Shown here: piece by piece, positions 1 to 64,000 of the stretch | Position numbering within the stretch: the stretch's first letter is position 1 | Layout: the number at the start of each line of letters is the position of its first letter | The notes under the pieces: generated by a model | What the model was told of the DNA's origin: nothing | Seen by the model: only the letters and a program-made list of their open reading frames with translations | The model's database searches: none | Assembly (NCBI RefSeq): GCF_900445235.1 | Contig: NZ_UFSM01000001.1 | Span: 4,231,501 to 4,295,500 of the forward strand | From: Aminobacter aminovorans | GTDB taxonomy: Bacteria > Pseudomonadota > Alphaproteobacteria > Rhizobiales > Rhizobiaceae | DNA: 64,000 nucleotides | Direction: 5' to 3' | Position numbers and translations under genes: made by a program

Positions 1-406
1 GCTCGAGATGAAAGCGCAACGACAGCTGGTGCATGTGCACGAAGGTGCGGTGGGCAAGCTGGCGCACCGCATATTGGCCGACGCGGGCAAACAGCGCGTC
101 GCGCAGCTGGTTGAAGCCGAGCTGGACGATGCGCACGACGTTATAGGCGATCACCAGCATGATCGGCGCCACCAGGAAGGCCGGCAGCGGCAGCGGCGTG
201 CGCTGGTCGCCGGCGAGCGCATCCGTCGCCCATTTGAAGAAATACGGCCCGGCGACCAGCGTCAGCTTGGCGACGAACAGGAACACTGTCGCCCACACCA
301 CCCGCGCCCTGAGGTCGGGCCGGTCTTCAGGCCACATATAGGGCCACAGGTTCCTGATGGTGCTGAGGGTCGAGCCGCGCTCGGCGGATACGGTTTTGCT
401 GGCCAC
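1..406 (-). CDS. ABC transporter, ATM1/ABCB7-like permease-ATPase, N-terminal part (cut by window edge)
   Basis: Only the first ~135 residues are in the window. They begin at a GTG preceded by an AAGG ribosome-binding site 15 bases after the upstream arsR stop. The segment starts with a hydrophilic leader, then LWPYMWPEDRPDLRARV, then two hydrophobic stretches (about residues 31-50 and 70-95) and the segment LRDALFARVGQYAVRQLA. This matches the N-terminal membrane domain of ATM1-type half transporters, which in other organisms export glutathione- or sulfur-linked compounds or heavy-metal conjugates. The nucleotide-binding domain lies outside the window. The tight spacing to arsR suggests co-transcription and metal- or thiol-responsive control. 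The family assignment is fairly sure; the substrate is not known. Confidence 0.75.
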   Translation of the reverse strand, partial: MASKTVSAERGSTLSTIRNLWPYMWPEDRPDLRARVVWATVFLFVAKLTLVAGPYFFKWATDALAGDQRTPLPLPAFLVAPIMLVIAYNVVRIVQLGFNQLRDALFARVGQYAVRQLAHRTFVHMHQLSLRFHLE

Positions 407-420
407 TGTGCTTGCCTTGA

Positions 421-756
421 CTAGATGTTGTCGCCTTCGACGGCGCAAAAGGTCTCGACCAGCGCCGATACCGACGCGGAAACGGCAAGCAATGCTGTCT
501 GGTCAATCTCATAACGCGACCGCTGCCGCTCCGGCGCGTAGCGCACCAGACCGGCTTCGACGAGGATTTTCAGATGTTGCGAGACTGTCGACTGGGCGAG
601 ATCGAGATGCTCGACCACGTCCTTGCAGCAGCACGACCTGCCGCCAGCCAGGCATCTCAGGATTTCGAGCCGTGCCGGATGCGACAGCGCGGCAAGCTTC
701 TGCGTCACATCCTTGACGGAGTCACAGCAGGACGGCGTGATGGAGAATGAATTCAT
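421..756 (-). CDS. ArsR-family transcriptional repressor with cysteine-rich sensor motif
   Basis: A 111-residue winged-helix protein with the ArsR core ALSHPARLEILRCLAGG followed by the recognition helix STVSQHLKILVEAGLV. Cysteine clusters near residues 10-11 and in RSCCCKDVVEHL sit where ArsR/SmtB proteins bind arsenite or soft metals, so a metal- or thiol-sensing repressor is likely. It is the first gene of an operon with the ABC transporter behind it. The ATG lies inside a 41-bp palindrome (746-786), which strongly suggests autorepression. The inducer cannot be read from sequence. Confidence 0.85.
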   Translation of the reverse strand: MNSFSITPSCCDSVKDVTQKLAALSHPARLEILRCLAGGRSCCCKDVVEHLDLAQSTVSQHLKILVEAGLVRYAPERQRSRYEIDQTALLAVSASVSALVETFCAVEGDNI

Positions 757-786
757 CGTTTATCGACGATAGACGATGAATTCATT
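746..786. promoter_or_regulatory. 41-bp palindromic operator overlapping the arsR start codon
   Basis: Positions 746-758 and 774-786 are perfect 13-base inverted repeats. The inner part TATCGACGATA (761-771) is also palindromic, so 41 bp read as one dyad with a single mismatched pair (760/772). The arsR ATG (754-756) is inside the left arm. ATCG-rich dyads are typical ArsR-family binding sites. The position predicts that bound repressor blocks both transcription start and translation start of its own gene and the ABC exporter. Confidence 0.75.
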
Positions 787-822
787 CCAATCAACCTGGA
801 AACCGGAAGACCGTTCCCAAAC

Positions 823-2280
823 TTACAGCTTGGGCGCAGGCATCGCCTGCTCGCCCATAGCGCCCATATTGGCGGCCTCGCCCTCTTTCGACGTCTCCGG
901 AACACGGAACACCTGGCCCGGCCAGATGCGGTCCGGATCCTGGATCTGGTCCTGGTTGGCGAGATAGATGTTGGAGTAGCGCACGCCGTGGCCATAGACG
1001 CGGCGCGAGATCCGCCACAAGGAATCGCCGCGACGGATGATGACGGCGCCATTGACGGCTTCGAGCTTGGGCGCCGTGGTCTCTGGCGCAACAGGTGCGG
1101 CGGCGACCTCGGCCGGCTTGTCGGTCGCAGCCGTGGGGGCCGGTGTGGTCGCCTGGGCCGGTGCCGTCGCTTCGGCAGCCGGGTCGGCGGGCTTGGCCGG
1201 CACTTCGCCCGCCATCGCCGTCTTGGCTTCGGCGGCGGGTGCGGCAGCGGTTGCGTCGGCGGCCGGCGCTGCGGGGGCCGTCGGCTGCGGTGCGACCGCT
1301 GCCACCGCTTCGCCCGGTTCGCGCTGGAACGGCACGGCGGCGCGGGCCACGACCTTGGCGCCGTTCGGCTCAAGCGCGTCGACGCGGATGATGTAGTCGC
1401 CGACGGGCAGTTCGCGCTCGGCCTCGATCAGGAAGCGGCCCTCGGGCGAAGTCTGCGTCTCGCCGATCAGGATCTCGTTGGCATAGGCGCGCACCTTGCG
1501 CCCGGCGTCGGCGGAGCCGGCGATGAAGATCTTCTTGCCTTCGATCTCGACGGCCTCGACGGCCACCTTGATTTCAGCTGCCGTTGCCGCCGACTTCGCC
1601 GGTGCGGGCTCAGCCGCAGCAGGCGCTGCGGGCGCCGCCGCGGGCGCGCTTGCCTGCTGTTCAGCAGTGGCGGCCGCCGATGGCGCGTCAGCCGGCTTGG
1701 GCACGGTGATCAGTTGCGACGGCTTGCCCGGTTCCTCGACCAGGGCCAGCACCTGGCCGCCCGGATCGGAGGGCACCGAAACCACCGCCGTCTCGGTCGA
1801 GGTGGCGACGACATTGTCGGGCGCGGTTGCGCGCAGCACGATCTGGTAGTCGCCGGGCTTCAGCGGATCGTTGAGCACGACGGCGAAATCGCCGTCGGCG
1901 CCGGCGACGGCAGCACCGATGACCTTCGATCCGGTCACGATCTCGACCTTGGAATTGCCGGCGGCCTTGCCGGCGATCACCACGGAGCCGTTGTTTTCGA
2001 CGCGCACCACGTCGAAGGACGGGGCGATCACGGCAGCGGCTGCGGCAGGCGCTGCGGGTGCCGGCGCGACCGCTGCAGGCGTCTCTGCGCCGGCTGCCGG
2101 CTTGGCCGGATCGGCTGGCTTGTCGCTCGTCGGCGTCGTTGTCGCGGGTGCCGGCAGTGACGCGATCGCGGCGGGCGGCGCCAAATAGGGATCGAGTGCC
2201 CCGGACACATACGCAACAGTCGCAGCGGCGGCTGAGCCACCTGCTGCGAGTAGGAATATCTTCAACGGATTGATCGCCAT
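823..2280 (-). CDS. LysM-domain envelope protein with long Ala/Pro-rich linker
   Basis: A 485-residue protein. Residues 1-30 form a signal-anchor (KIFLLAAGGSAAAATVAYVSG). Two Ig-like modules follow, around residues 85-170 and 235-320, in a long linker of alternating Ala, Pro, Glu and Thr. A C-terminal LysM domain occupies about residues 410-465 (RRGDSLWRISRRVYG ... NIYLANQDQIQDPDRIWPGQ). LysM binds peptidoglycan N-acetylglucosamine, so the protein probably spans the periplasm from inner membrane to cell wall. This layout is common in Rhizobiales. No catalytic domain is visible, so the role is likely structural or scaffold. It is transcribed alone, downstream of and convergent with nothing obvious. 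Confidence 0.85.
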   Translation of the reverse strand: MAINPLKIFLLAAGGSAAAATVAYVSGALDPYLAPPAAIASLPAPATTTPTSDKPADPAKPAAGAETPAAVAPAPAAPAAAAAVIAPSFDVVRVENNGSVVIAGKAAGNSKVEIVTGSKVIGAAVAGADGDFAVVLNDPLKPGDYQIVLRATAPDNVVATSTETAVVSVPSDPGGQVLALVEEPGKPSQLITVPKPADAPSAAATAEQQASAPAAAPAAPAAAEPAPAKSAATAAEIKVAVEAVEIEGKKIFIAGSADAGRKVRAYANEILIGETQTSPEGRFLIEAERELPVGDYIIRVDALEPNGAKVVARAAVPFQREPGEAVAAVAPQPTAPAAPAADATAAAPAAEAKTAMAGEVPAKPADPAAEATAPAQATTPAPTAATDKPAEVAAAPVAPETTAPKLEAVNGAVIIRRGDSLWRISRRVYGHGVRYSNIYLANQDQIQDPDRIWPGQVFRVPETSKEGEAANMGAMGEQAMPAPKL

Positions 2281-2390
2281 ATTTCTCTGCCCCTAGCCGC
2301 CCGCCGGGTCTACCTTGTTTTGCCGGCAGCGACAAGAAAAAGCCCCGTTCGGGCTTGACCCTGCCTGTGGAGGCAATACCCAATCAGCCG

Positions 2391-3002
2391 ATGAACAAGA
2401 TTCGATCCATCTGCGTCTATTGCGGCTCCTCGCCGGGCCGCGACGAGGTCTACATCAAGGCCGGGCACCTGCTCGGCCATTCGATCGCCAAGGCCGGCGT
2501 CAGGCTCGTCTATGGCGGCGGCACCAAGGGCATCATGGGCGCGGTCGCCGATGGCGCGCGGCGCGCCGGCGGCAAGGTCACCGGCATCATCCCGCGCTTC
2601 CTGATGAACAAGGAAGCGACGGAAAGCGCGCTGACGCGGCTCGACGAACTCATCGTCACCGACAACATGCACGAGCGCAAACATCTTATGTTCGAGAAAT
2701 CGGACGCATTCGTGGCACTGCCCGGCGGCATCGGCACGGTCGAGGAGATCGTCGAGATCATGACCTGGGCCCAGCTCGGCCATCACCGCAAGCCGATCGT
2801 CTTCGCCAACGTCAAGGGCTTCTGGGATCCGATGCTGTCGCTCATCGATCACATGAAGACCGAGGGCTTCGTCCACACCTCCCATCTCGTCCAGCCGCTG
2901 GTGGTCGACGAGCCGGAAGCGGTGGTCTCGGCGATCATGGTCGCCGCCGGCTCCGACTCGACGCCGACCGAAGGCGTGCAGTCGCTCATCGACAAGATGT
3001 AA
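2391..3002 (+). CDS. TIGR00730 / LOG-like Rossmann protein (cytokinin riboside 5'-monophosphate phosphoribohydrolase family)
   Basis: A 203-residue protein starting MNKIRSICVYCGSSPGRDE, with the family signature PGGIGTVEE near residue 112 (PGGxGTxxE) and YGGGTKGIMG near residue 42. Proteins once called lysine decarboxylases with these motifs cleave nucleoside 5'-monophosphates such as cytokinin nucleotides to base plus ribose 5-phosphate. Whether this one acts on cytokinins or on damaged nucleotides cannot be told from sequence. The ATG at 2391 is chosen because it matches the family start; a longer reading from a TTG at 2355 adds an atypical leader. A GGAGG lies ~18 bases upstream, rather far away. 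Confidence 0.85.
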   Translation: MNKIRSICVYCGSSPGRDEVYIKAGHLLGHSIAKAGVRLVYGGGTKGIMGAVADGARRAGGKVTGIIPRFLMNKEATESALTRLDELIVTDNMHERKHLMFEKSDAFVALPGGIGTVEEIVEIMTWAQLGHHRKPIVFANVKGFWDPMLSLIDHMKTEGFVHTSHLVQPLVVDEPEAVVSAIMVAAGSDSTPTEGVQSLIDKM

Positions 3003-3007
3003 AGCCA

Positions 3008-3026
3008 CCGGTTCAGCGCGAACCGG
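3008..3026. terminator. short hairpin just after the LOG-like gene
   Basis: CCGGTTC (3008-3014) and GAACCGG (3020-3026) form a perfect 7-bp stem with a 5-base loop, five bases after the stop codon. There is no T-run, so intrinsic termination is uncertain; it may stabilise the 3' end instead. Confidence 0.35.
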
Positions 3027-3063
3027 AAGCAACGCTCGGTCAGTTTCAAGTCAGGCCGAGCCG

Positions 3064-3142
3064 AAAATGGTTGTTACCGACAACCGGAACGGAGCGTACC
3101 TTCGAGCACGTGAGTACCGGAAGCACAGGTAACAGCCATTTG
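3064..3142. repeat. palindromic intergenic element, family 1 copy a
   Basis: The ends are 14-base inverted repeats with one mismatch (3065-3078 against 3128-3141). The interior carries AACCGGAACGGAGCG, then GTGAGTACCGGAAGC. The same internal words in the same order and a similar terminal inverted repeat occur at 62987-63088. It lies between the LOG-like gene and rarD, which converge on it, so it may also act as a two-way transcript end. Confidence 0.6.
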
Positions 3143-3162
3143 CAGGCCGGCCTTACCTGAAA

Positions 3163-4071
3163 CTAGCCGTTCTTGGCGCGCTCGGAAAACATCGACCAAG
3201 TATAGATCGCCAAAGCTGCCCAGATCAGGGCGAAGGCGACGGCGCGTTCGCTCGAGAACGGCTCCTTGAAGATGAAGATGGCGATGACGAAGATCATCGT
3301 CGGCGCGATGTACTGCATGATTCCGATCGTCGACATGCGCAGCAGCTTGGCGCCATTGGCAAACAGGATCAGCGGCACGGCGGTGACGATGCCGCAGCCG
3401 AGCATCAGCCAGACGTCGGTCATCCCGGTGGTGCCGAAATGACCGGCGCCAGTGCCCTGCAGATAGGCGATGTAGACCAGCGCCGGGATGCCGAGGATCA
3501 GCACTTCGAGGAAGAAGCCCTGCGCCGGGCCGATCGGCAGCGTCTTCTTGAACAGCGCGTAAAAACCCCAGGACAGCGCCAGCACGATCGAAACCCAGGG
3601 CAAACCGCCGCTTTCCCAGGTCAGCAGCGCGACCGCGATAACCGCAAGCCCGATCGCCACCGTCTGCGCCCGCGTCAGCTTTTCGCCAAGCACGACAGCG
3701 CCGAGGAACACCGAAAACAGCGGGTTGATGTAATAGCCGAGCGCCGTTTCGAGCGCCCGGTCATTGCCGATCGCCCAGACATAGACGCCCCAGTTGATGG
3801 TGATCAGCGTCGCCGTCAGCGTGCCCATGGCCAGCGTGCGCGGGGTGCGCAAGGCGGTCTTGATGTCGGAGGTGCGGCCGAGCCACCACAACAGCAACGC
3901 TGCGATCGGGATCGACCAGGTGATGCGATGGGCGATCACCTCAGCTGCCGGAATATGCGCCACCGCCTTCATGTAGAAGGGCAGGAAGCCCCACATCAGA
4001 TAGGCCGACAGGGCAAACAGAAAGCCGCGGGTGGCTTCGTCGCGGGAAATCGCAGGCGTGTTGGTGCTCAT
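3163..4071 (-). CDS. rarD: RarD-type EamA/DMT permease
   Basis: A 302-residue protein with about ten transmembrane helices. The signature segments include LMWGFLPFYMK near the N-terminus, INWGVYVWAIGNDRALETALGY and YINPLFSVFLGAVVLGE. These match RarD, a drug/metabolite-transporter superfamily member historically linked with chloramphenicol sensitivity; the physiological substrate is unknown. The ATG at 4071 is preferred over a GTG at 4080. Transcribed alone and convergent with the LOG-like gene. Confidence 0.85.
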   Translation of the reverse strand: MSTNTPAISRDEATRGFLFALSAYLMWGFLPFYMKAVAHIPAAEVIAHRITWSIPIAALLLWWLGRTSDIKTALRTPRTLAMGTLTATLITINWGVYVWAIGNDRALETALGYYINPLFSVFLGAVVLGEKLTRAQTVAIGLAVIAVALLTWESGGLPWVSIVLALSWGFYALFKKTLPIGPAQGFFLEVLILGIPALVYIAYLQGTGAGHFGTTGMTDVWLMLGCGIVTAVPLILFANGAKLLRMSTIGIMQYIAPTMIFVIAIFIFKEPFSSERAVAFALIWAALAIYTWSMFSERAKNG

Positions 4072-4198
4072 GGCGGGCACCTATGCGCCCGCCCGCCAGC
4101 GCATGCCATTTCAAAATTGTGATGGTCCACCCGCTTTTCGTTGATGGATCAATCGACAGGGCCAGCCGCTGCGGCTGGCCCATCACGGCTGGCCGAGC

Positions 4199-5812
4199 CT
4201 ATTCCGCCGCCACCAGCCCGGCCATCTCGCGGTTCTTCATCAGCTTGTAGATGATCGAATCCATCAGCGCCTGGAACGAGGCGTCGATGATGTTGGTCGA
4301 CACGCCGACGGTCCACCAGCGGGCGCCGGTCGAGTCGTGCGATTCTATCAGGACGCGCGTGATCGCCTCGGTGCCGCCATTGAGGATACGCACCTTGTAG
4401 TCGACGAGCTCGAGGTCGCCGATCTCGTCCTGGAACTTGCCGAGATCCTTGCGCAAAGCGATGTCGAGCGCATTTATCGGGCCGTCGCCTTCGGCCACCG
4501 ACATCTTTTCCTCGCCGTCGACCATGACCTTCACCACGGCTTCCGACACGGTCTTGAGATTGCCATTAGCGTCGAAACGGCGCTCGACGAGGCAGCGGAA
4601 CGAGGTCACCCGGAAAAAATCCGGAACGCTGTGCAGCATGCCGCGCGCCAGAAGCTCGAAGCTGGCATCCGCACCTTCATAGGCATAACCCTCGGCCTCG
4701 CGCTCCTTGACCACCGCGATCAGCGCATCGAGCCGGCGGTCGTCCTTGGGCACGTCGATGCCGCGCCGCCTGAGCTCGGCGATGAAGTTCGCCTTGCCGC
4801 CCTGGTCCGACACCATGACCTTGCGGCGATTGCCCACCGTCTCCGGCGGCACATGCTCGTAGGTCTTCGGCTCCTTGACGATCGCCGAGGCGTGGATTCC
4901 TGCCTTGGTGGCAAAGGCCGATGCGCCGACATAAGGCGCCTGCGCCTCGGGTGCGCGGTTGAGCAATTCGTCGAACGCCCGCGACAGCCTGGAAAGGCCC
5001 GCAAGCGCCTCGGCCGAGACGCCGGTTTCGAAACGTTCGGCGAAATGCGGCTTCAGCGCGAGCGTCGGGACGATGGTGATCAGATTGGCGTTGCCGCAGC
5101 GCTCGCCGATGCCGTTGATCGTGCCCTGCACCTGGCGCACGCCGGCTTCGATCGCAGCCAGCGAGTTGGCCACCGCCTGGCCGGTATCGTCATGGGCATG
5201 GATGCCGAGATTGGCGCCCGGAATGCCCGAGGCGATCACCCTGGCAACGATTTCGCGCACCTCCGACGGCTGGGTGCCGCCATTGGTGTCGCACAGCACC
5301 ACCCAGCGCGCGCCGGCGTCATAGGCCGTCCGCGCGCAGGCCAGCGCGTAGTCGGGATTGGCCTTGAAACCGTCGAAGAAGTGCTCGCAGTCGACCAGGG
5401 GCTCGCGGCCGGCCTCACGCGCCGCCTCGACCGAAGCGCGGATCGACTCCAGATTCTCCTCATTGGTGACGCCGAGCGCCACCCGGACATGGTAGTCCCA
5501 GCTCTTGGCGACGTAGCAGATGCCGTCGGCCTTGGCCTGCAGCAGGGTTGCCAGGCCCGGATCGTTGGAGGCAGAGACGCCTGCCCGCTTGGTCATGCCG
5601 AAGGCGACGAACTTCGCCCGCCTCGTCCGCTTTTCCTGAAAGAAGGCGGTGTCGGTCGGATTGGCGCCGGGATAACCGCCCTCGACATAATCGAGACCGA
5701 ACTCGTCGAGCATGCCGGCGATCGCGATCTTGTCCTCGACGGAAAAGTCGATGCCCGGCGTCTGCTGGCCGTCGCGCAATGTCGTGTCGAAGAGATAGAT
5801 GCGTTCTTTCAT
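4199..5812 (-). CDS. cimA: (R)-citramalate synthase
   Basis: A 537-residue enzyme of the LeuA/CimA family. The N-terminal TIM barrel has FDTTLRDGQQTPG (residues 8-20; substrate Arg/Asp) and the metal site HAHDDTG near residue 220, followed by GTINGIGERCGNANL. The C-terminal LeuA-type regulatory domain begins near residue 410. CimA condenses pyruvate with acetyl-CoA to citramalate, giving a threonine-independent route to 2-oxobutyrate and isoleucine. It is distinguished from 2-isopropylmalate synthase by DYVEGGYPGANPTD and by the overall length. The C-terminal domain suggests isoleucine feedback control. Confidence 0.9.
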   Translation of the reverse strand: MKERIYLFDTTLRDGQQTPGIDFSVEDKIAIAGMLDEFGLDYVEGGYPGANPTDTAFFQEKRTRRAKFVAFGMTKRAGVSASNDPGLATLLQAKADGICYVAKSWDYHVRVALGVTNEENLESIRASVEAAREAGREPLVDCEHFFDGFKANPDYALACARTAYDAGARWVVLCDTNGGTQPSEVREIVARVIASGIPGANLGIHAHDDTGQAVANSLAAIEAGVRQVQGTINGIGERCGNANLITIVPTLALKPHFAERFETGVSAEALAGLSRLSRAFDELLNRAPEAQAPYVGASAFATKAGIHASAIVKEPKTYEHVPPETVGNRRKVMVSDQGGKANFIAELRRRGIDVPKDDRRLDALIAVVKEREAEGYAYEGADASFELLARGMLHSVPDFFRVTSFRCLVERRFDANGNLKTVSEAVVKVMVDGEEKMSVAEGDGPINALDIALRKDLGKFQDEIGDLELVDYKVRILNGGTEAITRVLIESHDSTGARWWTVGVSTNIIDASFQALMDSIIYKLMKNREMAGLVAAE

Positions 5813-5880
5813 GGCAACACCTTGTGGGCTAGCGCGCTATGGCACCCCCGTCTGTCCTTGGGGGCCAGCGCCCTTTGGCG

Positions 5881-6035
5881 CCCCCCTCTGTCCTGCCGGA
5901 CATCTCCCCCACGAGGGGGGAGATCGGCAGTATTGACGCCTCGCTCCGTCCTGCAACGCCGGCGATTGGCGAAAGCCGGCATGCCAGCTGATCTCCCCCC
6001 CTGTGGGGGAGATGTCCGGCAGGACAGAGGGGGGC
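5881..6035. repeat. long inverted-repeat intergenic element, family 2 copy a
   Basis: The left arm (about 5881-5924) and right arm (about 5990-6035) are near-perfect inverted copies built from CCCCCCTCTGTCCTGCCGG and the nested word CATCTCCCCC...GGGGGAGAT, so each arm can also fold on itself. The interior holds a smaller GCCGGC/GCCGGC dyad. Related elements occur at 9235-9414 (copy b) and 59803-59852 (half copy). It fills the gap between pip and cimA, both on the minus strand. Confidence 0.7.
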
Positions 6036-6053
6036 AACGTAGGGCGGAAGCGT

Positions 6054-7485
<1,432 letters not shown>

Positions 7486-7489
<4 letters not shown>

Positions 7490-7959
7490 GACCTTTTCTC
7501 CGCTGGCCATTGTTCAGTGTCGTGGTCGGGGTGCTGGTGGTTCGAAGGGGCAACCGCGGCGTACCAGGCAGTTTCATCGTCCGACAATTCGACCGTGTCG
7601 AGCTCGCCGAACCATGGCATCTTCTCACCCGACCCGCACTGGAATGTCGGCTTCACCGCTTCCGGATCGTCGAGCGCGCCGAGCACGACATTGATGGTGT
7701 CGCGGGCGATCACGTCGAACAGAAGCGGCGTGCCGCAGTCGCGGCAGAAGCCGCGACGTACGATGTCGGACGAGCGGAACCAGCCGATCTCGCCGCGGGT
7801 GACCGAAAACTTGGCCTTGGGCGTGCGCGCCAGCGGCTGGAAGTAGTTGCCCGATGCCTTCTGGCACATGCGGCAATGGCAGATATGGGCATTCTCCAGC
7901 GCCTGGTCGATGCGGTAGCGCACCGCACCGCACTGGCAACCGCCTGTCGTGACAGTCAT
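7486..7959 (-). CDS. GFA-family zinc protein 2
   Basis: A 157-residue tandem paralogue with GGCQCGAVRY, CHCRMCQKASGNYF and GFCRDCGTP, so all expected cysteine ligands are kept. It begins MTVTTGG and overlaps its neighbours on both sides by four bases (ATGA), pointing to translational coupling. The C-terminal QHPDHDTEQWP echoes gfa3 (QHPDHDTETWP), which suggests these two are the most recent duplicates. The substrate is unknown. Confidence 0.85.
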
Positions 7960-8447
7960 TTGCGCTCCTCCGGCGGCCAGGTCTCGGTGTCGTGGTCGGG
8001 GTGCTGGAACGAGACGATGTCGTCGACGAAGTCGGCCGCCTCGGGGTCGTCCTCGGTCGAATAGCCCTTGAGCTCGTGGACATGGTCGACATAGGGCAGC
8101 TTGCCCTCGAGGCCCCATTGCACCGTCGGCGCGATTTCCGCCGGTTCGTCGAAGGCGGCGATCGCCAGCGCCGCGCCGTCTGGCGCCTCGAAGCTCAGCG
8201 GCGTGCCGCAGTCGCCGCAGAAGCCGCGCAAGCCGAAATTCGACGAGCGGAACTTCTTCGGCTCGCCGCGCGTCCAGGTCAGTTTCGCCTGCCGCACCGA
8301 GACCAGCGGGGCATAGAAATTGCCGAATGCCTTCTGGCACATGCGGCAATGGCACACCGACGCATCGCCGAGCGCGCCCTCGACATGAAAGCGCACCGCA
8401 CCGCACTGGCAGCCGCCGCTGTAGACCGGCTTGTTGTCCAGGCTCAT
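7956..8447 (-). CDS. GFA-family zinc protein 3
   Basis: A 163-residue paralogue, first of the three to be translated. Zinc motifs GGCQCGAVRF, CHCRMCQKAFGNFY and GFCGDCGTP are intact. It lies 12 bases after the VOC gene and overlaps gfa2 by ATGA. Keeping three complete, diverged copies argues for different thiol-adduct substrates rather than simple redundancy; that is inference. Confidence 0.85.
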   Translation of the reverse strand: MSLDNKPVYSGGCQCGAVRFHVEGALGDASVCHCRMCQKAFGNFYAPLVSVRQAKLTWTRGEPKKFRSSNFGLRGFCGDCGTPLSFEAPDGAALAIAAFDEPAEIAPTVQWGLEGKLPYVDHVHELKGYSTEDDPEAADFVDDIVSFQHPDHDTETWPPEERK

Positions 8448-8459
8448 GGCAGCGTTTCC

Positions 8460-8840
8460 TTATGCCGGCACATGGCACACCGCCTCGATGTTGTTGCCAT
8501 CCGGATCGAAGACGAAGGCGGCATAATAGTCGGGGTGATAATGCGGCCGTGGCCCCGGCCCGCCATTGTCCTTGCCACCGGCGGCGATCGCTGCGGCGTA
8601 AAACGCGTCGACCTCGGCGCGGCTGCGCGCGGTGAACGCATAATGCCGCCCCGGCCCGGCTTCCGCCTCGTGCAGCCAGAACACCGGCCGCTCGCGGCCA
8701 TAGCCGCCAACCTTGACCCCGCCGGTATGTTCGCCCGGCACCATCATCAGAAGCGACGCACCCAGCGGCGCGAACGCCTTGTCGTAGAACGCCTGCGCCT
8801 TGTCGAAATCGGTGACCGAAATTCCAGTATGGTCGATCAT
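8460..8840 (-). CDS. VOC-superfamily (glyoxalase/bleomycin-resistance fold) protein
   Basis: A 126-residue single VOC module starting MIDHTGISVTDFDKAQAFYDKA and ending YYAAFVFDPDGNNIEAVCH, with metal-ligand candidates His4 and the late Glu. VOC enzymes handle methylglyoxal-glutathione adducts, fosfomycin and many other small electrophiles or ring substrates. Being in one operon with three GFA proteins fits a glutathione-adduct or aldehyde detoxification theme. Its ATG overlaps the DUF559 stop (8837-8840). Confidence 0.85.
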   Translation of the reverse strand: MIDHTGISVTDFDKAQAFYDKAFAPLGASLLMMVPGEHTGGVKVGGYGRERPVFWLHEAEAGPGRHYAFTARSRAEVDAFYAAAIAAGGKDNGGPGPRPHYHPDYYAAFVFDPDGNNIEAVCHVPA

Positions 8841-9226
8841 TGCACGAACTCCTCCTTCATGCGGACGGCCGTCCCGGCCGAGATCACGATGTTCTGGCAG
8901 ACGTTATCCATATCGCGAACGACGTCGTCGTTCCAGAAGCGGAGAATGGTCCAGCCGAGACCTTCCAGCTTGGCGGTGCGAACTGCATCCGCTTCCGCAA
9001 TCTCGGCCGAGCCGTGTTGCGAACCATCGACCTCGACAATCAACTTATGTGTTGGGCAGGCAAAATCGACGATGTAGCCGGCGATTGGCAATTGCCTCCG
9101 AAAACCCAGTCCCATCAGTCGATGCGCCCTAAGCTCATTCCAGAGCTTAAGCTCGGCATCCGTCATCTGTTTGCGCATCTTGCGCGCGTTCCGGCGATTG
9201 GCCGGGGGAACCGGGTAATGGGTCAC
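8837..9226 (-). CDS. DUF559 endonuclease-like protein (Vsr/PD-(D/E)XK-like fold)
   Basis: A 129-residue protein with N-terminal RKMRKQMTDAELKLWNELRAH and the nuclease-like core YIVDFACPTHKLIVEVDGSQH, where the Asp and the Glu-x-Asp resemble the metal site of Vsr-type nucleases. This is typical of the widespread, uncharacterised DUF559 family. It is the first gene of the overlapping operon. A direct link to the detoxification genes behind it is not evident. Confidence 0.85.
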   Translation of the reverse strand: MTHYPVPPANRRNARKMRKQMTDAELKLWNELRAHRLMGLGFRRQLPIAGYIVDFACPTHKLIVEVDGSQHGSAEIAEADAVRTAKLEGLGWTILRFWNDDVVRDMDNVCQNIVISAGTAVRMKEEFVQ

Positions 9227-9234
9227 CGCCGACC

Positions 9235-9414
9235 ACCCCCCTCTGCCCTGCCGGGCATCTCCCCCTCAAGGGGGGAGATCAGGCCGTCAGCGACCTGTCG
9301 CCCAACCACAGACGCCGCTGCAACACGCTCCAAAACCTGGCAGGACAATGAGACACGTCCAAGCTGCTGATCTCCCCCCTTGAGGGGGAGATGCCCGGCA
9401 GGGCAGAGGGGGGC
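9235..9414. repeat. long inverted-repeat intergenic element, family 2 copy b
   Basis: The arms at about 9235-9279 and 9369-9414 are near-perfect inverted copies with the words CCCCCCTCTGCCCTGCCGGG and CATCTCCCCCTCAAGGGG, homologous to the element at 5881-6035. The ~90-bp interior is unlike that of copy a. It lies just upstream of the DUF559-pip operon and downstream of cysS, so it could end cysS transcripts. Confidence 0.7.
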
Positions 9415-9446
9415 ATGCGGCCCCACCCTATCCTGCCCCGCCATCA

Positions 9447-10883
9447 TCACCGCTTCACTTCCCACGTCGTCACGCGTTCACCTGTGACAGGGTCCTTGCC
9501 GTCCTTCAGCTGAACGCCCTGGGCCAGAAGCTCGTCGCGGATGCGATCGGCCTCGGCCCAGTTCTTGGCGTTGATCAGCTCAAGCCGGCGCGCGATTGTT
9601 GCGGCGACCGCCACCTCGTCGACCTCTGCCGCCTCGAGCCCGAAGCCGAGGAACAGCAGCGCTGCCTTGAGTTCGGCCGCGGCCTCGACGTTGCTGCCGG
9701 CTTCGGCGGCGAGCTGCGACAGGCCCTGGAAGACGCTCGACGTGGCGAGGTCGTCGCTGAGTGCCGCAATCAGTGCCGCCGGCACCTCGGCTTCGGCCTC
9801 GCCGGCGCTGTCGGCCGCACGCTTCCATTTGCGCAATGTGTTCTCGGCTTCCTCCAGCTTGCGCAGCGAAAAGTCGATCGGCTCGCGATAATGCGTCATC
9901 AGCATGGCCAGCCGCAGCACCTCGCCCGGCCATTTGCGGCCGCCGAAATTCTCCGTCGCGAGCAGTTCGTGGATCGAATAGAAATTGCCCAGGCTCTTGG
10001 ACATCTTCTGGCCCTCGACCTGCAGGAAGCCGTTGTGCATCCAGTAGTTGGCCATCACATCGGTGCCATGGGCGCATCGCGACTGGGCGATCTCGTTCTC
10101 GTGGTGCGGGAAGATCAGGTCGAGCCCGCCGCCATGGATGTCGAAGACCTCGCCGAGATAGGCGGCCGACATCGCCGAGCACTCGATGTGCCAGCCCGGC
10201 CTGCCGCGGCCCCAGGGGCTGTCCCAGCCCGGCTCCTCCGGCGACGAAGACTTCCACAGGACGAAGTCGCCGGGGTTCTTCTTGTGCGCCTCGACCTCGA
10301 CGCGGGCGCCGGCCTGCTGCTCGTCGAGATTGCGCTTCGAGAGCTGGCCATAGTCTTCCATCGAGCCGGTGTCGAACAGCACTTCGCCTTGCGCTTCATA
10401 GGCATGGCCGCGTTGGATCAGGCGTTGAATCAAGGAAACCATGTCGGTCTTGCCGTCCGGCCGCGCGAGCACGAACTCGGTTGCCCTGGGCTCGACGGTC
10501 GGCTCGAGGCAGCCCAGCGCCTTGACGTCGGCATGGAACTGGTTGGCGGTCTTTTCCGTCACCCGCCGGATCGCCTCGTTGAGCGGCAGGGCGGGGAAAT
10601 CGCGCAAGGCGCGGGCGTTGATCTTGTCGTCGACGTCGGTGATGTTGCGCACATAGGTGACGGCATTCTCGCCATAGACATGGCGCAACAGGCGGAACAG
10701 CACGTCGAAGACGATCACCGGGCGCGCATTGCCGATATGGGCGAAGTCGTAGACCGTCGGGCCGCAGACATACATCCGCACGTTTTGCGGATCGATCGGC
10801 ACGAAGTCCTCCTTCGTGCGTGTCAGCGTGTTGGTAAGGCGAAGGCCCCGAAACGCACCGGACTTCAGCTTTGAATCAGACAT
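9447..10883 (-). CDS. cysS: cysteinyl-tRNA synthetase
   Basis: A 478-residue class I synthetase. Cys40 and HIGN (residues 49-52) occur in [19 protein letters not shown], the zinc and HIGH-type motifs. KMSKSLG lies near residue 280. It charges tRNA-Cys with cysteine in the cytoplasm. The start at 10883 is set by a GGGGAG ribosome-binding site five bases upstream; a longer reading to 10940 has no such site. Confidence 0.95.
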
Positions 10884-11332
10884 GGAACTCCCCGTATGCA
10901 TGACCCCGAAAATCTCCGATCTTCGCAAAGGATCTTGCACCCTTCTTCAGTTTCACGGCGTCCTTTGCCCGTCCGAACGGACGTACGGCGCCGTGGCCTG
11001 CTGGCCCGGGCGTTCAACCTGTCTCGTGTGAAGATGAGGCGAAAACGTCCTGACCAGCGCGAACGCTAGCCAATAATGCAAATGCCGGAAATGGCGAAAG
11101 ACGTTTTCATCAGGGGCTTTATCGCCTCACCGAGCTGTTGCCGTCAAGACGCATCGACATGAAACTTTACCGCCCGGACCGGAACGGAAGCAGTACTGAA
11201 ACACTTTGTTAAACATCCCGGCACCGTAATGAAACATCGCCCGGATAAAAGGCGCCGCACTGCCACGAATTCGACCGAATCCGTAAGCAAATGCAGCCGC
11301 TCTCAACAGAGCTGACTTTAGGGAAGAGACCG
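10884..11332. other. 449-bp gap between cysS and a small divergent gene
   Basis: Apart from the nested hairpin at 10954-10995 and the likely promoters of the two divergent genes, no open frame of convincing composition, RNA gene or repeat from the families above is visible. Confidence 0.5.
10954..10995. promoter_or_regulatory. nested hairpin upstream of cysS
   Basis: CACGGCG (10954-10960) pairs with CGCCGTG (10989-10995) around an inner perfect dyad CGTCCGAACGGACG (10970-10983). On the cysS strand it sits 70-112 bases before the ATG, so it could be in the mRNA leader. No known riboswitch fold was recognised. Confidence 0.35.
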
Positions 11333-11488
11333 ATGAAACGAAAACAATCCGACCAGGACCGAGCGCGTAGCCAGTACGCCGAACTGACCAAGCACTACCG
11401 GGCCATCGGCCCCGCCGCAATTCTTGCCGCGCTGATCTGCGCGCCGAAGAAAGACAAGGCAGCCCCCAAGCTAAACAAGGCTGCTTAA
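11333..11488 (+). CDS. small basic protein, 51 residues, unknown
   Basis: MKRKQSDQDRARSQYAEL... then a short hydrophobic stretch AAILAALIC and a Lys/Ala-rich tail. The ATG at 11333 follows GGGAAGAG at a good distance. The last 18 bases overlap the 3' end of the convergent LysE-family gene. It resembles short conserved rhizobial proteins of unknown role; no function is claimed. Confidence 0.6.
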   Translation: MKRKQSDQDRARSQYAELTKHYRAIGPAAILAALICAPKKDKAAPKLNKAA

Positions 11489-12091
11489 CAGGCTGAGGCC
11501 GATCGCCGCCATCACCAGGCCGATCAGCACATCGAGCACGCGCCATGCGGCAGGCCGGGCAAAGACCGGCTCCAGCAGCCGGGCGCCATAGCCGAGCCCG
11601 AAAAACCAGACGAACGAAGCCGAAGCTGCGCCGATGCCATAGGCCAGGCGAGCCTGTCCTTCATGGGCTGCCGAAAGGCTGCCCAGCAGCACCACCGTGT
11701 CGAGATAGACATGCGGGTTGAGGAAGGTGAAGGCAAGACAGGCGGCGACCGCCGGCCAGAGCCTGGCCTCGCCGCTCTTTGCCGCTTGCAGGACCTCCGG
11801 TTTCATCGCGCGCCGGAAGGCAATGACGGCGTAGGCAAACAGGAACAGCGCGCCGCCGACCGTCACCACTGTTATCAGCCGCGGCGACTGCGAAATCAGC
11901 GTGCCGAGCCCGGCGACGCCGAGGCCGATCAAAAGCGCATCCGAGGCCGCACAGATCAGGCTCAGGATGAAGACGTGCTGGCGAAGCAGGCCCTGGCGCA
12001 GGATGAAGGCGTTCTGCGCGCCGATCGCGATGATCAGCGAGGCACCAAGCAGGAATCCGGAGATGGCGGCGGAGAGAATGGGCGTGGACAC
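11471..12091 (-). CDS. LysE/ArgO-family amino-acid exporter
   Basis: A 206-residue membrane protein with about six helices. The N-terminal ASLIIAIGAQNAFILRQGLL and the middle FTFLNPHVYLDTVVLLGS are the classic LysE/ArgO signatures (GxQNxF and NPxxxxD). LysE exports lysine and arginine; ArgO exports arginine. The exact substrate is not decided by sequence. No dedicated LysG/ArgP-type regulator is adjacent. The 3' end overlaps the small gene on the other strand. Confidence 0.88.
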   Translation of the reverse strand: MSTPILSAAISGFLLGASLIIAIGAQNAFILRQGLLRQHVFILSLICAASDALLIGLGVAGLGTLISQSPRLITVVTVGGALFLFAYAVIAFRRAMKPEVLQAAKSGEARLWPAVAACLAFTFLNPHVYLDTVVLLGSLSAAHEGQARLAYGIGAASASFVWFFGLGYGARLLEPVFARPAAWRVLDVLIGLVMAAIGLSLLSSLV

Positions 12092-12112
12092 GCCGTTCTT
12101 CTAATGCACCGC

Positions 12113-12137
12113 CCCGAAAATCAAAATCGATTTCCGG
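12113..12137. terminator. hairpin between the SRAP gene and the LysE-family gene
   Basis: CCGAAAATC and GATTTCCGG are imperfect inverted copies around a short A-rich loop. It lies 60 bases downstream of the SRAP stop on neither side of a T-run, so a terminator role is possible but weak; it may equally be a small repeat. Confidence 0.25.
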
Positions 12138-12197
12138 AAGGCAGGATGCAGGGATTGATGATGCCAGAGCGCCCGGGAGCGCGTGGTTCCGCTCCAA

Positions 12198-12974
12198 TCA
12201 GAACAGCGTCATCTGGCCGTCGTCGGGCCTGCTCTTCTCGACCTTCGGCTTTGCTGCCCGCTCAGGTGCTGCCTCAGGCAGCGGCTCGACGCGCGCCTGG
12301 ATCTCCGGCCCTGTATTGGCGACCTTGTTGACCAGCTCCGACACCGGGATCTGCTCGAAGAAATCGGGCTGTGCCGGTCGCATCAGATGGGCTACATCGC
12401 GCGGCTCCTGGGTGCGGCAGTCGAGCCAGCGGGCAAAATCCTCCGGCTGGATCACCACGGGCATGCGGTCGTGGATATGCAGTATGTCGGCGCTGGCATT
12501 GGTGGTCAGGATCGCCGCGGTGTCGATTTCCGAACCGCCCGGCTCGCTCCACGTCTCCATCAGCCCGGCCAGCGCCACCAGCCCGCCCTTACGCGGCCTC
12601 AGCCAGTAAGGCTGGCGCCGATTGCCCGGCAGCTTCTTCCACTCGTAGAAACCCGAAACCGGGATCAGCGCCCGGCGGTGACGCATCGCCGTCTTGAACG
12701 AGGCCTTTTCGTTCGCCGATTCGGAACGTGCGTTGATCAACAGCGGCATGTCGGCCGGGTTCTTTGCCCAGGCCGGGATCAGCCCCCAGCGCGCCAGAAG
12801 CGCCATGCGCTCGGAGCGATTCGAGCCTGGCGGGCGCTGCGGCCCTGCCATCACCACCAGGATCGGCTGCGTCGGCGCCACATTGTAGCGCGGCGGAAAG
12901 CTCTCTAGGTCGTCCAGCCCGAGAAAGGCGGAGGTCGCGTCGGGCGACGCCAATACGGCAATGCGTCCGCACAT
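12198..12974 (-). CDS. SRAP domain protein (YedK/HMCES), abasic-site DNA-protein crosslinker
   Basis: A 258-residue protein beginning MCGR, so Cys2 is exposed after Met removal and can form the thiazolidine link to abasic DNA. The other conserved sites are visible: NARSE near residue 115, GFYEWKK near residue 145 and IHDRMPVVI near residue 195. The family shields abasic sites in single-stranded DNA, and is often called SOS-response-associated peptidase. The start at 12974 is fixed by the requirement for Cys at position 2; the upstream open frame is not coding. It is divergent from the NUDIX gene. Confidence 0.9.
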   Translation of the reverse strand: MCGRIAVLASPDATSAFLGLDDLESFPPRYNVAPTQPILVVMAGPQRPPGSNRSERMALLARWGLIPAWAKNPADMPLLINARSESANEKASFKTAMRHRRALIPVSGFYEWKKLPGNRRQPYWLRPRKGGLVALAGLMETWSEPGGSEIDTAAILTTNASADILHIHDRMPVVIQPEDFARWLDCRTQEPRDVAHLMRPAQPDFFEQIPVSELVNKVANTGPEIQARVEPLPEAAPERAAKPKVEKSRPDDGQMTLF

Positions 12975-13089
12975 CAGCTCAGGTTCCGGTTCATCGCCTG
13001 AAAGTGGCGATGGATCGCGGCCGCTGCAACCGCTAAAGCGGATATGATCGGCTGTTCCACAATGGAACGCATCCCCCGAGGCAAAACGC

Positions 13090-13512
13090 ATGATCGACGC
13101 GACCATCATCCCTGCCGTCTCAGTCGCCGTGCTGCGCGGCCGCTCGGTCATGCTCGTCCGCCGAGGGCGGGCGCCGTCGAAGGGGCTCTATGCCTTTCCA
13201 GGTGGACGCGTCGAAGCAGGCGAAGCTTTGGAAGATGCCGCCCGCCGCGAGCTGATGGAGGAAACCGGCATAGCCGTCGGCGACCTCGTCCGCTTGCGCG
13301 AACTGCTCATCGACAGCCGCAATGACAGCGGCTCGGTCTACCTGCTCACCGTGTTCGGCGCCCGCCACCTCGAAGGCGAACCTGTCGCCGCCGACGATGC
13401 CGACGAGGCCGCCTATTTCGACCTCGCCGAAATCGAACGCCTGCCGCTGACCGATTCGACGCTCGAAATCGTGCTCGAACTGCTCGGCGGTGAGGTCGTG
13501 CTGCCGGCATAG
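13090..13512 (+). CDS. NUDIX hydrolase
   Basis: A 140-residue protein with a complete Nudix box: GRVEAGE followed by seven residues and REL-MEETGI (residues 38-60). The N-terminal strand is VAVLRGRSVMLVRRGR. Nudix enzymes hydrolyse nucleoside diphosphates linked to other moieties; the profile resembles the ADP-ribose/MutT-like group. The substrate is not predictable. It is divergent from the SRAP gene, and both may serve nucleotide or DNA damage control. Confidence 0.88.
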   Translation: MIDATIIPAVSVAVLRGRSVMLVRRGRAPSKGLYAFPGGRVEAGEALEDAARRELMEETGIAVGDLVRLRELLIDSRNDSGSVYLLTVFGARHLEGEPVAADDADEAAYFDLAEIERLPLTDSTLEIVLELLGGEVVLPA

Positions 13513-13672
13513 GGCAACTCCCGGGAAACCGTGCAGCGTCTTTCCCATCCGCAATAGCGCAAGACGAGAAGATCGAAGGATTTCGCCAGCAGAATGAAGC
13601 GGAGACACTCTAGCCTTGGGATAGAAGCGCCTGCGGCCTTGCCCGAGACAAATTGTTTCGCCACAAAAGCTT

Positions 13673-14050
13673 ATGATGCGCGCTTCGACCTACATCATGG
13701 CTATCACGCTTGCCGCAACGACTGCGTTCGCAGCACCGGTGCGCGCGGTCGAAGCGCCGTTCGAGCCGGGACTGATGCGCCTCGCCGAGGTGCTGGGCTC
13801 GCTGCATTTCCTGCGCAATCTGTGCGGCGAAAAGGGTAGCCAGTGGCGCGGCGAGATGGAAAAGCTGCTGCAGGCCGAGAACCCCTCGCCCGAGCGCCGC
13901 GCCCGTTTCATCGCGTCCTTCAACCGGGGCTATCGCTCCTTCGACGGCACCTACACCGCCTGCACGCCTTCGGCGACCGAAGCGATCAGCCGCTACATGA
14001 AGGAAGGCGAGGCGCTGAGCCGCGACATCGCCTCCCGCTTCGGTAATTAA
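13673..14050 (+). CDS. TIGR02301-like secreted protein
   Basis: A 125-residue protein with a signal peptide (residues 1-25, hydrophobic core YIMAITLAATTAFAAPVRA) and a mature part containing LAEVLGSLHFLRNLCGEKGSQWR and FNRGYRSFDGTYTAC. This matches a small conserved Rhizobiales family of unknown function. Two cysteines could form a periplasmic disulfide. A tandem ATG at 13676 is an equally possible start. Confidence 0.75.
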   Translation: MMRASTYIMAITLAATTAFAAPVRAVEAPFEPGLMRLAEVLGSLHFLRNLCGEKGSQWRGEMEKLLQAENPSPERRARFIASFNRGYRSFDGTYTACTPSATEAISRYMKEGEALSRDIASRFGN

Positions 14051-14183
14051 CAGGCTATTTACTTTCCCGGCATTGCTTGCCGTACACGAACGGGCGATTG
14101 TGCTAGGTGTCTTAACGGGACATTAAAGGGATAGCTCAAGTTGATCCGAATCGTCGGATCGCTGGGCAGGGTGAAAGACCGCA

Positions 14184-14441
14184 ATGGAACAAAGCGTAAG
14201 CGACATCGACGCCCTGGTTCGGGAAGAAAAGCGCCTGACCGCTGTCGAGAGCCACAATGAGGCGTGGGCCGAAGGCCTGTCCGCCGGCATCGAGCCCGAA
14301 ATCATCGCCGAAGCAGCCCTTGCCACGGCTTTTGCCGAGATCGTCGCCGCCAATGGCGAACCCGCGGCGCTGGCCATGCTCGATCGCATGCGCGCCAGGG
14401 TGGAAGCCGGCGACTTCGAGCCGGTGCGCCTGCGGCATTGA
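14184..14441 (+). CDS. conserved hypothetical protein, 85 residues
   Basis: MEQSVSDIDALVREEKRL... is acidic, alanine-rich and predicted helical, with no signal or membrane segment. The gene stands alone with normal high-GC third positions, supporting a real coding sequence. Similar short proteins occur in rhizobia, but no function is recognised. Confidence 0.6.
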   Translation: MEQSVSDIDALVREEKRLTAVESHNEAWAEGLSAGIEPEIIAEAALATAFAEIVAANGEPAALAMLDRMRARVEAGDFEPVRLRH

Positions 14442-14613
14442 GCGCTACCCCACTTCTTTGACTAGCCGACACGGTTTCGGCATCATGCTGGCACATTAGC
14501 AGCGTAACCACGCATTATCGGAACATGATTCCGGGCGGGGTCATGCGATTGAAAGCGTTGGCGCGTCGGCCCGAGAGGGGGCATGCGCTTGGAATACCGG
14601 AGCCAGGAATCTG

Positions 14614-15483
14614 ATGCGGCCAAAGACTGAAACTGCGCCCCGCGGCGCATTGCGACTTGCCGCTCTCGGCCTTGCCGCCTCGCTCGTCATGCCGCTTCAT
14701 GCCTCGACGGCGTTTGCGCTGTCCGAAATCAAGCGCGAGGAAATCCCCGCCCCTGTCATGCCGCCAAAGCCGGCCAGCGAGCAGGATGCCGTGCCGGAAA
14801 AGTCGGTGCCGATGCCCGACCCGATCCAGACGCCGGCGACCACGGCGCCTTCCGGCACCGCAAATCCGGCCGGCACCGAAAATCCCGGCGGGACCGAGAC
14901 ACCTGCAGACACCGAGGAGCCGGGCGACGATCAGCCGGCCGAGCCGGACGCCACGCCCACCGAACCGGGCGGCGCCACCGGTCCTGCTGCCCCCAATCTC
15001 GATCCGGAAGGCCCGCTTCCCGAAATCGTCTACGATCTCAGCCGCCTGCCCGAGCCGGTGGCGCGCATGCGCAGCCTGCTGGTCGAAGCCGCCAAGACCG
15101 GCGACATCGAGAAGCTGCGGCCGCTGGTCGGCCAGGGCGAAGCGATGCCGCAACTGTCGTTCGGCGACATCGAGGGCGATCCGATCGCCTTTATCAAGGG
15201 GCTGTCCGGCGACGGCGAAGGCCAGGAAATCCTCGCCATCATGGAAGAGGTGCTGAACGCCGGCTACGTCCATCTCGGCGAAGGCACCGACGAAGACCTC
15301 TATGTCTGGCCCTATTTCTTTGGCATCCCGCTCGACAAGCTCGATCCGCGCCAGAAGGTCGAACTGTTCAAGATCGTCACCGCCGGCGACTACGAAGACA
15401 TGAAGCAATATGGCGCCTACGTCTTCTATCGCCTGGGCATCACCCCCGAAGGCCGCTGGGCCTTCTTCGTCGCAGGGGATTGA
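14614..15483 (+). CDS. secreted protein with Pro/Glu/Thr-rich linker and conserved C-terminal domain, unknown
   Basis: A 289-residue protein. Residues 1-37 form a signal peptide (ALRLAALGLAASLVMP...AFA). Residues 40-130 are a low-complexity linker with GT-ENPGGTETP-like repeats. Residues 135-289 form a compact domain with LPEPVARMRSLLVEAAKTGD, YVWPYFFGIPLDKLDP and EDMKQYGAYVFYRLGI. This domain is seen in conserved rhizobial periplasmic proteins of unknown role. An AGGAA precedes the ATG. Confidence 0.7.
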   Translation: MRPKTETAPRGALRLAALGLAASLVMPLHASTAFALSEIKREEIPAPVMPPKPASEQDAVPEKSVPMPDPIQTPATTAPSGTANPAGTENPGGTETPADTEEPGDDQPAEPDATPTEPGGATGPAAPNLDPEGPLPEIVYDLSRLPEPVARMRSLLVEAAKTGDIEKLRPLVGQGEAMPQLSFGDIEGDPIAFIKGLSGDGEGQEILAIMEEVLNAGYVHLGEGTDEDLYVWPYFFGIPLDKLDPRQKVELFKIVTAGDYEDMKQYGAYVFYRLGITPEGRWAFFVAGD

Positions 15484-15491
15484 GGGTTTTT

Positions 15492-15593
15492 CCCCTCCCC
15501 CTTGTGGGAACGGTCGACGCGTAGCGTCGAGGGTGACAGCGCGTCATACCCCCACCCGGACCTTCGGTCCGACCTCCCCACAAGGGGGAGGTA
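15492..15593. repeat. inverted-repeat intergenic element, family 3
   Basis: CCTCCCCCTTGTGGG and CCCACAAGGGGGAGG frame two inner hairpins: CGACGCGTAGCGTCG and CGGACCTTCGGTCCG. It fills the convergent gap between the hypothetical secreted protein and the dihydroorotase and could end both transcripts. Confidence 0.6.
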
Positions 15594-15597
15594 AGAA

Positions 15598-16929
15598 CTA
15601 CCGCACCACGGCTTCCGAAAACTCTACCGCCCTGCCCTGCGACGGCGTGGTGATCTCGGCTTCCCACATGACGCGGATGCCGCGGACGATGGTGCCGACC
15701 GGCCAGCCGGTGACCTGCTTGCCGTCATAAGGCGTCCAGCCGGCCTTGGAGCCGGCCTGGGCGTTGGTGATCGTCACCTCGCGCTTCATGTCGACGACGG
15801 TGAAGTCGGCGTCGTAGCCGGCGGCGATGCGGCCCTTGCGCGCCATGCCGAAGATTCGGTTGGGGCCGTGGCTCGCAAGGTCCACGAAGCGCTCCAGCGT
15901 CAGACGGCCCGCATTGACGTGGTCGAGCATGATCGGCACCAGCGTCTGCACGCCGGTCATGCCCGAGGGCGAGGCCGGATAAGGCTTGGCCTTCTCAGTC
16001 AGCGTGTGCGGCGCATGGTCGGAGCCGAGCACGTCGACGATACCTTGCGAAATACCGTGCCAGATGCCGTCGCGGTGGCGTGCTGCGCGCACCGGCGGGT
16101 TCATCTGCAACAGCGTGCCGAGACGGGCATAGTCGTCCGAGCTCATGGTCAGATGATGCGGGGTCGCCTCGCAGGTGGCGACATCCTTGTGCTGTTCGAG
16201 GAAGGTGATTTCCTCCGCCGTCGAGATGTGCAGCACGTGGATGCGGGCGCGGGTGTCGCGCGCGATACGCACCAGCCGTTCGGTGCACTGCAGGGCGGCG
16301 ATCTCGTCGCGCCAGATCGGGTGCGAGGACGGGTCGTTGTCGACACGCAGGTTCTGGCGATCGCGCAGGCGGAACTCGTCCTCCGAGTGGAAGGCGGCGC
16401 GGCGGCGGGTGTTGCGCAGGATCGATGCGACGCCCTCGTCGTCCTCGACCAGAAGGTCGCCGGTCGACGAACCCATGAACACCTTGATGCCGGCGGCACC
16501 GGGCAGGCGCTCCAGTTCGGCGACGTCCCGGGCGTTCTCGCGCGTGCCGCCGACCCAGAAGGCGAAGTCGCAATGCATGCGTGCGGTCGCCCGGCTGACC
16601 TTGTCGGCCAGGGTCGCTTCGCTGGTCGTCAGCGGATTGGTGTTGGGCATCTCGAAGACAGCGGTGACGCCGCCCAGCACGGCCGCGCGCGAGCCACTCT
16701 CCAGGTCTTCCTTGTGCTCCAGCCCCGGCTCGCGGAAATGCACCTGGCTGTCTACGACGCCGGGCAGGATGTGCAGGCCGCGGCAATCGATGGTCTCGCC
16801 GGCCGAGGCGCTGCCGAGATCGCCGATGGCGGCGATCCTGCCATTGGTGACACCGACGTCGCGGACGCCGCTGCCGTCATGATTGACGACAGTGCCGCCC
16901 TTGAGGATGAGATCGAAGGTGGTAGCCAT
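15598..16929 (-). CDS. pyrC: dihydroorotase (class I amidohydrolase) with altered first metal ligand
   Basis: A 443-residue amidohydrolase. Visible sites are VDSQVHFREPG (residues 59-69), MPNTNP, the candidate carboxylated lysine in GIKVFMGSSTG, metal His residues in FHSEDE and HVLHIST, and the catalytic Asp in GSDHAPHT. Dihydroorotase closes carbamoyl aspartate to dihydroorotate in pyrimidine synthesis. The usual H-x-H motif reads Q-V-H here (Gln62). That may be a lineage-specific variant or a sign of a different amidohydrolase substrate. pyrB is not adjacent. Confidence 0.8.
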   Translation of the reverse strand: MATTFDLILKGGTVVNHDGSGVRDVGVTNGRIAAIGDLGSASAGETIDCRGLHILPGVVDSQVHFREPGLEHKEDLESGSRAAVLGGVTAVFEMPNTNPLTTSEATLADKVSRATARMHCDFAFWVGGTRENARDVAELERLPGAAGIKVFMGSSTGDLLVEDDEGVASILRNTRRRAAFHSEDEFRLRDRQNLRVDNDPSSHPIWRDEIAALQCTERLVRIARDTRARIHVLHISTAEEITFLEQHKDVATCEATPHHLTMSSDDYARLGTLLQMNPPVRAARHRDGIWHGISQGIVDVLGSDHAPHTLTEKAKPYPASPSGMTGVQTLVPIMLDHVNAGRLTLERFVDLASHGPNRIFGMARKGRIAAGYDADFTVVDMKREVTITNAQAGSKAGWTPYDGKQVTGWPVGTIVRGIRVMWEAEITTPSQGRAVEFSEAVVR

Positions 16930-17000
16930 GTCGCGCGTGCCCTTGTCTGGGAATTGCCTGCGGCTTACGTAATGGCTCTCCGAAATGCAAGATCAGGTCC

Positions 17001-17855
17001 ATGCCGACAGCCATCCTCGCCGACCGCGCCATCATCGATGTTTCCGGCCCAGATGCCGAGCATTTTTTGCAGAATATCCTGACGCTCGACCTGGATGCAC
17101 TTGGCCTTGATGAGGCCAAGCCCGGCGCGCTGCTCGCCCCGCAGGGCAAGATCATGTTCGATTTCCTGGTCTCGCGCAGCGGCGACAATGCGCTCAGGCT
17201 GGAATGCCGGGCCGACATAGCAGACGATTTCGTCCGCCGCCTGATGCTCTACCGGCTGCGCGCCAAGGCCGAAATTTCCAAGCAGGATCAGCCGCATATC
17301 GCTGTTACGTGGCAAGATGATTCAGCTGCTTCGCACTCTGATTCAACTGTCCGCGACAGCCGCTTCCAACAGCCTGTGTTCCGCCATTACGGCACCGCCC
17401 CCACGCCTGGCGCCTCCGAGGCCGACTGGCACGCGTTCCGCATCGACAATGGCGTCGCCGAAAGCGGCTCCGACTATGCGCTGGCTGACGCCTTCCCACA
17501 CGACGTACTGCTCGACCAGATGGGCGGCATAGGTTTCAAGAAAGGCTGCTTCATCGGCCAGGAGGTCGTGTCGCGCATGCAACATCGCGGCACCGCCCGT
17601 CGCCGCGTGCTGCTCGTCTCGGCTGCCTCAGGCCTGCCGGCGCCGGGCACCGAACTCAGGGCCGACGGCAAGGTTCTGGGCACGCTCGGCTCCGTCGACG
17701 GCTCGAACGGCCTGGCCATCGCCCGCATCGACAGGGTCAAGGCTGCGCTCGATGCCGGCAGCGCCATCATCGCCGATGACGTCACCGTGGCGCTCGCCAT
17801 TCCTGCCTGGGCCAGCTTCACCTATCCCGAAGCCACCAGTGCGGAAGACGCCTGA
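17001..17855 (+). CDS. ygfZ: YgfZ/GcvT-like folate-dependent iron-sulfur assembly protein
   Basis: A 284-residue protein with the family signature KGCFIGQEVVSRMQHRG near residue 180 (K-G-C-x-x-G-Q-E). The N-terminal folate-binding domain begins TAILADRAIIDVSGPDAEHF. YgfZ (IBA57 in eukaryotes) uses tetrahydrofolate to help assemble or repair particular 4Fe-4S enzymes. It is divergent from the dihydroorotase and is followed after three bases by the HD gene. Confidence 0.9.
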   Translation: MPTAILADRAIIDVSGPDAEHFLQNILTLDLDALGLDEAKPGALLAPQGKIMFDFLVSRSGDNALRLECRADIADDFVRRLMLYRLRAKAEISKQDQPHIAVTWQDDSAASHSDSTVRDSRFQQPVFRHYGTAPTPGASEADWHAFRIDNGVAESGSDYALADAFPHDVLLDQMGGIGFKKGCFIGQEVVSRMQHRGTARRRVLLVSAASGLPAPGTELRADGKVLGTLGSVDGSNGLAIARIDRVKAALDAGSAIIADDVTVALAIPAWASFTYPEATSAEDA

Positions 17856-17858
17856 GCC

Positions 17859-18476
17859 ATGGCCGACCGTCCCGGCGCCCCGCCCCGCGCCTGGCAGCGC
17901 ATGCTGTCGGGCCGACGCCTCGACCTGCTCGACCCCTCGCCGCTCGACGTCGAGATCTCCGACATCGCCCACGGCCTGGCGCGTGTCGCGCGCTGGAACG
18001 GCCAGACCTCGGGCGACCACGCCTTCTCGGTGGCGCAGCACTCGCTTCTTGTCGAGCAGATCTTCCGCCGGATCGTCCCTGATGCCGCACCCGAGGCGCT
18101 GCTGGCAGCGCTGCTGCATGACGGGCCGGAATATGTCATCGGCGACATGATCTCGCCGTTCAAATCGGTCGTCGGCGGCGGCTACAAAAGCTGCGAGGAG
18201 CGGCTGCAGCACGCCATCCATCTGCGCGTCGGCCTGCCGGCCGAGATCGGCCAGGGCCTGAAGAAGGACATCAAGCGCGCCGACCAGATATCGGCCTATT
18301 TCGAGGCGACATTGCTCGCCGGCTTCTCGATAACCGAGGCGACCGAGTTCTTCGGCCGCCCGCGTGGCATCACCGCCGACGGGCTCGAGCTTGCGCCACA
18401 ACCGGCAAAACGCGTGCAGGAGGCCTTCCTCAAGCGCTTTGCCGCGATCGAGAAGCTGCGCGCCGGCCGGGCGTGA
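17859..18476 (+). CDS. HD-domain hydrolase (YfbR-like)
   Basis: A 205-residue protein with the HD metal site spread over FSVAQHSLLVEQIF, LLAALLHDGPEYVIGD and KRADQISAYFEA, giving H...HD...D. YfbR-type proteins dephosphorylate deoxynucleoside monophosphates; the exact substrate is unproved. The three-base gap after ygfZ indicates one transcript. Confidence 0.8.
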   Translation: MADRPGAPPRAWQRMLSGRRLDLLDPSPLDVEISDIAHGLARVARWNGQTSGDHAFSVAQHSLLVEQIFRRIVPDAAPEALLAALLHDGPEYVIGDMISPFKSVVGGGYKSCEERLQHAIHLRVGLPAEIGQGLKKDIKRADQISAYFEATLLAGFSITEATEFFGRPRGITADGLELAPQPAKRVQEAFLKRFAAIEKLRAGRA

Positions 18477-18525
18477 TCCGAAGCATGTGATGCCGGCTTT
18501 CGGGCCACATCATCCGTCGGAATGC

Positions 18526-19152
18526 TCAGGCCGGCGGGATGAACTCCTGGCTGATCTCCTTGAACACCGCCATCGCCTCCAGCCGTGCCGCATCGGCGGC
18601 AAGGGCGGGAAATTCGGCCATGTCGAGCAGGCCCTGATGGGCGTCATTGATGAAGCGCAGCACACAGACAACGGCAATGTCGGCATGGCCGATGCGGTCG
18701 CCGAACCAGTAGGTGCTGTCGCGCCGGGCGCGCTCGGCCTCCAGCACTGCGAGAACCGAGGCGATCTGCGTCCGGCAGCGTTCGACCCAGACTTCCGAGA
18801 CATGGGTGTGCAGCCGCTTCTCATAGAACAGGCTGACCGCTTTCTCGCCGACGCCGGTGGCCAGCGTCGCGATCTTCAGCGCCTGGTGCCGGGCCGGCTC
18901 GGCGGCCGGGAACATCGCCTCGCCTGCAGGCGCAAGGTGGTCGAGATAGTCGAGCATCATGTGGCTGTCGATCAGCACCTCGCCATCGTCGAGCACCAGC
19001 GTCGGCACCCGGGTCAGCGGGTTGTAGGCACGGATCTTGTCGGCATCGCCGAAGGCCGACCATGTCTCATGCCTGAACGGGATTCCGTAGAGCCGAAGGG
19101 CTATGCCGACGCGGCGGACGAAAGGGCTGTCATACTGGCCGATGAGGATCAT
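18526..19152 (-). CDS. glutathione S-transferase family protein
   Basis: A 208-residue protein with a thioredoxin-like N-terminal domain (ILIGQYDSPFVRRVGIALRLYG, then NPLTRVPTLVLDDGEVLIDSH) and an all-helical C-terminal domain. The residue after the first strand is Ser (DSPF), consistent with a serine-type GST. The start at 19152 is preferred because it begins at the first beta-strand; the ORF extension to 19200 is not family-like. The substrate is unknown. Confidence 0.88.
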   Translation of the reverse strand: MILIGQYDSPFVRRVGIALRLYGIPFRHETWSAFGDADKIRAYNPLTRVPTLVLDDGEVLIDSHMMLDYLDHLAPAGEAMFPAAEPARHQALKIATLATGVGEKAVSLFYEKRLHTHVSEVWVERCRTQIASVLAVLEAERARRDSTYWFGDRIGHADIAVVCVLRFINDAHQGLLDMAEFPALAADAARLEAMAVFKEISQEFIPPA

Positions 19153-19226
19153 GTCGTAACGTCCCGGAGCGAAATCTCGAGGGGATAGTACACGAGGCAT
19201 CGTTCCGATCCAGAAGCCTGGACGCG

Positions 19227-19286
19227 CCGGTTCTTCGTCCAGAGCTCCGGTTCTTCGTCCAGAGCTCCAGTTCTTCGTCCAGAGCT
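19227..19286. repeat. three tandem 20-bp repeats at the end of ltrA
   Basis: CCGGTTCTTCGTCCAGAGCT occurs three times head to tail (19227-19246, 19247-19266, 19267-19286). The third copy differs by one base (CCAG). The last copy runs into the ltrA stop codon (19285-19287), suggesting slippage just downstream of that gene. Confidence 0.85.
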
Positions 19287-20469
19287 AATGCGCGTGATGT
19301 CTGGCCGGCTGCCCCCTGAGTTCGAGCACTGCAACCAGCACCATCACGACAGTGGTCGCAGCACCGATCGCCAGCGGCGACATGTGGCTGGCAAAGGGCA
19401 CCATGGCTCCAAGGACGGCAAGACCGATGACATGCGACAGCGGCGCGCGGCCGACGACATAGAATTTGAACAGCAGATTGCCGACGAGATAGAGCGCTGA
19501 ACCGCCGATCGCCGTCCAGATCAGCGCCGGCTCGGCATGGCCGAGCGGATGGGCGAGCACCAACTCGTCCGAAACCGCCACGACGATGATGCCGGCGACC
19601 AGTATGACCGGAATGTAGGTATAGGCGATGCGGGCGATCTGCCCGGTGTCGGCGGCTTCCGCGATCTTGTGGTGGGCGAGTTCCTGCCCGACGTTGAAAT
19701 AGACCAGCCACATCGCCACCGAGGCGAAGAAGGTGGTCAGGAATGCCGCCAGATTGACCCAGTTCAGTTCGAGCTCGGCAAAGGTCACGCCCGAGACCAG
19801 GATCGATTCGCCGAGCGCGATGATGATGAACAGCGCCGAGCGCTCGGCCATGTGGCCGCCCTCGATGTCCCAGCCCGTCGTCGACGAGGCGCCGTGCCAC
19901 GGCGTCCAGAAGCCGAGCGCCGGCGACACCAGCTCGATGAGCAGTGCCACCGCCCACAGCGCGAAACGGTTCTCGGGCTCGGCCAATCCGCCAGCGATCC
20001 AGAAAACGCCCGACAAAACGAGCCAAAGTCCGATGCGGACGAAGTTGAGGTAGTTGTCGCGGTTATGGTTCTTGAGCGCCCAGATCACGAACAGCGTGCG
20101 CCCGACCTGCATGACGACGTAAGCGAGCGCGAATTGCAGGCCACGACCCTCGAAGGCCTCGGGGATAGAGGTCGACAGCATCAGGCCGGCCAGCATCAGG
20201 GCAAACAACATGCCGCGCACCGGCGCCTTGCGCGGGTCGAGCCAGTTTGTCACCCAGGCGGTGTAGTTCCACACCCACCAGACGGCGACCAGCATCAGCA
20301 GTCCTTCGAGCGCGCCTGCCACCGACAGGTGCTTGAGCAGGAAATGCGACAGCTGCGTCACCGCAAAGACAAAGACGAGGTCGAAAAACAGCTCGACGAA
20401 CTCGACCCTGGCGCTCTCGCCCTGCTGCCGCTTGCGCTGGTAGTCGTTGCTTGCGCCGCTCAATGCCAT
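19285..20469 (-). CDS. low-temperature-requirement A (LtrA) family membrane protein
   Basis: A 394-residue protein with about eleven transmembrane helices, starting after a basic leader with VEFVELFFDLVFVFAVTQLS, the LtrA signature. LtrA was first linked to growth of Listeria at low temperature; its biochemical role is unknown. A GAGGAA lies six bases before the ATG at 20469 and directly touches the alternative ATG at 20475, so the downstream start is preferred. Confidence 0.85.
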   Translation of the reverse strand: MALSGASNDYQRKRQQGESARVEFVELFFDLVFVFAVTQLSHFLLKHLSVAGALEGLLMLVAVWWVWNYTAWVTNWLDPRKAPVRGMLFALMLAGLMLSTSIPEAFEGRGLQFALAYVVMQVGRTLFVIWALKNHNRDNYLNFVRIGLWLVLSGVFWIAGGLAEPENRFALWAVALLIELVSPALGFWTPWHGASSTTGWDIEGGHMAERSALFIIIALGESILVSGVTFAELELNWVNLAAFLTTFFASVAMWLVYFNVGQELAHHKIAEAADTGQIARIAYTYIPVILVAGIIVVAVSDELVLAHPLGHAEPALIWTAIGGSALYLVGNLLFKFYVVGRAPLSHVIGLAVLGAMVPFASHMSPLAIGAATTVVMVLVAVLELRGQPARHHAH

Positions 20470-20559
20470 TCCCATTTCCTCTAACGTTCAATCATCGATA
20501 GCCTTGCGGCATCCCGTTCAGTCGGGCCCATGCGCGGGCTGACCGGCAGACCTTCGCAC

Positions 20560-20943
20560 TCAATCCGGCGGTGGCGGCAAGGATTTGTCGGCCCGGCACT
20601 TGGCGAGCGGCAGGATGTCACCGGCAAAGACCTTTCTGATGCGCTGGTTGCCGGCATCGGTCTCGACGGTCATGCAGGCGCAGCCATAACCATAGCCGGC
20701 CCCCGGCACATTGGTTTCGACGAACTGCCTGGGATTGAAGTCAGGCGCCTTGTCGGCACCAGTCGCGTCGGGTCCGTCAGCCTCGCCCTGCGAGGTGATC
20801 GTCCAGGTCGCATCCTTGTCGATGAGCCAGAGATTGCCCGGCGTCGGGTTGGCGTACCAGCCGCAGCGGCGCTCGGCCGCCAAGGCATCACCCAGCGACG
20901 CAACGACGAGTGCCCCAACCGCCGACAACAGAATCCGTCGCAT
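20560..20943 (-). CDS. secreted DUF4087-like protein
   Basis: A 127-residue protein with a signal peptide (MRRILLSAVGALVVASLGDALAA) and a mature part ERRCGWYANPTPGNLWLIDKDATW, with cysteine pair CACM. This is the DUF4087 pattern, a small periplasmic family of unknown role. The start at 20943 is chosen because it gives a complete signal peptide. Confidence 0.75.
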   Translation of the reverse strand: MRRILLSAVGALVVASLGDALAAERRCGWYANPTPGNLWLIDKDATWTITSQGEADGPDATGADKAPDFNPRQFVETNVPGAGYGYGCACMTVETDAGNQRIRKVFAGDILPLAKCRADKSLPPPPD

Positions 20944-21040
20944 GCATGCCTCCAATGCATCGGCAGGAAAACAAGCCGCGACGTGATTTGCAAGCGTCGA
21001 TTGCAAGTCTCGATTGATACGGCGCGCGAGTACACGCGGC

Positions 21041-21313
21041 TTAGAGATGGGGCGCCAGCCCCGTGGCAGTGTCCTTGCTCGATGCCACCGGTACGATCTC
21101 GAAACCGACGAGGTCGGCCCATTCGACGACCCAGCGCTGCAGCAGCGTGACGTTTTCGGCCTCCACCAGCATGAAGCAGCGGCTCATGTCGGCGGCGATC
21201 CAGCTGTGGTGAACGATGAAACCCTCTGGCGCCAGCCGTCCCTTGTCGCGAAAGCGACGGTAGATCGCCTTCGGGTCGCGCCCGCGAAAATCCTCGATGA
21301 CAAAGAAAAGCAT
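21041..21313 (-). CDS. DUF3303-like small protein
   Basis: A 90-residue ferredoxin-like-fold protein: MLFFVIEDFRGRDPKAIYRRF, then GRLAPEGFIVHHSW, then RCFMLVEAE and LLQRWVVEWADLVGFEIVPV. This is the DUF3303 pattern; the function is unknown. It lies downstream of the SDR gene by 63 bases and may be read with it. Confidence 0.75.
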   Translation of the reverse strand: MLFFVIEDFRGRDPKAIYRRFRDKGRLAPEGFIVHHSWIAADMSRCFMLVEAENVTLLQRWVVEWADLVGFEIVPVASSKDTATGLAPHL

Positions 21314-21376
21314 CTTTTGTCCGTGCCCCCAACTCTCCATGGGAGAAGATCAGGGGGCACGGAACTTGGCAAGCGG

Positions 21377-22168
21377 TCAGTCGACCAGCGTGCCGCAGCT
21401 CAGATTGGCGATTGCCCCGGTCATCGCGCCGGCACGGTCGGATGCGGCGAAGGCGGCGAAATCGCCGATCTCGGCCAGCGTCGGAAAGCGCCTGAGCAAC
21501 GGCCCGTTGGCGGCGCGGGCGGCCAGCATGTCGTCGACCGACATGCCTGAGCGCTGTGCAAAACCCTCGAAGGCCGCGCGCACATGCGAAACATCAATCG
21601 CTTCCGGAATGGCGTCGGGCCGGAGGCAGATCACCCTGATGCCCTGCGCCCCGAGCTCGCCGGCGAGGATGCGCGAAAACGCCTCCACCGCCGCACTTGC
21701 CACGCCGTTGCCGAGAAAGCCTGCGCCCGACAGCCGCGCCCCCGGTGTCGACAAGGTCAGGATCACGCCCTTGCCCCTGAAGTGCCGCGCCACCGCTTTC
21801 GCGGTCAGGAAGTTGGTCCTGGTATAGGCTGCGACAGGCAGCTCGAAATCGGCAAACGACAGATCCGCCAGCGGCGTGCCCTGGACATGGGCGACGCCAA
21901 TGGCATTGAGCGCGATGTCGATGCCGCCGGCCTTGTCAGCCACCATGTCGGCGTGGCGCTCGACCGCGTCCTCGTCCAGCGCATCGACGACGGCGATGTC
22001 GACGTCTCCGCCCAGCGCCCGGATGTCGCCGGCAACCGCCTCCATCTTCGCCCGCGTGCGCCCGGCCAGGAACACACGCGCCCCGTCGCGGGCGAAGGCC
22101 TTGGCCGCGGCACCGCCAATCGCGCCGCCGCCGCCATAGACAACCGCAATGCGGTTTACGAGCGACAT
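21377..22168 (-). CDS. SDR-fold protein lacking the usual Tyr-Lys catalytic pair
   Basis: A 263-residue Rossmann protein with the nucleotide-binding VYGGGGAIGGAAAKAFA and the structural motif NAIGVAH in place of NNAG. After the expected Ser (LTLSTPG), the place of Y-x-x-x-K is occupied by FLGNGVAS, so neither catalytic Tyr nor Lys is present. It may bind a nucleotide without redox catalysis, or use a different chemistry. It is the last gene of the ArsR-SRPBCC-SDR operon, one base after the SRPBCC stop. Confidence 0.8.
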   Translation of the reverse strand: MSLVNRIAVVYGGGGAIGGAAAKAFARDGARVFLAGRTRAKMEAVAGDIRALGGDVDIAVVDALDEDAVERHADMVADKAGGIDIALNAIGVAHVQGTPLADLSFADFELPVAAYTRTNFLTAKAVARHFRGKGVILTLSTPGARLSGAGFLGNGVASAAVEAFSRILAGELGAQGIRVICLRPDAIPEAIDVSHVRAAFEGFAQRSGMSVDDMLAARAANGPLLRRFPTLAEIGDFAAFAASDRAGAMTGAIANLSCGTLVD

Positions 22169-22169
22169 G

Positions 22170-22733
22170 TCACGCTCCCGCCTGCGAGCTGCCGATACGC
22201 TCGGCATATTCGCCGACCAGCCTTGTGTGGGTGCGCCAGAAGCCGTCGGGTTCGCGGCCCTCGAGCCTGGCCGACAAGATGCCGAGATGGGTGTGCCAGC
22301 CGGCGGCGACATTGAGCATCGCACCGTGGTCGGTGAGCCGGCGATGGGTGACCGTCAGCAAAACCTTGTCGCTGCGCGGCTCGAGCTCGAAGCGCACCTC
22401 GGAGCTTTCGCCGGCTTCCGCAGCACCGCCCCAGCTATAGGCCAACAGATGCGGCGGCTCGCAGGCGATGATCTCGCCCGGCACCCGGTGTTCGGCAAAG
22501 GCGGCGAGATGGGCGGGCGGCGGATCGTCGTTGCGGGTCAGTTCGGAGTTGCGGAACAGGTTCTCGACCTGCCCGCCGGCTCGCAATTCCATCGGGCCGC
22601 CGGCAAGCCAGGTGCTGCGCTTTTCGGAGTCGGTGAGATAGCTCCAGATGCGCTCGATCGGGCCCGGCAGCAGGCGCTCGATGCGCACGGTTCCGGGCTC
22701 GGTGACGACGCCGTAAGAAGTATGGATATTCAT
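22170..22733 (-). CDS. SRPBCC / AHSA1-type ligand-binding protein
   Basis: A 187-residue START-like fold protein: TVRIERLLPGPIERIWSYLTDSEKRSTWLAGG and later VRFELEPRSDKVLLTVTHRRL, typical of the AHSA1 subgroup. These bind hydrophobic ligands or act as stress co-factors. ArsR genes are very often followed by an AHSA1 gene, as here. The start overlaps the ArsR stop by ATGA. Confidence 0.85.
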   Translation of the reverse strand: MNIHTSYGVVTEPGTVRIERLLPGPIERIWSYLTDSEKRSTWLAGGPMELRAGGQVENLFRNSELTRNDDPPPAHLAAFAEHRVPGEIIACEPPHLLAYSWGGAAEAGESSEVRFELEPRSDKVLLTVTHRRLTDHGAMLNVAAGWHTHLGILSARLEGREPDGFWRTHTRLVGEYAERIGSSQAGA

Positions 22734-23116
22734 GACTTTTTCCCTTTCTTCTTTGCTTCAGTGGTTTCGGATGGTTTGGCCGCCGCGGCCTGGTCCTCGG
22801 CGACGAGCAGGGCTTCGAGGACGTCGAGCTGCTGGTTCCAGAATTTCTCGTAGTGCCGCATCCACTCGACGCCGGCATGCATCGGCAGGGCGTCCAGGCT
22901 GCAGAGATGGGTGCGCCCCTGCACGCTGCGGCGCACCAGCCCGGCCTTCTCCAGCACCTTGATGTGCTTGGAGGCGGCAGCCAGGGTCATGTCGAAAGGT
23001 GCGGCGAGGTCGCTGACGTTGCGCGGCCCCTTGGCCAGCCCCTGGAGCATCGCCCGGCGGGTCGGATCGGACAGCGCGTGGAAGATCGCGTCAAGATGTT
23101 CGGAATGCTCAACCAT
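22730..23116 (-). CDS. ArsR-family regulator, probably leaderless
   Basis: A 128-residue winged-helix protein (MVEHSEHLDAIFHALSDPTRRAMLQGLAKGP, then AAASKHIKVLEKAGLV) with a Lys/Ala-rich tail. It lacks metal-binding cysteines, as do most ArsR proteins paired with SRPBCC genes, so the signal is unlikely to be a metal. The ATG at 23116 lies seven bases after a -10 box, so the mRNA probably starts at the ATG itself. An upstream GTG/ATG reading to 23152 would place the start inside the promoter and is rejected. Confidence 0.85.
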   Translation of the reverse strand: MVEHSEHLDAIFHALSDPTRRAMLQGLAKGPRNVSDLAAPFDMTLAAASKHIKVLEKAGLVRRSVQGRTHLCSLDALPMHAGVEWMRHYEKFWNQQLDVLEALLVAEDQAAAAKPSETTEAKKKGKKS

Positions 23117-23166
23117 AAGGTATAATATATGGCCGCAAATCCGAATAGTCAACCGTTCGGTATAAT
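23109..23166 (-). promoter_or_regulatory. promoter and paired operators of the ArsR-SRPBCC-SDR operon
   Basis: Reading on the minus strand, TTGACT (23152-23147), a 17-base spacer and TATATT (23129-23124) form a near-ideal sigma-70 promoter. An 18-base direct repeat, TCAACC-N4-GGTATAAT, lies at 23109-23126 and 23149-23166, exactly 40 bp apart. One copy covers the -10 box and ATG, the other the -35 box. The inner ACC-N4-GGT is a dyad. This is a textbook arrangement for repression by the encoded ArsR. Confidence 0.7.
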
Positions 23167-23177
23167 GTTTTTCGAGG

Positions 23178-24638
23178 CTACTTGCCGTTGCGCTCCAGCC
23201 GGTCGAGGAACCATTGGGTCAGGCGCACCCAGACCTCGTCCTTTTCGCCGGAATCCTCGACGCCGTGGTCGAGGTTGGGATTGTCGTTGACCTCGATGAC
23301 GAAGACGCCCTCTTTGGTCTCCTTGAGGTCGACACCGTAGAGCCCGTCGCCGATGCAGCGCGCGGCACGCACGGCGGTGTCGATGACATGCGCCGGCGCA
23401 TGCTTCAGCGTAAACGTCTTGATGCCGCCCTCGTCGGGCTTGCCGGCGCGGTCGTGGTTGATGATCTGCCAGTGCTTCTTGGCCATCAGATAATGGATGG
23501 CAAACAGCGGTTGGCCGCCGAGCACGCCGACACGCCAGTCATATTGCGTCGGCATGAACTTCTGCGCGATCAACAGGTCCGAATCCTCAAGCCAGGCCGT
23601 CGCCAGCGCCTTCAGTTCGTCGAAGTCAGACGCCTTCTTGACGCCGCGCGAGAACGACGAGTCAGGGATTTTCAGCACCAGCGGAAAGCCCAGCGTGTCG
23701 GCGGCAGGCTGCAGGTCGGAGACGCCGGCGATCATGACAGTCGGCGGTACCGGCACGTTGTTGTAGGTCATCAGCTCGTTGAGATAGACCTTGTTGGTGC
23801 AGCGGATCATCGACAGCGGGTCGTCGATGACAGGCATGCCCTCCTGCTGCGCCCGCCGGGCGAAGCGGTAGGTGTGGTTGGAAATCGAGGTCGTCTCGCG
23901 GATCAGGAGCGCATCGTAATTGGCAAGCTTGGCCAGGTCCTTCTTGGTGATCGGCTCGACCTCGACGCCCATCTTCTCGGCGATACGGGCCCAGTAGCGC
24001 AGCGACGAGATCTCCGACGGCGGCAGTTGCTCGTTGGGGTCGATCAGCGTGGCGAAGGTGTAGCGCGACGGCGTGCGCGCCTTGGTGTCGCGCCACTCCC
24101 TGCTGGTATAGGTCTCGAGCGCCGCAACGAAGCGCTTCTTGTCGGCATCGTCGAGCCGGCCGAGTGCGGCAAAGCCGATCTTGTGGATCGAGGCCCATTC
24201 GCCGTCGTTGATCGCCACCTCCAGCGCCGGGGCGCGGAACCAGTCGAACAGCAGCCTGGTGAAGCGGTCCCAGGCCTTGGACGGACCGACGCCAAAAAAG
24301 ATCGTCACCTTGGCCGGAAACGACCCGCCGAGATCCTTGCGGCACTTGTTCAGCGCCAGCTCCAGTTCCGGCAGCGCGTTTTCGTAGAGCTTGCGTTCCG
24401 ACAGATCGATCATCGTCTCGACCGTCGGGATCACCTTGTGGCCGCGCGAGCCGGCCAGCAGCGAGGCGTAATAGCCCCGGCTCTGATAGGCATAGCGGTT
24501 CGACAGATTGATGATCTTCGGCCGCTGGCCGCGAAACAGCGCCGGGTGGGCGAGATAGTCGCGGTTGGTGATGATCTTGTGCGGCGTCGCCGCCTGGTCG
24601 AGATCGCTTTGCCGGCCGGTGAGAATGACCCAAGTCAT
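23178..24638 (-). CDS. RimK-like ATP-grasp ligase with N-terminal RLAN-type domain
   Basis: A 486-residue protein. The N-terminal ~180 residues (MTWVILTGRQSDLDQAATP..., then IINLSNRYAYQSRGYYASLL) match the RimK-like-ATP-grasp-N-terminal domain. Residues ~270-480 form an ATP-grasp fold, with the Mg/ATP residues in FVIEVNDNPNLDHG near residue 450. RimK relatives join amino acids, often glutamate, through an acyl-phosphate. It overlaps the GNAT-C39 gene by ATGA, so the two are translated together. The substrate is unknown; peptide tailing or a small peptide-like metabolite is inferred. Confidence 0.85.
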   Translation of the reverse strand: MTWVILTGRQSDLDQAATPHKIITNRDYLAHPALFRGQRPKIINLSNRYAYQSRGYYASLLAGSRGHKVIPTVETMIDLSERKLYENALPELELALNKCRKDLGGSFPAKVTIFFGVGPSKAWDRFTRLLFDWFRAPALEVAINDGEWASIHKIGFAALGRLDDADKKRFVAALETYTSREWRDTKARTPSRYTFATLIDPNEQLPPSEISSLRYWARIAEKMGVEVEPITKKDLAKLANYDALLIRETTSISNHTYRFARRAQQEGMPVIDDPLSMIRCTNKVYLNELMTYNNVPVPPTVMIAGVSDLQPAADTLGFPLVLKIPDSSFSRGVKKASDFDELKALATAWLEDSDLLIAQKFMPTQYDWRVGVLGGQPLFAIHYLMAKKHWQIINHDRAGKPDEGGIKTFTLKHAPAHVIDTAVRAARCIGDGLYGVDLKETKEGVFVIEVNDNPNLDHGVEDSGEKDEVWVRLTQWFLDRLERNGK

Positions 24639-25741
24639 CGTTTCGAAGGCTTTCCGAGAGTGATTGCGGCGCGCAGGCCGTCGCGGCCGAACTGCGCCAT
24701 GCGCATGAAGATGTCGTAGGGAACGGGAATGTTGGCGGCGTCCGACGCCGTCTCGCGCTGCTCGTCCTCGATCCAGGGGTCATGGATCAGGATGTGGCCG
24801 CCATCGTCGCCGATGGCCAGCACCCAGTGCGGCACTTTCTTGCCGAACATCAGGAAGCCCGAGATCAGCACCAGAACCAGCTTGCCCTCGGCCAGCCTGG
24901 CCCTGATGTCGTCGAGCGCGAAGGGACGGTAGGTCACGGGGATGGCGTATTTTTCGGCACGGGCGCGAAAATCGGCCTGGGCCAGCTCCATCACCCGGCG
25001 CTTCTCGGCGCTGCGGACGGACTGCAGGAACAAGGCGCCCTCGGCCGAGACGAAGATCTCGGCGCCAAGCCCGGCCTCATGTCCCGCCACCGCCAGCCCG
25101 AACGGCTCGCAGCCGCCCGGCCCCGACATCATGAAGATCGTCGTCGCCTCGCGCCACAGCCGGACCTCCATCACCGGGTCGGGGACGAATGTGCGGTCGA
25201 AATTGGCCATCGCCATCATCAGGCAGCACGGCCCGCAGGTGAAATCGCAGGTCTGGGCGTAGAACGGCACCTTGGTTGCCACAGGCACGTCGCCGCGCAG
25301 CGTCTTTTCGTAACGAAGGGCCGCCATGCCGTCTTCATAATAGTCGGGCTCGTGGCCGATCCTGCGGTAGCCGTTCTTTTCATAGAGGCTGATGGCGCGG
25401 GCATTGTCTGCGCGCACCTCGAGCCTCAGCAGCATGCGGCCGTGCTCGTAGGCGACGTCCTCGGCGGCGTCGAGCAGCAGGCGGCCGATGCCCTTGCCGC
25501 CGAAGGCGGGCGCAATGGCAAAGGAATAGAGCCGGGCGACGCCGCTGCCCTTGCGAAACAGCACCATGGCGTATCCGGCAATGCGGCCGCCGACCTCCGA
25601 TACCAGCGCCTCGGCGGTTTCGTGATCGATCAGCTGGCGGAAGGAGCGGCGCGAAATCCTGTCGCCCGGAAAGACGGCATTCTCGATGGCGACAAGCGCA
25701 TCGACATCTTCAGCGCGGGCCGTACGAATGTCGGCAGCCAT
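24635..25741 (-). CDS. GNAT acetyltransferase fused to a C39-like cysteine peptidase
   Basis: A 368-residue two-domain protein. Residues 4-148 are a GNAT domain with the acetyl-CoA loop FGGKGIGRLL (80-89) and VRADNARAISLYEKNGY. Residues 155-368 are a C39-like peptidase: Gln163 and Cys169 in AQTCDFTCGPCC, His305 in VPHWVLAIG and Asp321 in HILIHDP form a complete catalytic set. C39 peptidases usually cut double-glycine leaders of peptides, though here no ABC transporter is attached. The start at 25741 is chosen at the GNAT domain start. It is first in the operon with the ATP-grasp ligase. Confidence 0.85.
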   Translation of the reverse strand: MAADIRTARAEDVDALVAIENAVFPGDRISRRSFRQLIDHETAEALVSEVGGRIAGYAMVLFRKGSGVARLYSFAIAPAFGGKGIGRLLLDAAEDVAYEHGRMLLRLEVRADNARAISLYEKNGYRRIGHEPDYYEDGMAALRYEKTLRGDVPVATKVPFYAQTCDFTCGPCCLMMAMANFDRTFVPDPVMEVRLWREATTIFMMSGPGGCEPFGLAVAGHEAGLGAEIFVSAEGALFLQSVRSAEKRRVMELAQADFRARAEKYAIPVTYRPFALDDIRARLAEGKLVLVLISGFLMFGKKVPHWVLAIGDDGGHILIHDPWIEDEQRETASDAANIPVPYDIFMRMAQFGRDGLRAAITLGKPSKR

Positions 25742-25949
25742 CTGGTCCTGAGAACCTCGTCTGGGCAGGAGAAGCCCTGAAGGAATGTCCAGCGAAGCAC
25801 CGGCGCGCGCCCCGCATTTGCCCTGCGCAGTCACGCCTCGATTCGGGCCTTATTGTGACATGGCCGGGGGCTGCCCGGGCATATGAATCTCATGGGGAGA
25901 ATGGCGAAATCAGGTGGTGCCGGTACCCCGTGTTTCCCGACCTCGCCAA

Positions 25950-26149
25950 CTGGTGATCGCCGTGTCGTGGTGGATGGATGAAGCCGTTGCCATCTCTCCC
26001 GGCTTGAACCTGATGGCGTGTGGCCACTCGACTGTCACGGCATGGCATCTGGTGATCGCCATGTTGCGCATGTGGATGATCTGCAAAGCCGTTGCCGTCT
26101 CTCCCGGCTTCTCCTGATGGCATGTGGCCGTTCGACCTTCACGGCATGG
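25950..26149. repeat. imperfect ~99-bp tandem duplication
   Basis: CTGGTGATCGCC...AAGCCGTTGCC(A/G)TCTCTCCCGGCTT...TGATGGC(G/A)TGTGGCC...CACGGCATGG appears at 25950-26045 and again at 26049-26149, with base changes and small indels. The copies have diverged, so the duplication is not very recent. Confidence 0.75.
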
Positions 26150-26356
26150 ATCCTAGGGTCTACGCAGTTCGCTGCGCTCCCTGCTTCGCCCTAGGATGAC
26201 GAAGGCGTAGACGTTGTCGGCCAATCTCCGACGCTTGGCTCAAGGCTTCCGCCAACAGGAAACGTTGGCGATTGGCGGAGCGCTCCCGCACCTTCGTCAT
26301 CCTAGGGCGGAGCAGGAGCGCAGCTCCGTCGCGGAGACCCTAGGATCCATGCCGTG
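26140..26356. repeat. 217-bp inverted-repeat intergenic element, family 4
   Basis: The left end CACGGCATGGATCCTAGGGT reappears inverted at the right end. The match extends inward about 65 bp through GCGCTCC and CGCCCTAGGATGACGAAGG with a few changes. The core contains a second dyad around AACGTTGGCGATTGGCGG. No transposase is inside, so it could be a MITE-like or rhizobial palindromic element. Confidence 0.75.
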
Positions 26357-26443
26357 ACCTCCCAACGACCGCAAGCCGTCAGGATCGAGCCACTACGATC
26401 AAGAGAAACACGCACTCCGAAAGCACGACCAACCGCGCCACCC

Positions 26444-27232
26444 TCAAGTCCGCCCCGCCCCGGCGATCAGCTGCTTGTAGGCGTTCCTGGCGACCGTTCC
26501 CATCTGCTCGGGCGGCAGCGTGCCGACGATGGCGCAGCCATAACCTTCGTCCTGCCAGTAGACCGCCTCGGGGCCGCCGCTCGCCAGGGTGAAGGTGCCC
26601 TTGGAGCGCTCTGACCCTTCGGCCACGACATAGACCGAGATGCGGTTGCCGTCGGCATCGGCATAAAGCATCAGCGCTGCGGTTGCGCCATCCGCCGGCA
26701 CCAGGCGCCCGCCCAGAAGCGTGAAGCCGTCATTGCTGAGATCGGGCGCCACCAGCCTGAGGCCGGTGCGCTTGGAGAGCCAACCGGTCAGATAGGCCTG
26801 GTCGCTGCCGTCGACCTCGACCGGCCGGTTCTTGTCGGCGGCAAAGGTCTGGTGCGCGGCAATCGCCAGCTGGGCCATGCGGTCGTCGGAATCGCCGCTT
26901 GTGCCGAGGCCGCTCATGCCGGCAAGATATCCGCCGAGCCCGCCTGCGATCAGCAAGGCCGCTGCAGCCGCCATGCGCCACCACGGCGTCGCCTGCCTGT
27001 GCCTCAGTCCCTCGCCATTGACCGCTGTTACCAGCCGCGCCGGCACCGGCTCCTCGAGCACGCCGGCAAACAAATTGCGCAAGGCCGCATTGTCGGCGGC
27101 GTAACGCAGGCTCCTTGCCTTCATGTCGGGATTGGCTTCCAGCCACATCTGGTAGGCGGCGCGCTCGTCCTCGGGCAGCTCGCCATCGAGAGCCAGATGA
27201 ATGTCACGGTCGGTGAAGCTGCGCGCGCTCAT
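26444..27232 (-). CDS. membrane-anchored anti-sigma factor
   Basis: A 262-residue protein. The N-terminal ~90 residues (FTDRDIHLALDGELPEDERAAYQMWL...) form a cytosolic anti-sigma-like helical domain without the zinc H-x3-C-x2-C motif. One transmembrane helix follows (WWRMAAAAALLIAGGLGGYLAG, ~residues 84-105), then a periplasmic domain of ~155 residues. It overlaps the sigma gene by ATGA. It most likely holds the ECF sigma factor inactive until an envelope signal arrives. Confidence 0.88.
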   Translation of the reverse strand: MSARSFTDRDIHLALDGELPEDERAAYQMWLEANPDMKARSLRYAADNAALRNLFAGVLEEPVPARLVTAVNGEGLRHRQATPWWRMAAAAALLIAGGLGGYLAGMSGLGTSGDSDDRMAQLAIAAHQTFAADKNRPVEVDGSDQAYLTGWLSKRTGLRLVAPDLSNDGFTLLGGRLVPADGATAALMLYADADGNRISVYVVAEGSERSKGTFTLASGGPEAVYWQDEGYGCAIVGTLPPEQMGTVARNAYKQLIAGAGRT

Positions 27233-27747
27233 TTCTCGACGATCCTTATCGCCCGCCGGCGTGCCTGATCGTCAAGCAGCCCGCGCAGTTCCTCGCGGCC
27301 ACGCGCAATGCGCGACATCAGCGTGCCGGCCGGCACGCCGAGCATGGTTGCGGCCTCGGCGTAGGAAAAACCTTCGATCGCGACCATCACCAGTGCCGCG
27401 CGCCGGTCGGGGCTGATCTGCTGCAACGCGTCGACGATCTCGCGCGAGGCGACGCTCTCGGCCTGGATCGCCGGGGTTGCCAGCGCCTCGCTCGCCTCGA
27501 GCGGCAGGATCGCCGCTTCGCCGCGGCGGCTCACCTTGCGCATCTGGTCGATGAAGAGATGGTGCATGATCGTAAACAGCCACCTCCTGGGGCTTTCTCC
27601 TGACCGCCAGTTGTCCAAGCGCGAAAGCGCGCGCTCGAGACTGTCCTGGACGAGATCGTCGGCGGAATCGCGGTCGCGCAGCAGCGCCCGCGCATAGCGG
27701 CGCAGCCGGGGGATTTCCTGAAGTATCGCTGCCTTCTTTTCGTCCAT
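27229..27747 (-). CDS. ECF-type RNA polymerase sigma factor
   Basis: A 172-residue protein with sigma region 2 (YARALLRDRDSADDLVQDSL, then WLFTIMHHLFIDQMRK) and region 4 (LQQISPDRRAALVMVAIEGF, then GVPAGTLMSRIARGREELR). The ATG at 27747 is chosen from the family start; the longer open frame upstream runs through the promoter. It is co-translated with its anti-sigma factor. The regulon is not known, but an ECF-like promoter lies upstream of the gene itself. Confidence 0.92.
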   Translation of the reverse strand: MDEKKAAILQEIPRLRRYARALLRDRDSADDLVQDSLERALSRLDNWRSGESPRRWLFTIMHHLFIDQMRKVSRRGEAAILPLEASEALATPAIQAESVASREIVDALQQISPDRRAALVMVAIEGFSYAEAATMLGVPAGTLMSRIARGREELRGLLDDQARRRAIRIVEK

Positions 27748-27862
27748 GACCGCGGATCGCAAGTCGTCCTCTTCCACGCCGATTGAACGCGCCCAATTGA
27801 ACGCGGCTTGCCGGCGCTGCGCAAGCGCCTGGCCATGGCTTTCGCCACCCCAGCGCACAACT

Positions 27863-27888
27863 AACGATTGGCAGCATCGTTCTATTCC
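27863..27888 (-). promoter_or_regulatory. candidate ECF-type promoter of the sigma/anti-sigma operon
   Basis: On the minus strand GGAAT (27888-27884) is followed after 17 bases by CGTT (27866-27863), resembling the GGAAY-N16/17-CGTT pattern of alphaproteobacterial ECF promoters. It lies 116 bases before the sigma ATG and suggests autoregulation. Confidence 0.4.
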
Positions 27889-27920
27889 CGACACATCAGA
27901 AATCTTGAACCATTTCCCTA

Positions 27921-27938
27921 GTTCAATTGATTTTGAAC
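27921..27938. promoter_or_regulatory. inverted repeat upstream of the MFS gene
   Basis: GTTCAA and TTGAAC are separated by six bases (TTGATT). A further TTGAAC lies at 27905-27910. The dyad is about 50 bases before the MFS ATG and could be an operator for a GntR-, LysR- or TetR-like regulator not encoded nearby. Confidence 0.4.
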
Positions 27939-27985
27939 ATCGCTGCGGATCGGGTAAAAACATTCCACCCACGGGAGATCTGACG

Positions 27986-29227
27986 ATGACGGCAGCGGCG
28001 GTGAACACCAGGTCGGGGTCGAAAATACCTTGGCTCATCATCATTTGTGGCTGCCTGATCGCAGCGTTGACCTTCGGCCCACGCTCGGCAATGGGTTTCT
28101 TCCAGCTGCCGATGCTCGCCGAAAAGGGCTGGGACCGCACCACCTTCGGCCTCGCCATGGCAATCCAGAACCTGTGCTGGGGCCTCGGCCAGCCGATCTT
28201 CGGCGCCATCGCCGACCGTTTCGGCAGCTGGCGCGTGCTGACGCTGGGTGCGGTGCTCTATTCGCTCGGCCTCTATCTGATGGCCCATGCCGATAGCGCC
28301 GGCATGCTGCATCTCGGTGGCGGCGTGCTCGTCGGCCTTGGCGTCGCCGCCGGCTCGTTCAGCATCGTGCTCGCGGCCTTTGCTCGCAACACCAATCCGC
28401 AGAACCGCTCGATCGTGTTCGGCATCGGCACCGCCGCCGGTTCCGCCGGTATGTTCGTCTTCGCACCGATCAGCCAGGGCCTGATCGACGCCTATGGCTG
28501 GTCCGACACGCTGGTCTACATGTCGATCGCCATGCTGGTGATCCCGGTGCTGGCGATCCCGCTTGTCGGCAATTCGCGCTCGGGCAAGGTCTCGCAGGCC
28601 GAGATCGAGCAGACGCTCAGCCAGGCCCTGTCGGAGGCCTTCGCCCACAAGAGCTATCTGCTGCTGGTCTCGGGCTTCTTCGTCTGCGGCTTCCAGGTCG
28701 CCTTCATCACCGCCCATTTCCCGGCCTATATCAGGGACATCGGCATCGATGCGCGTTATGCCGTGATCGCGCTGGCGCTGATCGGCTTCTTCAACGTCAT
28801 CGGCTCGCTCGCCTCCGGCGTCATCGGCCAGAAATACTCCAAGCCGCATTTCCTCGCCTGGATCTATCTCGCCCGCTCGGCGCTGGTGACCGCCTTCCTG
28901 CTGCTGCCGCAGACGCCGACATCAGTCGTCGTCTTCGCCATCATCATGGGCCTGTTGTGGTTGTCGACGGTGCCGCCGACCAACGGCCTTGTCGCCATCA
29001 TGTTCGGCACCCGCCATCTCGGCATGCTCGGCGGCATCGTCTTCTTCTCGCACCAGATCGGCTCGTTCCTCGGCGTCTGGCTCGGCGGCTATCTCTACGA
29101 CCATTTCGGGTCCTACAACCCGGTCTGGTGGCTCGGTGTGATCCTTGGCCTCTTTGCCGCCGCCGTGCACTGGCCGATCAAGGAACGCCCGGTCGCCCGG
29201 CCGGCGGTGCTGGCCCCGGCGGAGTGA
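27986..29227 (+). CDS. MFS transporter, oxalate/formate-antiporter-like group
   Basis: A 413-residue protein with twelve predicted helices. It contains FGPRSAMGFFQLPMLAEKGW and IQNLCWGLGQPIFGAIADRFG, the loop 2-3 signature of MFS carriers, with RFGSWRV close by. The middle charged loop is residues ~195-220. It resembles monocarboxylate/oxalate-formate type carriers rather than drug pumps. The start at 27986 has GGGAGA eight bases upstream. It is divergent from the ECF sigma operon. Confidence 0.85.
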   Translation: MTAAAVNTRSGSKIPWLIIICGCLIAALTFGPRSAMGFFQLPMLAEKGWDRTTFGLAMAIQNLCWGLGQPIFGAIADRFGSWRVLTLGAVLYSLGLYLMAHADSAGMLHLGGGVLVGLGVAAGSFSIVLAAFARNTNPQNRSIVFGIGTAAGSAGMFVFAPISQGLIDAYGWSDTLVYMSIAMLVIPVLAIPLVGNSRSGKVSQAEIEQTLSQALSEAFAHKSYLLLVSGFFVCGFQVAFITAHFPAYIRDIGIDARYAVIALALIGFFNVIGSLASGVIGQKYSKPHFLAWIYLARSALVTAFLLLPQTPTSVVVFAIIMGLLWLSTVPPTNGLVAIMFGTRHLGMLGGIVFFSHQIGSFLGVWLGGYLYDHFGSYNPVWWLGVILGLFAAAVHWPIKERPVARPAVLAPAE

Positions 29228-29281
29228 TCTGCCTGCCGGCCTGGCGACCCGCGTCAGGCCAACTTGGCTAGGCAAGATCGG

Positions 29282-29540
29282 TCAGGCCAGATCGGTCCTG
29301 GAAAAGTCGTTGCCCTTGTAGAGCAGTCCGGCACCGAGCGAGATGGCGCAGGCATAGGCAAAACAGTCGCCGAAATTGAGGTCGGCCGGATGGCCGACCG
29401 CCTAGCCGTAGCGCATGCCGGCAGCGATGGCGAGCGAACCGACATCGCCTGAGATCGCCATGTCCTGCGCCAATCTCGACAATGAAGTCGTCGACCAGTT
29501 CGCGAACGCGCGAGAATACGGATGGCAGCAGTGTCAGGAC
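29282..29540 (-). pseudogene. vapC-like PIN-domain toxin, inactivated remnant
   Basis: The C-terminal part of a VapC reads [19 protein letters not shown] and ends [14 protein letters not shown], with the conserved PIN Asp. Upstream in the same frame is a stop (TAG, 29402-29404) directly after IAAGMRYG. Further upstream the match RELVDDFIVEIGA is in another frame. The N-terminal ~40 residues and any antitoxin gene are absent. It is a decayed toxin gene, a sign of past mobile DNA. Confidence 0.75.
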
Positions 29541-29603
29541 GAGCCATCGGGCTCTCCAATTCAGGGCTTGAAAGGATTCTGGATTTCGAGTTCAGTGCGT
29601 ACT

Positions 29604-29966
29604 ATGCGCGGATTTATACTTGCATTAATCAGCCTCACCGCCCTGACAACTTCTGCCAGAGCAGATGGCTCGGCATATGTGATGTGCGTGCGGCAAAATG
29701 CCCAGTACTATGGGGCTTATTGCTTTCCGCTGGATGCCATCGTCGAAGCGGTGATCGGTGTTTGCCGGCCAAAGGCTAAGGAATTTCTCCATGAAAACCC
29801 GAACTTAACATCCGGTGAGAAGGCTGTTCTGACCGAGAAATTCATCGACACAATGCGCTCCTCTACGTATCGCGAGATATTGGACTTCCGCATTGAGCAG
29901 AAAATCGACTGCGGCCAATACAACAATGCGCTGGGCCCAGAAGGTGTAAAAGGCATTGCCAAGTGA
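29604..29966 (+). CDS. small secreted protein, unknown, lower GC
   Basis: A 120-residue protein with a signal peptide (MRGFILALISLTALTTSARA) and a mature part rich in Cys and Tyr: YVMCVRQNAQYYGAYCFPLD, then VCRPKAKEFL. The composition is visibly less GC-rich than neighbouring genes, suggesting acquisition. It converges with the frameshifted gene that follows. The family was not recognised. Confidence 0.6.
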   Translation: MRGFILALISLTALTTSARADGSAYVMCVRQNAQYYGAYCFPLDAIVEAVIGVCRPKAKEFLHENPNLTSGEKAVLTEKFIDTMRSSTYREILDFRIEQKIDCGQYNNALGPEGVKGIAK

Positions 29967-29982
29967 TTGATCTAGGTTCGGC

Positions 29983-30404
29983 TTATGGCTGGGGACAGTC
30001 GTCGACCAATGCCGTCGCTGCGGGGACAGCGTCAGAAGTCCGATAGTCGTATTCGACCTCTCCACCCAGTTGCACGAATGCGTTGGTAGCAAACTGACCG
30101 CACTTCCTTTGCCACCCGACTTTTTCGACCAGTTGAGCCTTGGTGATCCCATCTGCCTCCAACATCGCGGTCATTCAGCGTTCGACTGAGCCCAAACTGC
30201 ATGAAAACTTAAGCGGCGCCCGAAAACTAAAGCGCTGTGCACAGTGACATTATCGCTGACCTGCATCGGCAGTGAATTGGCGAATTTCTGCTGGATTCTC
30301 GCAGCAGCCTCGCAAATATTGTAGCCACCTGCCGTAAGGCACTCGTCGGCAGCAGATGCCACCGTCATCGTAGCGAAGGCGCCGACCGCTACCAACAGCT
30401 TCAT
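29983..30404 (-). pseudogene. secreted-protein gene split by a probable one-base frameshift
   Basis: The first part, from the ATG at 30404, encodes a signal peptide (MKLLVAVGAFATMTVASA) and continues to HAVWAQSNAE then a stop (30173-30171). The second part begins at the overlapping ATGA in another frame: MTAMLEADGITKAQLVEKVG...TALVDDCPQP. The two halves join naturally if one A is restored (GAAATG in place of GAATG). Either the gene is broken, or the two parts are made by translational coupling. Confidence 0.6.
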
Positions 30405-30555
30405 TCGCACAGCACCGGGTTGGAACGACCATCCCAGTCGATATAGAAGTTCTTCGACTTGGGCGCAGCCATAAGAACAAACAGCCTAGAGCGAAAACCC
30501 AGACTGCCATGCATCCACGGCAATAACGCCGAATAGAGAGCCGAAGCGCCCGCCC

Positions 30556-31092
30556 CTACCGACAGTAGAAGCGCCGGCCGCCCTCGCCGATGAATGTGTT
30601 GCTGCGGCGGTCGTAGCCGTGGCGCCGGTGGCACGGGCCGCTCCACTGGTCGCGCTGGCGATCCCGGGAATTCTGCTCGGCCACCGATCCGGCGACGATC
30701 GCGCCGACGGCGAGGCCGAGGATGCCGAGGCCGATGGCGGCTTCGGTGCCCTTGTCGCGCTTGTGGCGGTCGCGGCGATCCTGCCTGTCGCGCCAGCGCT
30801 CGCATTGGCGGCGCTCGTAGCGGTCACGCGGCCAGTCGCAGTCGATGTCGTCATCGTCGTCCCAATAGCCGCCACCGACCAGCAGCACCGGCGCGTTGCC
30901 GGTGTAGCTGCCGCCGGCCTGTGCCGGCAGGCTTGTGGGCAGGCTGCCGCCGGCCTGCGCCGGCAAGCTTGTGGGCAGGCTGCCGCCGACCTGCGCCGGC
31001 AAGCTTGTGGGCAGGCTGCCGCCGGCCTGCGCCGGCAAGCTTGTGAGCAGGCTGGCGGCAATCGCGCAAGCCAGGATCCGTGACACGGACAT
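30556..31092 (-). CDS. secreted/envelope protein with four copies of a signal-cleavage-like repeat
   Basis: A 178-residue protein. Residues 1-25 form a signal peptide ending LLTSLPAQAGG, and the last 12 residues of that region are repeated three more times (residues 26-61, SLPTSLPAQ(A/V)GG). There follow an acidic patch (WDDDDDIDCDW), a very basic segment (RDRYERRQCERWRDRQDRRD), a glycine-zipper-like membrane helix (AAIGLGILGLAVGAIVAGSV) and a Cys-containing tail. It is a small envelope protein of unknown role. Confidence 0.7.
   Translation of the reverse strand: MSVSRILACAIAASLLTSLPAQAGGSLPTSLPAQVGGSLPTSLPAQAGGSLPTSLPAQAGGSYTGNAPVLLVGGGYWDDDDDIDCDWPRDRYERRQCERWRDRQDRRDRHKRDKGTEAAIGLGILGLAVGAIVAGSVAEQNSRDRQRDQWSGPCHRRHGYDRRSNTFIGEGGRRFYCR
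30910..31053. repeat. four tandem 36-bp in-frame repeats
   Basis: The unit, 36 bp containing GGCAAGCTTGTGGGCAGGCT, occurs four times in frame (residues 14-61 of the envelope protein). Copies two to four are almost identical; the first is slightly diverged. The high identity points to recent slippage or unequal crossing-over. Confidence 0.9.
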
Positions 31093-31120
31093 GAGACATC
31101 CTTTCCGGGCCTGGCCCGGT

Positions 31121-31162
31121 CATCGAAAACAGGCCGATTGGGAGCTGGGCCTGTCTTCGATG
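31121..31162. terminator. 15-bp-arm hairpin between the porin gene and the repeat-protein gene
   Basis: CATCGAAAACAGGCC (31121-31135) pairs with GGCCTGTCTTCGATG (31148-31162) with one mismatch and a 12-base loop. It lies between two minus-strand genes and lacks a clear T-run. It may partly end the porin mRNA or protect its 3' end. Confidence 0.4.
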
Positions 31163-31280
31163 TGATGGGTCAGCGTTGTCGGCGCCTTGCGTCCCCCTCT
31201 GGAGGCGTGGGACGCGGCAGCACCTTCAACCGGCGCAAGATCCATCCCGAGGACCGGTAACGGTCTTCGGGTTTCCTTCC

Positions 31281-31916
31281 TTAGAAGCCGTAGTTCAGGC
31301 CGAGCTTGACGCTGTGGCTGGCGAGGTCTTCGCTGCGTTTTCCGCCGCCCTTGACCACGGCGTTGACGTCGCCATAGTTGACGTAGTTGTACTCGACACG
31401 GGCCCTGAGGCCGCCGTCGAAGGCCTGTTCGATGCCGCCGCCGACAAGGTAGCCGCCTTCCCACTTGTCGTCTGAAATGACGTTGCCCTTGCCCTTGAAC
31501 TTGGCCATCGAGTAACCCGCGGTGCCATAGACCAACGTGCGGTCGAGGGCGACGCCGGCGCGGACCTTGGCCGCACCGTTCCAGGTGCGCTGCAATTCGG
31601 CGCCGCCGCCGAGATTGTATTTCGAACCCTTGGAGTAGCTGCCTTCGAGCTCGGCGCCATAGACCATCGAGCCGGACTGGAAATTGGTGCCGACCTGGCC
31701 GCCGAGCTGCCAGCCGCTCTTGTCGGCAAACGGGTTCGGGAAGCCCGAGGAGGCCGAGCCGAGATGAACACCGGCATAGGTGCCCGACCAGTTATAGGCC
31801 TGGTTGGAAAAATCCTGCGGCGCCTCATAGTTCTGGGCGATGTCAGCGGCCATTGCAGGCATGGCGAAAGGCGCGAGGCCCGCGAATACGACGAAAAACA
31901 GATTTCGCGTGGACAT
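31281..31916 (-). CDS. Omp25/31-like outer-membrane beta-barrel protein
   Basis: A 211-residue protein with a signal peptide (FFVVFAGLAPFAMPAMA) and a barrel of alternating strands. It has YNWSGTYAGVHLGSASSGF near the start of the mature part and KLGLNYGF with a terminal Phe, the standard outer-membrane sorting residue. It belongs to the alphaproteobacterial Omp25/Omp31/opacity group. The start at 31916 is chosen by the signal peptide. It is probably well expressed, with a long leader. Confidence 0.85.
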   Translation of the reverse strand: MSTRNLFFVVFAGLAPFAMPAMAADIAQNYEAPQDFSNQAYNWSGTYAGVHLGSASSGFPNPFADKSGWQLGGQVGTNFQSGSMVYGAELEGSYSKGSKYNLGGGAELQRTWNGAAKVRAGVALDRTLVYGTAGYSMAKFKGKGNVISDDKWEGGYLVGGGIEQAFDGGLRARVEYNYVNYGDVNAVVKGGGKRSEDLASHSVKLGLNYGF

Positions 31917-31944
31917 GTTCGTTCTTGCTCCGACATTTGCGTGG

Positions 31945-31970
31945 GGCTGCGAAGCAATAGCCTCGCAGCC
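31945..31970 (-). promoter_or_regulatory. leader hairpin of the porin mRNA
   Basis: GGCTGCGA (31945-31952) and TCGCAGCC (31963-31970) form a perfect 8-bp stem with a 10-base loop. It lies 29-54 bases before the porin ATG, a place where stability or small-RNA control of porin mRNAs often acts. Confidence 0.35.
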
Positions 31971-32113
31971 CGTTGACGGGGCCTCGACGCAGCGGCAACG
32001 GGGGGAGAACCCGCCGGCCAAGTCCCGTGCACCATATCATTGGTTGCGAGCGTAACCTGAGCCTTCTGCATTGCAGCAACATTGCATCGAATATAATAAA
32101 ATCAATTATTTAG

Positions 32114-32130
32114 CGGTAACTTTTCGGTAA
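32114..32130 (-). promoter_or_regulatory. paired CGGTAA direct repeats upstream of the porin gene
   Basis: CGGTAA occurs at 32114-32119 and 32125-32130, one helical turn apart (11 bp). This spacing is typical of OmpR-type response-regulator sites. The link to the porin gene is inferred from position only. Confidence 0.3.
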
Positions 32131-32292
32131 TCTTCATTAAGCCTTTCTTGCGTTTGGGCGTGCGGAAACGTGACGGCCGAGCGCAAGCCGACATGGCATC
32201 CACCGCTGCGGCCAGCGCTGAAAAGCGCTCCAAGAAAATGGCCTGCCGGGAGATGAGGCCGGCGCTGACACGCCGACCTCATCCAGCACATC

Positions 32293-35031
32293 TCAGCGCG
32301 CCGCGCGTGTCAGCAGGCGCTGGTAGAACAGGCCGATGCCGATCAGCACCCCGCCCAGGCCGATGAAGGACAGCGCCCGCAGCACGCCTTCCAGCTCGGA
32401 CATGTCGAACAGGAACACCTTGGCCACGGCGATCGAGATCAGCGCTGCCGAGGCAATGCGCAGGATCTGCGATTTCAGCGTCACGCCGGCAACCAGCAGG
32501 CCGACGCCCATCGCCAGCCACAGCGCCGAATAGCTGTAGGTCTCGACCTGGCCGAGCCCGGCCCACAGGCCGATATGCTCGCCCTGGAACAGGCGCCTGA
32601 CCGAAAGCGTGGCATAGGCAAAGACCAGCAGTGCGGCGACCAGCGCCAGCATCGCCGAATACCATTGCGGCCGCTTGTTGCGGGCATAAAGCGCAAGGCC
32701 GGCGGCGGCCGCCGCCGGCAGCAGATAGGCGAGGAACAGAAGGTTGAAGAAGGGGATGCCGCCGGTGCTCTCATTGGTGAACAGCGGATTGAGCACCAGG
32801 AAGTGCTGGCCGACGATCGACAGCACCGACACCACGCCGATGCCGAGAGAGCCGTAGCGGAGCACCGGGCTCGGCGAGCGCATGTCGAGCGCCACCAGCA
32901 TCGCGCCGCCGCCAAGCGCGATCAGCGTGTAGATCGCCTGTTCGGCCAGCGTCGGCACATCGGAGGTGATGACGCCGCCATTCATGGCATGGCGCACCAG
33001 CATCGCCAGCGTCAAAAGCGCAAACAGTGCCGCCACCGCCTCCATCACCAGTCGCGGCCGGCCATTGGTGGTGCGCGCCAGTTGCCAGGCGGCAAAGCCG
33101 AAGGCGAGTGCCGGGATGCCGTAGCCCGGCAGCAGCCAGTTGAAGACAGGCGTTCGTCCCAGCACGTCGGCGCCGACGATGGTCGGGTCGAAGGCGATGC
33201 GCGCCAGCACGGCAATGGCTGCAGCGACGCTCAGCCAGCCGAGCACCGGATAGAGGCGCTGCCTGGTCGCCAGCGCCGGCAGGGCGGCGGCAACGCCCAG
33301 CAGCACCGTGGTCCAGCCCGAACCGAAGCCCATATGCAGGGCAAGCAGCAGTGCCACCCCTGCCCCGCCGAAGGCGAAAGACACGGCCGGCCCGCCGGTC
33401 AGCGGCGGCTGCTCGCCGCGGGCGATCCATTCGCCACCGGCGACAAAGGCGGCAACCATGACGACAGCCAGAAGCGCGCGCAGAAGATCGCGGTCGGGGT
33501 TGCCGTAAGCGAGCCAGAGCGAGAACAGCACCGCCAGCGGCACCGCAACGCCCCATCCGGCCCAGGAAGCTGCACGCCAGGGCGCTGCAACAACCTGGCG
33601 GCGCGCGTTCCACAGGCCGGCACCCGCAAAGACCAGTCCAAGCAGCCAGCCGATCGGCGTCAGCGACGAGCCGGCGACCTCGATCGGCAGGCCCTCGACG
33701 GTCAGCGCGCCTATCGGCAGGTCGAGATCGAAGGTGCCGCCCAGCGCGTTGCGCAGATAGACCAGCACTGCGGCGATGCCCGCGGCAAACAGCAAGGACA
33801 GCGCCGCGGGGCGGTAGAGCGCCACCGCCAGCATGCCGAGCAGAAGGACCGCGCCGCGCAACGGTCCGCCAAGCGAGGCATAGGTCGGGTGGATGAACAG
33901 CACGATAGCGGTCACCGCGACGAAGAAGGCCGGCACCATCGACGGCCAGTCGAGTGCGGCCGGATCGTCGTCGCGGCCGAGCCATAGCAGCGCCAGGGCT
34001 GCGAGCGTCACCGCGCTGATGAACAGCACGATGGTGAAGCTCGCCAGCGGCGCGTCGGCAAGATAGAGCAGCGTCCACAGGCCGGTGCCGATGAAGGCAG
34101 CCCCCATCAGCAGCGACCAGCGGCGGGTGCGGGCAACCGCGGTCGTCGCCACCAGCACGATGGCGAGATAGCCGAACAGCGCCCAGTAGTTCGGCGCCGT
34201 CGACGCCACCAGCACCGGCGTCACCATCGAGCCGAGCAGCCCGAGGCCGGCCAGCGCCTGGCCATGGGCAAGGGCCGCAGCAATGGTGGCGACACCGACG
34301 ATGCCCAGAAGCCCGAAGGCCGGACCGGCGCCGATGAAACCATAGATGCCGTGCGCTGCGTAGATGGCGCCGAACAAGGTGAAGGCGCCTGCCGCCGTCA
34401 GGATCGCGGGTATGTAGGCATTGCCTCCATTCTGGATCGGCACGCGGTAGCCGGTGCGGCGGATGAATTCGCCGCCGCCGACCAGCACCAACCCGAGCAG
34501 CGCTGCCATGCTGAGGCGCAGGCCGGGGCCGAAGATGCCGGATTCGATGGAATAGCGGATCAGGAACACGGCGCCGAAGGCGAGCGCCAGGCCACCGACC
34601 CACACTGCCCAGCGTGTGCCGAGTGCCGTCTCGATGTCGGGCGTGGCGCGCGCCGCAGCCTGCGCCGGTTCGGCGGCCGCTGGCGCGCCGCTCCATGGTC
34701 CCGACGAGGTCGCATCCGCTTCCGCATTCGCCGCTACGGGCAATTCTTCGGCTGGCGCTGCCTCTGGCGAGGCTGCCGCTGCCGTGACAGCTTCCGCCAC
34801 GGTGGGCTGATCGGCCATTTCTGCAGCCGTCGCCTCCGGCAAGGCCGCCTCGCTCACCGTCTCGACCCCGACCTCCGCCGCCTTGGCGGCGGGCGCAGGC
34901 ACGGCGCCCGAAAGCACCAGCGAACGCAGCGCGCCCAACTCGCGCTCGAGCAGGCCGAGCCGGCTCTGCTGCTTCGAAATGATGATGAACAGCGCCACGA
35001 TGGCGATGACGCCCAAAAGGCTCTCAAGCAT
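32293..35031 (-). CDS. DUF2339 large polytopic membrane protein
   Basis: A 912-residue protein. It begins with a membrane helix and coiled segment (LLGVIAIVALFIIISKQQ, then LGLLERELGALRSLVLSG), then an Ala/Glu-rich linker to ~residue 130. About 25 further helices follow, starting at ETALGTRWAVWVGGLALAFGAVFLIRYSIE, the DUF2339 hallmark. The function is unknown; links to envelope stress or cell-wall traffic have been suggested for relatives. It ends 26 bases from the thioesterase region, on the same strand. Confidence 0.9.
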   Translation of the reverse strand: MLESLLGVIAIVALFIIISKQQSRLGLLERELGALRSLVLSGAVPAPAAKAAEVGVETVSEAALPEATAAEMADQPTVAEAVTAAAASPEAAPAEELPVAANAEADATSSGPWSGAPAAAEPAQAAARATPDIETALGTRWAVWVGGLALAFGAVFLIRYSIESGIFGPGLRLSMAALLGLVLVGGGEFIRRTGYRVPIQNGGNAYIPAILTAAGAFTLFGAIYAAHGIYGFIGAGPAFGLLGIVGVATIAAALAHGQALAGLGLLGSMVTPVLVASTAPNYWALFGYLAIVLVATTAVARTRRWSLLMGAAFIGTGLWTLLYLADAPLASFTIVLFISAVTLAALALLWLGRDDDPAALDWPSMVPAFFVAVTAIVLFIHPTYASLGGPLRGAVLLLGMLAVALYRPAALSLLFAAGIAAVLVYLRNALGGTFDLDLPIGALTVEGLPIEVAGSSLTPIGWLLGLVFAGAGLWNARRQVVAAPWRAASWAGWGVAVPLAVLFSLWLAYGNPDRDLLRALLAVVMVAAFVAGGEWIARGEQPPLTGGPAVSFAFGGAGVALLLALHMGFGSGWTTVLLGVAAALPALATRQRLYPVLGWLSVAAAIAVLARIAFDPTIVGADVLGRTPVFNWLLPGYGIPALAFGFAAWQLARTTNGRPRLVMEAVAALFALLTLAMLVRHAMNGGVITSDVPTLAEQAIYTLIALGGGAMLVALDMRSPSPVLRYGSLGIGVVSVLSIVGQHFLVLNPLFTNESTGGIPFFNLLFLAYLLPAAAAAGLALYARNKRPQWYSAMLALVAALLVFAYATLSVRRLFQGEHIGLWAGLGQVETYSYSALWLAMGVGLLVAGVTLKSQILRIASAALISIAVAKVFLFDMSELEGVLRALSFIGLGGVLIGIGLFYQRLLTRAAR

Positions 35032-35057
35032 GGCCGTTCCCCCTCAGATTGGCCGGC

Positions 35058-35576
35058 TCACCGCGCCGCCAGATTGGCGACGGGAAAGATCGAACATGTT
35101 TCGGTGCCGAAGGCCAGCAGCTTGCCGTCCTTGTCCTTCAGCGTCGCTTCCGACACGGCAAGCGTGCGGCCCTTGTGGATGACCCTGCCCTCGCAGACCA
35201 CTTCGCCTGTTTTGGGCGTGATCGGCCGGGTCAGGTTCACCTTGAACTCGACCGTCGTGTAGGCCTCGCCCTTGTCCAGCGTGCTGTGCACGGCGCAGCC
35301 CAGCGCCGAGTCGAGCAAGGTCGCGGCCCAGCCGCCATGCACCGAACCGAGCGGATTGAGGTGGCGTTCGCCGGGCAGGCCACGAAACACCGCGCGCCCC
35401 GCTTCCACTTCGGTCAGGCCGAAATTCATCACTGCTGCGATCGGCGGCGCGGGATAAAGCCCGTCGACGACACGCTGCAACAATTCGGCGCCGGAATAGA
35501 GATGCACGTCCTCATGCGGGATCGTGCCCAGGCCAAGCGGAGAAACGAGGCCGGGGAACAGTTCGACGTCGCTCAT
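35058..35576 (-). CDS. PaaI-family hotdog thioesterase
   Basis: A 172-residue hotdog-fold protein with [24 protein letters not shown] (the HGG...D active-site region) and [21 protein letters not shown]. PaaI-type enzymes cleave acyl- or aryl-acyl-CoA esters. It overlaps recO by ATGA, so the two are co-expressed although functionally unrelated. Confidence 0.88.
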
Positions 35577-36349
35577 GCGGCAGTGTCTCCATGGGAAATC
35601 GCGCCGGGCGAAATGGCCCGGGCAGCGTGGTATTTCCGCAGCGCCGTCAAGAGCCCGCCGCGTGCATCCGGCGGCTCGATGCCACGCGGCTCGTAGACAT
35701 GGCGGGCAAAGAAGAAACTCGACAGCCGAAAGGCATCATCGATGGCCTTGAGGTCGGCGCCCTGCCGCGCCCCGCGCTGCAGGAACGGCGGCAGCGGCAA
35801 GAGCTTGTCGCGCCATGGTTCACCGGCCGTGCGCGATACGGCACGGCCCGATTTCGGCGAGACATAGGTCAATTCCTCGAGCGCGCCGGTGGCGGCGCAT
35901 TCGGTAAGGTCGAGGCCGAAGCCGAGTTCGTCCAGCACCAGAAGCTCGAAACGCACGACAAGTTCGCCGACCGCGTCAGCATCGTTGAGATGCTCGATCA
36001 GGATCGCCAGCGTCTCGTAGAGGCCGACATGCGGGTCCCGCTCGGGCAACAGCCGGAGATGGGCGGCAAGGGTCTGCAACGCATAGACGGCGATCGCACT
36101 GTCGATCAGCCTGGCGGCATTGAGCTCGATCGGCTCGGCCTGGAAGGTGCCGAGATGCTCGTCGAGGCGGGCGCGCCAGATCAGCTCGACGCGGTTGCCG
36201 GCCTGCAGCACCGGCTGCTGCTTGCGCGAGCGGCCGCCGCGCACAAGGCCGAGATGCCGGCCATGCGCGCGCGTCATCACCTCCAGCACGGCAGAGGTTT
36301 CGCCATGCCTGCGGGTGCCGAGGATGATTCCTTCGTCGCGCCACTCCAT
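35573..36349 (-). CDS. recO: RecO recombination mediator
   Basis: A 258-residue protein with an OB-fold N-terminus ([39 protein letters not shown]) and a helical C-terminus. The C-terminal zinc cluster seen in some RecO proteins is mostly absent here, as in many alphaproteobacteria. RecO anneals single strands and loads RecA with RecR in the RecFOR path. It is usually close to era in relatives; here ~20.5 kb lie between them. Confidence 0.9.
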
Positions 36350-36430
36350 GGCCGGACCATCAGCCGGTTGGACGGCGAAATCAAGAACTATGGCTGGCCA
36401 AGACGGTTGGCCGGAACCAGGCCCGGCGGC

Positions 36431-37612
36431 TCAGCGCTCGGGCAGCGGCGGGATCAGTGCCAGCAGCAGCAACGCGCCCAGCACCAGTGCCGCTGCGGCG
36501 AGCGCCAGCGGCAACAGGCCAAGCGTGATGAAGGGCGCGACCACTGCCGTGCCGGCCGCCGTCGTGCCGAGGATGGCGACAACCACGAGGGCTGCGCCGC
36601 GGGCATCGTCGCCATGCGCGGCAACCACGGCGCGGTGGAAGCCGGGCGGACCACGGAAGCCGAGACCGAAGTTGAACGGCACGAACAGTGCGGTCACCAC
36701 CAGCGTGCTCGCCCCGCCGAACAGCGCATAGGCGAGCATCGCCACGCCGCCGAGGGCTGAAAGTGCAGTGCCGAACCAGATCATCCGTTCGGCGCCGAAA
36801 CGCGCCGTCAGCCTGCCGGTGGCATTGGCGGCAACGATGAAGGTGGCGATGCCGGTCAGTTGCATGGCGATGAAATCGCTGAGCCCTGCGCCAAGGGCCG
36901 CGACGAACACCGTCGGTGCGGCAAAGACGATGACCAGCAGCGCGCCGAGCGTGAAGGCGTGGCTCACCGCATAACGCAGGAAGGTGGCGTTGCGCAGCAG
37001 ATGGGCATAGCCGCCGCTGCGGCGGCCGCTGACGACAGCGGGCAGGTGCCGCCCGAGCGTGGCGACGGCCGCGGCAAGCAGCAGCGCCAGTGCGGCGATG
37101 ACCTCGAACGAGGCATTCCAGCCGGCGACCGACAGCAGCCAGACACCGGCTACCGGCGCCAAGGCAGGGGTCAGCGATTCGATGCTTCCGAGCAGGCCGA
37201 GCTTGCCTATGGCGCGCTCGTCGCCATAGAGCGCGCGGATCATGCCCGGCGCGAAGACGGCGGCTGCCGCGCCGGCGGCACCCTGCAGGAAGCGCAGCGC
37301 GATCAGCATCTCGAGCGAGACGCTGAAGCCGGCCAGCGCCGAGACCAGGCCATAGGCGACAAGCGAGCCGACCAGCAGGCGGCGCTGGTCGTAGCGCGCG
37401 CCGAGCGAGCCGAAGACAAGCAGGCCCAGGGCTGCGCCGGTGACGAATGCCGCCAGCACGAACTGCGCCTGGGCATAGGTGCCGCCCAGCACCTCGGGCA
37501 GGCTCGGCACGGCCGGCAGCACGAGGTCGGTGCCGGCGATGCCGAGCACGGTGCTTGTCACGATGAGCGCAAACGCGATGCCTGCATGGCCGCCATGCTT
37601 GCCGGTGGTCAT
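36431..37612 (-). CDS. MFS drug/metabolite efflux transporter (Bcr/CflA-like)
   Basis: A 393-residue carrier with twelve helices, GTDLVLPAVPSLPEVLGGTYAQAQ in helix 1 and loop, and GSLGARYDQRRLLVGSL, the loop 2-3 motif. RFLQGAAGAAAAVFAPGMIRALYG matches motif C of drug:H+ antiporters. The start at 37612 follows the family N-terminus. The transported compound is unknown. Confidence 0.82.
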   Translation of the reverse strand: MTTGKHGGHAGIAFALIVTSTVLGIAGTDLVLPAVPSLPEVLGGTYAQAQFVLAAFVTGAALGLLVFGSLGARYDQRRLLVGSLVAYGLVSALAGFSVSLEMLIALRFLQGAAGAAAAVFAPGMIRALYGDERAIGKLGLLGSIESLTPALAPVAGVWLLSVAGWNASFEVIAALALLLAAAVATLGRHLPAVVSGRRSGGYAHLLRNATFLRYAVSHAFTLGALLVIVFAAPTVFVAALGAGLSDFIAMQLTGIATFIVAANATGRLTARFGAERMIWFGTALSALGGVAMLAYALFGGASTLVVTALFVPFNFGLGFRGPPGFHRAVVAAHGDDARGAALVVVAILGTTAAGTAVVAPFITLGLLPLALAAAALVLGALLLLALIPPLPER

Positions 37613-37762
37613 TGTTTTTCCAGTCTTGAGTGGGGCCAGTCTCGCGGTTGGGCCAGTCTTGGATCGTGGGCTTTTTTTCGGGACGGCGTCAGTGCCCCAT
37701 GACAGGCCGTGGGTCAAGCAAAGCCGGTTGGTCCAGGTTTCCGGCGCGCCCGGCGTGAGCTG

Positions 37763-38095
37763 TCAGGGGCAGTCGCTGTCGCGGACGAAACGCGCCTTGA
37801 CCCAGCCCTTGATGGTGCGGTCGCCATTGTAATGGGTGACGGGGCACCAGCGGCTCGCCCATGGCGCGCCCGCCGGCTGGCAAGCGCCATCAAGGTGGAT
37901 GATGCCGTGCGTCTGCGGCGGCAGCACGTCGACGATGCGGGCATTGGCCGAGGGCCTTGCCCGCATGTTGAGCGCATCATTGCTGGCGACATTGACCACC
38001 ACCAGGCAGCCCGGTCCAGATGTCGCCATGACAGGCGTGGCGATGGTGAGCGTAAGCAGTGCTGCCAGAAATGCTCCCCGAAATGCTCTCGGCAT
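37763..38095 (-). CDS. secreted SH3-like domain protein
   Basis: A 110-residue protein with a signal peptide (FRGAFLAALLTLTIATPVMA) and an SH3b-type domain: CLVVVNVASNDALNMRARPSANARIVDVLPP...GWVKARFV. Such domains bind cell-wall peptides or other proteins in the periplasm. Cysteines at the start and end of the mature part may pair. It lies upstream of the MFS gene on the same strand. Confidence 0.8.
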   Translation of the reverse strand: MPRAFRGAFLAALLTLTIATPVMATSGPGCLVVVNVASNDALNMRARPSANARIVDVLPPQTHGIIHLDGACQPAGAPWASRWCPVTHYNGDRTIKGWVKARFVRDSDCP

Positions 38096-38217
38096 GTTCG
38101 TCCTCGCTTGCTGCCCCGGCCGATGACGCCGGCAGATGAGCTTAGCCCGGCCACCCGCCAGCGCCAAGGCGGCCGCCACCGATCAAGCGGCGGCCGCCCC
38201 CTGTCAGGCAAAGCATG

Positions 38218-39570
38218 TCAGGCGAAGCGTGGCCGCATCACCCGCATTCCCGCCCAGTCGAGCGCCAGCATCACCAAAAGCGAGATGCCGACGAGCGGAA
38301 AGGCGATGCCGCCAATGGCGAGGATGGCGATCAGCCCGCGGAACACTTTTGGATCCTCAGGCAGCGGCGGCACACCGAGAGAGCCGGCCGGACGGCGCTT
38401 CCACCACATCACCGCAGCCGACACGGCCAGCAGCACGATGCCGAGGCAGGCACCAAGCAGCACAAGCTGGTTGGCGAGCCCGAACTCCTGGCCCATATGC
38501 ACGGAGATGCCCCATTCCATCCATTTGCCACCCAGGCCGTAGTCGGCAAAACCCATGTCGATCAAAGGCTGGCCGCTATACTGGTCGAGATGGATCACCC
38601 GCTGCTCGGCCGCGTCGTCGGGATAGACCGAGCCGGTGTAGACGCCTTCCGGCTTGCCCGGGATCGCCACCGCATAGCCGCGATGCAGTCCAAGCCTGTC
38701 GAACGCCTCCACAGCCTTGTTCAGCCCGATCGGCGTGCCCACGGCTACGGACGATTCCGGCAGCCTAGCCTGTTCCAGCGACCACGACGTTTTCGAGACA
38801 TGGTCGAGATGTTCGCCCGACATCGGCACGTCGACGCGCACACCCGAGGGGTAGCCGAAATTGCTGCCATTGGCCCATTCATTGACCTTCTCGCCCCAGA
38901 CGCCCGACCAGGGCATGCCTGTTATCGCCAGGAAGACGATGAAGAAGCCGACGAACAGCCCGGTCACCGCATGCAGATCGCGCCAGAACATGCGGTTCTT
39001 CGGCTTGCCGCGTACCGAAACGACGCCGCCCTTCTTGCCGCGCGGCCACCAGAGATAGATGCCGGTGCCGACAAGCAGGATCGACCAGCCGCCGGCAAGC
39101 TCGATCAGCAGGCGCGCGGTGTCGCCGAAATATTTCAGGCTGTGCAGGTAACGGATGGTCCACATGACGGTGCCGCGGTCGGGCAAGGCGCCCAGCACCG
39201 CCCCGCTATAGGGGTTCACATAGACGGCGAGCTTGCCGAAATCGGCCGACGCGACGGTGATTTCGACCGAACTCTCGGGCGTTGCCGGATCAAGATATTT
39301 CACCGCCGTGCCGGGATAGTTGGCAGTTGCGGCATCGACCATGACCTCGGGCGTTACCTTGGTCTGCTCGACGGTCACGCGCTTGAGGTCGGAGTAGACT
39401 GATGTGTCGATCTCGTCCTTGAACAGATAGAGCGCGCCTGTGACGGCGAGCGTGATCATGAAGGGCAGCACCATCAGCCCGGCATAGAAGTGCCAGCGCC
39501 AGACGGCGCGGTAGAGGTTGGACGCGGAGCGCGCAACGGCGTTCTCCCGTCCGAGTGTCGTATCGGACAT
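38218..39570 (-). CDS. PepSY-domain inner-membrane protein (PiuB-like)
   Basis: A 450-residue protein with four long transmembrane helices. The first follows LYRAVWRWHFYAGLMVLPFMITLAVTGALYLFKDE, a PepSY-TM signature, and DLHAVTGLFVGFFIVFLAITGMPWSG is the second. PepSY-TM proteins take part in iron-siderophore or copper handling at the inner membrane. GGAG five bases before the ATG at 39570 decides that start over 39582. The DUF2946 neighbour upstream supports a metal-linked role. Confidence 0.85.
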   Translation of the reverse strand: MSDTTLGRENAVARSASNLYRAVWRWHFYAGLMVLPFMITLAVTGALYLFKDEIDTSVYSDLKRVTVEQTKVTPEVMVDAATANYPGTAVKYLDPATPESSVEITVASADFGKLAVYVNPYSGAVLGALPDRGTVMWTIRYLHSLKYFGDTARLLIELAGGWSILLVGTGIYLWWPRGKKGGVVSVRGKPKNRMFWRDLHAVTGLFVGFFIVFLAITGMPWSGVWGEKVNEWANGSNFGYPSGVRVDVPMSGEHLDHVSKTSWSLEQARLPESSVAVGTPIGLNKAVEAFDRLGLHRGYAVAIPGKPEGVYTGSVYPDDAAEQRVIHLDQYSGQPLIDMGFADYGLGGKWMEWGISVHMGQEFGLANQLVLLGACLGIVLLAVSAAVMWWKRRPAGSLGVPPLPEDPKVFRGLIAILAIGGIAFPLVGISLLVMLALDWAGMRVMRPRFA

Positions 39571-39624
39571 TGTTGTCTCCATATCAGTGGAAGTGCCGGC
39601 CGGAACGGCCCGCAGGTTTCGACG

Positions 39625-40026
39625 TCAGACGGAGAAAGGCGGAGGCGCCCTCGCCTCGGCAATCAGGCCGCGTTGGCCTTGGGGCGCAGGCCGCCTTTGT
39701 TCGGCAACGACTGCGCCATGCACTTCCGGCCGATCGAGGATGAAGGCGAGCTGTTCGCCCGGCAGACCGGGCGCCGCAGCGACAGCCAGCTGGCAGAGCG
39801 TGCCGCAGGGACATTCGGCCGGGCTGCGGGCGGGCTGCTTGTCGCCGCCGGCCGGGCCCATGCCGTCCATGGTGCAGATGACGCCGAGCGGGTCGGCGGC
39901 GGAGGCGGCCATGGCGCCGGAGGCGGCGCCCGAAAGCAGCGCCTGGAAAAGCAGCATGAAGGCGATCATGCCGGCGATGGCGCCAGCCGACAGCCTGTCC
40001 CGCAAAATGCGCCGCATGCTCTTCAT
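39625..40026 (-). CDS. DUF2946-like protein
   Basis: A 133-residue protein with an N-terminal membrane helix (AIAGMIAFMLLFQALLSGAAS) and a periplasmic part with CPCGTLCQLAV, the Cys/His pattern of DUF2946. Members are often next to PepSY or TonB-dependent metal genes, as here. The likely role is metal binding in the periplasm; it is not proved. Confidence 0.7.
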   Translation of the reverse strand: MKSMRRILRDRLSAGAIAGMIAFMLLFQALLSGAASGAMAASAADPLGVICTMDGMGPAGGDKQPARSPAECPCGTLCQLAVAAAPGLPGEQLAFILDRPEVHGAVVAEQRRPAPQGQRGLIAEARAPPPFSV

Positions 40027-40083
40027 GTCAGCGCCATGCCACAATGCCGCCGCAAAGTCACTGCGGCACGAGCGCTTGGCGCG

Positions 40084-41403
40084 TCAGCCGTGGCGCGGCC
40101 ACTGCTGGTGCAACGTGTCGATGACGAAGCCATGCGCATGGTGGTGGCCGAGGCGATGCCCGCCCTCGGCCCAGTGCGGGTCGTCGTCGGCAAGGCCGTG
40201 ATGGTGATGGTCGAGGACATCGGGGTCCGATGACGGCCACAGCACCAGCGCCGCGGCAACCGCGGCTGCCGCAATGCCGGCCAGTATGACGAAGGTCATG
40301 GGCAGGCCGACCGAGACACCGAGCCAGCCGGCCAGCGGATAGGTGATCAGCCAGCAGGCATGCGACAGCGCAAACTGCGCGGCAAACAGCGCCGGCCGGT
40401 CCTCGGCGCGCGACGAGCGCCGGAGCAAGCGGCCCGCCGGTGTCTGCGCCATCGAATAGCCGAGGCCGAGCATGAACCACAGCGGCAACAGCGTGGCAAA
40501 GCCCTGCAGCAGCGTGCCGGAAACGAGCCCCAGCGCCAGCAGCGAAATGCCTGCCAGCATGATCGAGCGGTCCTGCATCCGGTCGAGAATCCTGGGCAGC
40601 ATCAGTGCCGCCGTCATCGAGCCGGCGCCATAGGCGGCGAGCGCAAAAGCGGTCGCCTTCTGCGTCAGGCCATATTCGCCCTGCACGATGACGACGGTGT
40701 TGACGATCACCATCGCGCCGGAGGCCGCCACCGCCATGCTGACCGCCAGCAGCCCCTGCAGCCGCGGCGTCGCCAGATAGATCTTCAGGCCCCTGGTGGT
40801 GCGCTCATAGATGCCGCGCGGCACAGACAGCTTCGCGCTCGGCAATGTCACCGAGACCACCAGAGCGGCAGAGGCCAGGAAGCCTATGACCGTGCCGGCG
40901 AAGAGTTCGTGGAAGCTGACCACCGTCAGCAGTGCGGCCGCCAGGATGGGGCTGACGAGGCTCTCGAGATCATAAGCAAGCCGGGTCAATGACAGCGCCC
41001 TTGTATAGTCCTTCTCGTCGGGCAGCACGTCGGGGATCGTCGCCTGGAATGCCGGGGTGAAGCCGGCCGAGGCCGACTGCAGGACGAAGATCAGCACATA
41101 GACCTGCCAGACCTCGGTGACGAAGGGCAGAAGCAGCACCACCGCCGCGCGCACGAGGTCGAGGCAGACAAGCATCGAACGCCTGGGCAGCCGCTCGGCG
41201 AAGGCAGCGGCAACGGGTGCTACGAGGACGAAGGCGATCATCTTGATCGCCAGCGCGGTGCCGAGCACGACCCCGGCATCGGGCCCGGCCAGCTCATAGG
41301 CCAGCAGGCCGAGCGCGACGGTGGCAAGACCGGTGCCGATCAGCGCGATCAGCTGCGCCGCAAACAGATGGCGGTAGGTGCGGTTGGACAGGATCTGAAG
41401 CAT
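40084..41403 (-). CDS. MFS metal-efflux transporter with His-rich tail (NreB-like)
   Basis: A 439-residue MFS protein with twelve helices (ILSNRTYRHLFAAQLIALIGTGLATVALG at the start). Its cytosolic C-terminus is densely histidine-rich: DVLDHHHHGLADDD...GHRLGHHHAHGF. This is the layout of NreB-type nickel exporters, in which the tail binds the metal. The CsoR/RcnR-type regulator directly upstream supports nickel or cobalt efflux. Confidence 0.82.
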   Translation of the reverse strand: MLQILSNRTYRHLFAAQLIALIGTGLATVALGLLAYELAGPDAGVVLGTALAIKMIAFVLVAPVAAAFAERLPRRSMLVCLDLVRAAVVLLLPFVTEVWQVYVLIFVLQSASAGFTPAFQATIPDVLPDEKDYTRALSLTRLAYDLESLVSPILAAALLTVVSFHELFAGTVIGFLASAALVVSVTLPSAKLSVPRGIYERTTRGLKIYLATPRLQGLLAVSMAVAASGAMVIVNTVVIVQGEYGLTQKATAFALAAYGAGSMTAALMLPRILDRMQDRSIMLAGISLLALGLVSGTLLQGFATLLPLWFMLGLGYSMAQTPAGRLLRRSSRAEDRPALFAAQFALSHACWLITYPLAGWLGVSVGLPMTFVILAGIAAAAVAAALVLWPSSDPDVLDHHHHGLADDDPHWAEGGHRLGHHHAHGFVIDTLHQQWPRHG

Positions 41404-41473
41404 GGGGCGGGCTCTGGCGGTTTCAGGCACTCCGGGCACAGCGACCGGCGCATGGCCGGCGGCGAACAGCTGC

Positions 41474-41755
41474 TCAGAGGTACTTGGTGATTTCCTTGAA
41501 CTCGTCGATCGACTGGCGCTGCGCGCGCGGCAGGGCTCCGACCGCGTCCTCCAGGCAATGGTCGAGATGATCCTGGATCAGCGTTCGCTTGGCCTGGCCG
41601 ACGGCCTTTTCGACGGCATGAAGCTGCTGGGCGATGTCGAGGCATGGCCTGCCCGCCTCGATCATGGCGATGATGCCGCGCAGATGGCCCTCGGCCCGCT
41701 TCAGCCGCTTGACCGTGGCGGGATGGGAGGCGTGGGGATGAGCATGTTCCGTCAT
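41474..41755 (-). CDS. CsoR/RcnR/FrmR-family metal-sensing repressor
   Basis: A 93-residue all-helical repressor with ATVKRLKRAEGHLRGIIAMIEAGRPC. The ligand set is Cys38-His63-Cys67, spaced as in CsoR and InrS, plus a histidine-rich N-terminus (His4, 6, 8, 11) like RcnR/DmeR/InrS. Together these favour nickel or cobalt sensing over copper. It is followed by the His-tailed exporter, and a perfect dyad operator lies 11 bp upstream of the ATG. Confidence 0.88.
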   Translation of the reverse strand: MTEHAHPHASHPATVKRLKRAEGHLRGIIAMIEAGRPCLDIAQQLHAVEKAVGQAKRTLIQDHLDHCLEDAVGALPRAQRQSIDEFKEITKYL

Positions 41756-41765
41756 ACCCAATTGC

Positions 41766-41784
41766 TATCCCCCTGGAGGGGATA
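41766..41784. promoter_or_regulatory. operator of the metal-efflux operon
   Basis: TATCCCC (41766-41772), CTGGA, GGGGATA (41778-41784) form a perfect dyad with a G/C tract between A/T flanks, as in CsoR/RcnR-family operators. It lies just upstream of the regulator ATG (41755). Confidence 0.7.
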
Positions 41785-41826
41785 TGGTCAAGGCCCGCCC
41801 CGTGCGAAAATTCCTGGCCTGCCCGC

Positions 41827-42170
41827 TCACCAGCCGCGGAACCTTGGCCGGAAATCGAGCCCGCCACTTGTGGTGAGGAGCTGATCGCCATCGAACCAGG
41901 CGGACGTGGCGCAGGCGTGATTGGGCAGGATGCGCAGCATCGTGCCGACTGGCATGTCGGGAAGTTTCATCCCGCTGCCCGGCCGGGCAGCGATGACGCC
42001 GTGCTCCTTGGGTGGTCGCGATCACGATCAGGCCGTCGAGCACCCGCCCCTCGATGATTCTGCCGCCGACCGCATCCCCGCTCCGCAGCGTGCGCCCCTG
42101 GCCGACGTCGGCCATGCGGTCGACGTCGGCGCCGGAACGCGGAAACCACACCGCCTCAGCGATAACCTGT
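41827..42170 (-). pseudogene. D-threonine aldolase / D-serine dehydratase-like C-terminal remnant
   Basis: The last ~60 residues read KEHGVIAARPGSG and RILPNHACATSAWFDGDQLL, the zinc-binding His-x-Cys end of this PLP family. The preceding segment GADVDRMADVGQG...GLIVIATT is in another frame, shifted by one base in a CCC/CAAGG run. The N-terminal PLP barrel is missing, so it is a truncated and frameshifted remnant. The SDR gene's end overlaps its start. Confidence 0.7.
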
Positions 42171-43064
42171 GGTATCGGCCGGCTTGCCGGCATCCTGCAC
42201 CTCGACGACATAGGGCCAGGCATTGGGCCGGGAGCCGTCGAGGTCGGTGAAACCATAGACCTGGGCCAGGCCGCCGCTCGACAGCGACTGGCCGTTCCAG
42301 CGCGCCAATTCGGGGTCGGCCGCAAGGGCCGCCACGGCACGGCCAACGAAGCGCGGCGTCTCGGAGATGGCGAAATGCGGAACATTCTCGAGCGCGTCGC
42401 GCCAGTTGGCTTCGGTGACGCCGAAATGCTCCAGCATCATTTCCGAGCGCAGCCAGCCCGGCGTGATCGCCACCGAGCTCGCGCCATGCGGCGCCAGGTC
42501 CCTGGCATGCGCCCAGGCCATGCGCAGCACCGCCGCCTTGCACAGGTCGTAGAAGGGCGATAGGCGGTAGTTCACCGCATTGTATTCCGCCGTGCCGTCG
42601 GTGACCTCGACCAGCAGCCCGCCCGGTTTCTCGATCATCAGCGGCAAGGCGTGATGAGCCGTGATCAGATGGGTGTCGATGGACAGCCGCAGCATCTTGA
42701 GGCCATTGTCGAGATCGTGATCCCACACCGGCTTGTTCCACTCGAACAGCTTCTCGCCGCCCCAGATGTCGTTGACCAGTATGTCGAGCCGGCCCTCGTC
42801 CTTGCGGATGCGGGCAACGAGGGCGCGGACCTCGTCGGAAACGAGATGGTCGACGCGCACCGCGATGCCCTTGCCGCCAACCGCATCGATGGTCTCGGCG
42901 GTTTCCTCGATCGTCTCCGGCCGCTGGTATTCGGACTGGTGGTCACGCGTCGTCCGCCCGGTGACGTAGACGGTGGCGCCGGCCGCGCCCAGTTCCGTGG
43001 CAATGCCCCTGCCCGCGCCGCGGCTACCGCCGGCAACGAGCGCTACTTTTCCTTGCAGTGTCAT
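42156..43064 (-). CDS. short-chain dehydrogenase/reductase
   Basis: A 302-residue SDR with the cofactor motif GGSRGAGRG, a DILVNDIWGG segment in place of NNAG, and the active-site YDLCK (Y-x3-K). GRTTRD follows beta-2, suggesting NADP preference. It is divergent from a TetR gene with a shared operator, so it is likely induced by that regulator's ligand. The substrate is unknown. Confidence 0.85.
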   Translation of the reverse strand: MTLQGKVALVAGGSRGAGRGIATELGAAGATVYVTGRTTRDHQSEYQRPETIEETAETIDAVGGKGIAVRVDHLVSDEVRALVARIRKDEGRLDILVNDIWGGEKLFEWNKPVWDHDLDNGLKMLRLSIDTHLITAHHALPLMIEKPGGLLVEVTDGTAEYNAVNYRLSPFYDLCKAAVLRMAWAHARDLAPHGASSVAITPGWLRSEMMLEHFGVTEANWRDALENVPHFAISETPRFVGRAVAALAADPELARWNGQSLSSGGLAQVYGFTDLDGSRPNAWPYVVEVQDAGKPADTTGYR

Positions 43065-43119
43065 CGATCTCTCCCGAGAGTGTTTCTTTCGCAGGCTGGT
43101 AATCGGCTTCGAAGCGATA

Positions 43120-43141
43120 TATAAATGAATATTCGTTTATA
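43120..43141. promoter_or_regulatory. TetR operator between the SDR gene and tetR
   Basis: TATAAATGAATATTCGTTTATA is a near-perfect 22-bp dyad (one mismatched pair) centred in the 90-bp divergent gap. Its length and AT-richness fit a TetR-family operator controlling both genes. Confidence 0.65.
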
Positions 43142-43154
43142 AATAAAGGTCAAG

Positions 43155-43730
43155 ATGCCCCGCCGCAAAACCCTGTCCGACGAAGAGGTCCTGGTCGCCG
43201 CCTCGCGGCTGCTGCATGAGCATGGCCCCGACGCCCTCACCTTCGAAAGCCTGGGGCGCGCCTGCGGCCTGTCGCCGGCGACATTGGTGCAGCGCTTCAG
43301 GACAAAGGCCAAGCTCAAGCAGGCAACGCTTCTGCATGCCTGGGACGGGCTCGACGCCAAGACGGCGGCGCTCGCCGCCTCGACGCCGAAAACGCCCGAG
43401 GGTGCAATCGCCTTGCTTGTCGGCCTGTCGGATTATGGCGGCATCGAAACCTATGCCGAAGGTCTCTTGGTGCTGCGCGAGGATCTGCGCGATCCAGCAC
43501 TCCGGGCGCGCGGCGCTGCCTGGAAAGCGGCGTTGTCGGCCGCCCTCGACGAGCGCTTCACAGCTGTTGCCGCAGCGCCCCAAGGCATCGGCCTGTTGAT
43601 GGCCTCGCAGTGGCAAGGCTCGCTTTTGTGGTGGGGCTTCGACCCGCAGGGCCGGGTCGAGGATTTCGTCGCCGCCAGCCTGCGCGGTTTCGTGGCGGCG
43701 GTGCTGGCCGAGCCGGTGACGGCCGGCTGA
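43155..43730 (+). CDS. TetR/AcrR-family regulator
   Basis: A 191-residue protein with the N-terminal helix-turn-helix LVAASRLLHEHGPDALTFESLGRACGLSPATLVQRF, followed by an all-helical ligand domain. It is divergent from the SDR gene and preceded by a 22-bp dyad, so autoregulation and control of that SDR are likely. Confidence 0.88.
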   Translation: MPRRKTLSDEEVLVAASRLLHEHGPDALTFESLGRACGLSPATLVQRFRTKAKLKQATLLHAWDGLDAKTAALAASTPKTPEGAIALLVGLSDYGGIETYAEGLLVLREDLRDPALRARGAAWKAALSAALDERFTAVAAAPQGIGLLMASQWQGSLLWWGFDPQGRVEDFVAASLRGFVAAVLAEPVTAG

Positions 43731-43742
43731 CCTCGCCAGCCG

Positions 43743-43973
43743 CTACTTGTCGCCCGGCTTCTTCTTGCCGCTCAACAGCGCATAGACGGCCATCGAATGA
43801 CCGTGGCCAAGGCCGAACTCGTCGCGCAGCCATTCGATGATCTGACCGGCCTTCACGCCAGCTTTCAGCTTGCCGGCGTCGGAAAATCCCTTGCCGTCGG
43901 CGAGTGCTGCCAATTCTTCCGGTCCCTTGCCGGTCTTGGTCTTGATGGTGTCGAGATAAGCCTGGAAGGACAT
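43743..43973 (-). CDS. DUF4287 small protein
   Basis: A 76-residue helical protein: MSFQAYLDTIKTKTGKGPEEL, then AGVKAGQIIEWLRDEFGLGHGHSMAVYALL. This is the DUF4287 pattern, often found near or fused to DUF1801/Atu-type proteins; its role is unknown. It lies 29 bases downstream of the DMT exporter gene. Confidence 0.85.
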   Translation of the reverse strand: MSFQAYLDTIKTKTGKGPEELAALADGKGFSDAGKLKAGVKAGQIIEWLRDEFGLGHGHSMAVYALLSGKKKPGDK

Positions 43974-44002
43974 GGTGTTTTCCTCGTTGAAGATTGAATT
44001 GA

Positions 44003-44917
44003 TCAGGCGCGCTTGCGGTTGGCCAGCACGCCGCCGGCGATGATTGCGACCAGGCCCAAGACCGAAAGCACAGTCAGCACGTCGTTGAACAGCATTGCCG
44101 CCAGCACCACACCGAAGCCCGTGCCCCAATAGCCGAGCTGGCTGAAGAACACCGGCCCGCCGATTTCCTGCAGGCGGAAATTGAGCAGGTAGGAGGTAGC
44201 AGAGGTGGCGACCATGCAGCCGATCCAGAACAGGATATCGCGATCGAAAAAGACCCAGCTCGACGGCGCCTCGAAGAACGGCGCCACCAGCGCCACCATC
44301 AGGCTCGAGCTCAACAGGATGCCGCAGGAGAAGGCGAGCGCCGACGAGCCCTTGGGCCAGTAAGCCGTGCGGATGATGTTGCCGGCGGCGGCACAGGCCG
44401 GAACGATGATGCCGAGCAGCACCCAGACAGTCTGCGAGAAGTCGATCTCGGCCAGTTGCTGCTGCACCAGTGCGGCCATGCCGGCGAGGCCGATCAGGAT
44501 GCCGGCGAAGCGCCTCAAATACATGCGCTCGATGCCGAGCCCGGCAGCAAAGCTCATCGTCAAGAGCGGCGACAGCGAATAGACCGTCGAGGTGTAGGCC
44601 GGCCCGACGCGATCGACGATGTAGTAGCCGAGCACCGTCGGCACGGTGAAGCTGACGATGCCGAGCACCAGATAGAGCACGAGATGGCTGCGCTCGCGCG
44701 GAATGCCCTGCCCGGAGGCGGCGAGCAGCGGCAACAGCACCATGCCCGCGCCGGCATTGGCGACCAGCGCCAGCTGGAATGGCTGCATGCCGGCATTCAG
44801 CGCCGCCTTGGAGATCATGATGCGGGTGGCAAAGACCAAGCCGCACAAGGCCAGCAGGATCAGCGGCGAGCGCGCGGCGTAGGACACCGGCAGACGAAGA
44901 ACTTCCTGTTGCGTCAT
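44003..44917 (-). CDS. EamA/DMT-family exporter
   Basis: A 304-residue protein with ten helices in two EamA repeats (SPLILLALCGLVFATRIMISKAAL, then VGPAYTSTVYSLSPLLTMSFA). DMT exporters move amino acids, sugars or toxic compounds; the substrate is unknown. The ATG at 44917 is chosen over a TTG at 44923. It is divergent from a MarR gene with two operators in the gap. Confidence 0.85.
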   Translation of the reverse strand: MTQQEVLRLPVSYAARSPLILLALCGLVFATRIMISKAALNAGMQPFQLALVANAGAGMVLLPLLAASGQGIPRERSHLVLYLVLGIVSFTVPTVLGYYIVDRVGPAYTSTVYSLSPLLTMSFAAGLGIERMYLRRFAGILIGLAGMAALVQQQLAEIDFSQTVWVLLGIIVPACAAAGNIIRTAYWPKGSSALAFSCGILLSSSLMVALVAPFFEAPSSWVFFDRDILFWIGCMVATSATSYLLNFRLQEIGGPVFFSQLGYWGTGFGVVLAAMLFNDVLTVLSVLGLVAIIAGGVLANRKRA

Positions 44918-44931
44918 GGTCAACCCCGAGA

Positions 44932-44978
44932 TATCTTAGTGCTAAGATAAATAGCGGAACTATCTTAGTGTCAAGACA
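44932..44978. promoter_or_regulatory. two MarR operators between the DMT exporter and marR
   Basis: TATCTTAGTGCTAAGATA (44932-44949) is a perfect dyad with 8-bp arms. A diverged copy TATCTTAGTGTCAAGACA lies at 44961-44978, with starts 29 bp apart. MarR proteins bind such ~18-bp dyads. The second copy overlaps the annotated marR start. Confidence 0.75.
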
Positions 44979-45519
44979 TCTCGACGAAAATAATGGGGAG
45001 TTGGCCGGCGACGGCCTGCAGGACGGCATCGACGCGCGCCGGGCGCAATGGGCCAAGGAACTGCCCCATCTCGACACGCGCGGCATGGCGATCCTGGGTC
45101 GCGCCCGCTGGATCACGCTCGCTGCCCGCCCCAAGATCGAAGCGATCTTCGCCTCCTACGGGCTCGACACCGGCGAGGCCGACGTGCTGTTCACGCTGCT
45201 GCGCTCGGGCACCCCCTATCGGCTGCGCCCGACCGAGCTCTACAAGTCGATGATGATCTCGTCGGGCGGCGTCACCAACCGCATCGCCAAGCTGCTCAAG
45301 GCGGGCCTCGTCAGGCAGGTCGCCTCCGACGGCGACGGCCGCAGCCTGCCGGTCGAACTGACCGAAGAAGGCCTTGCTCGCGCCCGCGAGGCGTTCGAGG
45401 CAGACATGGCGGTCGAGACGCTGATGCTCGAAAGCCTGACCTGGGACGAGCAGGCGCAACTGGCCAGACTGTTGCGCAAACTGGCGCTATCCCTCGGCAG
45501 CACCGCCGCACCAGAGTGA
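44968..45519 (+). CDS. MarR-family regulator (start codon uncertain)
   Basis: A 183-residue winged-helix protein: LPHLDTRGMAILGRARWITLAARPKIEAIF, then TELYKSMMISSGGVTNRIAKLLKAGLV and DGRSLPVELTEEG. The first in-frame start (GTG 44968) lies inside the second operator copy and lacks a ribosome-binding site. A TTG at 45001 has GGGGAG directly against it. The family N-terminus needs at least residues from LPHLDT, so the true start is between these. Confidence 0.8.
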   Translation: MSRHLDENNGELAGDGLQDGIDARRAQWAKELPHLDTRGMAILGRARWITLAARPKIEAIFASYGLDTGEADVLFTLLRSGTPYRLRPTELYKSMMISSGGVTNRIAKLLKAGLVRQVASDGDGRSLPVELTEEGLARAREAFEADMAVETLMLESLTWDEQAQLARLLRKLALSLGSTAAPE

Positions 45520-45564
45520 CGCCAGCGAATCGTGCCGCGGGCGCACTGCCGCGTGAGGAATGGA

Positions 45565-46587
45565 ATGAACCGAAAAGAGCTTGTCGAACTTGTCCAACAG
45601 CAGCAGATCCCGCTGGCACTCTACGCCACCGGCATGGGCGTGGAGCGGCCCTGGGCCACTGCATCAGGCATGGCCGACGAACAAGCCGGCCGGCCGATGT
45701 CGGTCGACACGCCGCTCAGGGTCGCCAGCAACACCAAGACCTTCGTTGCCGCAACCATCCTTCGCTTCTGGGAACGCGGGCTCATCGATCTGGACGGCCC
45801 GATCGCACAGCAGATCGACCCGCTGTTCAACGCGTTGCTCGCTGCCGCCGGCTACCGCACCGACAGGATCACCGTTCGCCACCTGCTGAACCACAGCGGC
45901 GGGCTGGTCGACCACACCGACGACCCCGAATTCTTTGCCACCGTCATACGCGAGCCGCAGCGTTTGTGGACGCGCGAAGAGCAGGTTCGCCTGGGCGCCA
46001 AATTCTCGGCGCCGCTCAGCGAACCGGGCACGCGCTTCAGCTATTCCGACACCGGCTACATCCTGCTTGGCGACATCGTCGAGCGCATTTCGGGCACGAC
46101 GCTTGCGGCAGCCGTCCGGCGCGAGATGAAGTTCGACCGGCTCGGCCTGACCTCGTCGTGGTGGGAGATATCGGAGCCGCAGCCGCCGCACAGCCAGCCG
46201 CGGGCGCGCCAGTTCTTCGGCGATGTCGATGCCACGGGGATCAGCGCCTCGATGGACCTCTATGGCGGCGGCGGGCTGGTGATGTCCGTGCGCGACCTCG
46301 CCACCTTCTTTGCAGCGCTGTTCGAAGGCCATGTCTTCGACAGCCCCGACACGTTGCGCGAAATGCAAGGCAGGCATGAAGGCGCCCATGGCTATCGCCT
46401 CGGCATGGCAGTCGAAACCGTCGGCGGCGCGGAGGTCTATTCGCATCTCGGCTTCTGGGGCACCGCGGCCTATTACGCGCCTGCCCAAGGCATCGCTGTC
46501 GCCGGCTTCGCCATCAGGCGCGAGGCGCGCGACACGCTGGTGTCGGTCATCCGCCAGCTGCTTGCCGCCGAAGGCTGGCATGGCTGA
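45565..46587 (+). CDS. serine beta-lactamase-fold hydrolase
   Basis: A 340-residue protein with the class C/D-aminopeptidase fold: Ser55-x-x-Lys58 in ASNTKTF, Y-S-D in RFSYSDTGY, and LLNHSGGLVDH. There is no signal peptide, so it is probably a cytoplasmic esterase, peptidase or amidase rather than a true beta-lactamase. AGGAA precedes the ATG at 45565. It is transcribed in line with marR. Confidence 0.85.
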   Translation: MNRKELVELVQQQQIPLALYATGMGVERPWATASGMADEQAGRPMSVDTPLRVASNTKTFVAATILRFWERGLIDLDGPIAQQIDPLFNALLAAAGYRTDRITVRHLLNHSGGLVDHTDDPEFFATVIREPQRLWTREEQVRLGAKFSAPLSEPGTRFSYSDTGYILLGDIVERISGTTLAAAVRREMKFDRLGLTSSWWEISEPQPPHSQPRARQFFGDVDATGISASMDLYGGGGLVMSVRDLATFFAALFEGHVFDSPDTLREMQGRHEGAHGYRLGMAVETVGGAEVYSHLGFWGTAAYYAPAQGIAVAGFAIRREARDTLVSVIRQLLAAEGWHG

Positions 46588-46681
46588 CCCCGCCGCCGGC
46601 TGTGAGCCATTTTACTCGAGCCGACGGGGGCCGGGCTGGTCCGCTTTCGCTAGCCGGCCAGTATGAGGATCGGCGCCGGGA

Positions 46682-47410
46682 TCAGACGGCTGAATCGGGC
46701 GAAACCACCTCCCAGGTGCCGAACAGTTCGAGGCCCGCCTTGCCGGCAAGCAGGATCGACGCCGCATTGTCGAGCTGGCATCGGTACTGCGGCTCATATC
46801 CCAGGTCCCAGGCGTGCCGGCTGATCGAACGCACCACCTTGCGTGCGTGGCCCTTGCCCCTGTAGGCCTCGAGCGTCAGCACGCCGAGATCGGCGACGCG
46901 ACCGTCCATCCAGGGATACATGCTGCCGGCGCAGACAAGGCGATCCTGCTCGAAGGAACCGAACACCAGCCAGTGGTCAAGTTCGACCGAGGCACCATCG
47001 AGGTCCTGCTCCGACGCCTGCGCCCGGAAGCCTGAGAACAGCGCCGCGTCCTCGGCGCCCAGACGCCTCGGCCCGGCGACCGGCTCATCCAGTGCCAGCC
47101 GCTTCTTCTCCGCTTCGGTGAAATGATAGATGCGGTCGGCGCCATGCAGCACCACACCCGCCTCATCAAGGGCGTGGCGAAAGCCGGCGATGGACAGGCC
47201 CTGCCGCTTGCGCAGGCCAGCCTTGAGCGCAAGCTCTGGCGTCAGCACCGCCATGGCCCGTCCATCTATAGTCTCCATCACCATGACCCTGCAGTCCTTA
47301 TCGAGATCAGGGTCGGCGGCGACAGTAAAATTGTCGTCGCTGTAGAGAATGTCGCCGTTGAGAAACTGCGCCCGCCAAAAATCTACGATCGTCTGCGAAA
47401 AATATGACAT
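46682..47410 (-). CDS. GNAT-family acetyltransferase
   Basis: A 242-residue protein with an uncharacterised N-terminal ~140 residues and a C-terminal GNAT domain: LGVLTLEAYRGKGHARKVV (acetyl-CoA loop RGKGHA), then YRCQLDNAASILLAGKAGL. The acceptor is unknown. The start at 47410 is chosen as the family-like Met; upstream sequence is not coding. Confidence 0.8.
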   Translation of the reverse strand: MSYFSQTIVDFWRAQFLNGDILYSDDNFTVAADPDLDKDCRVMVMETIDGRAMAVLTPELALKAGLRKRQGLSIAGFRHALDEAGVVLHGADRIYHFTEAEKKRLALDEPVAGPRRLGAEDAALFSGFRAQASEQDLDGASVELDHWLVFGSFEQDRLVCAGSMYPWMDGRVADLGVLTLEAYRGKGHARKVVRSISRHAWDLGYEPQYRCQLDNAASILLAGKAGLELFGTWEVVSPDSAV

Positions 47411-47652
47411 GATGAATACTCGTTCTCGTCTGGACGAGCGTGAGCGCGGAAAGTGCAGCCTCGCGATTCTCACGACTTCGTGAAGCAAGCCGTAGCCAGC
47501 AAAAACCGGCAAATATGCGGCATAACAGCGCTTCGCGATCGCTGGACCAAATATAGGCCGGGCTGGCCGACGGGTTTCGCCTACCGAACGGCCGCGCCCT
47601 GTGCGAATTTGCCGGCAAGGGTCGCGCCATTTTGATGCGACGGGAGCCTGCC

Positions 47653-48285
47653 ATGCCATCAGCCGAACTGTTGATCGCCTTTGCCGCCACCACCGCGATC
47701 TTCGCCTTCATGCCGGGCCCGGCCATGCTCTACGCCGCTGCCCAGACGCTGGCGCGCGGGCGCTGGTCGGGACTGATGGCAGCACTCGGCATCCATCTTG
47801 GCGGCTATGTCCATGTCATTGCCGCCGCCGCCGGCCTGTCGGTGCTGTTCCATGCCGTGCCGCTGGCCTACACGATCGTCAAGCTTGCCGGTGCCGGCTA
47901 TCTCGTCTGGCTTGGCATCTCGCTGTTCCGCGCCAAGGCGCAAGGCGACGGCGACCTGCCCGCCATCGAGCCGAAATCCGCCCGACGCGCCTTCGTCGAA
48001 AGCATCGCCGTCGAGGTGCTCAACCCGAAGACGGCGATCTTCTTCATGGCCTTCCTGCCGCAATTCATCGACGCTTCGGCTGCATTCCCGGTCTGGCTGC
48101 AGTTCTTCATCCTGGGCACGGTGGTCAACGCGATGTTCACCACCGCCGACGTCGTCGGCGTCATGCTGGCGGGCGCAATGATCGGCAGGCTCAAGCGTTC
48201 GCGCCGCGCCCAGCGGCTGATGCAGCGCGCCGGCGGCGCGGTACTCGTCGGCCTTGGCGTCCACGTCGCCCTGCAGAGAAGCTGA
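47653..48285 (+). CDS. LysE/RhtB-family exporter
   Basis: A 210-residue membrane protein with FAFMPGPAMLYAAAQTLARGR, then EVLNPKTAIFFMAFLPQFID, the RhtB-type signatures. It likely exports an amino acid or analogue. GGGAG lies seven bases before the ATG at 47653. It is divergent from the GNAT gene. Confidence 0.87.
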   Translation: MPSAELLIAFAATTAIFAFMPGPAMLYAAAQTLARGRWSGLMAALGIHLGGYVHVIAAAAGLSVLFHAVPLAYTIVKLAGAGYLVWLGISLFRAKAQGDGDLPAIEPKSARRAFVESIAVEVLNPKTAIFFMAFLPQFIDASAAFPVWLQFFILGTVVNAMFTTADVVGVMLAGAMIGRLKRSRRAQRLMQRAGGAVLVGLGVHVALQRS

Positions 48286-48332
48286 CCGGCCCGACATCTC
48301 AGCCGACCCGCGACAAGGCAGTTTCGAAAACC

Positions 48333-48992
48333 ATGCTAGCCGACCAGCCCGCAACCGCCCTCGCCGAGCAATTCGCTCAGGGGCAGCGCTCCTTCACCGG
48401 CCTGCAACTGGCCGGAAGCGATCTGTCGCGGCTCGACCTCAGCGGCTGCGAATTCGCCGACTGCAATTTGACGGGTGCCGACCTGTCGGCGGCGACGCTC
48501 ACCGACACGAGTTGGGTCAGCTGTCGCATGGCGGGCGCCAAACTTGCGTCGATCGACGGCGTCGATGTGAGGCTGCACAATTGCGACCTCTCCAACACCG
48601 ACTGGACGCGCGCGCGGCTCAACGGCTCGAAATTCAGCCAGAGCAAGCTGACGGGCGCGAACTTCGCCGCCTGCACATTCATCGGCGCCGACTTTCAGGA
48701 ATGTCGGCTGGTCAGCGCCTTGCTGCCCACGATCTCATTCAGGCGCAAAACCCTCAGACATCTCGATTTCAGCGACGCCGAGCTGACGGGCTGCGATTTT
48801 CGCGAGGCGATCTTCGACAATTGCAGCCTGCGCGGCGCCAGCATGCGCTCCTGCCGCTTCGAAGGTGCCGACCTGCGCGGCTGCGACCTTGGCCCGCTGA
48901 AGCTCAACGAGGCGGCGATCCTCAAGGGTGCTGCGATCTCGAAAAGCCAGGCCACCGAGCTGTTGCGCGCCCTCGGCCTGCTGGTGCTGTAG
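48333..48992 (+). CDS. pentapeptide-repeat protein, Qnr-like length and C-terminus
   Basis: A 219-residue right-handed quadrilateral helix made of A(D/N)LXX repeats: LSRLDLSGCEFADCNLTGAD and many more, broken near residue 130. The ending SKSQATELLRALGLLVL parallels the C-terminal dimer helix of Qnr proteins, which mimic DNA and protect gyrase from quinolones. Function as a gyrase protector is only inferred. It lies 47 bases after the LysE-family gene. Confidence 0.8.
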   Translation: MLADQPATALAEQFAQGQRSFTGLQLAGSDLSRLDLSGCEFADCNLTGADLSAATLTDTSWVSCRMAGAKLASIDGVDVRLHNCDLSNTDWTRARLNGSKFSQSKLTGANFAACTFIGADFQECRLVSALLPTISFRRKTLRHLDFSDAELTGCDFREAIFDNCSLRGASMRSCRFEGADLRGCDLGPLKLNEAAILKGAAISKSQATELLRALGLLVL

Positions 48993-49002
48993 CGCTCCGC
49001 TT

Positions 49003-49614
49003 TCACGCCGCCTCGGTCCGGCTTTGTCTTGCTGCTTCGAACAGCGTGCGGCCGATGGCACGCGCCACGTCCAGATGCTCGGCCGGTCCCTGCGTTTCGC
49101 TGTCGAGCATAAGCTCCGATGTGGCGACCGCGGCACCGACATAGTCGAAGATGCCGTGGTCGATCTGCATCTTCATCGCGCCGAAATAGCCGTGCCGGGC
49201 ATAGGTCCGCGTGGTCGCGCCGCCGATGGCGACGAGATGCACGTCGAGGTGGCGCAACCGCTTGACCGGCTTGATGCCGGCACCTTCGTCATAAGCCCAG
49301 CCATTGGCGAAGACGCGGTCGATCCAGCCCTTGAGCAAAGCCGGCATCGACCACCAGTAGACGGGATAGACCAGCACCAGCGTGTCGGCGCCGTCGATCC
49401 GCGCCTGCTCGGCCGCGACGTCGGCCGCCGGCGCCACTTCCCTGCGGTGAACGGCAAGATCGGTTGCGGTGTAGCGCGGATCGAAGCCTTCCCCGGCAAT
49501 GTCGGCAATCTCCGATGTGTGTCCGGCCAGCCTTACCCCTTCGGCGATTTGCGCTGCGATGCCGTGGCTGAGCGACTTCGGATCGGGATGGGCGACGACG
49601 ATAAGCGCGTGCAT
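49003..49614 (-). CDS. NAD(P)H-dependent flavodoxin-fold oxidoreductase
   Basis: A 203-residue protein of the NQO1/Flavodoxin-2 family: MHALIVVAHPDPKSLSHGIA, then TLVLVYPVYWWSMPALLKGWIDRVF. It probably reduces quinones with bound FMN/FAD. It is divergent from a TetR gene across a gap containing paired operator-like repeats and converges with the pentapeptide gene, ten bases away. Confidence 0.87.
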   Translation of the reverse strand: MHALIVVAHPDPKSLSHGIAAQIAEGVRLAGHTSEIADIAGEGFDPRYTATDLAVHRREVAPAADVAAEQARIDGADTLVLVYPVYWWSMPALLKGWIDRVFANGWAYDEGAGIKPVKRLRHLDVHLVAIGGATTRTYARHGYFGAMKMQIDHGIFDYVGAAVATSELMLDSETQGPAEHLDVARAIGRTLFEAARQSRTEAA

Positions 49615-49656
49615 GTCGAGATTCCTGTTTCGTGGTTGCGGGCAAGGGTCAGAGCT

Positions 49657-49700
49657 TATATACTTTTTGTAACCTACTTCTAGTATATACTTTTGGTACA
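49657..49700. promoter_or_regulatory. paired operators between the oxidoreductase and tetR
   Basis: TATATACTTTTTGTAAC (49657-49673) and TATATACTTTTGGTACA (49684-49700) are direct repeats 27 bp apart. Each contains a TAC-N5-GTA dyad. They fill the divergent gap and are likely bound by the adjacent TetR protein. Confidence 0.65.
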
Positions 49701-49702
49701 TT

Positions 49703-50314
49703 ATGACGTCAAGCGTTGAAATGCCTGAACCGCAGCCACGTCGGCGCCTGTCGCGGGAGGACCGGCGACGGCAACTCATCGAGGTCGCCTGGCAGGTCAT
49801 CCGCGCGGACGGCACCGAAGCGCTCACCCTGCCCCGGCTTGCCGAGCAGGCGAGTGTGGCAAAACCCGTCGTCTACGATCATTTCGCCACACGGCCCGCC
49901 TTGCTCGCAGCACTGTATCAGGAGTTCGACAGGCACCAGACCGCTCTGATGGACGCGGCCTTCCAGGCGAGCGAGCCGACCCTGCCGAGCCGGGCGATGG
50001 TCATCGCCGCGTCTTATGTCGACTGCGTGCTCGAACAGGGCCGCGAGATCCCCGGGGTGATCTCGGCCCTTGCGGGCTCGCCGGAGCTGGCCAAGGTCAA
50101 GCGCGACTACGAGGCGATCTTCATGGAGAAGTGTCGGACCCTGCTTGCCCCGTTCGCGCCGGCCGGCACTATCGCCTCATCGGGCCTTCTGGCGATGCTG
50201 GGCGCGGCCGAAGCGCTGTCCTTCGCCGCGGCAAGCGGAGACATCACGGCCACTGACGCCAAGGACGAGCTGTTCCAGTCCATCCTCGCCATGGTCGCCA
50301 GAAACGCCCGATGA
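49703..50314 (+). CDS. TetR/AcrR-family regulator
   Basis: A 203-residue protein with the helix-turn-helix LIEVAWQVIRADGTEALTLPRLAEQASVAKPVVYDHF and a C-terminal ligand domain. Quinone-reductase-linked TetR regulators usually sense electrophiles. The ATG at 49703 directly follows the operator; an ATG at 49721 is a possible alternative start. Confidence 0.87.
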   Translation: MTSSVEMPEPQPRRRLSREDRRRQLIEVAWQVIRADGTEALTLPRLAEQASVAKPVVYDHFATRPALLAALYQEFDRHQTALMDAAFQASEPTLPSRAMVIAASYVDCVLEQGREIPGVISALAGSPELAKVKRDYEAIFMEKCRTLLAPFAPAGTIASSGLLAMLGAAEALSFAAASGDITATDAKDELFQSILAMVARNAR

Positions 50315-50369
50315 TGCCGCGGCGGCGGCACCGCCGCCCGCCGCTTCACCGGCATGACCGAGGATAATC

Positions 50370-51590
50370 TCAGCCTTCACTGGGGCGCCTGCGGGCCCGC
50401 GCCGCAGCGCCGGCGGCACCAGCCGCGATCGCCATCGCCGCGAGAAGCAGTGCCGTTGCGCCGAACAGCGCGCCATAGCCATGCCTTGCAATCAGCGGTG
50501 TGACCAGCAGTGGCGAAATGAACTGGCCGATGAAGATCGACGCCGTCAGCACGCCGCCGCTCAGGCCCCTGCGCCGCAGCGGCGCAAGGTTCAAGGTCAG
50601 CGCAACGAAGCTCGGCGAAACCAGCGCATAACCAGCCCCGATCGAAGCCGCCGCCGCAAACAGCGTCGGCGTCGTTTCAGCCAGGAGCAGCAGCAGAAAG
50701 CCGAGCGCCATCGCGGCATAGCCGATGAGGAAGATGCCGGCATAACCCGTGACGCGCTGCACCCTGGGATATATGAGTGCGAAGCTGCCGCCGGACAGCA
50801 TCACCGTGCCGAGGATCGCGCCGGTCATCATCGCGGCGTCATATCCCTTCGCGTCGAGGAAGAACGACATCTGCGTCGGCATGACGAAGAAGATCATGTT
50901 GGTGAGCGCCTGCAGCAGCACCAGCAGCGACAGCAGCACCACCCATGACGGATGCCCGGCGGCGTCACTTGTTGCCTTGGCATCCGTTGCCTGCAAACGC
51001 CGGGGCGGATCGACAATGACCATCCACATCAGGGGCAGGAAGACCAGGGCGAGGCCATAGATGGCGAAGGGCCAGCGCGGCGACATCGCCGCCACCCATC
51101 CAGCAAGCGAGATGAAGACCAGGCCGCCGAAATTGCGCGCCGAGATCTGCAGCCCGGTCATGGCGCTGCGCCTGTCGCCGCTGAAATAGTCGCCGACAAG
51201 GGCGGTCTGCGCCGTCATGATCAGTGCCACCGCCACCCCGAGAACGAGGCGACTGATGAAGATGCTGGGCAGGTCGGGCAGGACCAATCCGGCGCATCCG
51301 GCAACCGCAAACAGGATCACACCCCAAAGCAGCAGCAGACGGCGGCCGAACCGGTCCACCGCCAAGCCGGCGAAAGGCGCGAACAAGGCGACGCTGAGCG
51401 ACGGCGCCGGCACCAGCAGCCGGGTCAGCATCGCCGCGTTCGGATCGGCTGCAAACAGCCGCTCGAGCCCCGGCAGCGCCGGGCTGATCGTCGCATTGGC
51501 CATGGTGGTAAGCGATGCGGCGAGCAGCAGTGCCACCGCCCGCCCATCCAGCCAGACCGGTCTTTCCAGTGTTTGTTGAATGACTTGCAT
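50370..51590 (-). CDS. MFS efflux transporter
   Basis: A 406-residue twelve-helix carrier with NATISPALPGLERLFAADPNA and FAGLAVDRFGRRLLLLWGV, the standard loop 2-3 motif. SRLVLGVAVALIMTAQTALVGDYF suggests a drug efflux group. It is divergent from a MerR-family gene with dyad operators between them. Confidence 0.83.
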   Translation of the reverse strand: MQVIQQTLERPVWLDGRAVALLLAASLTTMANATISPALPGLERLFAADPNAAMLTRLLVPAPSLSVALFAPFAGLAVDRFGRRLLLLWGVILFAVAGCAGLVLPDLPSIFISRLVLGVAVALIMTAQTALVGDYFSGDRRSAMTGLQISARNFGGLVFISLAGWVAAMSPRWPFAIYGLALVFLPLMWMVIVDPPRRLQATDAKATSDAAGHPSWVVLLSLLVLLQALTNMIFFVMPTQMSFFLDAKGYDAAMMTGAILGTVMLSGGSFALIYPRVQRVTGYAGIFLIGYAAMALGFLLLLLAETTPTLFAAAASIGAGYALVSPSFVALTLNLAPLRRRGLSGGVLTASIFIGQFISPLLVTPLIARHGYGALFGATALLLAAMAIAAGAAGAAARARRRPSEG

Positions 51591-51637
51591 GATTTTTCCC
51601 TCTTGCTGAATTCGATCGATAGGCAGAGCCTACGAAT

Positions 51638-51658
51638 TCAAGCCAACTTGAGGTCAAG
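51638..51658. promoter_or_regulatory. overlapping dyads between the MFS gene and merR
   Basis: TCAAG-CCAA-CTTGA (51638-51651) and CTTGA-GG-TCAAG (51647-51658) share their middle arm, immediately before the merR ATG. MerR-family proteins bind such dyads between -35 and -10. Confidence 0.55.
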
Positions 51659-51659
51659 C

Positions 51660-52109
51660 ATGCATTTTCTGGATATTGGCGAGGTCGTCGAACGCACTGG
51701 CGTGCCGCCGTCGACGCTGCGCTATTACGAAGAGATCGGCCTGATCCGTTCGGTGGCGCGGCATGGCCTGCGGCGACAGTTCGACCATGACGTGCTGATG
51801 AAACTGTCGCTCATCGGCATGGGCAAGGCAGCCGGCTTCACGCTGCCCGAGATATCGGCCATGTTCGGCAGCGATGACCGCCCCGACATTCCGCGCGACC
51901 AACTGCACGCCAAGGCCAAGGAGCTGGAACGCCAGATCATCGAGCTCAGGATGCTGCGCGACGTCATCCGCCACGTCGCCGACTGCCCGGCGCCGTCGCA
52001 TATGGAGTGCCCGAGCTTTCGCAAACTGCTGAAGTCGACGACGACTGCACCTGTCAGCCGTTCGCCGAAACCACCGCCGGCACGGGCCAGGTCCGCACGC
52101 CAACGCTAG
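51660..52109 (+). CDS. MerR-family regulator
   Basis: A 149-residue protein with the MerR helix-turn-helix LDIGEVVERTGVPPSTLRYYEEIGLIRSVARHGLRRQF, a coiled dimer helix and Cys residues in ADCPAPSHMECPSF. The ligand is unknown. It probably controls the divergent MFS exporter. Confidence 0.87.
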   Translation: MHFLDIGEVVERTGVPPSTLRYYEEIGLIRSVARHGLRRQFDHDVLMKLSLIGMGKAAGFTLPEISAMFGSDDRPDIPRDQLHAKAKELERQIIELRMLRDVIRHVADCPAPSHMECPSFRKLLKSTTTAPVSRSPKPPPARARSARQR

Positions 52110-52221
52110 CCTGCTGATGTGGCGTGGGCAGCGGCTGCGCATGCTGGCCGTCCAGGGACCCAACAGGACGCCAGCTCTTTTTCAGAGCAGCAGTGGGCGC
52201 GGCGTTTCCTGATTTTGCCGG

Positions 52222-52539
52222 TCAGCCTGACAGCAGGTGGGCAAACATCTCGGCCAGTTCCTTGTCCATGAACGGCTTCTTCAGGACCGGCCGATCGCGG
52301 TAGCCGTCCTTCATGTGGCCGCTATAGCCCGTCGAAAAGACGAAAGGTACGCCGCGCGCGGCGAGCGCGTCGGCCACGACATAGGTGTTGTCGCCATTCA
52401 GGTTCATGTCCACCATGGCGGCATCGAAATCATGCGCCGTGATGAGGGCAAGCGCCTGCTCGACCGTGGCGGCAGCGATCACCGACACGCAGCCGAGGTC
52501 GGCCAGCATGTCTTCGATCATGAGGAGGACGAGCATCAC
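52222..52539 (-). pseudogene. response-regulator receiver domain missing its first strand
   Basis: 105 residues of a CheY-like fold: LMIEDMLADLGCVSV, then the phospho-acceptor Asp in AAMVDMNLNGD, the Thr in VFSTGYSGH and the Lys in RPVLKKPFMDKEL. The N-terminal VLVVEDE strand with the acidic pair is absent; upstream in frame is a stop codon. It probably lost its 5' end and cannot bind Mg normally. Confidence 0.6.
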
Positions 52540-52547
52540 AAAGCAGC

Positions 52548-53313
52548 CTATTCATCGCGAACACCACAGGCGGCAGGAAAGTCCATCGTGCAGACAAGGC
52601 CTTCCACCCGGTAGTCGAGATCGACCGCGCCATCCAGTTCGTGTGCCAGGCCGCGCTCCAGGACCCGCGAGCCAAAACCCTTTCTGGACGGTGGCATGAC
52701 CGGCGGACCGTCCTTCTCCTGCCAGCGCACGACAAGCCGACCGCCCTCAGGCGAGGGCTTGATCGTCCATGAAATCAGGACGGACCCAACATTGTTGGAA
52801 AACGCGCCGTATTTTACCGCATTGGTCGCAAGTTCATGGAAGGCGATGCCCAGTGCCAGGGTAACCTTGGGTGAGACGCGGATGTTGCTGCCGGTGATGA
52901 CAACGTGCTGCGACCTGCCATTTGCGATCCCGAACGGCTCCAGGGCTGCCTTGATCAGATCGAGCAACCCCGCACCTTCCCAGTTCTCGCGGGTCAACAG
53001 GTCATGCGACCGTGAGAGCGCAAAGAGGCGCGACTCGATGGAGTCCCTGATCACGTCGGGATTGGAAGTGTTTCGCAGCGCCTGCCAGACAATCGACTGC
53101 ACAGTGGCAAGCGTATTCTTCACCCGATGACTAGAACTCGCTGCCGTTCTTTCGGCGGTAGCAGATTTCCGAGCCGCCATTGGCGTCGCCCGCGAAAGTG
53201 GCTTCGATGCGCGCCAGAGAATCGAGGTCGGTGCCGCCCGCGATCAGGAAGTTGAAGCTTTGGCCGAGCAACTCGTCACGCGAATATCCGGTCAGAGCCT
53301 CCGAAAGCTCTCG
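52548..53313 (-). pseudogene. PAS-HWE histidine kinase remnant
   Basis: The HWE kinase part is intact in one frame: HRVKNTLATVQSIVWQAL, then GIAFHELATNAVKYGAFSN and GFGSRVLERGLAHEL. Upstream, in another frame, a PAS domain reads LTGYSRDELLGQSFNFLIAG...ICYRRKNGSEF, then TAG (53132-53134). The PAS C-terminal half and linker are deleted and the frames do not match. The kinase is probably dead or truncated, like the receiver beside it. Confidence 0.7.
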
Positions 53314-53532
53314 ACTTCAGCTCCGGCGACCTTTTGGCCTTCGGATTTGATTACTGGTTCAGCCATGCCTCAACTTCATTCGATTGGCGGCAGGCAGCAG
53401 CTAACGGGCAACGTTTGGAGCCGTGCGGAGTTGTTGATGCGAGTGCGAGCACGAGGCTATGACCTGCGTCGCTGACGTCTTGCCGAACAAGAAGCGCAAA
53501 ATTACCGCCACGCCCGCTCTTGAAAGCGTTGA

Positions 53533-53616
53533 TTAATACCAGCGACCGCGGCCAAACCAGCCGCCGCCCAGCAGAACAAGTACGATAAGGATGATGAGAA
53601 GAGTGGTGGTATCCAT
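53533..53616 (-). CDS. 27-residue membrane peptide under a stress promoter
   Basis: MDTTTLLIILIVLVLLGGGWFGRGRWY: a short hydrophobic helix followed by a Gly/Arg-rich aromatic end. AGGAG lies seven bases before the ATG, and a GGAAC-N16-CGTT promoter stands 74 bases upstream. Small proteins of this shape are common in rhizobia; the function is unknown. It is below the length of usual gene finders. Confidence 0.65.
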   Translation of the reverse strand: MDTTTLLIILIVLVLLGGGWFGRGRWY

Positions 53617-53689
53617 GTCAGTCTCCTGGGAGTGCTCGTGCACCTCACGGAGCGGTGCATTGCCCGCTCATCGCACTCCAACACTAAAC

Positions 53690-53714
53690 AACGTTTCACA
53701 TGCTTTCTTGTTCC
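53690..53714 (-). promoter_or_regulatory. EcfG-type general stress promoter
   Basis: On the minus strand GGAAC (53714-53710), 16 bases, then CGTT (53693-53690) match the consensus of EcfG, the alphaproteobacterial general-stress sigma factor (GGAAC-N16/17-CGTT). It reads into the 27-residue peptide gene. Confidence 0.6.
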
Positions 53715-53847
53715 AACGAAAAAGCGACTCTGGCGCTCTATTCGCGCGAAGATTTTTATCGTTCAACCGGCAACATTGAGTTTTAAGGATCACACCTTCC
53801 AAAACATCAAAGCATCCTTTATTCGCTGCTTGCTCTTAGCGGACAGA

Positions 53848-54378
53848 ATGGATCGAGACGTGATCAGGCCGGCCAACTTGACGGATGCCTCCAGCCTCGC
53901 CGCACTCGGGCTGGAAGTCTGGCTGAACACCTACATCCGCAACGGTGTCAGTGCCTTCTTCGCCGACTATGCGCTCGAGCATTTCACCGCCGCCGGTTTC
54001 GAGGAGATCTTGGCGCGGACAGACCAGACAATCCTGGTCTCGCAGAACACCGTCGGGATCGACGGCTTCATCCAGATCACATCGGGCGCCCCCTCCCCTG
54101 TGCCCGGCTGTTCCGATCTCGAAATCGCCAAGCTCTATGTCCAGCCCCGCCACCAGGGCTCGGGCGCCGGCGGCAGGCTGCTTCAGGCGGCACTGCGCGT
54201 CTGCGCCGGCACAGGCCGGCCCGACGTCTGGCTTGCGGTCAATGCCGAAAACCAGCGCGCCATGGAGTTCTACCTGAGGAAGGGTTTTGCCAAGGCCGGC
54301 GAAACCCGGTTCCAGATCGACCGGCAGTCCTACCCCAACCACGTGTTGCGCTACGATCTGGCTCTTGTTGGAGCATGA
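53848..54378 (+). CDS. GNAT-family acetyltransferase
   Basis: A 176-residue protein with IRPANLTDASSLAALGLEVWL at the start and LYVQPRHQGSGAGGRLLQAAL (acetyl-CoA loop HQGSGAG), then VNAENQRAMEFYLRKGF. The acceptor is unknown. The ATG at 53848 is chosen because the upstream open frame lacks GNAT features. Confidence 0.82.
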   Translation: MDRDVIRPANLTDASSLAALGLEVWLNTYIRNGVSAFFADYALEHFTAAGFEEILARTDQTILVSQNTVGIDGFIQITSGAPSPVPGCSDLEIAKLYVQPRHQGSGAGGRLLQAALRVCAGTGRPDVWLAVNAENQRAMEFYLRKGFAKAGETRFQIDRQSYPNHVLRYDLALVGA

Positions 54379-54474
54379 TCTTTTCCGAAAACCGGCACCC
54401 ACTTTTCGGGATCATGCTCTTGTCGCAGCATGATCTTTTCCGAAAACCGGCACCCACTTTTCGGGATCATGCTC
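54372..54474. repeat. two tandem 47-bp palindromic elements, family 5
   Basis: AGCATGATCTTTTCCGAAAA...TTTTCGGGATCATGCT occurs at 54372-54418 and again at 54428-54474. Each copy is a dyad. A third copy in the opposite orientation is at 60491-60537. They lie in the convergent gap between the GNAT and SDR genes and could end both transcripts. Confidence 0.85.
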
Positions 54475-54478
54475 TGAC

Positions 54479-55222
54479 TCAGCCCGCCTGCGCCAGGGCC
54501 ACCGCGTCGGGTCCCGCCGGAAAGCGCAGCTGCCCCGACACATCGTTCGCAGCCAACCACACGGCTTCGGCGACGTCGGTTTCCTTCGTCACCATTTCAG
54601 GTGTCGCAAACCCGGCGAAGATCGGCCCGGCAAAGCCGGCATAGGCTTCGGGAATGAGATCCTCGACCCGCAGCTCGGTGTTGTGGGCAAAACGCGTGCT
54701 TGGCGCATAGCCCGGCTCGACCAGCTTGACCCTGACATCGAAGGCGCCAAGCTCATGCGCCAGCGAGCCGGTGAACCCCTGGATCGCCATCTTGCTTGCA
54801 GTGTAGGCGGCGGCCAGCGGCATCGGCGCCAGCGTCACACTCGACGTCACGTTGACGACGACGCCCGACCGGCGCGCGCGAAACTGCGGGATGACCGCCT
54901 GGGTCATCGCCATCACGCCAAAGGTGTTGGTCTCGAACAGCTTGCGCACATGCACCATCGGCATCGCCTCGAAAGCACCGACGAGGCCGATGCCGGCATT
55001 GTTGACGAGCACGTCGAGCGGACCGCTGGCGTCGAGCGCAGCCGCTATGCTCGCATCATCGGTCACGTCGAGCGCAATCACCCGCATCCGCTCCGAGCGC
55101 GGCAGGATGTCCTCGCGCGGCGTGCGCATGGTGGCAACGACGTTCCAACCCCTGGAATGGAAGTGGCGGGCGGTCTCCAGGCCATAGCCTGACGAGCAGC
55201 CGGTGATCAGTACGGTTTTCAT
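54479..55222 (-). CDS. short-chain dehydrogenase/reductase (classical)
   Basis: A 247-residue SDR with TGCSSGYG, NNAGIG and the active site YTASK. MRTPRED after beta-2 suggests NADP use. The ATG at 55222 has AGGAAAAC upstream and is preferred over 55240. It is divergent from an AraC-type regulator gene, a common pairing. Confidence 0.88.
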   Translation of the reverse strand: MKTVLITGCSSGYGLETARHFHSRGWNVVATMRTPREDILPRSERMRVIALDVTDDASIAAALDASGPLDVLVNNAGIGLVGAFEAMPMVHVRKLFETNTFGVMAMTQAVIPQFRARRSGVVVNVTSSVTLAPMPLAAAYTASKMAIQGFTGSLAHELGAFDVRVKLVEPGYAPSTRFAHNTELRVEDLIPEAYAGFAGPIFAGFATPEMVTKETDVAEAVWLAANDVSGQLRFPAGPDAVALAQAG

Positions 55223-55270
55223 GGCGTTTTCCTGTTTCATGTTGACGCCGTGAGAATACCGTTCAGAATC

Positions 55271-55314
55271 CGGACTATCATCAATATCAAGTCCGAAATT
55301 CATTGGCAAAAGTC
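55271..55314. promoter_or_regulatory. candidate AraC binding repeats between the SDR gene and araC
   Basis: CGGACT (55271-55276) is inverted at AGTCCG (55290-55295), and AGTCC recurs at 55310-55314. Half-sites of this spacing are common for AraC-type activators, but the match is short. Confidence 0.35.
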
Positions 55315-55319
55315 CATAA

Positions 55320-56222
55320 ATGACAGATCCCCTCGCCCAGGTCATCGAACTGCTCCAGCCGCGCACGGTGTTCTCGAAGGGGATCAGCGGCGCGGGAGCC
55401 TGGGGCGTCCGCTACGCCGAATTTGGCCAGCCCGGCTTCTGCGCCGTACTCGAAGGCAGCTGCCGCCTCGCCGTCGACGGCGAGGCAGCGGTTGTGCTCG
55501 AAGAGGGCGACTTCGTGCTGTTGCCCGCTACCCCTGCCTTTACCATGTCCGGCTTCGAACCGGTGACGCCAAGGCGCATCGATCCGAAGACTGCGCCGGC
55601 GCCGACGGAGGAGGTTCGACACGGCCGGCAAGACGGCCCGGCAGATGTCCGCCTGCTCGGCGGCTATTTCGTCTTCGGCTCTCCCGATGCGGCACTTTTG
55701 GTGTCGCTGCTGCCCGCCATGGTCCATATCAGCGGTGTCGAACGGCTTGCGACGCTGGTGCGGCTCGTCGGCGAGGAAGCGAGCCGGCAAGATGCCGGCC
55801 GCGATCTCGTGCTCGGCCGTCTCGTCGAAATCCTGCTGATCGAGGCGCTGAGGGCGAACCGCACCAAGGGCTCGCCACCCGGCTTCCTCAGCGGACTTTC
55901 GGATGCCAGGATTTCAGCGGCGATAAGGCAGATGCATGGTGATCCGCGGCGGCCGTGGACGGTGGCCGAACTCGCCGGCGAGGCCGGCCTGTCGCGCTCG
56001 GCCTTCTTCGACCGCTTCACCCGAACCGTCGGGCTCAGGCCGATGGAATATCTGCTCGCCTGGCGCATGGCGCTCGCCAGGAAGCTGCTCGGTAAAAAGG
56101 ACATCGCGCTCGACGAGGTCGCCCGCCAGGTCGGCTACGGCTCGGCCAGCACCTTCAGCACCGCCTTCAGCCGCCATGTCGGGCAGCCGCCGGGCCGCTA
56201 CGCGCGTAGCGACCGGGAGTGA
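55320..56222 (+). CDS. AraC-family regulator with cupin sensor domain
   Basis: A 300-residue protein: residues 15-100 form a cupin (GFCAVLEGSCRLAVDGEAAVVLEEGDFVLLP), and the C-terminal two helix-turn-helices are WTVAELAGEAGLSRSAFFDRF and ALDEVARQVGYGSASTFSTAF. It likely activates the divergent SDR gene in response to an unknown small molecule. Confidence 0.9.
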   Translation: MTDPLAQVIELLQPRTVFSKGISGAGAWGVRYAEFGQPGFCAVLEGSCRLAVDGEAAVVLEEGDFVLLPATPAFTMSGFEPVTPRRIDPKTAPAPTEEVRHGRQDGPADVRLLGGYFVFGSPDAALLVSLLPAMVHISGVERLATLVRLVGEEASRQDAGRDLVLGRLVEILLIEALRANRTKGSPPGFLSGLSDARISAAIRQMHGDPRRPWTVAELAGEAGLSRSAFFDRFTRTVGLRPMEYLLAWRMALARKLLGKKDIALDEVARQVGYGSASTFSTAFSRHVGQPPGRYARSDRE

Positions 56223-56396
56223 TGAAAGGGCGGTCATGCGCATGTCGCACCACCTCGCCCCGATTCAGAAAAAGCATTGCGAGACCGACGGAACATAGTT
56301 CCAGATCGGTAACCAGCCCAAGCTGAACTTGTCGCTCCGACACGAACTTGTTCCTTAGACTGTCTTGCGTGGAAAAGCCTGCGAGGTTTGGCCAAA

Positions 56397-56828
56397 ATGA
56401 GCCTGTCCATGCGAACAACAGAGCAGGCTCCGTCGGTGAGGCGAGCCCTGGTATCCTGCGCAACATATACTCTGCTGACGATAGGGTTTTACTTGGCCCT
56501 ACGGGCGGGCGACAGGCTTGGCATGTGGGGCATCATGGCTTGGCCGCTGCTGCTCGCGCCGATCATTTTTTGCGCCTATTCACTTGTGAAATGGCGGACA
56601 ATCCAGCGCCTTGGAACCCGTGGCTCAATCATTGCAGCGGTTTCGGCGGCGATATGGACGGGCGCAGCGCTCGTGGTCGCCGCCCTCATGGCGTTGGGCC
56701 TGCTGATCGCAGGCGAACATCCTCTGTTCGCCATCGCCATGCTGCTCATGGCCGCCCCATCTGCGGCGGCCATTCCGATCAGCGCCCTGGCGGGCTTTGC
56801 AGCCCACAGAATTGCAGGGCTGAACTGA
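56397..56828 (+). CDS. small integral membrane protein, unknown
   Basis: A 143-residue protein with four predicted helices (ATYTLLTIGFYLALRAG, then GIMAWPLLLAPIIFCAYSLV). No family was recognised. The start is one of three options (TTG 56388, ATG 56397, ATG 56409). It converges with era. Confidence 0.6.
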   Translation: MSLSMRTTEQAPSVRRALVSCATYTLLTIGFYLALRAGDRLGMWGIMAWPLLLAPIIFCAYSLVKWRTIQRLGTRGSIIAAVSAAIWTGAALVVAALMALGLLIAGEHPLFAIAMLLMAAPSAAAIPISALAGFAAHRIAGLN

Positions 56829-56856
56829 TCGGGTGCCGGGAGCCTCTGCCCCCTGG

Positions 56857-56882
56857 AGCGCAATTCCGGACGGAAATGCGCT
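56857..56882. terminator. hairpin overlapping the end of era
   Basis: AGCGCAATTCCG (56857-56868) pairs with CGGAAATGCGCT (56871-56882) with one mismatch and a two-base loop; the era stop (56883-56881) lies at its edge. It probably ends transcripts from both sides of this convergent junction. Confidence 0.5.
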
Positions 56883-57810
56883 AGCGCGGGAAATCCAGTC
56901 CCATCTCGCGGTAGCGCTCGGGATCGTCGCCCCAGTTCTCGCGCACCTTGACGAACAAAAACAGGTGCACCTTCTGCTCGAGGATGCCGCCGATTTCCAT
57001 GCGCGAGGCCTGGCCGATGGCACGGATGGTCTCGCCCTTGTGGCCGAGCACGATCTTCTTCTGGCTGTCGCGCTCGACATAGATGACCTGCTCGATGCGC
57101 ACCGAGCCGTCGGGCTTTTCTTCCCACTTCTCGGTCTCGACATGCGAGGAGTAAGGCAGTTCCTGATGCAGGCGCAGATAGAGCTTTTCGCGGGTGATCT
57201 CGGCCGCCAGCTGGCGCATCGGCAGGTCGGAGATCTGGTCCTCGGGATAATACCACGGCCCCTCGGGCAGGCGCTTGGCGAGATAATCGAGCAGATCCTT
57301 GCAGCCAGAACCGGTCAGCGCCGAAACCATGAAGGTGCGCTCGAAATCGACGCTTTCATTGGCCATCGCCGTCAGCTTCAGCAGCTTTTCGGGATCGACC
57401 CGGTCGACCTTGTTGAGGATCAGCACCTTGGGCTGACGCACGTCCTTGAGCCGTTCGAGGATGGCTGCGGCGTCGCCCTTGATGCCGCGTTCGGCATCGA
57501 TCAGCACCAGGATCAGGTCGGCATCCCTGGCGCCGCCCCAGGCGGTGGTCACCATCGCCGTGTCGAGGCGCCGCCGCGGCTTGAAGATGCCTGGTGTGTC
57601 GATGAACACGATCTGGGCGTTGTCGTGGGTGGCGATGCCGCGCACGATGGCGCGCGTCGTCTGCACCTTGTGGGTGACGATCGACACCTTGGCGCCGACG
57701 AGTTGGTTGACCAGCGTCGACTTGCCGGCATTCGGCGCGCCGATCAGCGCGACGAAGCCCGAACGGGTACCGCCCGTCGCAGGCATTGTTGTTTCAGGGG
57801 CATCGGTCAC
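56881..57810 (-). CDS. era: GTPase Era, 16S rRNA maturation
   Basis: A 309-residue protein with G1 GAPNAGKS (residues 24-31), G3 DTPG, G4 NKVD and a C-terminal KH domain. Era binds the 3' end of 16S rRNA during 30S assembly. The first codon is GTG at 57810, overlapping the rnc stop (GTGA); an ATG lies eight codons further on. recO, often next to era, is absent here and found 20.5 kb away. Confidence 0.95.
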   Translation of the reverse strand: MTDAPETTMPATGGTRSGFVALIGAPNAGKSTLVNQLVGAKVSIVTHKVQTTRAIVRGIATHDNAQIVFIDTPGIFKPRRRLDTAMVTTAWGGARDADLILVLIDAERGIKGDAAAILERLKDVRQPKVLILNKVDRVDPEKLLKLTAMANESVDFERTFMVSALTGSGCKDLLDYLAKRLPEGPWYYPEDQISDLPMRQLAAEITREKLYLRLHQELPYSSHVETEKWEEKPDGSVRIEQVIYVERDSQKKIVLGHKGETIRAIGQASRMEIGGILEQKVHLFLFVKVRENWGDDPERYREMGLDFPR

Positions 57811-58529
57811 GATGCGGTCTCCTCATGCTTCCAAACGCCTTCGCGCACCAGCAAGGCAGCGGCGGCGTTCTGCTCGGCCTCGCGCTTGGAGCGGCCGGTG
57901 CCGGTGGCGGGCAAAAATTGTCCGACCCGCACGATCACCGAAAAGACGGGGTCGTGGTCAGGGCCGGTGCGGCTTTCGATCTGGTAGGCAGGCACTGAAG
58001 TCGAGGCCTGATGCGCCCATTCCTGCAGTTCTGTCTTGGGGTCGCGGCGGGCAGCACCTGCGGCCTCGGCGCGCGGCTTCCAGAATTTGTGGATGAAGCG
58101 CTTGGCCGCATCCAGTCCGCCGTCGAGATAGATGACGGCGATCAGCGATTCCAGCGCATCGGCACGCAAATTGACGCGCTTGCGTTCGGCCAGATTGCGC
58201 ACTTCCGAGCCGGCGCGGATCAGCTCCGCAAGGCCGATCTCGTCGGCGATCTGGGCCAGCGCCTCGGCGTTGACCAGCGCATTGAGACGAACCGAAAGCT
58301 CGCCCTCGGGCGCGTTAGGAAAATCCGACAGCAGCATGTCGGCAACGGCAAGGCCAAGCACCCGGTCGCCCAGGAATTCGAAACGCTCGTAATCGACGCC
58401 GGCGTTGGCGCTGCGCGCGCTGCCATGCGTCAGCGCCCGTTGCAGGCGCTGATGGTCGCGGAAGTTATGGCCGGTGCGGAGTTGCAGCGCGTCGGCGAGT
58501 TCCGTGGCGGTGAGCCGTTTGCCTGCCAT
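57807..58529 (-). CDS. rnc: ribonuclease III
   Basis: A 240-residue enzyme with the RNase III signature ERFEFLGDRVLGL and a C-terminal double-stranded RNA-binding domain (PKTELQEWAHQAS...GRSKREAEQNAAAALL). It cuts double-stranded RNA, including rRNA precursors. The start at 58529 is two bases after the lepB stop. Confidence 0.95.
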   Translation of the reverse strand: MAGKRLTATELADALQLRTGHNFRDHQRLQRALTHGSARSANAGVDYERFEFLGDRVLGLAVADMLLSDFPNAPEGELSVRLNALVNAEALAQIADEIGLAELIRAGSEVRNLAERKRVNLRADALESLIAVIYLDGGLDAAKRFIHKFWKPRAEAAGAARRDPKTELQEWAHQASTSVPAYQIESRTGPDHDPVFSVIVRVGQFLPATGTGRSKREAEQNAAAALLVREGVWKHEETAS

Positions 58530-58531
58530 GC

Positions 58532-59278
58532 CTATCGGACGAAGTTGAACAGGCGCGAGGCGCGCATCTCGGTCGGCCACTTCCAGATCTCGAGCGGGCT
58601 TGCGCCGTTGGCGATCGAGAAGAAGATGATGTTGGCGCGGCCGACGAGGTTCTCACCCGGCACGAAGCCGACATTGAAGCGGCTGTCGGTCGAATTGTCG
58701 CGGTTGTCGCCCATCATGAAGAAGTGGCCTTCTGGCACGACGAATTCGCGCGTGTTGTCGCCGATCGAGTCGGGCGTCAGGTCGAGCGTGTCGTAGGAAA
58801 CGCCGTTCGGCAGCGTCTCGCGATAGACGTCGACCGGGCGGTTGACCTCGGTGATATCAGGATTGTCGATCTGGCCGACCTTCTCGCGCGGCACGGCGGT
58901 GCCGTTGATGTAGAGCTGGCCATTCTGCATCTGGATGCGGTCGCCGGGCAGGCCGACGACACGCTTGATGTAGTCGAGCGACGGATTTGGCGGGAACTTG
59001 AAGACGACGACATCGCCACGCTCCGGATCGGAGCCGAAAATGCGGCCCGAAAACAGGTTGGGCGACAGCGGCAGCGAATAGCGCGAATAGCCATAAGCCC
59101 ACTTGGTGACGAACAGATAGTCGCCCTCGAGCAGCGTCGGCCGCATCGAGCCCGACGGAATCGAGAACGGCTGGAACAGCAGCGTCCGGATCACCAAAGC
59201 AAGCAGCAGCGCCTGGACGATGACGCTCACGGTCTCGCCGAGCCCGCCAGACTTCTTCTGTTTTTCAGCCACGCTCAT
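58532..59278 (-). CDS. lepB: signal peptidase I
   Basis: A 248-residue inner-membrane protease. It has one N-terminal helix (SVIVQALLLALVIRTLLF), catalytic Ser44 in PSGSMRPTL, general-base Lys105 in YIKRVVGLPGD, and the late box GHFFMMGDNRDNSTDSR. It removes signal peptides from secreted proteins. Confidence 0.96.
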   Translation of the reverse strand: MSVAEKQKKSGGLGETVSVIVQALLLALVIRTLLFQPFSIPSGSMRPTLLEGDYLFVTKWAYGYSRYSLPLSPNLFSGRIFGSDPERGDVVVFKFPPNPSLDYIKRVVGLPGDRIQMQNGQLYINGTAVPREKVGQIDNPDITEVNRPVDVYRETLPNGVSYDTLDLTPDSIGDNTREFVVPEGHFFMMGDNRDNSTDSRFNVGFVPGENLVGRANIIFFSIANGASPLEIWKWPTEMRASRLFNFVR

Positions 59279-59355
59279 GTCGTCCTCGATTGTAGGTCGC
59301 GATGGGTATAAGGGCTCGCCGTCGCCGGGGCAATGTCTCAGCCGCCGCCAAAACC

Positions 59356-59772
59356 CTAAGATAGTGGCGGTTGTTCGACCGGCAGCGCCTCTATGATCAC
59401 AAAGGCTTGCGCAAGCGGAAAATCATCCGTGATCGTCAGGTGCAGCACAGCGCGATGGCCATCGGGCAGCATCGTTGCCAGCCTTTTTGCCGCGCCTCCC
59501 GACAGCTCCATCGTCGGACGCCCACCCGGCAGGTTGACCACGCCCATGTCTCGCCAGAACACGCCTTCAGATATGCCGCAGCCGAGCGCCTTGGAGCAGG
59601 CTTCCTTGGCGGCGAAGCGCTTGGCATAGGACGCGATCCGCCCACGTCGCCCCTCGGCACGCGCCTGCTCTACATCGGTGAAGATGCGCTGGATGAAGCG
59701 CTCGCCATGGCGGACGATCGACTTTTCGATCCGCCTGATGTCGACGAGGTCGCTGCCGATGCCGAGGATCAC
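59356..59772 (-). CDS. acpS: holo-[acyl-carrier-protein] synthase
   Basis: A 138-residue protein with [13 protein letters not shown] (Mg/CoA site) and [13 protein letters not shown]. It transfers phosphopantetheine from CoA to apo-ACP for fatty-acid synthesis. Confidence 0.95.
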
Positions 59773-59802
59773 TTTTTCACCCTCGGAGTACGCGGCCCAA
59801 GC

Positions 59803-59852
59803 TGCCGATCTCCACGCTTGCGGGGGAGATGGCCGGCAGGCCAGAGGGGGGT
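59803..59852. repeat. half copy of intergenic element family 2
   Basis: GATCTCC...GGGGGAGATGGCCGGCAGGCCAGAGGGGGG matches the right arm of the elements at 5881-6035 and 9235-9414, without the inverted partner arm. It lies between acpS and pyrE. Confidence 0.55.
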
Positions 59853-59876
59853 TACCGGGCTCAATCCCGTCAATCC

Positions 59877-60455
59877 TCAGATATTCCGGCTGCCCGGCTT
59901 GATCGCCGGGATCGCCGCCAGTTCCGGCGGCAGCTGGTCGGCCGGATAGGCCGGCACTTCATATTCGGCAAGGGCTACCAGCGGCACGCCGACATCGGTC
60001 TTGCCGGCCGAGCGGTCGATGATGCAGGCTGCCGCCACGACCTCTGCGCCAAGCTCGCTCAGGCACGCGATGGTCTCGCGGATCGACAGGCCGGTGGTGA
60101 CGATGTCCTCGACGATGACGACGCGTGCGCCCTTTTCGATCTCGAAGCGGCGCAGCCGGAACGTGCCCTGCTCGCGCTCGACCCAGATCGCCGGCACCTT
60201 GAGATGCCTTGACGTCTCATAGGCAGGGATCAGCCCGCCAATCGCCGGTCCGACGACATAGTCGATGTCGCCCGTAACTTCGGCGCGGATCTTGTCGGCC
60301 AGCGCCTTGCACAATGCTTCGGTCTTGTCGGCATGCATGAAGACGCGTGCCTTCTGCAGGAACACCGGGCTGCGCAGGCCCGACGTCAGGATGAAATGGC
60401 CTTCGAGCACGGCGCCCGCCGAGCGGAAAATGTCGAGAACGTCTTTTGTCTGCAT
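59877..60455 (-). CDS. pyrE: orotate phosphoribosyltransferase
   Basis: A 192-residue enzyme with the PRPP loop [14 protein letters not shown]. It makes orotidine monophosphate from orotate and PRPP in pyrimidine synthesis. Confidence 0.95.
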
Positions 60456-60490
60456 CGTCGTCTTTCCTCGTCGTCAGTCCAGCGCGCTAT

Positions 60491-60537
60491 AGCATGATCC
60501 CTAGAAGTGGTGGCCGGTTTTCGGAAAAGATCATGCT
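60491..60537. repeat. family 5 palindromic element, inverted copy
   Basis: AGCATGATCC...GGTTTTCGGAAAAGATCATGCT is the reverse of the elements at 54372-54474. It lies between RSH and pyrE. Confidence 0.8.
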
Positions 60538-60587
60538 ACAACAAAAAGATAGGGCCCCATTCCGATTCATCGGAATGGCATAGGCCC

Positions 60588-62822
60588 TCACCCGTTGACG
60601 CGGCGGGCATCGCTGACGCTGGAATTGTCCTTGAGCTGGGAGATCAGCCGGTTCAGGTGCTTCAGATCCCAGACTTCGAGATCAAGCAGCATTTCGGTGA
60701 AGTCGGGTGCGGTGCGGATCATCGACAGCGTGTGGATGTTGGCGTCGTTGGCGGCGACCACCTGGGCGATGTCGGCGAGCGAGCCCGGCGCATTGATCGC
60801 GGTCACCGAAAGCCGGGCCGGAAAACGCTCCTTCGAGCCCTCGTCGAGGTCCCAGCGCACGTCGATCCAGCGCTCCGGCTGGTCGTCGAAGGCCATCAGC
60901 GACGGCGACTGGATCGGGTAGATGGTGATGCCCGAGCCCGGCTGCATGATGCCGACGATGCGGTCGCCAGGCACCGCCCCCTCTGGGGCGAAGCGCACCG
61001 GCAGGTCGCCGCTGACGCCGCGGATCGGCACGGCACTGCCTTGTGCCTTCTGTTCCTTGCGCGTCGGCGCGGTCGAACGGCCGGGGATCTGGAACAGCAT
61101 GCCGGCGGCGTTGCGGATCTTCGACCAGCCTTCCTCGCGCGGCTTGGCCGGATGGGTGGCGCGCTCTTCCTTGTAGTCGGGGAAGACGGCGCGGACGACG
61201 TCGTTGGACGACAGCTCGCCGCGGCCGACCGAAGCCAGCACGTCCTCGATGTCCTTGCGCGCCAGCCGGTGCAGCACCGGCTTCAGGTTGTCCTTGGAGA
61301 ACTTCTTGCCGGCGCGCTCGAAAGCGCGTTCGAGGATGCGGGCGCCGAGCCCGGAATATTGCTTGCGGATGGCGTTCTTGGTCGCCCGCCGGATCGCCGA
61401 GCGCGCCTTGCCGGTGACGACGATCGATTCCCACGCCGCCGGCGGCACCTGCGCCTTGGAGCGGATGATCTCGACCTCGTCGCCGTTCTTGAGCTCGGTC
61501 ATCAGCGGCATCACCCGGCCGTTGACCTTGGCACCGACGCAGGTGTCGCCGACGTCGGTGTGCACGGCATAAGCGAAGTCGATCGGGGTAGCACCACGCG
61601 GCAGCGCGATCAGCATGCCCTTGGGCGTGAAGCAGAAGACCTGGTCCTGGAACAGTTCGAGCTTGGTGTTTTCGAGGAAATCCTCGGGATTGTCGCCGTC
61701 GGCGAGCTGCTCGATGGTCCGCCGCAGCCAACCATAGGCGTTGGTTTCCTTGGAGATGGTGTGGCCGGCGCCGTTGCTCGGCTTGCCGGCATTGTCCTTG
61801 TAGATCGAATGCGCGGCGACGCCGTATTCGGCGATCTTGTTCATCTCGCGGGTGCGGATCTGCAGCTCGATGCGCTGGCGCGACGGACCGACGATGGTGG
61901 TGTGGATCGATCGGTAGTCGTTCTGCTTCGGCGTCGAGATGTAGTCCTTGAACCGCCCCGGCACCATCGACCATGTCGTGTGGATCGAGCCGAGCGCGCG
62001 ATAGCAGTCCTCGACGGAATCGACGACGACGCGGAAGCCGAAGATATCGGACAGCTGCTCGAAGGACAGCGCCTTGGTCTCCATCTTGCGGAACACCGAC
62101 CACGGCTTCTTCTGTCTGCTCTTCACATCGGCCTTGATGGCGTATTTCTCGAACTGCGCCGACAGCGCCTTCTCGATGTCGCCGAGCACGCCTATCGAGC
62201 GCTCGGACATTTCCGACAGCCGCTCGGTGACGGTGCGGTAGGCCTCGGGATTGATGTAGCGGAAGGCGAGTTCTTCGAGCTCCTCGCGCATGCCCTGCAT
62301 GCCCATGCGCCCGGCCAGCGGCGCATAGATGTCCATCGTCTCCTCGGCGATGCGCAGCCGCTTGCTTTCGGGCACGTGATGCAGCGTGCGCATGTTGTGC
62401 AGCCGGTCGGCGAGCTTGACCAGGAGCACGCGCACGTCCTCGGAGATCGCCAGCAGAAGCTTGCGCAAATTCTCCGCCTGCTCGGCCTTTTTGGAGACGA
62501 GGTCGAGCTTCTTGAGCTTGGTCAGTCCCTCGACAAGCTTGCCGATGTCGGGGCCGAACAGTTCGTCGATCTCGGCGCGCGTCGCACTTGTGTCCTCGAT
62601 GGTGTCATGCAGCAGGGCGACAGCGATCGTCGCCTCGTCGAGATGCATGTCGGTGAGGATCGCCGCCACTTCGAGCGGATGCGAGAAGTAGGGATCGCCC
62701 GAGGCGCGGCGCTGATGGCCATGCTTCTGCATGGCGTAGACATAGGCCTTGTTGAGCAGCGCTTCGTTGACGTCAGGCTTGTAGCGCTGGACGCGCTCGA
62801 CAAGCTCATACTGACGCATCAT
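60588..62822 (-). CDS. rsh: bifunctional (p)ppGpp synthetase/hydrolase RSH
   Basis: A 744-residue protein: HD hydrolase domain (GDPYFSHPLEVAAIL, LLHDTIEDT), synthetase domain (IFGFRVVVDSVEDCYRALG, QNDYRSIHTT), TGS domain (VFCFTPKGMLIALPRGATPIDFAYAVH) and a C-terminal ACT domain. The complete HD site indicates it both makes and breaks (p)ppGpp. It is the single long RSH typical of alphaproteobacteria. Confidence 0.95.
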   Translation of the reverse strand: MMRQYELVERVQRYKPDVNEALLNKAYVYAMQKHGHQRRASGDPYFSHPLEVAAILTDMHLDEATIAVALLHDTIEDTSATRAEIDELFGPDIGKLVEGLTKLKKLDLVSKKAEQAENLRKLLLAISEDVRVLLVKLADRLHNMRTLHHVPESKRLRIAEETMDIYAPLAGRMGMQGMREELEELAFRYINPEAYRTVTERLSEMSERSIGVLGDIEKALSAQFEKYAIKADVKSRQKKPWSVFRKMETKALSFEQLSDIFGFRVVVDSVEDCYRALGSIHTTWSMVPGRFKDYISTPKQNDYRSIHTTIVGPSRQRIELQIRTREMNKIAEYGVAAHSIYKDNAGKPSNGAGHTISKETNAYGWLRRTIEQLADGDNPEDFLENTKLELFQDQVFCFTPKGMLIALPRGATPIDFAYAVHTDVGDTCVGAKVNGRVMPLMTELKNGDEVEIIRSKAQVPPAAWESIVVTGKARSAIRRATKNAIRKQYSGLGARILERAFERAGKKFSKDNLKPVLHRLARKDIEDVLASVGRGELSSNDVVRAVFPDYKEERATHPAKPREEGWSKIRNAAGMLFQIPGRSTAPTRKEQKAQGSAVPIRGVSGDLPVRFAPEGAVPGDRIVGIMQPGSGITIYPIQSPSLMAFDDQPERWIDVRWDLDEGSKERFPARLSVTAINAPGSLADIAQVVAANDANIHTLSMIRTAPDFTEMLLDLEVWDLKHLNRLISQLKDNSSVSDARRVNG

Positions 62823-62986
62823 GGGCGGCTTCCCGGAACTCGAAATGAATCATGCGCCGCAAGGGCTTGCGACGCATGTCATAGATAAACACAGATGTGA
62901 CGGCGCGGAAGTGCCGATAAGCCGGTTTGGCGCCGCTTGCGAGCTTTTTGGCGCTCTGGCGGCGCAGAGTTTGTTCGATAACTCGC

Positions 62987-63088
62987 CCTGCCGAGGGAGA
63001 TGGCTTGGTTTTCGAGAACCGGAGCGGAGCGGACTTTAGGGTCCGTGAGCACCGGAAGCGCAGAAAACCGAGGCAGATGCCCGGCAGG
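62987..63088. repeat. palindromic intergenic element, family 1 copy b
   Basis: Contains GAACCGGAGCGGAGCG and GTGAGCACCGGAAGCGCAG in the same order as 3064-3142. Imperfect inverted ends CCTGCCG...GGTTTTC and GAAAACC...CGGCAGG flank it. It lies between rpoZ and RSH. Confidence 0.6.
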
Positions 63089-63108
63089 GTAGAGTTAGCG
63101 TCAAACTC

Positions 63109-63504
63109 TTAGTAGTCGTCGCTCTTTTCGGGAGCGACCAGGCTCTCGATGCCGGCGAGCAGGTCTTCTTCCGACATGCGGTCGAAGTTGATGTTCTCTT
63201 CGGCTTCCTCGGCGTCGATGGCGGAAGCTGTGGTCTGGTCGGCCGGCTCGGGAGCCTCGGGCTCCGGCTCGTCGACTTCGACGTGCTTCTGCAGCGAGTG
63301 GATCAGGTCTTCCTTGAGATCGTCGGGCGACAGCATCTCGTCGGCGATTTCGCGCAGTGCCACGACAGGGTTCTTGTCGTTGTCGCGCGGCAGCGTGATC
63401 TGCGCGCCCTGCGAGATCTGGCGGGCGCGGTGGCCAGCGAGCAGCACCAGCTCAAAGCGGTTGTCGACCTTGTCAATGCAGTCTTCAACGGTTACGCGGG
63501 CCAT
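63109..63504 (-). CDS. rpoZ: RNA polymerase omega subunit
   Basis: A 131-residue protein: [30 protein letters not shown], then [12 protein letters not shown]. Omega helps fold and assemble the beta' subunit. The tail is long and acidic, as in many alphaproteobacteria. It lies upstream of RSH, as spoT follows rpoZ in many bacteria. Confidence 0.95.
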
Positions 63505-63780
63505 GAAGTGCCCCTTTCATGCATGGATTTGACGGAAAGCTGACGCGTGCCATAACCTGAACGGCCACGCAATTCAAGCATCAAGCCTGCTTTGCCACCG
63601 AAGCGTCGGATTCCGGACAGACATCCACAAACGATTATTTTACTGCTCCGCCCCTGTCCCCCCTTGGAATGAACCACCGCGAGCGATATTTGCCGCATTG
63701 GGGTAAGTCATTGATCTGGGGGAACGGGCGCTCGGTTCAGCGTATTTGGCGTCAGCCTATTTCAACAAGGAAATTTTCCT

Positions 63781-64000
63781 ATGTTTGATCCTCGCGAGAA
63801 AATCGCACTTTTTATCGACGGAGCTAATCTCTACGCCACCTCCCGCTCCCTCGGCTTCGACATCGACTATCGCAAACTGCTTTCCACCTTCCAGAAGCGC
63901 GGCTATCTGCTGCGCGCCTATTATTACACCGCACTTGTCGAGGACCAGGAATACTCCTCGATCCGCCCGCTGATCGACTGGCTCGACTATAACGGCTTCA
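63781..64000 (+). CDS. NYN-domain (LabA/DUF88) nuclease-like protein, cut by window edge
   Basis: The first 73 residues: MFDPREKIALFIDGANLYATSRSLGFDIDY..., with the NYN Asp motif FIDGANLY and RAYYYTALV. NYN proteins resemble PIN RNases and probably act on RNA. AAGGAAA precedes the ATG. The rest lies beyond the window. Confidence 0.85.
   Translation, partial: MFDPREKIALFIDGANLYATSRSLGFDIDYRKLLSTFQKRGYLLRAYYYTALVEDQEYSSIRPLIDWLDYNGF

Follow-up and report, generated by a model that had tools for sequence, protein, structure and literature searches.

The window, a 64,000-nucleotide stretch of the Aminobacter aminovorans genome, contains two overlapping minus-strand genes, one for a GNAT acetyltransferase fused to a C39-like (DUF3335) peptidase domain and one for an ATP-grasp ligase of the RLAN-RimK type. 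Comparison of related loci showed that the constant partner of the ligase is the acetyltransferase, not the peptidase, and that the C39 peptidase domain is optional. The pair may be a cytosolic peptide-making module combining ligation, N-acetyl capping and an optional peptidase for turnover, a reading for which we consider the chances to be about even.

The pair is widespread and belongs to a known kind predicted from comparative genomics. The RLAN and DUF3335 families are present in Pfam and in NCBI protein names, and the available part of a 2023 review (PMC10318531) already lists both, giving Iyer and others 2009 as its source. A RimK family protein is named in passing in PMC12153261 and PMC9756463, and the available part of PMC10651043 describes an Azotobacter RimK, which is of either the RLAN or the plain RimK type. 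A literature search of limited depth yielded no paper in which an RLAN or DUF3335 protein was examined experimentally, and no product of the RLAN ligase family was found in print. Iyer, Abhiman, Burroughs and Aravind reportedly described RLAN-RimK and GNAT-papain-like proteins in 2009 (Mol Biosyst 5:1636), and these are the same families. Compared with that description, the GNAT was constant here, the C39 domain was optional, and two partner lineages had been exchanged repeatedly; as far as checked, both this exchange and the optional status of the peptidase are new. The features of the pair are as follows.

24635 to 25741, minus strand: gene for the GNAT-DUF3335 (C39-like) fusion protein, 368 aa, ATG start at 25741, with homologues that match it in length and architecture
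25298 to 25741, minus strand: GNAT domain, approximately residues 1–148, RimI/Ard1 type
24656 to 25270, minus strand: DUF3335/C39-like papain-fold peptidase domain, residues 158–362, 259 bits
25235 to 25237, minus strand: codon of Cys169, the predicted catalytic cysteine, checked in the sequence and kept in 79/79 sequences
24827 to 24829, minus strand: codon of His305, the predicted catalytic histidine, checked in the sequence and kept in 79/79 sequences
24635 to 24638, minus strand: ATGA overlap, the ligase ATG over the TGA of the GNAT-C39 gene, a type found in 40/79 pairs
23178 to 24638, minus strand: gene for the RLAN-RimK-type ATP-grasp ligase, 486 aa
24126 to 24563, minus strand: RLAN domain, residues 26–171, 128 bits
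23190 to 24062, minus strand: pre-ATP-grasp and ATP-grasp domains, approximately residues 193–483, with LysX/ArgX and RimK as the closest folds

The ATG at 25741 gives the fusion protein the length of its closest homologues; a longer frame with a GTG start, reaching to 25834, is also present. The ATGA overlap described in the first-pass annotation is real, the ligase starting at 24638 and the fusion gene stopping at 24635, and 4-base overlaps (ATGA, GTGA or TTGA) make up the 40 cases among the 79 pairs compared in loci of the GTDB species set. The fusion protein matched the Pfam families GNAT (PF00583, 63 bits) and DUF3335 (PF11814, 259 bits, cut-off 25). The ligase, which is 98% identical to that of Aminobacter sp. 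BA135, matched RLAN (PF14401, 127.6 bits, cut-off 25) N-terminal to a RimK-type ATP-grasp domain (PF08443, 36.6 bits, cut-off 21). The annotation had also numbered the peptidase residues correctly, and the EVNDNPN motif of the ligase and the acetyl-CoA loop GGKGIG of the GNAT are intact. Gln163, Cys169 and His305 were identical in all 79 C39-bearing sequences (window copy counted), and position 321 was Asp in 76 and Glu in three; the loss of the catalytic Cys or His in most homologues, which the annotation regarded as fatal to its reading, did not occur. The ATP-grasp catalytic residues Arg369, Glu449 and Asn451 were identical in 120/120 aligned ligases (121 alignment rows, the L210 gene being in two pieces). 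In the GNATs, Glu108 was found in 121/121 and Tyr120 in 114/121; we take these to be the positions of the RimI catalytic pair.

A GNAT adjoined the ligase in 126 of the 129 loci examined overall, which comprised 40 loci of a first set, 80 of the GTDB species set, eight of a class sample and one Pseudomonas aeruginosa plasmid. The same gene occurs twice across the sets in two cases (L111/L183 and L129/L164), and the ligase of genome G017 and other plasmid matches (7 Azospirillum, Tistrella, Legionella, Aeromonas) were left out of the total. In the first set, picked for spread and for the inclusion of genomes without DUF3335 and thus not random, a homologue of the window GNAT adjoined the ligase in 39/40 loci, as a GNAT-C39 fusion in 25, as a solo GNAT in 13 and in both forms in one (L119). 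One of the 25 fusion loci (L117) carried a further GNAT fused to the ligase itself in one 659-aa protein. The loci of the GTDB species set, mostly alphaproteobacterial, were the best matches among at least 589 confirmed ligase-matching stretches in its genomes. The GNAT partner was directly upstream on the same strand in 79/80, with a C39 domain in 50 partners (including L142, where a contig end cuts the gene and only the GNAT end is readable) and solo in 29. A solo GNAT was also found in all eight loci of the class sample, fetched from RLAN genomes without DUF3335; the sample holds ten such genomes, of which G076 is represented by L115 of the first set and G135 was left out.

Three ligases had no adjoining GNAT. 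At L095, the GNAT-C39 gene of the same genome is located on another contig; at L215, the 3.3 kb between the upstream contig end and the ligase contain no GNAT; and on the P. aeruginosa plasmid, no GNAT was annotated within 8 kb. The Azospirillum and Tistrella plasmid records contained a GNAT-C39 match beside the ligase match. The constancy of the GNAT and the optional nature of the C39 domain follow mainly from these locus counts. The C39 domain is optional since it is absent from 29/79 partners, DUF3335 was missing from 11/62 phylum genomes with RLAN, and the partner type changes on the ligase tree.

Among the 349 genomes of the phylum sample, RLAN was found in 62 and DUF3335 in 52 (both 51, RLAN only 11, DUF3335 only one, neither 286). 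The matches were at most 5 kb apart on one contig in 49/51 genomes with both families, as counted by eye from the match tables, the exceptions being G066 and G252. The linkage is therefore far above chance, and the co-inheritance that the first-pass annotation had suggested checking is supported. Counted by genus, the numbers with both, RLAN only, DUF3335 only and neither were 28, 8, 1 and 148 (Fisher p ~7e-25, uncorrected for kinship). The relatives sample of 61 genomes included 23 with RLAN and 19 with DUF3335, and none of these 19 lacked RLAN. The class sample of 190 genomes contained RLAN in 23, DUF3335 in 17 and both in 13, with RLAN near DUF3335 in 12/13; in G566 the only DUF3335 genes were lone ones on other contigs. 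The relatives, phylum and class samples have some genomes in common.

DUF3335 without RLAN was found in four genomes (G068, G449, G551 and G553), where the open frames of 222–253 aa are too short for an additional GNAT. Conversely, RLAN without DUF3335 in the assembly was found in 4/23 relatives, 11/62 phylum and 10/23 class genomes; some of the ten class genomes are shared with the phylum sample, the relatives and phylum samples contribute 15 genomes, and a few of these absences may be gaps, since some assemblies consist of many contigs. Thus, the expectation that neither gene would often occur alone held for DUF3335, which is nearly always accompanied by RLAN, but not for RLAN, which often occurs without DUF3335 and with a solo GNAT instead.

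In a phylogeny of 120 ligases, 19 switches between C39 and solo partners were counted, at least 14 of them forced by well-supported branches, whereas the phylogeny of the GNAT domains (121 in all, 77 of them fused and 44 solo) needs no more than two. The two trees were built by a quick method, and in the GNAT tree 24 of 116 inner branches were starred and many forks are weak. With 19 changes against two, it looks as if fused and solo GNATs form two old lineages and the ligases switched between them, whether the partner was replaced in place or one of two ancestral copies was retained. Both kinds of GNAT were present in L119 and L117 and in genomes G066 and G122. Of the 44 solo GNATs, eight branch within the fused group, where the C39 domain may have been lost independently. 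Some sister ligases separated by short branches have unlike partners, such as L148 (solo) and L150 (fused) with a support of 99, which suggests that partner switching has also been recent.

The peptidase domain of the window was assigned to DUF3335 by its Pfam match and the Gln-Cys-His of the papain fold. With the exporter-bound C39 family PF03412 the protein scored 15.3 bits, below the cut-off of 22, and it contains no ABC domain. A profile search gave a weak match to the double-glycine protease domain 6mpz (E 0.0005) over two short stretches; the structure comparison of the GNAT-C39 protein was filled by the GNAT.

The genome from which the window comes has a second DUF3335 gene (L026, G000:C1:3667131-3667742). 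It is the last gene of an oligopeptide ABC-uptake operon and comes after a gene for an aspartoacylase/DoeB-type deacylase (Pfam 119.5 bits against a cut-off of 25; 252.4 bits with the DoeB model, under its cut-off of 402.7). A similar arrangement was found in G001, G007 and G256 (L030, L031 and L224), giving four genomes with the deacylase in all. On two plasmids, pSINME02 of Sinorhizobium meliloti and one from Microvirga, oligopeptide ABC-uptake genes are followed by DUF3335, with no deacylase match beside it, and none of the tested uptake or deacylase genes adjoined five lone DUF3335 loci (L126, L221, L222, L223 and L225). Some members of the DUF3335 family thus seem to act on intracellular peptides, and this agrees better with turnover than with leader removal. 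The uptake-operon proteins are only 32–38% identical to the window domain, so their function may not carry over. Since the peptidase residues are kept in every C39-bearing homologue, the cut probably matters wherever the domain is present, and its role may exceed turnover.

Structure comparison placed the ligase nearest to LysX/ArgX and RimK; the comparisons were filled by its ATP-grasp part, and for the RLAN domain a profile search found no convincing PDB relative (best E 0.88). The ligase remained below the cut-offs of the curated RimK models (TIGR00768, 86.4 bits against 143.4; NF007764, 28.4 against 331) and of the LysX model (TIGR02144, 89.7 against 275.6), and, in contrast to the LysX/ArgX carrier-protein ligases, its loci share no conserved small ORF of at least 30 aa. 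The fold of the GNAT is nearest to Ard1/RimI, in agreement with the profile search; the fold match is strong, and the score with the RimI model TIGR01575 (81.7 bits) is just under the cut-off of 86.4. RimI and Ard1 acetylate protein and peptide N-termini. The window GNAT differs from them in being fused to a C39 domain and linked to a ligase.

RimK is the ribosomal protein S6 glutamate ligase, and RimB is a retropepsin-like protease. These enzymes bring up the strongest alternative, protein tagging, in which the ligase product would be attached to a protein and the peptidase would serve as an eraser; we hold it to be possible but rather doubtful. According to the available part of PMC12239564, RimK works with RimB, which trims its product, and that of PMC10092738 describes Arg64, Arg189 and Asn262 of RimK as contacting poly-glutamate. 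The two systems are alike in having an ATP-grasp ligase of the same fold and a protease partner, the ligase residues aligned with these three are identical in 120/120 ligases, and the GNAT is RimI-like. However, the window ligase has an extra RLAN domain, and the protease is of the papain-fold cysteine type, GNAT-fused and optional. Tagging would thus need an optional eraser, DUF3335 being not found in many loci and genomes, and no acceptor gene was linked across the loci. A RimI-like GNAT could equally act on a protein, which is a point against a peptide-only reading.

The surroundings of the pair were compared in 50 diverse loci whose ligases were at most 72% identical to that of the window. 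No conserved third gene or small ORF was found (ORFs of at least 30 aa, about 6 kb, E ≤1e-4), a search whose reach ends at shorter, very divergent or unlinked precursors. The largest cluster of neighbouring frames covered 11/50 loci and was a chain of minus-strand frames, several of them antisense over the 3' end of the ligase gene; two frames tested had no Pfam match. The next cluster (10 loci) resembles ABC-transporter ATPases in varying places on both sides. Smaller clusters mostly reflected local synteny, e.g., rplU-rpmA-obgE-proB-like genes (named by eye) on the upstream side in Hyphomonas-type loci. In the window, the seven neighbouring genes tested (21041 to 29227) included an MFS permease and no ABC transporter. 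This agrees with the annotation, which saw neither an obvious precursor nor an ABC exporter next to the pair. A relative of the ECF sigma factor of the window was located upstream in 24/80 loci, of the Mesorhizobium type, and a relative of the gene following it, which has no Pfam family and is taken for an anti-sigma factor from its place, was upstream in 18/80. In 12/80 loci the ligase is followed by a DUF3303 gene; in the window, ArsR, AHSA1 and SDR genes are located between the two.

N-acetylglutaminylglutamine amide (NAGGN) is made by a GNAT-ATP-grasp protein. An N-acetylated dipeptide of this kind, serving as a compatible solute or storage compound and made by acetylating an amino acid first and ligating it afterwards, would likewise require a GNAT and an ATP-grasp enzyme working together, activities that are joined naturally in the L117 fusion. 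Control by the ECF sigma factor of the Mesorhizobium-type loci would be compatible with a response to stress. Nevertheless, neither protein reached the NAGGN synthetase model (TIGR03103, cut-off 569 bits: the GNAT scored 25.9, and the ligase was not among the matches), and the GNAT fold is closest to N-terminal acetyltransferases, so we regard such a product as unlikely. A peptidase-like neighbour at L108 resembled the NAGGN M42 peptidase by eye but reached no NCBIfam family, and this link was rejected.

Microviridins are made by cross-linking, leader removal and N-terminal acetylation. A graspetide-like ribosomal peptide with its precursor gene elsewhere, cross-linked by the ligase, freed of its leader by the C39 domain and acetylated at the new N-terminus by the GNAT, would use the same three activities. 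As far as PMC8939145 is available, its Table 1 on graspetide loci begins with the C39 peptidase/ABC transporter family. However, the 50 loci share no conserved ORF of at least 30 aa within about 6 kb, the C39 domain is optional, and DUF3335 falls under the PF03412 cut-off, which makes this quite unlikely. With the C39 domain absent from so many partners and no conserved precursor found, leader cleavage is also unlikely as the core role of the pair.

Two further readings were dropped. Neither the ligase nor the GNAT-C39 protein matched any PADLOC anti-phage family at E 0.001, which argues against a defence system, and the ligase had no match in phage records, which argues against phage cargo.

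In the preferred peptide-making module, the RLAN-ATP-grasp enzyme would convert a carboxylate, most likely the C-terminal one of a short peptide or single amino acid, into an activated acyl phosphate and couple it to the amino group of a further amino acid, like RimK and LysX. The RimI-type GNAT would then acetylate the free alpha-amine of the ligated peptide. The C39-like cysteine peptidase, where present, could hydrolyse the peptide or re-expose its N-terminus, enabling turnover. We infer these reactions, their order and a small N-acetylated intracellular peptide as the product. The DUF3335 relatives in oligopeptide-uptake operons, four of them with a deacylase, fit enzymes acting on small intracellular peptides. 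The first-pass annotation had proposed that the pair builds, trims and acetylates a peptide: ligation and acetylation remain the natural reading, while trimming as a required step is not supported.

A constant GNAT and an optional peptidase narrow the search for the product, since an N-acetylated peptide or peptide tag is to be expected. For the role of the peptidase, a natural comparison lies between lineages that carry the C39 domain and those that have a solo GNAT instead, such as a Chelativorans strain. More tentatively, hundreds of bacterial genomes may encode an unrecognised class of N-acetyl-capped short peptides, whose ligase has repeatedly swapped a plain GNAT for one with a peptidase or the reverse, so that some lineages would keep the peptide permanently, whereas others could cleave and recycle it.

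Two genes lie upstream of the GNAT-DUF3335/RLAN ligase pair, which is separated from them by repetitive DNA, and three further genes follow the ligase (window coordinates):

27229-28209, ECF-type sigma factor gene
26444-27232, gene without a Pfam match, overlapping the sigma factor gene
25947-26391, repeated and inverted-repeat DNA (~0.45 kb) between 26444-27232 and the pair
21041-23152, ArsR, AHSA1 and SDR genes, between the ligase gene and a DUF3303 gene

The gene at 26444-27232 likely encodes the anti-sigma factor of the ECF-type sigma factor. Homologues of the sigma factor were found in 24 of the 80 loci with the best ligase matches, and those of the putative anti-sigma factor in 18. The intervening DNA contains both direct repeats (25 and 37 nt) and inverted repeats, whose arms measure 54 and 57 nt. 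In Mesorhizobium loci, only ~0.2 kb separates the anti-sigma-like gene from the pair.

On the other side, the DUF3303 gene closely follows the ligase in 12 of the 80 related loci. Since none of the ArsR, AHSA1 and SDR genes has a homologue among these loci, the three look like an insertion in the lineage of the window.

An RLAN ligase was also found on the Pseudomonas aeruginosa plasmid pZYPA1927 (L132, NZ_CP133752.1), flanked by an SDR gene, itself adjoining pagP, and an aminotransferase gene. Genes for glutamate/aspartate uptake, asparaginase and gamma-glutamyltransferase are located nearby; no GNAT adjoins this ligase. In the ligase tree, two MAG loci labelled Acidobacteriota (L197 and L208) grouped tightly with Hyphomonadaceae ligases, for which contamination of the two MAGs seems more likely than recent transfer. 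On one MAG contig the ligase gene is read as two pieces, which correspond to residues 3-381 and 382-482 of the query:

L210:7992-9721, ligase gene in two pieces, Rhodospirillum sp. UBA1311

The genome of the window contains another DUF3335 gene:

L026:6559-7758 (G000:C1), second DUF3335 gene, ~0.59 Mb from the pair

The N-terminal ~140 aa of its product are an unrecognised stretch, for which the Pfam search returned nothing above the cut-off; judged by eye, it is perhaps a degenerate GNAT. Its neighbours are an operon for ABC-type oligopeptide uptake and a gene for a deacylase resembling aspartoacylase/DoeB.
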